In this document: positions 1-37,597 of the stretch, piece after piece | How the letters are laid out: every line of letters starts with the position of its first letter | How positions within the stretch are numbered: the stretch's first letter is position 1 | IMG/VR virus record: IMGVR_UViG_3300023174_000361 | Coordinates: 1 to 37,597 of that record | Direction: 5' to 3' (one strand) | Source: a virus | DNA length: 37,597 bases | Position numbers and translations under genes: made by a program | Notes under the pieces: generated by a model | What the model saw: the letters and a program-made list of their open reading frames with translations, nothing else | Database searches by the model: none | What the model was told of the DNA's origin: nothing

Positions 1-480
1 CCGTAGGTCCTTGGTTGCCTTGAAAACCTTGTGCGCCTACTGTTCCTTGTAATCCGGTAGGTCCTTGATTGCCCTGTGCTCCTGTTGTACCCTGAAGACC
101 AGTTGGTCCTTGGTTACCTTGTGGTCCGGTGATGCCTTGTAAACCCGTAGGGCCTTGATTACCCTGAAATCCTGTAGAACCTTGTAAACCCGTAGGTCCT
201 TGGTTGCCTTGAAAACCTTGTGCGCCTACTGTTCCTTGTAATCCGGTAGGTCCTTGATTGCCCTGTGCTCCTGTTGTACCCTGAAGACCAGTTGGTCCTT
301 GGTTACCTTGTGGTCCTTGGTTTCCTTGTGCCCCGGTGATGCCTTGTAAACCCGTAGGGCCTTGATTACCCTGAAATCCTGTAGAACCTTGTAAACCCGT
401 AGGTCCTTGGTTTCCTTGTGGGCCTTGGTTTCCTTGCAGACCTTGAGAACCTTTAAAATTTCCTTTATCTCCTTTAGGTC
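1..480 (-). repeat. Gly-X-Y (collagen-like) coding repeat array, left edge
   Basis: The coding array has long near-identical units. The block starting at base 1 recurs at 190 (189 bases, 21 Gly-X-Y triplets) and again at 397 (207 bases, 23 triplets). The longer unit differs by an 18-base insertion, exactly two triplets. The reading frame is preserved throughout. A GNFK step near the start of the array interrupts the triplet register by one residue. Confidence 0.85.
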
Positions 481-2812
481 CTTTTTCTCCACCTCCAGCA
501 ATAGAAACAAAACCCTTAAAACACTCTCCAAAAGTTATTTCTATTGTATTTTCATCTATTGCTGTATAATTTTCAGGAATAACTGATTTTCCATCAAAAG
601 AATAAATAGTAAAAACAGGATATTGAATACCAGTTCCATGAGACACAACAATTGTGTTACAGCTATTTAAGGAGCCTGTAAATACTGTATCCCCAAGTTC
701 ACCTTTTGATCCGCTTATTCCTTTAAGTCCTGCGTCTCCTTTATCTCCCTTGGGTCCTTTCTCTCCTTTTCCTCCTTTAGCGGATGAGCTAGCTATTAAA
801 TTCTGAAAAGCAGGACTATTATTGTATGTATTTATTAGTAATTGCTCATCTATTGTAACGTCTATATTTACTTTTACTCCATAAACAGTAGTTGAAAAAT
901 TTGCTGATATCCCAAGAGCATTTAAAAATTCTATTTCAAAAATGTATTCAGTATCTATTTTAGAAATTGGTAAATTATCTAAGGGGATGTCTAAACAAAA
1001 TTCATTAGGAGTTCCTCCATCAGATGCAGATGGAAATATATCTATGTCAGCTAAGTTCCATTCTCCGGAAACAATTATAAAATTAGGTTTTATGTTTGCT
1101 TCGGAAGTTGCTTTAAAAGTAAAAGTCTTTTTAATTTCCGATTTTCCATTACCTCCTATTAATGAACCTAAAAAAGTACCGAAAGAATTTTTTTCTGTAT
1201 TTGTTATAGGAGTCGATGAATTTGACTGATTTATTGATAAGGGTAAAGTTTCTAGATTTGGACCTTGAACATATATATCAAGTTGAGGAGTTTTACCATT
1301 TGTATCTTTCTCTGAAAATGCAGATACTTGAACAGTATATTCAGTGTTAGGTACTGATTTAGTTAAAAAATTATCTTTTACAGAAATATTTACTACCTCA
1401 TTGTTTTGTTTATTGTGCTGTACAGCTAGTGAGTTTATTATATTAGAGCTATCTGCTGTGGTTGTTATTCCTCCGCCACCTAAGTTTATGTAGGAAGTAT
1501 CCTGCTTCCTAAATTTGTTAATATCAAAATAAGATGATATATCAGAGTTATCTTTTATATTACCTATTTTATGCTCTTCTACGCCCCCTTTGTTTGAAAA
1601 ATCATAAGCTGATGAATCTGTTAATTTACTAGTCTGTGGAATTTTAAACTCGCCTAAACTAACAGGAGTACCCAGCCCTCCGGCAGCTTTTGCGGAAACC
1701 TTTACTCGATCAACATCTCCGGATATTGGTTTAGCATTTTTTATACATATTTTTGCATATCCCGTCTTTTTCTGTCCATCTGTTGTAGAAGGGCTATCAA
1801 AATAATCTACGCATATGTTAGAGGAATCAAATTGAGTAACATATATTTCTCCTGACTCTTTCTTTTTGTTTACGTATGACTCTCTATAATAAAATTGTTT
1901 ATCTACCTTTATTTGAGTATTGCTTATAACTTCTACAATTGTTGCGGTATAGGTTGGAGCTGTCGGAGAATATCCGGAAGGTAAATCTCCAGGTAGGTAT
2001 TTTGATATATCAGGAGTAAGTGTAATGGTACCCTTCTCCATTTCTTTTTTAAATGGTGCACCTGTATTTGCTACTATTGTACTTAAATTATTAGCTCCCG
2101 AAATTACAGAAAAGTTACCAGAATTAGCTAAGCTTCCCGAAGAATTTACAGTGGGTATAGATTCTATTGGATTTCCTTCATATATAGAAGGTATATTTGA
2201 AGAAAAATTAGGAGAATAATTGGAAGGAGGGGTTGATGATATATAAGATAAACTAACAGAGTGACAACTGCCTGTAGCTCTACTTCCTGAAAAATTTCTA
2301 AAAGCTCTAGTAATAGGAGTTAAATCTACTTTTGGAGGGGTCGGATATTTTATATCTCCTATTGTTTTTTTAGTATTGTTACATAGTATTTTACCTACCC
2401 ATATAATGTTAGGAGAAAATGTATTAGTAACTACTCTATTTCTTAAAACATCAAAATTAGCTGTTCCGGCTATATATATTTCACAATTACCTATAGGAGT
2501 TTTATCACTTATTGTTATTGTTATTATAGCGGAATTCCCTGCGCCAGAGGCATTTTTTATATCATGAGGAATTAAATTACCTTCTGAATCATATACTTCT
2601 ACATATATTTGAGTTCCTTTTACTAAATTAGTAGTAGGATTTACTCCTATTTCATTAGATCCTTTTAAAAATTCAGATGGTAAAGATAATCCAAAATAAT
2701 TGGAACTTAAGGCATCACCATCAAAAAGAGTAAATTCATTAATGTAGCTCTTTATACCAGAACTAGTTAATTTAGAATTTTCATTGTTAGGCGATGTTAT
2801 TCCAGAAGCCAT
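1..2812 (-). CDS. Large collagen-like virion adhesin / tail fibre (partial, C-terminus beyond window)
   Basis: This open frame starts at ATG 2812, three bases after the stop of the Mre11-Rad50 fusion gene, and is still open at base 1 after about 937 codons. Residues 1 to about 675 are a Ser/Thr/Asn-rich, probably beta-structured region that I do not recognise. Near residues 677-704 comes a short collagen-like stretch ([11 protein letters not shown]), then a beta module of about 65 residues containing [11 protein letters not shown] and [12 protein letters not shown]. From about residue 773 a Gln-rich Gly-X-Y array (GPTGLQG, GNQGPQG) runs to the edge. The same beta module flanked by collagen occurs twice in the plus-strand gene starting at 32152. 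The probable role is a trimeric, virion-attached receptor-binding fibre with its tip encoded beyond the window. Function is inferred from architecture; the specific family is unknown. Confidence 0.8.
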
Positions 2813-2815
2813 TTA

Positions 2816-5800
2816 TTATGATATTAATTGAGATCGTCCGTTATCCTTTACAATAAATAGTTCTTTTGATACATAATCTTTAACAACATCTAAATGAGAT
2901 ATACATAATATGAATCTAAAATATGATGTTAGCTCTTCCAAGAATAATCCTACATTTGCTATGTTATCAGAATCTAGCACACCAAAACCTTCATCTATAA
3001 AAAAGAAATCAGGCTTAGGCAAGACAGTAACATGATTTAAGGCTGCTCTTATTGCTAACGAAGATATAAATCTTTCCATCCCGGAAGCTAGTGATAGAGG
3101 CCATTTTGTACCATTAGTGTAGCAAATAAACACTTCCAAAGTTTTATCAGATAACTCAAATTGAACATTAAAAGAAGCCACATTTTTTAAAGCGTCATTA
3201 ACAACATTCTCTAGTATAGGTAAATAGTTTTTTATTATATACAAAGGAACTCCGTCTCTTCTTGTAGCTTTCTCAAAGACAAAATAATTATTATAAGTAA
3301 CAGTAGCGTCTTTGTGATTTTTTATATTTTCTTTTGTTTCTTTTATCCTTAATTCCGTATTTTCTATTGTATTCTTGTGACCTCCTATAGAATAAGCTAG
3401 TTGATATATTTTGCTATCAATTTCTTTCTTTTGTTTCTCTAAATCAAAAATATCAGATTCTATTTGACTGTTTTTGATTTCAACATCTTTATACTTGTCT
3501 TGATTTTCTAATTTTTGTGCATAATCAGATAGTAAATTATTTGACAAATCTATTTTTTCTTTTACGACATTTGCGGAATTTTCTAAATTACTTAGGTTTG
3601 ATTTTAGTGTATCTATTTCGCTTTTTGCGTTAACATGCTTTTTATAATTAGAATCTAAAATTTCATAGGACTTTATCTCTTCTAAAATGGAATTCTTAGT
3701 ATTTTGTAGATTACTTAAATTTTCTTTAAGTGATGGTAGTTGTTTTTTTGCTAATTCTCCATCTAATGCGTACTTATTATTTTTAACGCAATAAGAACAG
3801 TTGGGGTCGTATTCATAATCTTTTAAGTAAGCTATCAATTTATCTTTAGCTTTGATATCTAAATCAAGTGCAGTAATATCTTTTTCAATTTTTTGTAAGT
3901 TAATTCTAGTGCTTGATAAAATATCGGAAACATCTTCAACAATACCCATAGATTCTAAATCGGATAATTTATTTTTAAGCACATTTCTAGCCTCTAGGAA
4001 AGACTTTCTCTTATCATCTAGTATTGATTTATAGTTATTGTTGTTTCGTGTCTCCTCTTCGATTTTTGTGGCATAGTTAATATTATCTTTCGGATATGAT
4101 ATTATGCCTTTTCTTTTTTCATCTATTGCCCCTGTTAGTATTTCTAATTCAATTTTAGTGGACGCAAGACTTTTTTCTAAGTCTTGTAGTTTTACTTTTT
4201 CTTCAGCATAATTATTTTGTAGTTCTGTGAGTTTTTCGTTATACTTTTGTTTTTGATGAGACTCAATTTCGTATTTTAATTGTTTTAATTTTTCTTTAGA
4301 AGTGTCATTCAACTTTTCAAAAATATCAATATCAAAATACTTGTACAGTAAATCCTTTTTATCCTTTTGTGTTTTGTCAATGAAATCAGATTTATTATGT
4401 TGATCATACATTGTTATAAGCATGAAATTCTCATAACTTCCTAAGTATTTTCTAATATTATCATTTGTTTCATATCTTTGTTCTCCATTTAATGAGGTTC
4501 CGTCCTCCTTATAAAAATTAACAGTTACTTTAACTTTACCGTCTTTTCCTTTTTTACCATGTCGTTCAATAAAATAAGATTCTCCTGCTACAGAAAACTC
4601 TAATTTAGAAGAAAAAAATGTAGAAGATGTATTTAAAACTTCTGCTCCGGAGCTAGTTTTACTACATTTATCAAAGATGCAATAAGTCATAGCGTCTAGT
4701 AATGTTGATTTACCGGATGCATTAGGAGAAAATAATCCAACTAATCCTCCTAATTCTCCTAAATTAAATGTGTTATTTTCGCCGTAAGAAAACATATTAG
4801 AAAAGAAAAATCTAAGAGGTTTCCATGTTACGCCTATAAATTCGGAAGCATCTTCTATTTCTAGCGAAGCATTTCTATGAATATCTAGAAATTTATCTTT
4901 TTGATATTCTTGCTTTAGTACGTCTTCTATATAATTTTCTAGTATAATTTGTCTTCTATCAAAATCTCTAATACTGCTTTCTTTTTCTAAATCTACATGC
5001 TCTTTTCCGGAATCAATTATAAATTTTGTTATTTTTGGTTTTTTTATTCTAAGTACGTTATATCTTTTTTCTAGTTCCAAGCAAAAAGAATCAATAAAAT
5101 CTTGAGTACAATTTTCCGCGGTGATAGCAACATTAAGATTATAAGGTAAATCTCCAGGTATTTTTTCAGCTACTTTATCATTCTTCAATTTAAATGTGTA
5201 GAATCCATGAGATGATGCTATTTTAATGAATTCACTTTTTTTAGCATTTAAGTCCCATTCTATAATTCCATGATTTAAGTCTTCTCCGAAATTTTGTTGA
5301 ATGAGACTTGATGGATATGCAGCTGTTTTTTCTAAGTTTAAATATTGATGTTTATGAATGTCTCCTAATAAAATATAATCATAATCTTCATGTTCTAATA
5401 CATCTAAATAATTTCCTTCTAATAAATATCCGTATGCAGTAGCTGAATTTTTGACCGGTCCATGATATAGTAATATTTTTGTTCCATCATGTTTTATAGA
5501 TTTTGCGGGGATTACATTATCAATTTTATCTTTAACATGTAATAAACTAAATGCTATTTGTTCATATTGATATACATTTGTCTTATTTAAAAAATATAAT
5601 GTAGGTAAATTTAAACTGTTTATGATGGGAGTTAATGCATCTAATCTTGTTTTATTATTTAGATTTAAGTCATGATTTCCTAATATTACTATGGTAGGAA
5701 GCATGTTACATAATGTAGATAATAGATTAGATACTACTGAGAATAATTCTGGAGACATGTTTGTTTTTGAATGTACTATATCCCCGCCCAAAAATATAAT

Positions 5801-5950
5801 GGAATTAGGCGTCATTCTCTCCTCAATGATTTTATACAATTTATCAAAAACTTCTATGTATTCCTCATGCCTTTGATAATTATAAACATGAATGTCTGAA
5901 ATATGAAAAATTTTATCAACTCTATTTCCTGTATTTTTTAATAAAATCAT
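2816..5950 (-). CDS. Single-chain Mre11-Rad50 (SbcD-SbcC, T4 gp47-gp46-like) recombination nuclease
   Basis: This 1044-residue protein carries both subunits of the end-processing nuclease normally made from two genes. Residues 1-300 are a Mre11/SbcD metallophosphoesterase with all expected metal ligands: D19/H21 in SDIH, G56-D57, GNHD at 91-94, H163 in YHGP, and GDIHKH at 196-201. Residues about 376-470 hold the Rad50 N-lobe with Walker A SPNASGKST (408-416). Two long coiled coils flank a zinc hook, C718-S-Y-C721. The C-lobe has an ABC signature near 954-960 (LASGMERF), Walker B with D986-E987 (FFFIDEGF) and an H-loop (CISH). In T4 the gp46/gp47 complex resects DNA ends for recombination-dependent replication. 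The start overlaps the primase stop by four bases, so translation is probably coupled. Domain calls are secure; the consequences of fusion are inferred. Confidence 0.96.
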   Translation of the reverse strand: MILLKNTGNRVDKIFHISDIHVYNYQRHEEYIEVFDKLYKIIEERMTPNSIIFLGGDIVHSKTNMSPELFSVVSNLLSTLCNMLPTIVILGNHDLNLNNKTRLDALTPIINSLNLPTLYFLNKTNVYQYEQIAFSLLHVKDKIDNVIPAKSIKHDGTKILLYHGPVKNSATAYGYLLEGNYLDVLEHEDYDYILLGDIHKHQYLNLEKTAAYPSSLIQQNFGEDLNHGIIEWDLNAKKSEFIKIASSHGFYTFKLKNDKVAEKIPGDLPYNLNVAITAENCTQDFIDSFCLELEKRYNVLRIKKPKITKFIIDSGKEHVDLEKESSIRDFDRRQIILENYIEDVLKQEYQKDKFLDIHRNASLEIEDASEFIGVTWKPLRFFFSNMFSYGENNTFNLGELGGLVGLFSPNASGKSTLLDAMTYCIFDKCSKTSSGAEVLNTSSTFFSSKLEFSVAGESYFIERHGKKGKDGKVKVTVNFYKEDGTSLNGEQRYETNDNIRKYLGSYENFMLITMYDQHNKSDFIDKTQKDKKDLLYKYFDIDIFEKLNDTSKEKLKQLKYEIESHQKQKYNEKLTELQNNYAEEKVKLQDLEKSLASTKIELEILTGAIDEKRKGIISYPKDNINYATKIEEETRNNNNYKSILDDKRKSFLEARNVLKNKLSDLESMGIVEDVSDILSSTRINLQKIEKDITALDLDIKAKDKLIAYLKDYEYDPNCSYCVKNNKYALDGELAKKQLPSLKENLSNLQNTKNSILEEIKSYEILDSNYKKHVNAKSEIDTLKSNLSNLENSANVVKEKIDLSNNLLSDYAQKLENQDKYKDVEIKNSQIESDIFDLEKQKKEIDSKIYQLAYSIGGHKNTIENTELRIKETKENIKNHKDATVTYNNYFVFEKATRRDGVPLYIIKNYLPILENVVNDALKNVASFNVQFELSDKTLEVFICYTNGTKWPLSLASGMERFISSLAIRAALNHVTVLPKPDFFFIDEGFGVLDSDNIANVGLFLEELTSYFRFILCISHLDVVKDYVSKELFIVKDNGRSQLIS

Positions 5951-6855
5951 AGTAAATATGTTATTGCCGAATATTCATCAATTTCGACAGATTCATTAAT
6001 AGAATTCCATGTATTTATATAACCAAAATCAGATGGATCTTGAGTTCCGCAATCTACAAATCTAGTTTTTATGCCTAAAGCATTTAATTCTATACAATAC
6101 TTAATTGCTTGTTTTTTCTTATCAGGGTCAATTACAACATATACCATAGGAGTCTCTTCCATTAGTAACCTGTGTTTTAGTTTTTCTGATATAATACTGC
6201 CTGTTAAATATGTTACATTTCTTTTTACCGACAAACTATCAAAAAAACCTTCTACTATAACTAGAGGAAATTTAAAATCTAAAAAAAACTCGTTAATTAT
6301 GATATCATTTATTTTTACCGGAGCACCTAAATATTTGTACATAGACATACCCGTAAAATCTCTACCTTCAAAAAAATTAAGAAAACCATTTTTATCATAA
6401 GAAGGCAGAATTATCCTTCCTGCATATTTTCCTGATAAGCAATATCCTATTTTATGTTTTATTACATCAGACATTGTTAAAGAAGGTTTTTCCCTACGCA
6501 AAAAATTTATAACATCTTTATTAGGCTTACTAGATAGAGAAATATATTCATCTGGCAATTTTAAAATAGATTGATTATCATTTATATTAATATCATCTTT
6601 TATTTTATAATACTCTAATACATTTTTTAATTGATTTATTTGACTACTAGATGCTCCACATTTATGAAATAATGTAGATAAACTACGACCTTTAGTTTCG
6701 CATATCCAACAATGATATTTCTGATTAGTCAAATTAATACTAAGCTTTTTTTTGTGGTGATTACAAAAAGGACAATGGAAAACTGTGTCAAATTTTCCGG
6801 CAGAATCAGAAGAGCCGAGAACTTCCTCTAAAACAGATAATAATCTAAAACGCAT
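5947..6855 (-). CDS. DnaG-type DNA primase (T4 gp61-like role)
   Basis: The 302-residue protein begins with a CHC2-type zinc-binding domain with two CxxC pairs (C28-P-F-C31 and C49-W-I-C52) for template recognition. A primase core follows, with RIILPSYDKNG at 147-157. A TOPRIM fold then supplies the catalytic acidic residues: E202 in VIVEGFFD and D243-P-D245 in VVIDPDKK. It would make RNA primers for lagging-strand synthesis. No helicase domain follows, so it is a stand-alone primase. I chose ATG 6855 because it sits four bases after the resolvase stop with an A-rich leader. An in-frame TTG at 6876 would add seven residues and overlap that gene. The stop overlaps the start of the Mre11-Rad50 fusion. 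Confidence 0.93.
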   Translation of the reverse strand: MRFRLLSVLEEVLGSSDSAGKFDTVFHCPFCNHHKKKLSINLTNQKYHCWICETKGRSLSTLFHKCGASSSQINQLKNVLEYYKIKDDININDNQSILKLPDEYISLSSKPNKDVINFLRREKPSLTMSDVIKHKIGYCLSGKYAGRIILPSYDKNGFLNFFEGRDFTGMSMYKYLGAPVKINDIIINEFFLDFKFPLVIVEGFFDSLSVKRNVTYLTGSIISEKLKHRLLMEETPMVYVVIDPDKKKQAIKYCIELNALGIKTRFVDCGTQDPSDFGYINTWNSINESVEIDEYSAITYLL

Positions 6856-6859
6856 ATAT

Positions 6860-7285
6860 TTATTTTTTTTCTTCAAACCATTGCTTAGGTATAGAATAAG
6901 CAGCCCATTTTATATTATGCTTGTTACACCATTCGGCATATGTAGTTTTTGCACCTTTTGATAATCTAACATGAGGGTCTTGAAATACAATTCTAATGTC
7001 TAAATGAGGATTGCATGATATAATGTCTAACATTTTTTTTCTCTCCTCTAAAGTCCATCTACCCTTAGCTTCTATAATTATATTATTAGGTAACTCAAAA
7101 TCTGCTAGATAAGTTCTAGGTGTTTCTGGTTTTATATATTTTATAACTTTTTTTTCATATAAATCTTTGGGATTAATACCTAATGATCCGGATATTTGAA
7201 GAGCAATAGATTTTTCGAAGTTTGATCTATATCCTTCTTTTTGAGCTAGCCTTGTCTTGAAAGAATTATTAAAAAATCCTGCCAT
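6860..7285 (-). CDS. T7 endonuclease I-type Holliday junction resolvase
   Basis: At 141 residues it is close to the length of T7 gp3 endonuclease I, and the resemblance extends over nearly the whole protein. The PD-(D/E)xK catalytic set is visible: E24, D62 in YLADFELP, and E72/K74 in IIIEAKGRW, followed by ERKK. The C-terminal half has the family-typical LDIRIVFQDP and the TTYAEWCNKHNIKWA segment. These enzymes cleave four-way and branched DNA to resolve recombination intermediates and clean DNA for packaging. T4 itself uses the unrelated endonuclease VII for this, so the gene marks mosaicism. It lies two bases after a virion gene and just before the primase and the Mre11-Rad50 fusion, consistent with a recombination cassette. 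Confidence 0.93.
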   Translation of the reverse strand: MAGFFNNSFKTRLAQKEGYRSNFEKSIALQISGSLGINPKDLYEKKVIKYIKPETPRTYLADFELPNNIIIEAKGRWTLEERKKMLDIISCNPHLDIRIVFQDPHVRLSKGAKTTYAEWCNKHNIKWAAYSIPKQWFEEKK

Positions 7286-7287
7286 AT

Positions 7288-8943
7288 TTAATAATCAAAT
7301 TTTATAATAACATTTAAGTCCACATCATCTCGTTTCTTTATAGCTTGCCCCATTTTACCAATTGCTATAAGCTCATTGTATTTGTTATATAATCCTATAG
7401 TTGTTATATAAGGAGATAAAGAACCTGTAAAAGAATCTAAATACTCCGTACTTTTAACAGTTTTAGTAGATGTAGGGTTTAATGTTAAATTAAAATCACC
7501 TCTTTTAATTCTACATAAAATCTCAAACTCATACAAAGTTAAACTATTTTTGTAATATAACAACCAATTATTATTTAGTAATTCGTGATATTTTTTATCT
7601 AGGCTTGTAATTACTAAATTGCCCGTTCTGTAAAATATATTACCAACCCTATTTGTCTGATAGCATGATACAGATGAAGTATTATATAAACTATTAATAT
7701 TCTGTTGTGTTGCGGCTTTATTATAAAATCTTATTTCATCTATAAGTCCTGTATACCCGCTCCTTCCATCAAAAGAAGATGCTCCAATCATTATATCATT
7801 TACATTAACTGTTTCATTTTTTACATCTGTTCTTGATGCATTTAATGTTCCATCCACATATAATTGAACGTTAGATCCTGTTTTAACTAAGCATACATGA
7901 TGAAAATTATTATCTAATACTGAATTTGAAGATGTAAGATATAGTGTAGATAATCCATCTGATCTACTAAAAGCTAACTTTCCTGGGTGGGGATGAGTGT
8001 GATTTTGAATAGAAAAGTCATAAGGATAATAATCTACAGGGTAATATTTAAATGAGGAAGAAGAAAAAACGTCTGTTACTATTAAATCACCTCTATTTAT
8101 TCTTCTTAATCTACCAAACTCCTCCCTATATAAAATAGATTTTTTATCAATAATAGAGTTTATATTACTATATGTTACGCTTTGAGACACTGGGGCTTTA
8201 AGCCAAAAACTTATAGTAAAATCATCTGCTGATTCAAAACTAACCGCATCAAAATTTTTAGTGTGTATATAACCATCTCCAAAAAAATCAGCAGCTAGCC
8301 CCGTTCTACTTCCGTTTATAGGAATTCCACTAGAATAAGCCACTTGATACGATTTTGATTTTTCTTGTGGTTCTATTACCTCACTTTCATATCTAATGTT
8401 TATATTTTTCTTGTATCCTCTACCGTATCGATAAATTTTATGAGCATCTTGAAAACCCCAATATCCGCAAAGTCTTGATGAATCTAAAAATGAACCCGTA
8501 TTTATATTTTGATCATATAAATTATTATATCCGTCATCTTTTAAATAAATATTGTTATTTAGTCCTCTTAAATATAAAGTAGTTTCTTTTACTTTATCTC
8601 CAAAATTCAAAGATGGTATGGAGATTAAACTAGCAGTTAAAAACAAATTTTTTGTAGTTCTAAATCTATCCCATCCTTCTAGAGAATTAGTCCATCCAAA
8701 ACCTCTTTTATAATATAAGTGATTTATAGATTTATATACTAAGTACTTATAGGAACCATCTGCATTTTTAGGATATGTAACATCTTTTGATGAACTTATA
8801 TGAATAGGAGAATTATAATACAATCCCTGCTGTACTTTATAACCTTGTTTAGAATAACTTGAAGTAAGGATATAATACTCTTTGTTAACCTCAAAAGGAG
8901 CTATATTAAAATCCTCACCTCTTATTGGGGCGAATGTACTCAT
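7288..8943 (-). CDS. Virion structural protein with LamG-like domain and shared C-terminal module
   Basis: This is a 551-residue protein. Residues about 215-407 form a concanavalin/LamG-like jelly roll. Visible landmarks are a GLAADFFGDGYI start, DDFTISFWLKA, FHHVCLVKTGSNVQLYVDGT and a closing GLIDEIRFYNKA. Such domains usually bind glycans or act as spacers on tail appendages. The last 45 residues (PYITTIGLYNKYNELIAIGK, ending FDY) match the C-termini of the next two upstream genes, preceded by an FNLTLNPT element equivalent to FNFSNNPT-type segments there. It is therefore a member of a local paralogous set. It sits between the 1089-residue protein (1-base gap) and the resolvase. A role in the baseplate or tail periphery, possibly polysaccharide binding, is inferred. 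Confidence 0.8.
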   Translation of the reverse strand: MSTFAPIRGEDFNIAPFEVNKEYYILTSSYSKQGYKVQQGLYYNSPIHISSSKDVTYPKNADGSYKYLVYKSINHLYYKRGFGWTNSLEGWDRFRTTKNLFLTASLISIPSLNFGDKVKETTLYLRGLNNNIYLKDDGYNNLYDQNINTGSFLDSSRLCGYWGFQDAHKIYRYGRGYKKNINIRYESEVIEPQEKSKSYQVAYSSGIPINGSRTGLAADFFGDGYIHTKNFDAVSFESADDFTISFWLKAPVSQSVTYSNINSIIDKKSILYREEFGRLRRINRGDLIVTDVFSSSSFKYYPVDYYPYDFSIQNHTHPHPGKLAFSRSDGLSTLYLTSSNSVLDNNFHHVCLVKTGSNVQLYVDGTLNASRTDVKNETVNVNDIMIGASSFDGRSGYTGLIDEIRFYNKAATQQNINSLYNTSSVSCYQTNRVGNIFYRTGNLVITSLDKKYHELLNNNWLLYYKNSLTLYEFEILCRIKRGDFNLTLNPTSTKTVKSTEYLDSFTGSLSPYITTIGLYNKYNELIAIGKMGQAIKKRDDVDLNVIIKFDY

Positions 8944-8944
8944 A

Positions 8945-11900
8945 TTAATACTTAAGTTTTACAGTAAATATCGACTCTTCTGTAAAGTTTTTTAGTATAG
9001 GTTTTGTTAGTTTACCAACGGCTACTAATTCTCTTTGGGCATTATATAATCCAACAGTTGTTATATAAACCTGAGGATTGTTAACAAAATTAGGAAATAT
9101 CTCACCGTTAGTTTCTGTTAATCTTTTGTTTAGTTCAATTCCTTCTGGAGAATTAGGGTCAAGTGGCATAGTTAAATCTCCCGGATTACCTATCTGCTCT
9201 TTCTTATTGTATATGAAATAACTGTTATTATTTGTGAAATTAAATTCTCTGTTATTTAATCTTATAAAATAGTAGTCATTATACTCTCTTATAATTCTCC
9301 TTGCTTTCATTCCTAAATAATCTCCACTAATATCTTGCACAAGAGCCGAGCCTGAAAAAGATTTATATAATTTTAAGGCATTATAACCTTCAATTTCTGA
9401 TGCCTTTGATGTTGCGAAAGATGCGGATAAATCTAATTTATTTCCATCTAAAATGACTACTCCTAAGGAAGGAATTATTTTACCGTAATAATGCGGAGAA
9501 GACTCATTATAAACACCCGTTTCTAAAGTTCCGGATACTATATTATAAGAATATCCAACATCTGTATAATCAGGATTTATATTTATTTTAGAATCATCAA
9601 TCAATCTAAGAACTCTATTATTACCCGCTAATTTTACATTAGACCCGGTATGTGTTGCTATGGTACCTCCTCCTGCTAAGAATTGAGAACCGGAAAGATG
9701 AGCTATATTTAATTCTAATACACCTGCGTCTAATTTATTTTTTAGTCTCTTAGATTGATAGTTTATTACATAAATACTATCGGTTTCTTTACCTGTTAAA
9801 TTAAATTTAACATCCGGTCTACCTAAAATTAAATTTCTGTATTGGCCATATATAGCCCTAGTAGGAGTTATATTAATTTTATTACCTTCATCTAAAGATC
9901 CTGAGCCTCCACTATGGCCATACGCTATACTAAATTGTATAGATGAAGTTAGTGATGTTTTAGGATTTTCATCATAAATGTGAGTATAATATTTATTTAC
10001 CGTATCCGAAGTGCTTCCAGTAAAAAAAGTTACTAAATTTCTTATATTATTAGAAAATAAACCTTCTGTAATATCAAATACATATTTTTTATTATCTAAA
10101 GGACTAATTCTTTTTAGCCAATAAGTTTCCGGAACTCTTAGTGTAGTGGTTGTCGGAGGTGGCGGTGGTGGAGCAGGTGGAGGTGGAGCAGGTGGAGGTG
10201 GAGCACCTGGTCCTGGGGAAGGACTAGGTTCGGGTGAGGGAGGCGGTGGTGGCGGGGGAAGTGGTGGTGGAGTACCTCCTGTGCCTCCTGTTACTCCTAC
10301 AGGTCTAGTATATCTAAAAAGATAATAATTACCAAGCGTCCGTGTTCCAGGAGGTGCGTTATCTTCTACTCTTTGTAAAGAAAAAGAAAATGGAGAAGGT
10401 GCAACCCATCCAGGAATATTGCTAAAAGTTAATGTATTTATAGTTGAAGGACTTACAAAATAACTTGTATTGGCTATTTCATAGGTATAAGAAGAAGCGG
10501 AGGGACCTAATTGTAATAAATTTATATCAATAAAAGAAGGTACCGGCTTACTTCCATTTACTTGTACAACTGGTCTAGGTTGAGTGTTTGCATTAACTAT
10601 AAAACCGTTCTCTTCAAATTGAATCTGAACTTTTAAAGTTCCATTTCTTATATCCCCTCCTTCATTCTCATCACCACCTCCGGATTCTAGACAAGTAGGA
10701 TCAGACGGATATGATCCAATATTATATTTTGGATTTTTTCCTCCTTTATCTGTAACTTTTTCTTTTATTACTCTGTTTATAGAATCTATAAATAAAGAAT
10801 AAGGCTTACTATTATCAAAAGAAATATCTTCTTCAAATCTTTGAATATTATTTTTTGAGTCACAATATGATATGTATACCTTGGAAGTTTTTGATCCAGT
10901 ACACTTAGGGTCATCTGGATTTTTATCTATACCAAAAGAAACGCCTGGGTCACTTGTAGAAAGTCTAGCGCTAGTTAAAATACCATTTTGACTTAGTAAC
11001 TCTTTTTTGTACGCATTGTATTTATCAGTAAAATCGTTTTCTGTTCCATTGTAAGCAATTATTTTAGATACTGTTATTATGTTTCCGTTATCACAATATT
11101 TTAAAATTACTTCTTTTGCTTTGGAAAATTGATCCACAGGAGAGGTAGACCCGCAATTAGCTGATGTATCAATAGGAAAAAAAGATGTATTTGGACTAGA
11201 AAAACCTAATCTTAGAAGATCTTGTTCATATTCTAATTTTTTTCTATTTTTTTCTTCCTCGTTATTAGCTATTATAGAAATCTGTGTTTTTATGGGAGAT
11301 TGACCACTACAATAGGTAGCATACAAAATATAAGATGCCCCAGTTTGACAATTCGGTAAGGAGCTTGGAGGAGTGAAATCTACATATACTGGTACTGATG
11401 GATATTGACTTTGTAACTCTCTTTGAATTGAGGCCCTTTGAATATTTTTATCTGTGTCAGAGTTATATGTTATTTGTCTTCGACCTATTTTTATTTGACC
11501 AGATTCACAATATGCAATATATAAATCTGCGGTTATAGATGTAGGAGGGGGAGTTGATACGTCTATACAGATTGGATTAATTGGAGGAGTATCAATAGAT
11601 GCTAATACGTTAGTTCTAGTACCTGTATTTAATGAATTACGAAAATTATTTAATTCTCTGTCGATATAGTTTTGAATATCTTCTTTACTTGTACCTAAAC
11701 TAAATGTATTTTCTATAATCCTTTCTTGGCTTGTAACTTGTCCGCCCTCACAGTATTTTCCATATAGCGTTCTTCTGATTACTAAATTTTCTGTAGGAGG
11801 AGGAGAAAAAGTACTAGGTCCTAAATCTATTACTGGACTAAAACAAGTTATTATAGGAGCAGGAGCATTTATGGCGTATCGATAAGGAATTCCTTCATAA

Positions 11901-12214
11901 ATTGCTAAAGTTTCTTGTATAAATAATATTTCAGCGTTTAAATCATTGGAATTTATTGCTTTTGTATAACTTATATTATTTACAGAATTTCCTACACAAT
12001 AATTAATATTAATAGTAGAATTGTAAAAACTACTTGGAGGAGGATTACCTGAGGATGGGTTAATTGGATTAGTTATAGGATTATTAGGATCATAGAACCA
12101 CTGGTCGTATTTATTTTGATAATTCTGCCTATCAAAAAAAGATAGACTATTTAAAAAATTTTGTTGATCTTGTTCAGATAAGTAATAAAATACTGAATAA
12201 TCTATAAAATCCAT
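8945..12214 (-). CDS. Large virion protein: six Cys-paired repeats, polyproline hinge, conserved structural domain
   Basis: This 1089-residue protein has three parts. Residues about 70-510 contain six divergent repeats of 66-82 residues, each with one Cys near its start (usually in a YC context) and one near its end: C73/C124, C155/C216, C236/C289, C302/C354, C374/C438, C451/C508. After a beta-rich linker, residues about 647-690 are a Pro-rich hinge followed by TTTT. From about residue 700 onward it aligns with the whole 365-residue protein encoded next to it (shared TPTRAIYGQY, AHLSGSQF, THTGSNVKLAGN, RLIDDSK) and ends with the common YITTVGLYN module. The C-terminal part belongs to a virion structural family typical of environmental T4-like phages; the N-terminal repeats are probably an exposed extension. 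Exact position in the particle is unknown. Confidence 0.8.
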   Translation of the reverse strand: MDFIDYSVFYYLSEQDQQNFLNSLSFFDRQNYQNKYDQWFYDPNNPITNPINPSSGNPPPSSFYNSTININYCVGNSVNNISYTKAINSNDLNAEILFIQETLAIYEGIPYRYAINAPAPIITCFSPVIDLGPSTFSPPPTENLVIRRTLYGKYCEGGQVTSQERIIENTFSLGTSKEDIQNYIDRELNNFRNSLNTGTRTNVLASIDTPPINPICIDVSTPPPTSITADLYIAYCESGQIKIGRRQITYNSDTDKNIQRASIQRELQSQYPSVPVYVDFTPPSSLPNCQTGASYILYATYCSGQSPIKTQISIIANNEEEKNRKKLEYEQDLLRLGFSSPNTSFFPIDTSANCGSTSPVDQFSKAKEVILKYCDNGNIITVSKIIAYNGTENDFTDKYNAYKKELLSQNGILTSARLSTSDPGVSFGIDKNPDDPKCTGSKTSKVYISYCDSKNNIQRFEEDISFDNSKPYSLFIDSINRVIKEKVTDKGGKNPKYNIGSYPSDPTCLESGGGDENEGGDIRNGTLKVQIQFEENGFIVNANTQPRPVVQVNGSKPVPSFIDINLLQLGPSASSYTYEIANTSYFVSPSTINTLTFSNIPGWVAPSPFSFSLQRVEDNAPPGTRTLGNYYLFRYTRPVGVTGGTGGTPPPLPPPPPPPSPEPSPSPGPGAPPPPAPPPPAPPPPPPTTTTLRVPETYWLKRISPLDNKKYVFDITEGLFSNNIRNLVTFFTGSTSDTVNKYYTHIYDENPKTSLTSSIQFSIAYGHSGGSGSLDEGNKINITPTRAIYGQYRNLILGRPDVKFNLTGKETDSIYVINYQSKRLKNKLDAGVLELNIAHLSGSQFLAGGGTIATHTGSNVKLAGNNRVLRLIDDSKININPDYTDVGYSYNIVSGTLETGVYNESSPHYYGKIIPSLGVVILDGNKLDLSASFATSKASEIEGYNALKLYKSFSGSALVQDISGDYLGMKARRIIREYNDYYFIRLNNREFNFTNNNSYFIYNKKEQIGNPGDLTMPLDPNSPEGIELNKRLTETNGEIFPNFVNNPQVYITTVGLYNAQRELVAVGKLTKPILKNFTEESIFTVKLKY
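10145..10276 (-). repeat. Polyproline-coding low-complexity hinge
   Basis: The segment encodes about 44 residues made mostly of proline with scattered A, S, E, G and a terminal TTTT. Its G-rich plus strand stands out from the AT-rich surroundings. It separates the Cys-repeat part from the conserved structural part of the 1089-residue protein and is probably a stiff, extended spacer. Confidence 0.85.
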
Positions 12215-12248
12215 TGTAAGATATATTTTCGCTATTAAATATTGATTC

Positions 12249-13346
12249 TTAGAAATCTAATTTTACTTTCAAAAGAGCTTCTCTAGTAAAACTTTTTTGT
12301 AAAGGTTTTGAAAGTTTTGCTACGGCTAATAATTCATAAGAATCAGAATACATGCCAACGGTAGTTATATATACTTTAGGGTCGTTTATAAATGTAGGCT
12401 GCGCGAAATCTCCTTCAGATCCGGTAATAAAAGTAGGATTATTACTAAAATTATATCTATCATTTCTAACTCTAACAAAATAATGAGTAGATTTTACTTT
12501 TTCGGAGCTTCTTGCTTGAAATCCTAAATAATCTCCTGATAAATCTTGAAATTTAGCGGAACCAGACATAGCTTTGTATAGTTTAAAAGCATTATCACCG
12601 GCTACTTCTGACCCAGAAACTGTACCAAAAGAAGCTGATTTATCAAGTACAGTTCCGTCGATTACAACAATACCTAAATTAGGATACACTAAACCGTATT
12701 TTTTAGGATTGTTAGGATTGTAAATTCCGGACTCTAAGGAACCGGAAACTAAGTTATAAACTTTGCCGGCAGTAGTTACAGATGCAGGATTTGATTTTGA
12801 ATCATCTATCAATCTAACACTTCTTCCATTTCCTGCTAATTTAACATTAGAACCAGTATGAGTAGCATTACTTCCAGGTCCTGCTATAAATTGAGAGCCT
12901 GAAAGATGAGCTAAATTTATTTCAAGAGTTCCTACATCTAGGGATTCTCTTAATCTTGCTCTATTGACATTAATAACATATATACTGTCTGTTGATTTAC
13001 CATTAACAGTAAATTTACGCTCTCCAGGATCTAAACAGAGTTGTTTATATTGTCCATAAATAGCTCTAGTTGGAGTATCGTTTATTTGACCTCCATCATC
13101 AGAAGATCCGGAGCCATTATATTGACCATACGCAATACTAAATTGAGCCTCAGAGCCTAAAGCATTAGAAGAACTATTAAATATTTCGTAGTAATACCTT
13201 TTTTGAGTAGCCGTTTGACCAGAAGAAGTAAAGAAAGTAGTTAAATTTCCATCGTTATTAGAAAACAAAGCTCTTGTTACAACTTCTTCTTGATTTGGAA
13301 CAATGTCGGCGGAATTAAAACTAGTAAATATATCTGTATTTGCCAT
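12249..13346 (-). CDS. T4-like phage virion structural protein (core member of the YITTVGLYN family)
   Basis: This 365-residue protein is the compact version of the domain that ends the neighbouring 1089-residue protein. Shared landmarks in order are FSIAYGQYNGSGS, TPTRAIYGQYKQL, DSIYVINVNR, AHLSGSQF, THTGSNVKLAGNGRS, RLIDDSK and YGLVYPNLGIVVIDG. It ends with YFVRVRNDRYNFSNNPTF and a C-terminal YITTVGMYSDSYELLAVAKL module. From memory this combination is typical of unnamed structural proteins in marine T4-like myoviruses, encoded near the baseplate wedge genes. No signal peptide or membrane segment is seen. The start has a purely A-rich leader (AATAAAAATAAAAATAAA). Assignment as a virion protein is fairly secure; the precise baseplate or tail role is not known. 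Confidence 0.8.
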   Translation of the reverse strand: MANTDIFTSFNSADIVPNQEEVVTRALFSNNDGNLTTFFTSSGQTATQKRYYYEIFNSSSNALGSEAQFSIAYGQYNGSGSSDDGGQINDTPTRAIYGQYKQLCLDPGERKFTVNGKSTDSIYVINVNRARLRESLDVGTLEINLAHLSGSQFIAGPGSNATHTGSNVKLAGNGRSVRLIDDSKSNPASVTTAGKVYNLVSGSLESGIYNPNNPKKYGLVYPNLGIVVIDGTVLDKSASFGTVSGSEVAGDNAFKLYKAMSGSAKFQDLSGDYLGFQARSSEKVKSTHYFVRVRNDRYNFSNNPTFITGSEGDFAQPTFINDPKVYITTVGMYSDSYELLAVAKLSKPLQKSFTREALLKVKLDF

Positions 13347-13359
13347 TTTATTTTTATTT

Positions 13360-14043
13360 TTATTCAGTTATTCCAGCTCCAGGAGTGGTTCCTGTTGTGA
13401 TTCTATTTACTGTTATACTAATTGATACTCTACCTCCTGTTTCATTACCAACAATAGATAAAGTTGCTTTTCTTTGATTTAAAGTAGATCCTTTTGCTTT
13501 TAATGTAAAGGCTAATCCTGTTACGCTAATTGCTTGAGCTGCCTCTGTATCAGTAATAACTCTTGGAGAAGATGGTGCTAAATCCTGTCCATTATTTTGA
13601 GCAGGAGTTCTAGTTACTCCAACAAAAGAAGCAACATCACTATCAGAAAGAGTAGCTGTATAGCCAAATGTAGTGTTACCTCCCTCGAAGTTTATTGTTC
13701 TAGGGGAAATGGTTATTTCTTCTCCGTTTGTTAATGTTACTGCTGTTTGACCTACAGAAATTACAGGAATTCTAACTGTTCTTTTAGGTAATGTAACTAA
13801 TTTATACTTCATCATCTGTGTCTCGTCAACAACAGCTTCGGTGAGAGGCATGTTTTCTAATGTTATTCCATAATAAGCAGTACCTAAGGGATGATCCGTA
13901 TTCCATAAAGAATAGTCAATTTCATCATCAGCTAATGCAAAATGTGTTATTTGGAATTCGTTTCTTCCTCTTGCTAACAACTCCCGTCCTCTACGGGTTA
14001 AAATAGCGTCTACAGTTATTTGGTTATTGTTTAGGTATCCCAT
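13360..14043 (-). CDS. Conserved T4-like virion structural protein with C-terminal beta domain
   Basis: The 227-residue protein has a conserved N-terminal block (residues 1-90) with TVDAILTRRGRELLARG, FQITHFALADDEIDY and a YYGITLENMPLTEA segment, ending MMKYKLVTLP. I recognise this pattern from unnamed structural proteins of environmental myoviruses, but no function is established. Residues about 115-220 look like an all-beta, Ig-like add-on (TINFEGGNTTFGYTATL, FTLKAKGS, GGRVSISITVNR). It lies between the 1525-residue tail protein and the YITTVGLYN family. The candidate regulatory box TATTTATTATAAA lies 9 bases upstream of the ATG, so a transcription unit may restart here. Confidence 0.75.
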   Translation of the reverse strand: MGYLNNNQITVDAILTRRGRELLARGRNEFQITHFALADDEIDYSLWNTDHPLGTAYYGITLENMPLTEAVVDETQMMKYKLVTLPKRTVRIPVISVGQTAVTLTNGEEITISPRTINFEGGNTTFGYTATLSDSDVASFVGVTRTPAQNNGQDLAPSSPRVITDTEAAQAISVTGLAFTLKAKGSTLNQRKATLSIVGNETGGRVSISITVNRITTGTTPGAGITE

Positions 14044-14052
14044 TTTATTTGT

Positions 14053-14065
14053 TTTATAATAAATA
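14053..14065 (-). promoter_or_regulatory. TATTTATTATAAA box upstream of a virion gene (candidate late promoter element)
   Basis: On the minus strand TATTTATTATAAA sits 9 bases before ATG 14043, in the 39-base gap after the 1525-residue gene. Near-identical 13-mers precede the genes starting at 24665, 32152 and 33695. In such AT-rich DNA chance occurrence is possible, and spacing to the start codon varies. Confidence 0.35.
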
Positions 14066-14082
14066 CTTTAAAAGATAATATT

Positions 14083-17000
14083 TTATACGATTATCTGATT
14101 TGGACTAACTTCTCTAAATTCTACAACAGGACCTCCATCAATAGTGTCTGTTGTATCTACATTAAAATCTAATCCTGTTAATTTACATCCTAAAAATCTG
14201 TATCTATTCGAAACAGAATCTTCTATGTATTGATAATTAGTTGGTTTCAAAGAAGAGGAGTAATAATTTTTTAAACTAATCAAAGTTGCTAAATTCAAAT
14301 CTTTTTTATATTTTGATGAATAATTTACGGCGGTGCTTGCAGAATAATGATAAATTACTTTTTTATAATGTTGGTTTTCTCTTTCGTTTTCTATAAAAGA
14401 TTGACTAACATAAAGACTATTTCTATATATATTCCCAGCATTATTTACAACATATTCATTTTTATATAAATATTCTTTTAATTGATGTTTTGTAAATGTA
14501 GTATTAAAATTATTATAACTTGAAGAAACAATATAAGTATATGAACTATTTGAATTATAAAAATTATCTAAATTGAAATTCATTATTTTTCCCACAATGT
14601 TTTCTAATTTATATGGATTAGCATCTATTTTAAAATCATTTGAAATAAAATTTACATTTGTTTCATAAAAATTAATTTTACTTCTATCTAATATTTTATT
14701 TTTATATACTCCATTTCTTTTAATCCTATATGTAATACTTTCTTGTGTAGAGCCACTTGAATTTAGAACATCTCCTATTAACGATGAACTTCTAATTAAA
14801 GTTGCATGAGATTCAATTAATTTTCTATTCATGTCAAAATTATATAAAGAATCTACATTAGAAGTGATGTCATTATCATTTTTTGTTGTATTACTTTTAT
14901 ATAAATTAACATTTCCTTGAATTCCTTCTAATGTTCCTTTATCTGAAATATTGTATGAATTTTGAAGATGTAAGGATGAATTTTCGTTATCTAGTATTGA
15001 TTCATATTCATTGTAGTATATGGTAGAATATATTTGTTCTAGTTTGCCATTTTGTAGTATGTTATATGAATTACTCATGTCTCTTGACATCTCTGAGATA
15101 TCTAGTAAATTTTCATATTTGTACAGATATGATTCCCCGCCGAATTCATATAAAAATCCTTTGTTTCCTACTTTATGAGAATTCAAACTAGATGTTAAAT
15201 TTATAGTATCTTTGTAATAATTTATCTGAGTATTTATTTTTTCATGTGTTATGTCTGTAGTTAGGACAAAGGGCAATTCTGTACCGTACTTTATATATTC
15301 CAACTCTACTTCCGGAGGCATTTCTGTACTTGTCTTAAACTTTAATTGCTCATACTCTTGTACAATATCAAAAGGAATAGAAGATGAATATTTTGTATGT
15401 GTAATATCTACCGGAATTTCATAGTTAATAGAACCTGTGTAAAGTATGTACTCCGCTGACTGTATATCTGTTTTTATTATTGTTTTTTCGTACTGGGGAT
15501 TAGTCATTGACGGATTCTTCCTAGCTACTTTAGATCTCTCTAGTAGGTTATCTTCTAATAAAATTCCTGCTATCAAATTAGCTCTTGCCGGAACTAGTTG
15601 TGTTATCTGCTCAAATATAGAATAATCATATAAAGAAAATATTTCAATGTACTTATTGTAATTATTTCTATCCCTATATTTTTTCCAATAGTTTTCTCTG
15701 TTTAATCTAAGATTATTATACTCGTCTCTATATAAATCTGAAGGGTCACCTATTAAATTATCTAAATCTATTCCACCATACTGATTTGATATATCTCTAT
15801 TTACCTGGTCTGTTGGACTAAATACAACGGCTAATTTATTAGAATCTACGGGGTCTGTATCAAAAGTATTTATCTGGACACGCCTTTCTGGGGATAATTC
15901 GTTTGTATAAAAAGACTCTTCTATTCTTATTTTATCACTTTTTGGAATACTAGCACCTATTGATGGAGAATAACTATAATAAATTTCTGAAAAAGGTTTG
16001 TACTGATTTTCTTGAGAGCCTGAAAAATTTCTGAAACTTGCGGTAGTATATTGTGATTTATTTCTATTTGGGTGACTAGAAGATACGAAAATATAAGACG
16101 AATGGTCGTATCTTAAAGAATCTACACCCATAGGATAAAATCTATTAAGTGTATCAAAAGAGGATGTATAAGAGGATCCATGATAAGCAGCCGGATTTAG
16201 TGTATGCTCTTCAAATATCTTCTCTGAGTATAAGTCACTATAATCTTTGTAAGCCTGTAAAAAACCTTTGTATCTAGACGAATTAGTTCCGGCATATTGA
16301 CTACCGGTCGATCCTCCTAATATAATATTATGAGGCGTAGATAAAGAGCTAGTAGAACCCCATGTAAACGAAATATCAGAAGAAGCTGTTACAATCATAG
16401 AGCCCGAAAAACTAATCCAATTTTCAAAATCACCGCTAGATTTTTTCCATTCTATATTTATTGAACCTGTTTTATTTGAATTGTTAATATTCCTGTCTGT
16501 ATAAATTCTTACGTTCCAAGCATCGCCATCAAAAAATGGATAATATTTAGAATTTATAGTTTTTATAGAAAAAGAGGATGTTGAGTTAGAAATACCATGA
16601 GCACTTTTGTATCTCAAGAATCCATAAGAATAACTACCGCTTAAAGAGGAAGTAGAAAAAGCTCTGTAGCTTACTAATTCTAAATTATTATATACTTTAT
16701 TTGAATTACTAGAATCTTCTATAGACCACAAACTCATACTAAGGCTTGAAGAAATAGTTGTTTTGAATCTAAATTCTGAAACCCTAGGAGCAGATAATTC
16801 GCTTTCATTTGGCGGTATAGATTTACCCCAAGGTATTTTTACAAACTGGTTTCCATCAAATTTTAATAAATATTGATACCTATAACTTTTGTGTGTTGGG
16901 GTATATTTAGGTGGTTTAGATCCTCCATATTCCTTTATGCTAATTAAAGTTTGAGGAATGCCGTAAATGGAAAGCAATGTTTTTAAACTCCTTTCAGTTC

Positions 17001-18660
17001 CTTTTGTCTTTAATAATGTAGGTATATTATTTACTATTCTTCTCCATATTTGATGAGTTAAGTACTCATGTGCTTGAGATGCTAAAGTTCCTGTATCTAA
17101 ATAACTTCCTGTTGAATCTGTACCTATTTTGTATAACCATAAATTACTTAATTGATATCCATTATTTACTTCCCACCCTAAAGATTTAGCATATGTTTTT
17201 AATAACTCGTTTGGTATTCCTCTTTTGGGATGTTCGTCTCTTCTATGAATTGAAGTTAATTCTTTTGTGAAAGCATATAAGTTATCAAAGTGCTGACCTA
17301 TCATATCTAGGAAAACAAAGTATTCGGAATTGTCTTCATTATTTACAATATGTCCCGGAGTAGCTTCATATAATGTGTTGTAATTCCTTCTATCAAATTT
17401 AGATGCTTTTGATAAAGAAGACGAATACCAAAAGTTATATGCAGATGAGGTTATATGATAGTTATAATATTTGTTATTTGATATATACTTAGGAGTTGGT
17501 GTTATACTACCCGTTATATCATAAGAAAATACGCTACCGGAAGAATAGTAAAGATAGTTCTCAAATTCGTCAAAACTATTTTTTACTTGATGGGATCTTT
17601 TTATTATTTTGTTGTAATCTGATATACCAAATAAACTACCTGTATTATTAGTAGATTTTATAGAATTGCTTTGACTTGTGTAAAATTCAATAAGTTGTAG
17701 TTTATAATTATAGTTTTTTAATCTCTCTTGAGCGGACCCATAAAATACAAAATTAGAAAAATCAGAATAATCTATATTTAAAGGTACAGATGCAGAGGAA
17801 GATATAACTCTGTTTATTATTGTATTTGCTGTTTCATATTTAGAATCTAAAAGTGAATCCCAGTAATGATATATATCAGCATCTTTAGCAGGGAGTAAAC
17901 TATTCCAAGAACTATAATTTGTAGATTCTCCGCTCAACGTATTTATAGAATAGTTAGGAGTCAAAGTTCTAGGCTCGCTAACTACTTCAGGGGATGTCGC
18001 GGTAAATGAATCAAAATAGTCCTCTGCTGATTTAAAACATATATGTAAAAGATTTCCTGTTTTTATAACATCGGAAGAACTTAATAATTTTACATATATA
18101 ACATAATCATTATCACAATCTACTTTTATATTTATTATTGAGTATATTTTATTTTCTCCTAAATTTATAACCAAGTTGTTTATAAAACCAATAGTTCTCA
18201 AATAAGAAACTCTAGTTTTAAATATTTGAAGTTTATCTTTTATTACAGGATTATTTTGTAAATATTTAGGTCTAATAGCTAATTTTAATTCTAATCCGTC
18301 AGGGCTAATTTCTTGGATATAAAAATATTGATTATTTATATCTCCAAAAATGTTATATAAAAAATTAAAACATATTTTATATGTTCCTTCATATATTTCT
18401 GAATCAAAAAACAATTTGCATACATCGAAATTTATGTCATCATACGTAGAATCAAAATCATTTCTTACATTATATGCAGATTTTAATAACTCGTAATTTG
18501 AATTATACATATGAGCATCAACAGAAAAAGGACTTTTTATTTCATCTATTATTCCTTTTGATATATCTAAACTCATAAAAGGCTCATAATCAAAAGAAAC
18601 TCCTTCTATTAATGATGAAGACTGTTTTATTCTATCCTTATTTATAAATCTATCTATCAT
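14083..18660 (-). CDS. Giant tail/baseplate protein with P2 gpI-like segment and LamG-like domain
   Basis: This is a 1525-residue protein rich in Ser, Tyr and Asn. Around residues 539-571 is a helical segment, WRRIVNNIPTLLKTKGTERS followed by LKTLLSIYGIP, then ISIKEYGG. It resembles the 'KGT...LL..YG' pattern of P2 gpI-type tail proteins, which link baseplate wedges to fibres. Directly after it, about 597-790, is a jelly-roll-like region starting YLLKFDGNQFVKIPWG. The remaining 700 residues are low-homology, beta-rich sequence with no motif I recognise. Its ATG overlaps the upstream gene's stop (ATGA at 18657-18660), indicating translational coupling to the collagen-like fibre gene. A role as a scaffold joining baseplate and side fibres is inferred from that pairing; the P2 gpI relation is suggestive only. 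Confidence 0.72.
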   Translation of the reverse strand: MIDRFINKDRIKQSSSLIEGVSFDYEPFMSLDISKGIIDEIKSPFSVDAHMYNSNYELLKSAYNVRNDFDSTYDDINFDVCKLFFDSEIYEGTYKICFNFLYNIFGDINNQYFYIQEISPDGLELKLAIRPKYLQNNPVIKDKLQIFKTRVSYLRTIGFINNLVINLGENKIYSIINIKVDCDNDYVIYVKLLSSSDVIKTGNLLHICFKSAEDYFDSFTATSPEVVSEPRTLTPNYSINTLSGESTNYSSWNSLLPAKDADIYHYWDSLLDSKYETANTIINRVISSSASVPLNIDYSDFSNFVFYGSAQERLKNYNYKLQLIEFYTSQSNSIKSTNNTGSLFGISDYNKIIKRSHQVKNSFDEFENYLYYSSGSVFSYDITGSITPTPKYISNNKYYNYHITSSAYNFWYSSSLSKASKFDRRNYNTLYEATPGHIVNNEDNSEYFVFLDMIGQHFDNLYAFTKELTSIHRRDEHPKRGIPNELLKTYAKSLGWEVNNGYQLSNLWLYKIGTDSTGSYLDTGTLASQAHEYLTHQIWRRIVNNIPTLLKTKGTERSLKTLLSIYGIPQTLISIKEYGGSKPPKYTPTHKSYRYQYLLKFDGNQFVKIPWGKSIPPNESELSAPRVSEFRFKTTISSSLSMSLWSIEDSSNSNKVYNNLELVSYRAFSTSSLSGSYSYGFLRYKSAHGISNSTSSFSIKTINSKYYPFFDGDAWNVRIYTDRNINNSNKTGSINIEWKKSSGDFENWISFSGSMIVTASSDISFTWGSTSSLSTPHNIILGGSTGSQYAGTNSSRYKGFLQAYKDYSDLYSEKIFEEHTLNPAAYHGSSYTSSFDTLNRFYPMGVDSLRYDHSSYIFVSSSHPNRNKSQYTTASFRNFSGSQENQYKPFSEIYYSYSPSIGASIPKSDKIRIEESFYTNELSPERRVQINTFDTDPVDSNKLAVVFSPTDQVNRDISNQYGGIDLDNLIGDPSDLYRDEYNNLRLNRENYWKKYRDRNNYNKYIEIFSLYDYSIFEQITQLVPARANLIAGILLEDNLLERSKVARKNPSMTNPQYEKTIIKTDIQSAEYILYTGSINYEIPVDITHTKYSSSIPFDIVQEYEQLKFKTSTEMPPEVELEYIKYGTELPFVLTTDITHEKINTQINYYKDTINLTSSLNSHKVGNKGFLYEFGGESYLYKYENLLDISEMSRDMSNSYNILQNGKLEQIYSTIYYNEYESILDNENSSLHLQNSYNISDKGTLEGIQGNVNLYKSNTTKNDNDITSNVDSLYNFDMNRKLIESHATLIRSSSLIGDVLNSSGSTQESITYRIKRNGVYKNKILDRSKINFYETNVNFISNDFKIDANPYKLENIVGKIMNFNLDNFYNSNSSYTYIVSSSYNNFNTTFTKHQLKEYLYKNEYVVNNAGNIYRNSLYVSQSFIENERENQHYKKVIYHYSASTAVNYSSKYKKDLNLATLISLKNYYSSSLKPTNYQYIEDSVSNRYRFLGCKLTGLDFNVDTTDTIDGGPVVEFREVSPNQIIV

Positions 18661-20720
18661 ATTGCGGTATTCTGATTTGAGCCAACATTTCCATAATTTG
18701 CAAATTCTATTGTATTTCCTGGTATTCCTGACCCGTAAACTCTATCTCCTGATCTATCTGATTCACCACCTTGTCCTCCAGTAGTACCTCCTCCCGTACC
18801 TCCTCCCGTATTTCCTCCTGTACTACCACCACCTCCTACAGGGGGACATTCGAGATTACCTATTTCTATATCGACATTAGTTATTTTTCTAATGCCTAAA
18901 TCTGTTGTTTTGATGGTAAGTACATTGCCTCTGTATTGATAAGATTTAGATGATGTAAGACCTGTAGTTAATGAAGCTATCTGATTTATTGTGTCTATTT
19001 TTTGATATGTAAAAATACTTCCTCCCTGTCCATCACAAGGTTGTAGTTCATATATTGTTACATCAGTACCTCCTTGAGGCCCACCTCCAAATGGAGTTCC
19101 TCCGTCTCCTGAACCAGGACAAGTAACAACACCTGTAATTTTTATAAGAGATGTAAAAACAGATATTCCGTCTATAGTTTTTAAGAATTCGGGGGCTGAC
19201 CCATCCCAGTAATACAATCCTTGATTATTATTATTAAGATAAATTTGATTTTTTACTGGTTCATTTGGTGTATATCCTTGTCCTTTTGCTGGATCGCAAG
19301 AATAAACTTTCCAATATTTATTACCAGTTTCTGTTCCCGTACTTCCGCCTCCTTCATCAGGTCTAATAGTAGTTGTAGTACTTGTTGTGGTACTTGTTGT
19401 AGTTGTAGTACTTGTTGTCGTGCTAGTAGAAGTACTTGTGGTTGTTGTATCCTTAGGGCAATCAGGGCAAACTCCATCTCTTCCATTTATACCGTTAGTT
19501 CCTGGATTTCCGGGAATTCCATCTCTACCATTTATACCATTAGTTCCGGGATTTCCATTTATACCATTAGTTCCAGGATTTCCGTCTCTTCCGTTTGTTC
19601 CATTAATTCCAGGTGTTCCGTCTTTACCTGCGGCTCCATCTTTACCATCTTTACCATCTTTGCCGGCGGGTCCTGGAAGCCCGGCTGGTCCTGGAGAGCC
19701 TAAACCTAAAGAACCTGCTGTTAAATCTTTTCCGTCTTTTCCGTCCTTTCCATTTTTTCCATCCGATCCGCTTACAATTATTACAATAGGCTCTTTATCT
19801 TCACAACAATTAGATGGTATGTTGTTTATAATTGGTACTACAGGGTCAATAATATTTCTAACTTTTTTACGTACAGCAGGAGTCCAAGAAGATGATAACT
19901 CAATGCAATTACCATTATTATTAGTGTTTATAAAATAATAAGTATAACCTTCTAGTGGTCTAGCTCCTATTTCTGCTATTTTTATGAATGTACCTAAAGG
20001 ATAAGTACTCAATTCGGAAAAATCAACTCTTTCAATAGTTATTACATCATCATAAGTTTTACCCCTTTCAAACATCATCACCTCCAAAGTCTCGTTATTA
20101 GGAATTAAACATACTGCTATATCCGTTAACGCTTGATTATTTTCACTGATAAAGTAATTAAAATTTGCATCAATAACTTTAGATAATATAAAATCAGAAA
20201 TTAAAGTTTTTTCAGGTCTTATAAAATAATATCCAGGATCTACGGATAAATTAGAACCATCTAATTTGTAATTTATTGAAACATATTTAATTCCTTTTAA
20301 ATTTACTTTTAATTTTGGTTTATTTGCTTTATTAATTTCTTCTGTAGAGTATTTGTTTTTATTTTGTCCTTCTATATCAAGTATTCTTTCATTTATAGTT
20401 CCAAAAATAACTTTTTCAATATTTCCTTCATACCTTCTTACTATTTTATATTTTATAAACTGACTATTAGAAATATCTAAATTATTATCATTTGAAGGGA
20501 GTGGAATGGTTATATCTAATTTATTGCTTAAATCTAAAGCGTCGCCTATTTTTATTAATTCTTTTGACTCTGCTGTAGTAAATCTACCTGACATATATTT
20601 ACCGTAGCTGTCAATATGATACTGGCCTTTATAAACATCGCCATTCAGATAAGTAAATTCACCATCAGATAAATTTGCTCCGCTTCTTAAATTATTTGGG
20701 TCTGATAGTTTATGTACCAT
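18657..20720 (-). CDS. Collagen-like fibre protein with Thr/Ser-rich stalk and Cys-paired C-terminal repeats
   Basis: The 687-residue protein starts with a beta-rich head (residues 1-315) containing GEFTYLNGDVYKGQYHIDSY, probably the virion attachment part. Residues about 316-418 are classic collagen-like Gly-X-Y (DGKNGKDGKDGKD, GPAGLPGPAGKDG, GTNGINGRDG). A CPDCP knot and a run of about 30 Thr/Ser residues (about 424-455) follow. The C-terminal 220 residues hold two repeats, each bounded by cysteines (YSCDP to VTCPG, and LQPCDG to LECPP), separated and followed by Gly-rich linkers. It reads as a trimeric rod with small distal domains. The Thr/Ser stalk could be O-glycosylated by a Bacteroidetes host. 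The stop overlaps the start of the 1525-residue gene. Confidence 0.82.
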   Translation of the reverse strand: MVHKLSDPNNLRSGANLSDGEFTYLNGDVYKGQYHIDSYGKYMSGRFTTAESKELIKIGDALDLSNKLDITIPLPSNDNNLDISNSQFIKYKIVRRYEGNIEKVIFGTINERILDIEGQNKNKYSTEEINKANKPKLKVNLKGIKYVSINYKLDGSNLSVDPGYYFIRPEKTLISDFILSKVIDANFNYFISENNQALTDIAVCLIPNNETLEVMMFERGKTYDDVITIERVDFSELSTYPLGTFIKIAEIGARPLEGYTYYFINTNNNGNCIELSSSWTPAVRKKVRNIIDPVVPIINNIPSNCCEDKEPIVIIVSGSDGKNGKDGKDGKDLTAGSLGLGSPGPAGLPGPAGKDGKDGKDGAAGKDGTPGINGTNGRDGNPGTNGINGNPGTNGINGRDGIPGNPGTNGINGRDGVCPDCPKDTTTTSTSTSTTTSTTTTTSTTTSTTTTIRPDEGGGSTGTETGNKYWKVYSCDPAKGQGYTPNEPVKNQIYLNNNNQGLYYWDGSAPEFLKTIDGISVFTSLIKITGVVTCPGSGDGGTPFGGGPQGGTDVTIYELQPCDGQGGSIFTYQKIDTINQIASLTTGLTSSKSYQYRGNVLTIKTTDLGIRKITNVDIEIGNLECPPVGGGGSTGGNTGGGTGGGTTGGQGGESDRSGDRVYGSGIPGNTIEFANYGNVGSNQNTAI

Positions 20721-20731
20721 ATTTTTATCAA

Positions 20732-21856
20732 CTACTTACTAACTTTAAAATATATAGATTCGTCAATTGTCTTTTCTATACTGCCTCCTTCCATTTTAAC
20801 TTTAAGTAATACTTTATAATATCGATTTGGCAAAAAAGTATTAAAATTCACATTAAAATAATTTCCTTTATTATCACAACTAATGACATTATTATCATCA
20901 AAAGGAATAATGTACAAAGATGTTTGTTCATCTTGTATTGCATAATAAGATGATGTAGGTAATCTTTTACTAGTTAGAAAATTAGATGATGTTGAATATG
21001 TTTTAACAGGAATTCTATCTCTTACAAGAAATCTGAATTTTGTTTTGTCTGATGGAAAATAAGATGATTTTTTATTTTTAAAATATACAATGAAATCCTC
21101 ATTATTGATTTGAGAAAAAGATGAAGTTCCAGAAAAATTAGAATCATTCCATACAATATCTATTCTAGGAGAAAATATTGTATGGGTCTCTCTACTAAAA
21201 AATTTTATAGACCCTAGTTCTTCAGAACTTTTTTCGTCTGCGTCACTTCTTTTTATTATAAGTCCGTTGTTTGGAATTGAGCCGGAAATCCATTTATGTA
21301 TTATATTTGTGATATTCATTCTCAAATCGGGATTTTCTTGATTAAAAGACTGCGAAGAATAATATCCATTTTGATAATACCAGTTAGCACCTCCTTTAAT
21401 GGTTACGTAAGATCCCGTTGTTCCAGCAACAAATGAACCTGTAGGCCATTCTTTTCCTGTATTATTAAAATATCCGTTTCTATATTTCCAAGAAACTCCT
21501 TCTTTTATAGGCGGATTGGCTATAAAATAACCTCTTCCTTGGTCCCAAGATTGGCTAACAGGGTAGGCATATATAGAATATGATAAGGATAAATTTTCTG
21601 CATAAGCGGAATATAGACTTAAATAATATTTACTTGATTTTTTTATTGTGTTATTTTGAATTAACTTAGATATTTCATTTGTATCTAATTGAATTAATAT
21701 TCTAGAGTTATAATTATAATCCCAATAAATACCATCTGAATCAACAGTTTTAGCGGATATCTTTTCTAATTCTACTATTTGATCTAAACCTGTATTCATA
21801 TCAGGCTTTCTCTCGTAAATAGTTGCGTCTTTTATAGGGTAAACAGAATATTGCAT
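20732..21856 (-). CDS. DNRLRE-like virion structural protein
   Basis: This 374-residue beta-rich protein has the general layout of DNRLRE domains. An N-terminal DATIYE strand is followed by SRILIQLDTNEI, then YLSLYSAYAENLSLSYSIYA, then a Trp-containing W-D-Q-G turn. A later MNITNIIHKWISGSIPNNGL segment leads to FFSRETHTIFSPRIDIVW. These domains are compact beta sandwiches found in surface and phage appendage proteins. The last 130 residues form a second beta domain. It lies one base after gp6 and upstream of the collagen-like fibre gene, so it is probably an adaptor on the baseplate rim. The domain name is by pattern resemblance only. Confidence 0.65.
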   Translation of the reverse strand: MQYSVYPIKDATIYERKPDMNTGLDQIVELEKISAKTVDSDGIYWDYNYNSRILIQLDTNEISKLIQNNTIKKSSKYYLSLYSAYAENLSLSYSIYAYPVSQSWDQGRGYFIANPPIKEGVSWKYRNGYFNNTGKEWPTGSFVAGTTGSYVTIKGGANWYYQNGYYSSQSFNQENPDLRMNITNIIHKWISGSIPNNGLIIKRSDADEKSSEELGSIKFFSRETHTIFSPRIDIVWNDSNFSGTSSFSQINNEDFIVYFKNKKSSYFPSDKTKFRFLVRDRIPVKTYSTSSNFLTSKRLPTSSYYAIQDEQTSLYIIPFDDNNVISCDNKGNYFNVNFNTFLPNRYYKVLLKVKMEGGSIEKTIDESIYFKVSK

Positions 21857-21857
21857 T

Positions 21858-23744
21858 TTATGATAAATTTACTACTCGTCCTAATATATCTCTATTTTTA
21901 TATTTAACTTCAAAAATAGAGGGGTCTAAAGCAGGATATAATATATTATTTCTTGTTGCGGCTTTTATGTCATAATAATTTCCTGAATAACCTTCTTCTT
22001 CATCATATTTATTGTGTATGTCAAAAGTTATTATGTTTTTAACTCCAGGAACGTCTTTTATTAGACACATAACTTCACTTATATAAATAGGTTGTCCTAT
22101 TTGCATTTTATCATTGATGAAATAATCTCTTAAATTTGATAAGCACTGTAATAAAACTTCATTGGAATTATATGTAGGAGATGTTAATATTTCAAAACTT
22201 ATAGCAATGTTTATAATAAATGCATCTCTTATGTTTATAGCATCTGTTAACATCCTATATTGAAGCAAATAATTTTTTAAATTCATTTTTACAGCAATGT
22301 TTAAAGGCGTAAAATTCTTGTTATTATCATATCCTAGCAAATATAGATTTAATGATAAAGGATTAGGGATGAAATCGAAAGTTCCATAAGCTCTTGTTTG
22401 TGCATCTCTTTCTATATGTGATTTTGCTATTGCTCCAAATTTAGGAGGCATTGTATAACATCTTACTACATAATCATCTTTTGTAACAGCTCTGTTCTGG
22501 GATGCAAAATGATTGATTGCTTCTTCTCTTAATACTTCTATAGGCTTGTCAGAAATACCTCCTCTCGCAGGTTCCGGATTATTTATAACTACAGAAGATA
22601 CTGCCGAATTATACAAAGATGAGTCTAATGCTCCTAAAGGTGTTAGTATGTTAATTGTAGATATTGTATTGATAGAATTAGCCGGAACGTTATCAGGAAT
22701 TCCACCTCCTACTGTATAGGTAACTGTAAGAGTTGTGTTAGAAGGGGCGGATCCATAAGTTTTGGTATAAAGAAAATTTTCTGGAGAAATACTTAAATCT
22801 ACTATTCTTTCAAAATAATTTAATCCTGATCCTACATTGAATGGATTTGGTACTATTTCTTCGTCAACTTCACTACTTACACCTCCTCCAAATTGTATTT
22901 CCGTCCTGTCATCCAATCTAAGTCTAGTAACAAATCTTTTCTCTGTCTGTAAATAAGTAAGTAAATAAGGAGCTGAGTCTCTATATTGAGACAAATTTTG
23001 ATCATTATACGGTAAATTTTGAACGGGTATTGGAATTGTATCTTGTGCTAGATAAGGAACCTCATACCATTTATTTCCATCCGAATCAACAATACTTAAA
23101 ATTTCTAAGACGTTTGTCTCTGGTAAAGTTATCTTGTCGTATGGTTTAGGGGTTGCGAAAGTATATTGTCTAGAAGTTATATTGCCAGAAACAGCTTTAA
23201 CTTTTTTCCTAAATAAATAATTTTCTACTTCTCCTGAATTGTCTATTGAGTATACTGATATTTCTGTTGGGTCTAAAGAAGAGCTGTATCTAAAATCTAC
23301 CGCTTCAATTGTTCTAAAAGTGGGACCATCTTCACTATTTGAAATTAAATTAGAATCAATAGCTAAACAATATTTGAAATCCGGTTTATTATTAGGACCA
23401 GTTCCTGTTGAAGGTACTATTTGATATATATCTAAGTCAACGGATGCTCCTGATATAAGAGAAGGTTTATATCCTAATGAATTGGCAATATTATATAAAT
23501 TTATTTTTTCTTGTACCGTAGATAAAAGAGATTCTCTTAGCTGAATATCTGTATAAAAAGACAAAACATCTCCGACATAAGAAGCTAATTCTATAAACAT
23601 CATACCAGGAGAGGCCTCATTAAAATCGTTGTAAGTATCTGGAAAGTAATTCTTAGAGAAATCAATTAAAGATTTTCTAAATTCGCCAAAGTCTTTATTT
23701 ACATACTTAACATCCTTGCTAATTAAATTACTTCTTTTACTCAT
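21858..23744 (-). CDS. Baseplate wedge protein, T4 gp6 / baseplate J-like
   Basis: At 628 residues it is close to T4 gp6 in length. The N-terminal block at 43-95 is characteristic: NEASPGMMFIELASYVGDVL, FYTDIQLRESLLSTVQEK and INLYNIANSLGYKPS. The central region has a J-like PVQNLPYND, and the C-terminal region has GQPIYISEVMCLIKDVPGV, where the gp6/J family has a conserved small domain. In T4, two copies per wedge form the ring that dilates when the baseplate triggers contraction. The gene is directly downstream of the gp25 homologue (2-base gap), the gene order seen in many contractile tail systems. Assignment is strong. Confidence 0.93.
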   Translation of the reverse strand: MSKRSNLISKDVKYVNKDFGEFRKSLIDFSKNYFPDTYNDFNEASPGMMFIELASYVGDVLSFYTDIQLRESLLSTVQEKINLYNIANSLGYKPSLISGASVDLDIYQIVPSTGTGPNNKPDFKYCLAIDSNLISNSEDGPTFRTIEAVDFRYSSSLDPTEISVYSIDNSGEVENYLFRKKVKAVSGNITSRQYTFATPKPYDKITLPETNVLEILSIVDSDGNKWYEVPYLAQDTIPIPVQNLPYNDQNLSQYRDSAPYLLTYLQTEKRFVTRLRLDDRTEIQFGGGVSSEVDEEIVPNPFNVGSGLNYFERIVDLSISPENFLYTKTYGSAPSNTTLTVTYTVGGGIPDNVPANSINTISTINILTPLGALDSSLYNSAVSSVVINNPEPARGGISDKPIEVLREEAINHFASQNRAVTKDDYVVRCYTMPPKFGAIAKSHIERDAQTRAYGTFDFIPNPLSLNLYLLGYDNNKNFTPLNIAVKMNLKNYLLQYRMLTDAINIRDAFIINIAISFEILTSPTYNSNEVLLQCLSNLRDYFINDKMQIGQPIYISEVMCLIKDVPGVKNIITFDIHNKYDEEEGYSGNYYDIKAATRNNILYPALDPSIFEVKYKNRDILGRVVNLS

Positions 23745-23746
23745 AT

Positions 23747-24259
23747 TTATAATATTTGAGCGGATAAATCATTTCCGGCACTATAAATTATTATTGTTCT
23801 GTTTGCGCCTCTTTCAGTTACCGAAAAAGTTATTCTTACATTTACTGAGTTTTCGGCTTCTGAATATCCATAATTTTGATTCCCTCCAACAATCACATCT
23901 AAACTTCTCAAAACTATATAAGGAAGCCAAAAAGCTATGTCGTTTTCTAGTGAAGTTTCCAAAAAACCTCTGTTAAAAGAACTATTTTGTTCAAAAACAA
24001 AGTCTCTTAAGATTGTTCCAAAATTAGGATGCATATATCTTTCTCCTTTTCTAGTCATAAGCAAATTAATTAGATTGCTTATTGCTTGATCTTCTGTTGT
24101 ATAAGATTGCTGAAAAGGTCCCACATCTCTTGCGGGTTTTTTATTATATGCTTCAAGAGGACTTTTGACATATGTATTTCTATTAAATGGCAAAAGTATT
24201 CCTACTGCTTTATCTAGTTCTAAGTCTGGGGGATATGCTTTATATAATACTCTAGCCAT
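23747..24259 (-). CDS. Baseplate wedge protein, gp25/GPW family
   Basis: The 170-residue protein contains the gp25/W signature at residues 58-92: DQAISNLINLLMTRKGERY, then HPNFGTILRDFVFEQ. A C-terminal half with LENDIAFWLPYIVLRSLDVI and a NVRITFSVTERG strand completes the small alpha-beta fold. In contractile tails this protein caps the inner wedge and provides the handshake strand for the first sheath ring. It is somewhat longer than T4 gp25 because of a 40-residue N-terminal extension. It overlaps the upstream gene by eight bases and precedes gp6 by two. Confidence 0.93.
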   Translation of the reverse strand: MARVLYKAYPPDLELDKAVGILLPFNRNTYVKSPLEAYNKKPARDVGPFQQSYTTEDQAISNLINLLMTRKGERYMHPNFGTILRDFVFEQNSSFNRGFLETSLENDIAFWLPYIVLRSLDVIVGGNQNYGYSEAENSVNVRITFSVTERGANRTIIIYSAGNDLSAQIL

Positions 24260-24665
24260 TTACTTTTATTTTTTCTGCCTTTTTTAATACCGATGTATAG
24301 TTTTTAGAAAGAATTTTATTCATTAGATTTCCTCCAGCCGAATCAGAAGAGACGACTCTGCCGTCTAAATCAACAATAGGTTCTTTATACGAGGAATCAA
24401 ATGATACATTTTCGTTTGTATAACCTAACTCAGAACTGCTAAATGGTCTTGTATGAGTAAGTAAAGAATCTAAAGAACTATACGATTTAGTTATTTTATC
24501 ATTTTTTGTGTATTTGTCTTCGTTTATTTTATCTTGATTTATATCAATATTTATATTATTTTTTGATAAATAACTTAATTCTTCTTTTATTACCGTTCTA
24601 ATTTCTTTTTTTATTTCTTGAGCTATTTCTTTAACTAAGAATTTTATTAATGTATTTTTATCCAT
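24252..24665 (-). CDS. Small charged protein of the baseplate operon (unknown)
   Basis: This 137-residue protein is not recognised. The first 35 residues form a Lys/Glu-rich amphipathic helix (LVKEIAQEIKKEIRTVIKEE). A polar, probably disordered middle follows, then a conserved-looking DLDGRVVSSDSAGGNLMNKI segment and a basic C-terminus. It lies between the gp5-like hub and gp25, overlapping gp25 by eight bases, so co-translation with the baseplate is likely. It could be a wedge assembly chaperone or a small wedge subunit, but nothing in the sequence decides this. Confidence 0.7.
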   Translation of the reverse strand: MDKNTLIKFLVKEIAQEIKKEIRTVIKEELSYLSKNNINIDINQDKINEDKYTKNDKITKSYSSLDSLLTHTRPFSSSELGYTNENVSFDSSYKEPIVDLDGRVVSSDSAGGNLMNKILSKNYTSVLKKAEKIKVNG

Positions 24666-24666
24666 G

Positions 24667-24685
24667 TTTATAATAAATATTTATA
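24667..24685 (-). promoter_or_regulatory. TATAAATA / TATTTATTATAAA element before the small baseplate gene
   Basis: The gap after the hub gene carries an exact T4-type late -10 octamer TATAAATA on the minus strand (24678-24685). It overlaps the 13-mer TATTTATTATAAA (24667-24679). With the octamer as -10, transcription would start only a few bases before ATG 24665. A gp55-like factor encoded nearby makes a late promoter plausible. Confidence 0.4.
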
Positions 24686-24688
24686 AGT

Positions 24689-26647
24689 TTAAAAATTAAC
24701 CTCAATTATTTTATTTAAGTCAACTAATTCATGTGATAAATGAGCATAATTGTTTTCATATAATGTCACCTCCAAATTTTTTCTAATACAATCCGAGTTA
24801 ACCAATATTTTCTCTTCTACAATCATACTATCTTCTAAAATAAATAAATTAGTATTTAATAATTTTTCTATATCGGTATTGTTTTTAAATTTATCCCCTA
24901 TAATATACCATCCGGGTTTACATTCTTTTCTTATAACAAGAATTAAATACACTATATCAGATACTATTACAGATGTTCTTTTACTTCTTAGTATAGAAAC
25001 TATTTTATAAAGGTGTCCATAACATCTACCATCAGGATAAATATAATCTACAGGAATATTAATTAAATCAATTTCCGGATTATAAGGAGTTCCGGGACTA
25101 CCTAGTCCTCCGGGTCCATTTTGACCTCCTGGTCCTCCCGGTTCACCAGGAAGTGATGAGTTGCCCGGGCTACCGGGTTCTCCTGATGACGGAGAATTCC
25201 CATTTCCTGATGGTGTGTTAGGTATATTTGCAGGTGAACCATCTGGCTCATCTTTAGCGCCTGCTACTTCAGGTAAAGGCTCTGTATTTGAATTACTGGC
25301 TCCTTGAGGGACGCCTGGTATTTTTATATCCGGTAACTTTATATTTGGACTTATAGAAAAATCAGGTAAACTAAATCCAGGGTTTCCTATAGAGTTAGTT
25401 TTTGAATCTGTACCACCTGGCATATCAGGAGAAGCTGTAATTGATCCCCCGGTTCCGGAATTCATACCTTCTATACTATTGGTAAATGTACTAGGTGGAG
25501 TTCTAGATAAACCATCTGTACCTAGTTTGAAATTTGAAGGGAGGGATGGAGGTTGTGGAAATCCTTGCGGACATCCTCCTTGCCAAAAAGGACTAACCGT
25601 GTATCTAACTAAAGAAGCTATAGCTGGTAAATAAGGAGAAACAATAGAAGGTAAATTAGGTGCAACTATTATGCCTTTTGGGCCGGCTATGTTTTTCAAT
25701 TGTTCCCACAAACCCTGAACAAAATCAATTAAATCATCAAAATCTACATCATGAGTATCCGTTGTTAATCTTATTTTTGAAGCAGATAAGTACAATGTTT
25801 TTTTAGCAATTAACATCATATCATCTTTTTTAGCTTGTATTACTATTCTATCTGCGTTTGTGGCAGCTTGCGGTCTATTAAAACTAGGAATACTTGACAA
25901 AGGCGCGGGACAAGCTCTAACAGATACAAATCTAGATAATGCTTGATCAGAAGTCCAATAAGTTGTGGAAAAATCATTAGCCGCATCCTCTATAGAATAA
26001 GACAAAGAATCTTTAATTTCTCTATTTGGTATATCTTTAATGTCGTTAGGGAGGGGTTTATTTGGCCCTATTGGTTTGTTTGTCAATATTGTAATAGGAT
26101 TTCCAGGTTTACCGGATTTCCAAGTAGGTTGAACATCATGTTGAGGATGAGGACCGGTTCCTACTCCTAATCTAATGGAAGCTCCGCCTCTACCGGTAAG
26201 AGTTGTATCTCCTTCAAAAGGCTGTAAAAAGTTAGCGGTATATGGTTTGGACGGAAAAGTATTACCTGGTTTTACAAACTCAGGAGCTGGTTTATTTTCA
26301 GAGACTTTAGACCTATTTGATATATGTGGTATTTGATTTATAACGGGATCATTAGTAGTATTTAAAGGCATTGTAAAATAATACAACACTTTATCTAAAT
26401 TAGGAGCATCTGTACCGTCATATCCAGGAAGTTCCATAATCATAACATGCTCCCCTTTTAGAGGTATATTTCTTATATTTGTACTTAAAGGTCTTGCATA
26501 ATGGCTTCTAACATTTCCTATTAATGAATTTGGATGTAACTTTACTAAAACAGAACCTAGCGGTAAAATCCTTCCTTTCTCATCTTTTTGATTTTTGCCG
26601 TATGCTTTATATGTCTCTATTACTTCCGCCGATACTGAATAGCCCAT
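24689..26647 (-). CDS. Baseplate hub protein, T4 gp5-like (OB-fold and beta-helix, no lysozyme), with collagen-like insert
   Basis: This is a 652-residue protein. Residues 1-100 look like the OB-fold of gp5/VgrG-type hubs (GSVLVKLHPNSLIGNVRS, LKGEHVMIMELPGYDG). Residues 140-190 carry LQPFEGDTTLTGRGGASIRL and GNPITILTN, a pattern I associate with gp5 relatives of environmental T4-like phages. A short repetitive beta region follows at about 285-320 (RIVIQAKKDDMMLIAKKTLY), like the start of a membrane-piercing beta-helix. No lysozyme domain is visible, unlike T4 gp5. Residues about 400-525 are low-complexity Gly/Pro/Ser, including collagen-like GEPGGPGGQNGPGGLG. A 120-residue C-terminal domain of unknown type ends the protein. 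Its start overlaps the upstream gene by 41 bases. Confidence 0.85.
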   Translation of the reverse strand: MGYSVSAEVIETYKAYGKNQKDEKGRILPLGSVLVKLHPNSLIGNVRSHYARPLSTNIRNIPLKGEHVMIMELPGYDGTDAPNLDKVLYYFTMPLNTTNDPVINQIPHISNRSKVSENKPAPEFVKPGNTFPSKPYTANFLQPFEGDTTLTGRGGASIRLGVGTGPHPQHDVQPTWKSGKPGNPITILTNKPIGPNKPLPNDIKDIPNREIKDSLSYSIEDAANDFSTTYWTSDQALSRFVSVRACPAPLSSIPSFNRPQAATNADRIVIQAKKDDMMLIAKKTLYLSASKIRLTTDTHDVDFDDLIDFVQGLWEQLKNIAGPKGIIVAPNLPSIVSPYLPAIASLVRYTVSPFWQGGCPQGFPQPPSLPSNFKLGTDGLSRTPPSTFTNSIEGMNSGTGGSITASPDMPGGTDSKTNSIGNPGFSLPDFSISPNIKLPDIKIPGVPQGASNSNTEPLPEVAGAKDEPDGSPANIPNTPSGNGNSPSSGEPGSPGNSSLPGEPGGPGGQNGPGGLGSPGTPYNPEIDLINIPVDYIYPDGRCYGHLYKIVSILRSKRTSVIVSDIVYLILVIRKECKPGWYIIGDKFKNNTDIEKLLNTNLFILEDSMIVEEKILVNSDCIRKNLEVTLYENNYAHLSHELVDLNKIIEVNF

Positions 26648-27059
26648 CTTGTAATCCTTTATCTAAATCATTAAATTCTTCTAGTAAATTATTTTCAGCT
26701 TTTTGTAACATTTTTAGTTCTGATAGTTCTTTTTGTGTTTCTTGAGCTAATTCTTGGAGCAAACTTTCTTTTTCCTCTTCGGATAAATTAAACTCACCGC
26801 TTGATATAGATGATGCTCTACTATACATTCTTTGTACAATAGCTGCCATTTTTATTAACTGGTCATCATTTTTTACCATTACATCAAAAAATTCTTTTAT
26901 CACAGGTAAAATAACTACAGCATCATTAACACTTTGCACTACACCATCTAATCCTTTTAATGTTTTATCTAATTCTTTACTTCTTTTTTTAGAATTGCCA
27001 TAAATCTCTTTTAATAGATTTGACATGCTAAAATCATCAAATAATTTAATATCTTCCAT
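26607..27059 (-). CDS. Conserved helical protein upstream of the hub gene (unknown)
   Basis: This 150-residue, almost entirely helical protein has SNLLKEIYGNSKKRSKELDK, then VVILPVIKEFFDVMVKNDDQ and LIKMAAIVQRMYSRAS. The second half (NLSEEEKESLLQELAQETQK onwards) is a coiled coil. I recall similar small proteins next to baseplate genes in environmental T4-like phages, without a function. It follows the sigma factor gene by one base and overlaps the hub gene by 41 bases, so it is probably made with the baseplate. It may be an assembly factor. Confidence 0.75.
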   Translation of the reverse strand: MEDIKLFDDFSMSNLLKEIYGNSKKRSKELDKTLKGLDGVVQSVNDAVVILPVIKEFFDVMVKNDDQLIKMAAIVQRMYSRASSISSGEFNLSEEEKESLLQELAQETQKELSELKMLQKAENNLLEEFNDLDKGLQDGLFSIGGSNRDI

Positions 27060-27060
27060 A

Positions 27061-27741
27061 TTATTTTTTCATGTATTTACTAAATTGCAAATCGAAATCT
27101 TCTTTAAATATTTTTACTATTTTTGTGATTCTATTTGTGTTTGTCATGGGAATATTAGCTCTTTCCCTTATTAATACATATAATGCTTTCTTATTAAATG
27201 CATATAAAGATTTTCGATGTTTAAAAATGTCAATAATAGAATCTGCAATTGATTTATCTAGATTGTTTTTGAATGTAAATCTAAATTTTTCATATAAATC
27301 TTCTGTCCATAAATTAATAAAATCATCTAAAGATTCTTTATAATGTTTTGTTACCACTTCATTTATAACATCTCTTTCTTCATCTATTTCCCAAAGTTCT
27401 GCTTCTCCTATTCTATTCTTATATCCTTTCTTGTTTTCCATGATTAGATAATTTATAGCAATTCGAGTAAAAAAGGAATAGGCTTTAGCTCTTTCTTCGT
27501 TATATCTGTGCATTTTTATTGTTAACATAGATACTAATTGGCAATGTAAATCTTCATAAGGAGAATCTATATACATGTATTTTCCCATGTTTATTAAATT
27601 TTCTGCTAGTTTACAAAAAGCCGGATAAATGCTTGACTCGTATAAAATATTTTTTTCTTTCTGTGAATTTGATTTATTATATTTTATTATTGACTCTTGT
27701 ACATCATCATCAAAATACATTTTTTTCTTTAATTTTTTCAT
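27061..27741 (-). CDS. Late-transcription sigma factor, T4 gp55-like
   Basis: The 226-residue protein matches the gp55-type sigma factors that direct host RNA polymerase to late promoters. The region 60-105 is sigma region 2-like: SPYEDLHCQLVSMLTIKMHRY, then AYSFFTRIAINYLIMENKK. The C-terminal part (ALYVLIRERANIPMT, ITKIVKIFKEDFDLQF) resembles the family's distal segment. The final acidic-aromatic FKEDFDLQF could be the sliding-clamp contact used by T4 gp55, but that is a guess. I start the gene at ATG 27741. The in-frame ATG at 27771, ten codons earlier, lies in the loop of a terminator hairpin and its added residues (LRDFFYLYN) are mostly the T-tract translated. Confidence 0.88.
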   Translation of the reverse strand: MKKLKKKMYFDDDVQESIIKYNKSNSQKEKNILYESSIYPAFCKLAENLINMGKYMYIDSPYEDLHCQLVSMLTIKMHRYNEERAKAYSFFTRIAINYLIMENKKGYKNRIGEAELWEIDEERDVINEVVTKHYKESLDDFINLWTEDLYEKFRFTFKNNLDKSIADSIIDIFKHRKSLYAFNKKALYVLIRERANIPMTNTNRITKIVKIFKEDFDLQFSKYMKK

Positions 27742-27752
27742 ATTGTATAAAT

Positions 27753-27781
27753 AAAAAAAATCTCTCAACATAATTGAGAGA
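27753..27781 (-). terminator. Rho-independent terminator between the small coiled-coil gene and the late sigma gene
   Basis: Minus-strand TCTCTCAA (27781-27774) pairs perfectly with TTGAGAGA (27768-27761) across a 5-base loop and is followed by eight Ts (27760-27753). It lies ten bases after the stop of the upstream gene and only 11 bases before ATG 27741. A TTTT run on the other side (27782-27785) allows weaker activity on the plus strand. Confidence 0.85.
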
Positions 27782-27791
27782 TTTTATGTTA

Positions 27792-28094
27792 CTACTTTTT
27801 ATCGGAAGTAAAAAGTAAATCTAATTCTTCTATTGTATTACTTAGCTCTTTAAATATAAAGCCAACTTCATCGTCTGATTCAAAAGATCCTATCCTATCT
27901 AATGTTCTCATTTTTTGGAGTGAATCTCTTACTCTACCTCTTATTGATAATATTATATTAAAATAGTTATCATTCTCTTTTTCTAAATCATCAAAATATT
28001 TTTTAGATTCTTTTAAAAGTTTTTCGTTTTTTGAGAAATTTATTATTGTTAGATATAAAAGTATGATGTTTATTATTATTGATATTATAAGCAT
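27792..28094 (-). CDS. Small membrane-anchored coiled-coil protein (unknown, conserved type)
   Basis: This is a 100-residue protein. Residues 1-19 are a hydrophobic membrane helix (LIISIIINIILLYLTIINF) with no cleavage site, so an N-terminal anchor. Residues 22-60 form a charged coiled coil. The C-terminal part has DRIGSFESDDEVGFIFKELS, a segment I recall from small unnamed proteins of many environmental phages. It is probably cytoplasmic, facing the coiled coil, but no function is known. It is the last gene before the terminator, following the HD-like gene by ten bases. Confidence 0.78.
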   Translation of the reverse strand: MLIISIIINIILLYLTIINFSKNEKLLKESKKYFDDLEKENDNYFNIILSIRGRVRDSLQKMRTLDRIGSFESDDEVGFIFKELSNTIEELDLLFTSDKK

Positions 28095-28104
28095 ATTTTA
28101 TTTT

Positions 28105-28704
28105 TTATGAAGAAATCATTTGTCTTGCTGCATCTGTGGATGCCATGATGATAGATCCTAAAGTTACTTTTTTATTTTCTGGGATTTGTAAATATTTGGA
28201 TGCTGAATCATCGTATAGCCCCGCTTGAATTTTTATTGCGACGTATTCATTATATGATAAAGTCACATATTTTTGTAATAAATATAATGATTTATCAGAA
28301 GCTACTAGAAATTTAGTTGCATCGTTAAATTTATATCCCCTATTCATATTTTTTTTGTGCCAGTCAGAAGTTTCTTCTACAAAGAAAGGTTCATCGTCTA
28401 CTCCACATAAACCAATAGAGTTGAACAATGAAGCTACAGTAAATTCCTCTAGATTAAAATCTAATGCAATACCTGTAGATTTATACAATTTACAAAGACT
28501 TAATCCAAAATTGTAAGTATTAATTGAAAACTTTAACAGTCCTCCTTCGTAACAATAGTTATTATCTAAAAACATTGAAGCGGGAGCGCTTTTTAATTTA
28601 GATTCATAATCTGATAGTAACTTAAGGAAATTTTCTTTTCTTCCGCTATCTACGCGTAGATTTAATAAATCTGTAAATTCTTTTAACAATTCTTCTGATT
28701 TCAT
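28105..28704 (-). CDS. HD-domain phosphohydrolase homologue lacking catalytic residues
   Basis: The 199-residue protein keeps the framework of phage HD-domain proteins but none of the metal ligands. Framework landmarks are APAS (40-43), YEGGLLKFSINTY (52-64), SDWHKKN with NRGYKFND (113-128), DKSLYLLQKYVTLSYNEY (137-154) and AIKIQAGLYDD (157-166). In active relatives, from memory, the GGL segment ends in a His, here F59. The HD dyad in an LFHDLGK context is LFNSIGL here (N95-S96), and the AIxxH His is Q160. It is therefore probably non-hydrolytic and may act as a nucleotide-binding or decoy protein; this is inference. I chose ATG 28704 over an in-frame TTG at 28725, which would add seven residues. 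Confidence 0.75.
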   Translation of the reverse strand: MKSEELLKEFTDLLNLRVDSGRKENFLKLLSDYESKLKSAPASMFLDNNYCYEGGLLKFSINTYNFGLSLCKLYKSTGIALDFNLEEFTVASLFNSIGLCGVDDEPFFVEETSDWHKKNMNRGYKFNDATKFLVASDKSLYLLQKYVTLSYNEYVAIKIQAGLYDDSASKYLQIPENKKVTLGSIIMASTDAARQMISS

Positions 28705-28729
28705 AAAACTTTTTTTTTGTAACAATTTA

Positions 28730-28846
28730 TTATAATGTTTTGTTTATTTTGCTCCATTCTTTTATCTGGGCGGGTGACATATTCCTTAGCTCAGATTCAG
28801 AGAGTTTTTTTTTACTTTTGGCTCTCTGTAATTTCTGCTTTTCGAT
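28730..28846 (-). other. Possible -1 frame extension of the membrane protein
   Basis: In the frame one base back from the membrane-protein frame, 38 codons are open (28846-28733) and end at TAA 28732-28730, close to the next gene. They encode a sensible basic, amphipathic stretch including LSESELRNMSPAQIKEW. The two frames overlap across nine As on the minus strand (28813-28805), where the upstream frame reads A AAA AAC, a classic slippery heptamer. A -1 shift there would give a 518-residue product. A one-base homopolymer error is the alternative. Confidence 0.45.
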
Positions 28847-30285
28847 TTATTTTTAGGAGAGGGGATGGTAGATTCATCTTCTATTTCACCTGAGGATATA
28901 TCATAGTCCTCATAAATAGGAACAAAAGTAACGTCCTCTATTACATCTGATTCAATTTCTTCTTGCGTAAAATCTTGAAAACTTCCGGTAACTACTTCTT
29001 CAAATTTCACTTGTTCTGCAAGTGCATTATTAGAATATGGCATAACTTCATTGAAAGACCCTTTTATAATAGGCATATCTTTAATTTCATTAATAGATTC
29101 CATACTATTATTTTTGGGTTTATTTTTACTTCCTGTAGGCCTGCCTCTTCTTTTTTGTTTAGGTAATTCTGATAAATTTCTTGACCATGAAAAATCCGCC
29201 TTTGGAAAATTTGTATTTGTAGGAACTATTGAATCCCTTACTAATTCTTCAAAAGAACTTGTTTCTTCATTAAAAGAACTAGTATATTTTACTCTTTCAT
29301 TAAAATCATCAATATACTTTATATCTTCTTTTGTCAAATCATCGGAGTAAAATTCAGCTAAAGGGCTTCTCTCTTTTGTTTTTTCCGGAATAGGATTTTC
29401 TTCAATATTATCAGAATCTTTTTCATTTTCTTCTAGTATTACTTTTTGTGTAAAATGATATGCGGTTAGTAATGCAATAGCTAATGGATCTGCTAGAAAT
29501 ACGATAACTAATAAAAACCAAAATAGCACTTTGTCCAAACTTGTATTAGTAACTTCGGAAAGATAAATTAAAGGTCCAAGTTCAACTGCGACTTCGTTGC
29601 TTGATTTAATCTCTATAATTTTTGTTTCGTAATAAAAAATGGAATCAGAGAATCTTGTAATATCTTGATAAACTCCATCTCTTCGATTTTCCATTTTAGT
29701 TATGTCAGAATTAAGTCCTTCTACTTGTTTTATATAATCTTTTCTTGTTGAAGCATTTGACCTTGATGTTGTCTTACCTCTACTATCTGTAACAATATCC
29801 TTAGAGTCAGACATCATTCCGGAAGAAGTATTATTTCTTTGTGACCTAGTTTGAGCAATATCAGAAATTATTTGATTGTATTCTTTTTGTAAATCATTTT
29901 TTTTGTCAATGAAGAAGTTTTTTTTCTCTTCAATTAATGCAACTTCAGATTTAGAAGCCATTAGTTTATTTTTGTTCTCTGTATATGCTTGGGAGAGAAT
30001 ACCATATACTCCGGAAGATGTTACAAAAATGACAAGTAACAAAAAAATTAATCCTCCAAATTTATATCCAATAGTTAATTTATTCCAGTACCTATGCAAA
30101 AAAGATGCAATTACGAGTTTGGATATTTCAATTCCAGAACCAAGAAGTATAATAGCTATTCCTGCTCCGGCAAAAACTTGAGAAAGTCCTTTTACAGAAA
30201 AAAATCCTACTACAGAAGCCAGGAAAATAGCGCAGATTAAAAGAAGATATGAAATTCTTTTTTGCGTTTTAATATCGTTTGTCAT
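28786..30285 (-). CDS. Four-helix membrane protein with coiled coil and cytoplasmic AT-hook tail
   Basis: This is a 499-residue protein. Hydrophobic helices lie at about 11-31, 37-63, 74-97 and 252-279. Between the third and fourth (98-235) is a long polar coiled coil broken by a Ser/Thr/Gly-rich loop. The last 220 residues are acidic and probably disordered, except for an AT-hook-like KQKRRGRPTGSKNKP (376-390), a minor-groove DNA-binding motif with its RGRP core. With an even number of helices both ends would be on the same side; if cytoplasmic, the tail could touch DNA and tether it to the inner membrane. It is the first gene after a host-type promoter, so probably early. Function is inferred. 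Translation may continue in the -1 frame to 28730. Confidence 0.8.
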   Translation of the reverse strand: MTNDIKTQKRISYLLLICAIFLASVVGFFSVKGLSQVFAGAGIAIILLGSGIEISKLVIASFLHRYWNKLTIGYKFGGLIFLLLVIFVTSSGVYGILSQAYTENKNKLMASKSEVALIEEKKNFFIDKKNDLQKEYNQIISDIAQTRSQRNNTSSGMMSDSKDIVTDSRGKTTSRSNASTRKDYIKQVEGLNSDITKMENRRDGVYQDITRFSDSIFYYETKIIEIKSSNEVAVELGPLIYLSEVTNTSLDKVLFWFLLVIVFLADPLAIALLTAYHFTQKVILEENEKDSDNIEENPIPEKTKERSPLAEFYSDDLTKEDIKYIDDFNERVKYTSSFNEETSSFEELVRDSIVPTNTNFPKADFSWSRNLSELPKQKRRGRPTGSKNKPKNNSMESINEIKDMPIIKGSFNEVMPYSNNALAEQVKFEEVVTGSFQDFTQEEIESDVIEDVTFVPIYEDYDISSGEIEDESTIPSPKNKSKSRNYREPKVKKNSLNLS

Positions 30286-30298
30286 ATGTATTTTTTTA

Positions 30299-30328
30299 CA
30301 AAGATAGTCAATTTTTTTTATAAATCAA
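30299..30328 (-). promoter_or_regulatory. Bacteroidetes-type promoter (TAnnTTTG with upstream TTG)
   Basis: On the minus strand TATCTTTG (30306-30299) matches the Bacteroidetes -7 consensus TAnnTTTG exactly, and TTGA (30328-30325) lies 18 bases upstream of it as the -33 element. A TTGAC directly abutting the -7 box may also contribute. Transcription would start about 5 bases later, giving the membrane protein gene (ATG 30285) a leader of about ten bases. It would drive the leftward early genes with host polymerase. Confidence 0.65.
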
Positions 30329-30349
30329 CTTTTTTTGTATTTTATTATT

Positions 30350-30480
30350 TACATGATTATTACATGTATGCTAATGTATTATAAGAAAACATCACTTATA
30401 TAATTATGTTAAGTATCATATTTATCATTTTGTTTAAAGATAATTAATTTAGCATATACATGATTATACATTTATACATG
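30350..30480. repeat. TACATG repeat cluster
   Basis: TACATGATTAT occurs exactly twice (30350-30360 and 30457-30467). Each copy is followed closely by another TACATG, at 30361-30366 (within the palindrome TACATGTA) and 30475-30480. A further AACATGTA lies at 30553-30560. The paired arrangement suggests a dimeric protein binding site or iterons rather than chance. Confidence 0.5.
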
Positions 30481-30713
30481 AGTTATGTCAACGTATATTT
30501 TTTTACAATAGTTCATTTTTTTATGTTTAATTATGTATTTTAACATTTTATTAACATGTAAATATTTTGCGGGGAAACTAAAATAAAAATCATACCCCCC
30601 AGAGTAAAGTAAAAATTAAAAAAAAACATGAAAAACAAATATGAAATCTATTTATTCTAAAAACATTAAACTAACATTTATTACTAATTGATTATAAATT
30701 AATACACATTATT

Positions 30714-31073
30714 ATGAAAACAATGATAAAAGCATTATCAGATTTTGAACATACAGGACACATGGTTTATCTAAAAAAAGTATTTCCCGAGGCTTTTTTT
30801 AAAATAAAATCATTAACTGTTCATTTCAAAGAAAAAGAAGAATTAATACCTATTGGAGGAGATGATGGAGAAATTAAAGCAGAAATAACTTTAAACCCCG
30901 TAATAAAATGTCAATTCTACATTTATGCAAATAAAGATGTTTTTGACAACAAAGGAAACGCCCTCGTCCCTTACATTATAGATTTAAATGTTGATGAAAC
31001 CAATGATGTAGAAGATTTGTTAGACATTATAAAACAAATGCTACAGAATGAGTTCAAAGAAAAGATTGAATGA
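30714..31073 (+). CDS. Unknown small protein, first rightward gene
   Basis: This 119-residue protein is not recognised. It looks like a mixed alpha-beta globular domain. A helical start with DFEHTGHMVYLKKVFPEAFF leads to alternating strands (IKSLTVHFKEKEEL, AEITLNPVIKCQFYIYANKD) and a C-terminal amphipathic helix (DVEDLLDIIKQMLQNEFKEK). No membrane segment or metal motif is seen. The ATG has an AT-rich leader without Shine-Dalgarno. The following acidic gene begins inside its last 26 bases, so the two are translated together. Position beside the control region suggests early expression. Confidence 0.75.
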   Translation: MKTMIKALSDFEHTGHMVYLKKVFPEAFFKIKSLTVHFKEKEELIPIGGDDGEIKAEITLNPVIKCQFYIYANKDVFDNKGNALVPYIIDLNVDETNDVEDLLDIIKQMLQNEFKEKIE

Positions 31074-31605
31074 TACATTATCTTTTATGTCCGAGCATGA
31101 CAGAGTAATGTTTCTATATGATAATATTCTTCTAAAGAACCCGGAAGATTCTTTTGATTTAAATAAAGAAGTGTTTAAAATTTTATTTTCATCTGACTTA
31201 AATAACGTTGACAATAAACATGATTTTATTGACGATATGGCAGATTCGAATGACTTTTTTTCTTTTTTAGATGACAATGCAGAATCTTTTGACTCTTTTT
31301 CTTACATTGATGATGAAATGGATGAACTATTAGATTCCCTAGAAGAAAATGAATTAGAAGATGATTTATACGATATTGATGTTGAAGTAATTATAAATGG
31401 AGATTTGCTTTTAATATTTTCAAACGCATTAGAAGAAATTGAATCTTACATCTATAATTATTGCTTTATTGATGGATATATTTTTACACAATTATCTACG
31501 GATGAAATGAAAAAAATAACATCTTTAAACATAATAACAGAATATAAATATAAAAAAATATACAAAATACATGGAAAATTAGAAAATGATATTTGTTACA
31601 ATTAA
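31048..31605 (+). CDS. Highly acidic protein of unknown function
   Basis: The 185-residue protein contains by my count 44 Asp/Glu against 15 Lys/Arg, a net charge near -29. The acid is concentrated at residues 55-115, for example IDDEMDELLDSLEENELEDD. A more ordinary folded part follows (VEVIINGDLLLIFSNALEEI, YIYNYCFIDGYIFTQLS) with a basic end (YKYKKIYKIHGK). No family is recognised. Extreme acidity occurs in phage DNA-mimic inhibitors of restriction and nucleoid proteins, but also in many unrelated proteins. It overlaps the preceding gene by 26 bases. An internal ATG (residue 14) is a possible alternative start. Confidence 0.7.
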   Translation: MSSKKRLNDTLSFMSEHDRVMFLYDNILLKNPEDSFDLNKEVFKILFSSDLNNVDNKHDFIDDMADSNDFFSFLDDNAESFDSFSYIDDEMDELLDSLEENELEDDLYDIDVEVIINGDLLLIFSNALEEIESYIYNYCFIDGYIFTQLSTDEMKKITSLNIITEYKYKKIYKIHGKLENDICYN

Positions 31606-31678
31606 TTTATTCAAAAATGGCATATAAATTGAAAGTGCTAGAATATATATTAATAAATAACTCTTAAAAATTAAAACA

Positions 31679-32059
31679 ATGGCAAATTTTGATGATTTAG
31701 GTTACGACGAAGTAGTAGATACTATTTGCGACGTAATTGATTTGGGAAAAAATGTTAAAAATGTGTTCGCCGACGGATTTCAAGTAATTCCTGATCTTAT
31801 CGCATTGACTCCGGAATTCTTTAAAGTACAAGAAATTATCGGAGACGCTCCTTTAGCTATTAACCAACTTAAAAACTTAAGTGTTGACGAAGCTAAAAAA
31901 GCTCACGAAGCAATTGCAAAACGTACAGGTGTAGCACAAGACAAAGTTGTTAGTACAGTAACTGGAGCTTTTGGCATCATTGTAGAGTTGTATGAAGTAT
32001 TTGCTTGGAATCAGGCGAAGTTCTATACAATCAAGACAAAAGTACAAGACTTATTGTAG
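31679..32059 (+). CDS. Monocistronic helical protein, probably abundant (unknown)
   Basis: The 126-residue protein is not recognised. It appears all-helical with alternating hydrophobic and acidic faces: DEVVDTICDVIDLGKNVKNV, IALTPEFFKVQEIIGDAPLA, LSVDEAKKAHEAIAKRTGVA, and FGIIVELYEVFAW. There is no signal peptide. It stands alone, 73 bases after the previous stop, with a TAAAAATTAAAACA leader and a strong terminator 24 bases after its stop. Its codons are visibly less AT-biased than its neighbours' (GAC, GCC, ATC, CTT, CGT appear often). A dedicated transcript and better codons suggest high expression, for example a decoration, internal-head or host-takeover protein. The choice among these is open. 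Confidence 0.75.
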   Translation: MANFDDLGYDEVVDTICDVIDLGKNVKNVFADGFQVIPDLIALTPEFFKVQEIIGDAPLAINQLKNLSVDEAKKAHEAIAKRTGVAQDKVVSTVTGAFGIIVELYEVFAWNQAKFYTIKTKVQDLL

Positions 32060-32082
32060 ACCTCTCCCCCCTACCTTTTATT

Positions 32083-32113
32083 AAGCCCCGCTAATTTTTT
32101 GGCAGGGCTTTTT
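32083..32113 (+). terminator. Rho-independent terminator after the 126-residue protein gene
   Basis: AAGCCCCGC (32083-32091) pairs with GCAGGGCTT (32102-32110), eight of nine pairs with one C-A mismatch, across a 10-base loop. T-rich sequence follows at once. It isolates the upstream gene from the fibre cluster. Confidence 0.85.
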
Positions 32114-32130
32114 AATTAGTAAAAATGCAA

Positions 32131-32143
32131 TATTTATAATAAA
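32131..32143 (+). promoter_or_regulatory. TATTTATAATAAA box before the S74 fibre gene (candidate late promoter element)
   Basis: TATTTATAATAAA lies 8 bases before ATG 32152 and 17 bases after a terminator. A new transcription start is required here if the terminator works. It matches the boxes before the genes starting at 14043, 24665 and 33695. Confidence 0.4.
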
Positions 32144-32151
32144 GGGTAACT

Positions 32152-33288
32152 ATGCTAATATACAGGCCTACTATTATTTCTGGTTCGGGATATTATTCTG
32201 GGTCTTTTGATGGAGATGGCTCACGTTTATATAATTTAATATCCTCTTCTTATGCTATAACCGCCTCTTATGCTTTAAATGGAGGAACCGGAGGCGGACA
32301 AAAAGGAGATAAAGGAGAAATGGGAGATTCCATATTCACTTCTTCTTTACAAGGTGTATTAGTAACCGTTAATCACAATTTAGATTTAGAATATCCGGTT
32401 TATAATATTTATGACAATGCCGGAAAAGAAGTAATACCTAAGGAATTTACTATAATTGATGAAAATTCTGTTCAAGTAAATTTTGGCATAGGATTTACTG
32501 GGTCTATAAGTATTTCTGCCGGACAACAAGGTTTTAAAGGATTTAAGGGCAGCAAAGGAGAAATTGGACCTAAGGGAAACAAAGGCGAATTAGGGGAAGC
32601 CATATATAGTTCATCTATACAAGGAAGTCTTATATCTGTATCTCATAATTTAGATATTCAATATCCTGTTTTTACCATTTATGATAGTTTAGGAGATACT
32701 GTAATACCTAAATCTTTTTCTGTTATTAATGACAATACGGTTGAAGTTGATTTTGGTATTGGATTTACTGGTTCTATAAGTATTTCGGGAGGTATAAAAG
32801 GGCAAAAAGGAGAGCCCTATAATGGATCTGTAATATACGAGAGTGGTAGTAAAATTGGTATAGGTGTTTCAAATCCTACTTACCAATTACAGCTATCTAC
32901 TGACAGTGCCGGAAAGCCTAACGGAGGTTCTTGGGCAAATTCCTCGGATATACGCTTAAAAACTGATATAAAAGACATAGAGAATCCATTAGAAACTATA
33001 AAAAAACTAAGAGGAGTTACGTTTAATTGGAAAAGCGGATTACACGATAAAGATGACTCTGGAGGTTTTATAGCAGATGAATTAGAAACTGTATTTCCTT
33101 CCTGGGTTAGTTTAAAAAATCCATCTGATAAAGAAAAAGTATATTTAGGAAATAATAAAGTAAAAACTATATCACTACCTTTTTATTTTGACGCTTTATT
33201 AGTTGAGTCAATAAAAAAACAACAAGAAGAAATAGAATTAATAAAAAATAGTATTATAGAATTACAACTACTTATTAAAAATAAATAA
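32152..33288 (+). CDS. Short tail fibre with collagen/beta modules and C-terminal S74 self-cleaving chaperone
   Basis: This is a 378-residue protein. The N-terminus (SGSGYYSGSFDGDGSRLYNL) is a virion-attachment style motif shared with neighbouring fibre genes. Two copies of a beta module follow (about 63-118 and 152-208; YPVYNIYDNAG, YPVFTIYDSLG), each introduced by a short Gly-X-Y stretch. Residues 265-378 are a peptidase S74 intramolecular chaperone. They begin S265-D-I-R-L-K, the Ser/Lys site where such domains cut themselves off after trimerisation, then have FNWKSG and GGFIADELETVFPSWV, and end in a coiled coil (KKQQEEIELIKNSIIELQLL). The mature fibre would be about 264 residues, trimeric. 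Function is strongly supported; the receptor is unknown. Confidence 0.9.
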   Translation: MLIYRPTIISGSGYYSGSFDGDGSRLYNLISSSYAITASYALNGGTGGGQKGDKGEMGDSIFTSSLQGVLVTVNHNLDLEYPVYNIYDNAGKEVIPKEFTIIDENSVQVNFGIGFTGSISISAGQQGFKGFKGSKGEIGPKGNKGELGEAIYSSSIQGSLISVSHNLDIQYPVFTIYDSLGDTVIPKSFSVINDNTVEVDFGIGFTGSISISGGIKGQKGEPYNGSVIYESGSKIGIGVSNPTYQLQLSTDSAGKPNGGSWANSSDIRLKTDIKDIENPLETIKKLRGVTFNWKSGLHDKDDSGGFIADELETVFPSWVSLKNPSDKEKVYLGNNKVKTISLPFYFDALLVESIKKQQEEIELIKNSIIELQLLIKNK

Positions 33289-33293
33289 TTAGA

Positions 33294-33647
33294 ATGAGGA
33301 TACTATTCCCTACAATATTTTCTGGTTCTGGGTATTTTTCTGGTTCTTTTGATGGAGACGGGTCAAGACTTACTGGTATATTGACATCCTCTATTGTTGA
33401 CTTTAATCAAAACATAAAAAAAATAACTTTTCCATATATAGGTAAAGCTCAAATAACAGGCTCCTTAGTCATTAATGGCTCTACCTCAAGTTCTGCTGAT
33501 TTTTTTCTTATAAAATCAGGTTCTTTTAATTCCGTAAAAGTTAATGACAAAGGAGTATTACAATTAGGTTCTTTTGCAACAAAACCATCCGCTAGCGAGG
33601 GAGGAATTATATATAGCGATTCTAGTTATTGGGTTGGTTTAAATTAA
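33294..33647 (+). CDS. Short fibre paralogue without chaperone
   Basis: The 117-residue protein begins almost identically to the preceding fibre (IFSGSGYFSGSFDGDGSRLT against IISGSGYYSGSFDGDGSRLY). It then has its own beta-rich segment (AQITGSLVINGSTSSSADFF, VKVNDKGVLQLGSFAT) and ends YSDSSYWVGLN. It lacks the collagen, beta and S74 modules. It may be a remnant of a duplicated fibre or a short cap/adaptor using the same attachment motif. It starts five bases after the preceding stop, so it is co-transcribed. Confidence 0.75.
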   Translation: MRILFPTIFSGSGYFSGSFDGDGSRLTGILTSSIVDFNQNIKKITFPYIGKAQITGSLVINGSTSSSADFFLIKSGSFNSVKVNDKGVLQLGSFATKPSASEGGIIYSDSSYWVGLN

Positions 33648-33662
33648 TCTTAATCAATAAAC

Positions 33663-33675
33663 TATTTATATAAAA
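33663..33675 (+). promoter_or_regulatory. TATTTATATAAAA box before a fibre gene (candidate late promoter element)
   Basis: This 13-mer resembles the TATTTATWATAAA boxes elsewhere in the window and lies 19 bases before ATG 33695, in the only sizeable gap between adjacent fibre genes. Support comes solely from recurrence. Confidence 0.35.
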
Positions 33676-33694
33676 GTAACTTAAAAAAAATGAA

Positions 33695-34633
33695 ATGGCA
33701 ACTTGGAAAAAAATACTAGTTAGTGGATCTAGCGCACATGTATCAGCTGTAACGGCATCAAATCTTACAAACACTAATATTTTAATGTCCGGACCTGGTG
33801 GAAGGATAAAAAATACAGGATTTACCTATGGCTCTGGAACCCTTAATCTAGGAAATACTATTGTTTCCGGATCTGTCTTTTCGGGTTCTTTTGTTGGAAA
33901 TGGTTCGGGATTAACAGGACTTGTAACTTCTCTAAGGATAAGTGGTTCTACAGGTAACGATGTACTAGATTTAAAAATAGATAAATTGTCAATTTTAGGA
34001 GGATCTACTCCTATAACTACGGCTGTTACTAATAATACTGTTACTATAAATATTGCTAATGCTGCGGCTGACGGAACAACAAAAGGTCTAGCAACTTTTG
34101 ACACCGATGATTTTGATGCTAGTAGCGGATTAATAACTCTTGGAAATTCTCCTAATGGTGCCGTACTACAAGTTTCAGGTACAGTAAACGAAATTGATAT
34201 AAATAGGACTAACGGTTTAGTTACCGTAGGTTTACCTAGTGATGTAGTAATAACTAATGATTTAACCGTAGGAGGTGATTTAGTTGTAAATGGAGATTTA
34301 ACATATCTTAATGTAGCTAATTTAGCCGTTGAAGACGCTTTTATTTTGCTTAAATCAGGTTCTTCAACAATAGGAGACTCCGGTATTATTTTTGGAGGAA
34401 GTACAGGCATAGCTCAAAGCGGTTCAGCTTTAGTTTGGGATGGGAGTTATAATACAAATGATGGTCGATTATCTATTGTAGGTAATTTAGGCGCTAATGC
34501 AACAGGAAATGTAAGTCCATCTTATTATGTAGCTGGGGTTTACGAAGGTTCAGAGGCTAACGCCGCAACAAATAAAGCAGACCATCCAGGAAACATAAGA
34601 ATAGAAAATTCAGAAATTTTTATATATGTTTAA
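33695..34633 (+). CDS. Tail fibre/structural protein of the 'WKKILVSGS' type
   Basis: The 312-residue protein opens with ATWKKILVSGSSAHVSAVTA, matching the start of the long adhesin at 35554 (PNWRKLIVSGSNAELNSLK). It carries the FSGSFVGNGSGLTGL motif shared by all four fibre proteins here. The body is beta-rich and repetitive: NNTVTINIANAAADGTTKGL, VVITNDLTVGGDLVVNGDLT, then AVEDAFILLKSGSSTIGDSG. The end (PGNIRIENSEIFIYV) has no chaperone. Such proteins are typical virion appendages of environmental myoviruses. An out-of-frame ATG at 33690 is not used. The next gene overlaps its last eight bases. Confidence 0.82.
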   Translation: MATWKKILVSGSSAHVSAVTASNLTNTNILMSGPGGRIKNTGFTYGSGTLNLGNTIVSGSVFSGSFVGNGSGLTGLVTSLRISGSTGNDVLDLKIDKLSILGGSTPITTAVTNNTVTINIANAAADGTTKGLATFDTDDFDASSGLITLGNSPNGAVLQVSGTVNEIDINRTNGLVTVGLPSDVVITNDLTVGGDLVVNGDLTYLNVANLAVEDAFILLKSGSSTIGDSGIIFGGSTGIAQSGSALVWDGSYNTNDGRLSIVGNLGANATGNVSPSYYVAGVYEGSEANAATNKADHPGNIRIENSEIFIYV

Positions 34634-34871
34634 AAAATTAATAATGGGTATTATTCAAAAAGTTTCAAATAGAACAAAGGAAAACATTTCTTCTTATAAT
34701 TTATCTAAAAAAACAGATTCTACACTGTCTTTAACTTCTAGAGAAGTAGAATTTATATTAAGTACGTTAGGTGAATCTAACATGCAAATAAAGCACATAG
34801 ATTTTGTTTATAATTTAGTATTAAAATTACAAAATTATTATGAAGAATTAAAAAATAATAATGTAAAATAA
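34626..34871 (+). CDS. Small conserved-type phage protein (unknown)
   Basis: This 81-residue protein has a basic start and, from residue 31 on, a helical domain with TLSLTSREVEFILSTLGESN and IDFVYNLVLKLQNYYEELKN. I recall this 'LT..E.EFhL..hh.S...h..h..VYNLV.KLQ' pattern from small unnamed proteins in many environmental phages. No function is known. It overlaps the preceding fibre gene by eight bases. An alternative ATG at 34647 (residue 8) would give 74 residues without overlap. Confidence 0.7.
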   Translation: MFKKLIMGIIQKVSNRTKENISSYNLSKKTDSTLSLTSREVEFILSTLGESNMQIKHIDFVYNLVLKLQNYYEELKNNNVK

Positions 34872-34943
34872 TTATAAAATTTATTATTGGCCCTATGGGG
34901 AAGTGGGTTCTTAGGAGTTACCAACCATAATAAAAAATTAAAA

Positions 34944-35561
34944 ATGGATTATATAAAATTATACAATAGGTTATGTATATCAAGAAAATTATTAAATAGA
35001 AGCAAGAAAGAGGGCACATATTATGAAGCCCATCATATCCAACCTAGATCTTTGGGTGGTAATAATTCAAAATTAAATATAGTACTATTAACACCTAAAG
35101 AACATTATATAGCTCATTTATTATTATATAAACATTTTGGTAAAGTAGGAGGAGAGTATTTTAGAAAAATGTCTTTTGCTTTACTAAGTATGAGTAGTAC
35201 TAATAAAAATTATAAGAGAGACGGACTAGTAAATTCTAATTCTTATTCTTATTTTAGAGAATCTGCTATAAATATGACTTTAGGTCGTAAAATAGTAGAT
35301 ACAACAGCATATAAAAAACCTAAATCCGATATCCATAAAAATAATATAAGATTAGCAAGATTAACATCCCCCCCAAGAGACGAAAAAACAAGAGATAAAA
35401 TGAAACAATCCGCAATAAATAGAGTTCTAAAATTAAATGGTGCCTTTAATAATCATATAAAATCTACTTGTCCTATTTGTGAAAAAGAGGGGCAAAGAAA
35501 CGCAATGTTAAGATGGCATTTTAATAACTGTAAAATAAAAAAGGAGGTGACAAATGCCTAA
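34944..35561 (+). CDS. HNH homing endonuclease
   Basis: The 205-residue protein has an N-terminal HNH nuclease (residues 8-65: YYEAHHIQPRSLGGNNSKLN, then VLLTPKEHYIAHLLL) with H30/H31 and H54 as likely catalytic and metal residues. A NUMOD3-like basic helical stretch follows (IHKNNIRLARLTSPPRDEKT). It ends in a zinc finger with C176-P-I-C179, H192 and C196. This architecture is typical of free-standing phage homing endonucleases, which cut intronless alleles and spread their gene. I start at ATG 34944; an in-frame TTG at 34887 would add 19 residues, translated from an unusually GC-rich leader. It sits between fibre genes and overlaps the next one by eight bases. No intron is seen. Confidence 0.88.
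   Translation: MDYIKLYNRLCISRKLLNRSKKEGTYYEAHHIQPRSLGGNNSKLNIVLLTPKEHYIAHLLLYKHFGKVGGEYFRKMSFALLSMSSTNKNYKRDGLVNSNSYSYFRESAINMTLGRKIVDTTAYKKPKSDIHKNNIRLARLTSPPRDEKTRDKMKQSAINRVLKLNGAFNNHIKSTCPICEKEGQRNAMLRWHFNNCKIKKEVTNA
35541..35550 (+). promoter_or_regulatory. Strong Shine-Dalgarno site within the homing endonuclease gene
   Basis: AAGGAGGTGA is a near-perfect anti-16S match placed 3 bases before ATG 35554 (the GGAGG core is 6 bases away). Other starts I inspected in the window have only A-rich leaders. It lies in the last codons of the HNH gene and probably came with it. Confidence 0.7.
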
Positions 35562-37597
35562 TTGGCGTAAATTAATAGTAAGTGGCTCAAATGCAGAGCT
35601 TAATTCATTAAAAATATCGACCTCTTTAACAGCAAGTGGTCTACATTATCCTACATTAGATGGATTTTCAGGTCAGGTTCTCGGAACAGATGGTTTAGGG
35701 AATTTGGCATTTACAAGTATTTCTACAGTAACTGAAAAGGTAAAAAACGTATCAGGACATACTCTATATAAAGGTACTCCCGTTCATGCTACAGGGTCAG
35801 GAACTATGGGCAATATTGTTGGAGTAATACCTGCGAGTGCATCATTGGCTTCAAGTATGCCTGCAACCTTTATATTAGGAGAAACATTAGCAGATCAAGC
35901 CGAAGGTATAGGTATTATATCAGGACTAATACAAGGAGTTAATACTTCTGCATTTCAAAATGGAGAAGTTATATATGTAGGTACAAATGGAGGATATACG
36001 AATTCTCCTCCCACAGGTTCAAATCTAATTCAAAATTTAGGTATTGTAACTAAAATACATCCTACAAACGGAGCGGGTATTGTATTAGGAGCAGGTAGAT
36101 CAAATGCAACTCCAAATCTTTTAAATGGCAGAATATTTTATGGAACTAATAATAGATCTGTAGCAAGACCTTTAGCAGATATTATATCAGGTAGTATATT
36201 TTCATATACAGGTTCATTTTCGGGTGATGGAAGTAATTTAACAAATATAACAGTATCTCAAGTAGCTACAGTAACTGCTTCATTTGCATCAACGTCATCT
36301 ATTACTGTACAACATAATTTCAATTCTAAAAATGTTATAGTATCTGCGTATGATAATTCCGATTACTACTTCGTACCTGAAACTATAAATCTACTTGATA
36401 ATAATAGAGTAAAACTAACATTTTCTAATCCATCCACAGGACATGTTGTAGTTGCAAAAGGTGGTCATGCAATAAATGTTAGTGTACCTCAAGTAGCAAC
36501 AGTTACTGCATCATTTGTTGCTACATCTTCTTTAATTGTAAATCATAATTTTAATTCAAGAAATATTATAGTATCTGCATATGATTCATCTAATTTTTAT
36601 TTTATTCCACAAAGTTTAAGATTGATTGATGATAATAATGTTAGATTAACTTTTACGAGTCCATCTACGGGACATGTTGTTGTTGCCAAGGGAGGTCATT
36701 TGGTTAGTGGTAGTATTTTGTGGAATAATGTTATGAATAAGCCATTAGGTATTATAAGCTCGTCAGCTCAACTTTCTAATACGACAATACCAGGAAACTT
36801 AACAATAACAGGAAAGCTTACGGCAGAAGAATATTATACAGAGTTTGTAAGTGCGTCTATTATATATGAATCAGGATCTACCAAGTTTGGAAACAGTGCT
36901 GATGATAGGCATCAATTTACAGGTTCACTTAGTGTTCAAGGCACAGGTTCGATGAGACATCTTCTTCCGCAATCAGATAATTTATATGATTTAGGAAGTA
37001 ATACTAAAAGATGGAGAGATTTATACTTAGTTAGCTCTTCTATATATTTAGGAAAAACAAAAATATCTTCTGATAGTAATGGGTCAATATCTTTTACAAA
37101 TGTTAATAATCCGAGTCAAAAAGTAGTAGGTTCTTATTCAGGTTCATTCACAGGAAGTATAAAATTACCTACGGTACCACAAGGAGCAGCAGAAACAAAT
37201 ATACTTCTCGTAAATGGTAGTGGGAATATAGTATACAGAAATAACTTATCATTAACAGGAGCACAAGGAAACCAAGGCATTCAAGGAATTCAAGGAACAG
37301 TAGGTACTCAAGGTTTCCAAGGCAATCAAGGCCCACAGGGTAATCAAGGACCTACCGGAATACAAGGTACAGCAGGAACAAACGGAAACCAGGGTAATCA
37401 AGGACCTCAAGGTATTCAAGGAACAGTAGGTACTCAAGGTTTCCAAGGCAACCAAGGACCACAGGGAAACCAAGGACCTACCGGAATACAAGGTACAGCA
37501 GGAACAAACGGAAACCAGGGTAATCAAGGACCTCAAGGTATTCAAGGAACAGTAGGTACTCAAGGTTTCCAAGGCAACCAAGGACCACAGGGAAACC
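35554..37597 (+). CDS. Large collagen-like adhesin / tail fibre (partial, C-terminus beyond window)
   Basis: The 681 codons are open to the right edge. The N-terminus PNWRKLIVSGSNAELNSLK is the attachment motif shared with the 33695 protein. Beta-rich modules follow, including FSYTGSFSGDGSNLTNI and two tandem copies of a module ending STGHVVVAKGGH (about residues 245-310 and 311-385). This module is a distant relative of the YPVFTIYD module in the S74 fibre. Residues about 420-520 have the environmental-phage fibre pattern MNKPLGIISSSAQL, ASIIYESGSTKFGNSADDRH and YDLGSNTKRWRDLYLVSSS. From residue 568 a Gly-X-Y array ([16 protein letters not shown]) runs to the edge. A long host-recognition fibre is likely. 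Confidence 0.82.
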   Translation, partial: MPNWRKLIVSGSNAELNSLKISTSLTASGLHYPTLDGFSGQVLGTDGLGNLAFTSISTVTEKVKNVSGHTLYKGTPVHATGSGTMGNIVGVIPASASLASSMPATFILGETLADQAEGIGIISGLIQGVNTSAFQNGEVIYVGTNGGYTNSPPTGSNLIQNLGIVTKIHPTNGAGIVLGAGRSNATPNLLNGRIFYGTNNRSVARPLADIISGSIFSYTGSFSGDGSNLTNITVSQVATVTASFASTSSITVQHNFNSKNVIVSAYDNSDYYFVPETINLLDNNRVKLTFSNPSTGHVVVAKGGHAINVSVPQVATVTASFVATSSLIVNHNFNSRNIIVSAYDSSNFYFIPQSLRLIDDNNVRLTFTSPSTGHVVVAKGGHLVSGSILWNNVMNKPLGIISSSAQLSNTTIPGNLTITGKLTAEEYYTEFVSASIIYESGSTKFGNSADDRHQFTGSLSVQGTGSMRHLLPQSDNLYDLGSNTKRWRDLYLVSSSIYLGKTKISSDSNGSISFTNVNNPSQKVVGSYSGSFTGSIKLPTVPQGAAETNILLVNGSGNIVYRNNLSLTGAQGNQGIQGIQGTVGTQGFQGNQGPQGNQGPTGIQGTAGTNGNQGNQGPQGIQGTVGTQGFQGNQGPQGNQGPTGIQGTAGTNGNQGNQGPQGIQGTVGTQGFQGNQGPQGN
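37258..37597 (+). repeat. Gly-X-Y (collagen-like) coding repeat array, right edge
   Basis: The array has a 126-base period (14 Gly-X-Y triplets). The element GGAACAGTAGGTACTCAAGG starts at 37294, 37420 and 37546, and the last two copies are almost identical. It resembles the left-edge array at the DNA level when that array is read on its coding strand. Confidence 0.85.

Follow-up and report, generated by a model that had tools for sequence, protein, structure and literature searches.

Introduction

The closest known counterparts of the gene analysed here are single polypeptides in which Mre11 is joined to Rad50. In 2011 Yoshida, Claverie and Ogata published such fusions in Mimivirus (R555) and in twelve other cases, with Bacillus phage 0305phi8-36, plasmids, bacteria and eukaryotes among the carriers (PMC3175470). 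R555-like homologues were abundant in the environment and many were argued to be phage genes; aquatic GOS scaffolds carrying them also held phage primases and T7 gp3-type endonucleases, and the fusion itself was confirmed only in a few long environmental scaffolds. R555 has a GDxxH motif and an Asp replacing H206 of Pyrococcus Mre11. The same study argued that fusion guarantees equal amounts and co-transfer of both parts, used the Thermotoga complex to work out that a joint of 9-12 residues is enough, and cites the Mre11-Rad50 structures from which the function of the Mre11 helix-loop-helix is known (PMC3175470). T4 gp47/gp46 and bacterial SbcD/SbcC are the same two enzymes with the same fold, but are made as separate chains and not, as here, from a single frame.

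A single phage frame encodes Mre11 and Rad50

The window is the whole stretch of DNA that we analysed, 37,597 nucleotides of IMG/VR virus record IMGVR_UViG_3300023174_000361. It encodes baseplate wedge and tail-fibre proteins, and the virus is therefore a tailed phage with a baseplate of the contractile-tail type. On the minus strand, positions 2816-5950 form one ATG-to-TAA frame of 1044 aa without an internal stop, in which an Mre11 domain lies N-terminal to a Rad50 domain. Pfam places Metallophos at residues 13-200 (E 6e-12) and AAA_23 at 385-583 (E 1.5e-15), PHROG_77 (SbcC-like) spans residues 374-1043, and the NCBIfam and PDB matches are SbcC, SbcD and Mre11 relatives. The claim of the initial annotation that SbcD/gp47 and SbcC/gp46 share one uninterrupted frame is thus borne out. 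So long a frame, holding both motif sets in order, is not a chance product, and the sequence supports the reading of 2816-5950 as a true single-chain Mre11-Rad50 fusion with all its working parts. The features are as follows, with the evidence for each.

2816..5950, minus: Mre11-Rad50 fusion gene (single frame, Metallophos plus AAA_23; read-through in 95 loci)
5210..5950, minus: Mre11/SbcD nuclease core, residues 1-247 (Pfam; PDB alignments)
5360..5362, minus: Asp197, at the position of Pyrococcus Mre11 H206 (Asp in 55/55 relatives; aligned with GHIH of T. maritima Mre11)
5036..5209, minus: Mre11 capping domain, residues 248-305 (beta-alpha-beta in the model; PDB SbcD/Mre11 alignments stop at 304-306)
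4964..5035, minus: flexible loop, residues 306-329 (pLDDT < 50 for 305-324)
4865..4963, minus: helix-loop-helix, residues 330-362, likely the Rad50-binding domain of Mre11 (model helices)
4826..4864, minus: covalent joint of ~13 residues, 363-375 (helix-loop-helix ends at 362; Rad50 residue 1 at 376)
4271..4825, minus: Rad50 N-lobe, residues 376-560 (Pfam, alignment of relatives, PDB alignments)
4706-4729, minus: Walker A SPNASGKS, residues 408-415, within the N-lobe
3251..4270, minus: coiled coil with zinc hook (helices in the model)
3788-3799, minus: zinc hook C718-x-x-C721 (both Cys invariant in 55/55 relatives)
2819..3250, minus: Rad50 C-lobe, residues 901-1044, with SGME 956-959, D986-E987 and H1019 (alignment of relatives; PDB alignments)
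5947..6876, minus: DnaG-type primase (PHROG_47; 4-base overlap with the start of the fusion)
6860..7285, minus: T7-type endonuclease I, a Holliday junction resolvase (PF05367, E 1e-34)

The added joint is short

An AlphaFold2 model built with 55 relatives has a mean pLDDT of 82 and a pTM of 0.46, so that the individual domains are reliable and the placement of the nuclease relative to the ATPase is not. Against the PDB, model residues 11-305 align with the SbcD/Mre11 nuclease and capping domain at Z 23-24.5 (S. aureus SbcD 7dog, Z 24.5; T. maritima Mre11 3thn, Z 23.3), and E. coli SbcC 7yzo_D matches with Z 30.0 and an rmsd of 3.8 over 347 residues. Residue 1 of Rad50 aligns at model residue 376.

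The region between these domains had been described as a covalent link of about 75 residues, a description that the model does not sustain. Residues 305-324 are disordered (pLDDT < 50), helices at 330-345 and 351-362 occupy the place of the Rad50-binding helix-loop-helix of Mre11, and only the ~13 residues that follow are an added joint. Judged by their position in the model, the helices of residues 330-362 likely bind Rad50, and most of the supposed linker would then be the known Mre11-Rad50 interface. The joint is close in length to the 9-12 residues calculated by Yoshida et al. Measured against near relatives, with dS near saturation, residues 330-374 give a dN/dS of ~0.11-0.17, which indicates purifying selection across the junction region.

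Conserved motifs and an altered metal ligand

The nuclease motifs of the fusion are D19-x-H21, G56-D57, G91-N92-H93-D94, H163 and G196-D-I-H199, and those of the ATPase are S408-PNASGKS415, C718-x-x-C721, S956-G-M-E959, D986-E987 and H1019. Conservation was counted over the 55 aligned relatives. The Mre11 ligands D19, H21, D57, N92, H163 and H199 are invariant or nearly so, as are G413-K414-S415, C718, C721, S956-G-M-E959, D986-E987 and H1019 on the Rad50 side. The ABC ATPase therefore has its Walker A, signature, Walker B and zinc hook, with Ser/Ala for the first Gly of Walker A. The motif positions named in the initial annotation were correct, and the substitution that it singled out in SPNASGKS is real, but it is not peculiar to this phage: 50 relatives have Ala at the first position of Walker A and 5 have Ser, and the departure from Gly is thus a trait of the family.

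The statement that every catalytic motif is present needs one amendment. Nearly all are there and conserved, and all metallophosphoesterase metal ligands are present save one His, replaced by Asp: the H206 site of Pyrococcus Mre11 (GHxH) is Asp197. This residue and H60 (GDxxH) are invariant across the 55 relatives. With Asp197 in place of one metal ligand, activity of the nuclease cannot be taken for granted, and the invariant Asp is the sole point of some remaining interest. We consider it unlikely that fusion and ligand change together set apart, in aquatic phages and giant viruses alike, a viral Mre11-Rad50 that is distinct as an enzyme, its nuclease altered in specificity or control.

It is also quite unlikely that the Mre11 half has lost catalysis altogether, Asp197 breaking the second metal site and leaving a DNA-end tether and sensor in which Mre11 is structural. 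Invariance of Asp197 across the family, at a site that is His in T4 gp47, Twort and Thermotoga Mre11, is in keeping with such a loss, as is the further loss of the motif I His in the related fusions of pT24, PAU and MA9V-1. Asp, however, is able to bind metal, the remaining ligands listed above are retained, and conservation of the nuclease core is strong (dN/dS ~0.1), all of which weighs against a loss of catalysis.

The arrangement is ordinary for its family

A profile search recovered at least 552 relatives. Relatives are encoded in hundreds of IMG/VR stretches, and those inspected are fused. Among the loci fetched, 95 carry a full-length one-frame fusion (82 distinct proteins), a count that includes Listeria phage LMTA-57, which is likely frameshifted. 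Phages with fusions, isolated or assembled, include Microcystis Mel-JY01, Tenacibaculum pT24/PTm1/PTm5, Sphingomonas PAU, Chryseobacterium MA9V-1 and Thermus phiLo. The novelty that the initial annotation saw in the fusion does not hold, as this kind of protein was published in 2011 (PMC3175470) and nearly all recovered relatives are fused; in substance, most relatives share an arrangement already described. The fusion is a new example of that arrangement, ordinary for its family, and its novelty is accordingly small.

The resemblance to R555-like proteins, which rests on their published description, extends to the single chain and domain order, to GDxxH and the Asp in place of H206 (H60 and D197 here), to a helix-loop-helix followed by a short joint (330-362 and 363-375), and to occurrence in aquatic viruses beside a primase and a T7-type endonuclease. 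R555 is longer (1351 aa versus 1044 aa) and comes from Mimivirus, whereas this copy belongs to a tailed phage that has baseplate genes. The comparison with giant-virus homologues was structural: the top Foldseek matches in BFVD are full-length fusion proteins of Tupanvirus (25% identity), Harvfovirus, Yasminevirus and Catovirus, each aligned over nearly its whole length.

A counterpart in an isolated phage is WWT39521.1 of Microcystis phage Mel-JY01 (1066 aa), which is 34-36% identical over its full length and has all the motifs. Its primase lies two genes upstream, and its upstream endonuclease is of the GIY-YIG type, unlike the endonuclease I found here. This isolated phage with a named host thus carries the fusion under an uninformative name, 'AAA domain containing protein'. 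The jumbo-phage fusions (Tenacibaculum pT24/PTm1, Sphingomonas PAU, Chryseobacterium MA9V-1 and a 735-kb uncultured phage) are also single chains and form a sister group in the tree, but they are ~1200-1330 aa long and only ~15-25% identical to our fusion, and the motif I His is lost in pT24, PAU and MA9V-1.

A maximum-likelihood tree of 34 rows puts 28 fused proteins on one side of a branch (98/89); long branches and the small number of unfused rows leave a single origin of the fusion unproven. PLSDB held no plasmid-borne relatives at E 1e-5. Cellular relatives came to only four contigs, of which one (L108) encodes an ordinary separate SbcC and another (L105, CALBOT010000005.1, from a Candidatus Nitrosopelagicus bin) looks viral, its endonuclease I, primase and fusion genes being ordered as in phages; the latter is probably a phage contig binned with an archaeal metagenome-assembled genome.

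In JAQUPX010000020.1, a contig of a metagenome-assembled genome, the frame (L106:1-150) opens with an apparent intein C-terminal end, VYCLSVLNENLLIRYNGKISISGN with C immediately following; in the Mre11 half this end directly follows the metal-ligand motif GNHD, and the remainder lies beyond the contig end. In the 484-kb phage LR756508.1 (L021:~5600-6650) the fusion gene is broken shortly after the active-site LGDIHKRQ by an insert with an ORF, in a different frame, that is Cys-rich and endonuclease-like. We read this interruption as a group I intron or a split gene; an Rfam search for an intron there gave no match.

Gene neighbourhood and proposed function

Wherever a divergent locus has 1 kb or more of upstream sequence, the primase lies directly upstream of the fusion (75/75), and endonuclease I is also present in 50 of these loci. 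Each of the seven longer related records has a RecA-family gene and a single AAA_23 gene, which is the fusion, with no second AAA_23 gene of the Rad50/SbcC type in any of them; a further metallophosphoesterase, small and separate (236-257 aa), occurs in three. In a 188-kb virus record (G004), the RecA-like protein of 546 aa (L127:82-1722) has a split RecA match, and the insert, with Cys at its start and ...LNHN at its end before Thr, is probably a mini-intein.

The fusion is most likely a single-chain, R555-like Mre11-Rad50 complex of M2R2 form that processes and tethers DNA ends in recombination-dependent replication. We infer its enzymatic activity, stoichiometry and replication role by analogy with T4 gp46/gp47 and SbcCD. 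Two chains would dimerise through ATP-bound Rad50 heads and Mre11 nucleases to give M2R2, and ATP-driven closure of the heads would control access to the nuclease, while the coiled coils and zinc hook would tether DNA. The complex may act on DNA ends, or on branched and hairpin DNA, and so produce 3′ single strands, which would pass to the phage RecA-like recombinase for recombination-dependent replication, as with T4 gp46/gp47. Fusion would then alter the delivery of the parts and not their work, the Rad50-binding helix-loop-helix being kept. In the literature searched we found no expression or biochemistry of any viral Mre11-Rad50 fusion; a natural single chain, Asp197 included, could suit such work on Mre11-Rad50.

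A special role that separate gp46/gp47 lack, for example in host-DNA degradation or counter-defence, might be read from the long coiled coil and the distinct clade, and the Rad50/SMC-like heads match Lamassu and JetABC, but as a general fold only. The neighbours, however, are replication and recombination genes and, with no other Rad50/SbcC-type gene in the longer related records, we hold such a role to be very improbable beside the proposed part in recombination-dependent replication.

The frame is continuous in independent contigs

Frame continuity was judged by agreement among independent contigs. The whole gene is in one frame in 11 other IMG/VR contigs at ~78% identity. Across residues 300-390 the frame is open in all 11, four further partial contigs also cross the junction, and the break that the initial annotation had considered between residues 300 and 380 was found in none. 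More divergent relatives (~80, 35% identity) are likewise fused, and the region that corresponds to residues 304-375 has a length of 70-74 residues in 55/55 aligned relatives. Between residues 296 and 395 the sole start-like codon is ATG386, which lies inside strand 1 of Rad50 and has no Shine-Dalgarno sequence; there is thus no obvious internal start in this interval that would yield a separate Rad50. Artefactual fusions do occur, as in LMTA-57, but with the junction open in 15 further contigs, relatives at 35% identity fused in the same manner and a spacing to the Rad50 start that differs by only 4 residues, we reject a frameshift or assembly error at 2816-5950 as having virtually no chance of being correct.

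LMTA-57 itself (L022:3001-6030) is annotated with one 1009-aa recombination exonuclease. Its region has 3030 bases versus 3031 in near-identical Listeria phages, of which there are ~40-50, nearly all annotated with two genes and P100 with three. Being one base short of its two-gene relatives, it probably contains a frameshift or sequencing error, and we rejected it as a second isolate with the fusion.

Other features of the window

An Rfam search of the window found no RNA families. An HNH homing endonuclease (phrog_655, E 5e-35) is encoded at 34887-35561 on the plus strand, and the tail-fibre protein at 18657-20720 (minus) contains collagen-like Gly-x-y repeats. Antisense-looking ORFs lie at 226-531 and 37252-37581, and a similar repeat-type sequence seems to be present at both contig ends.
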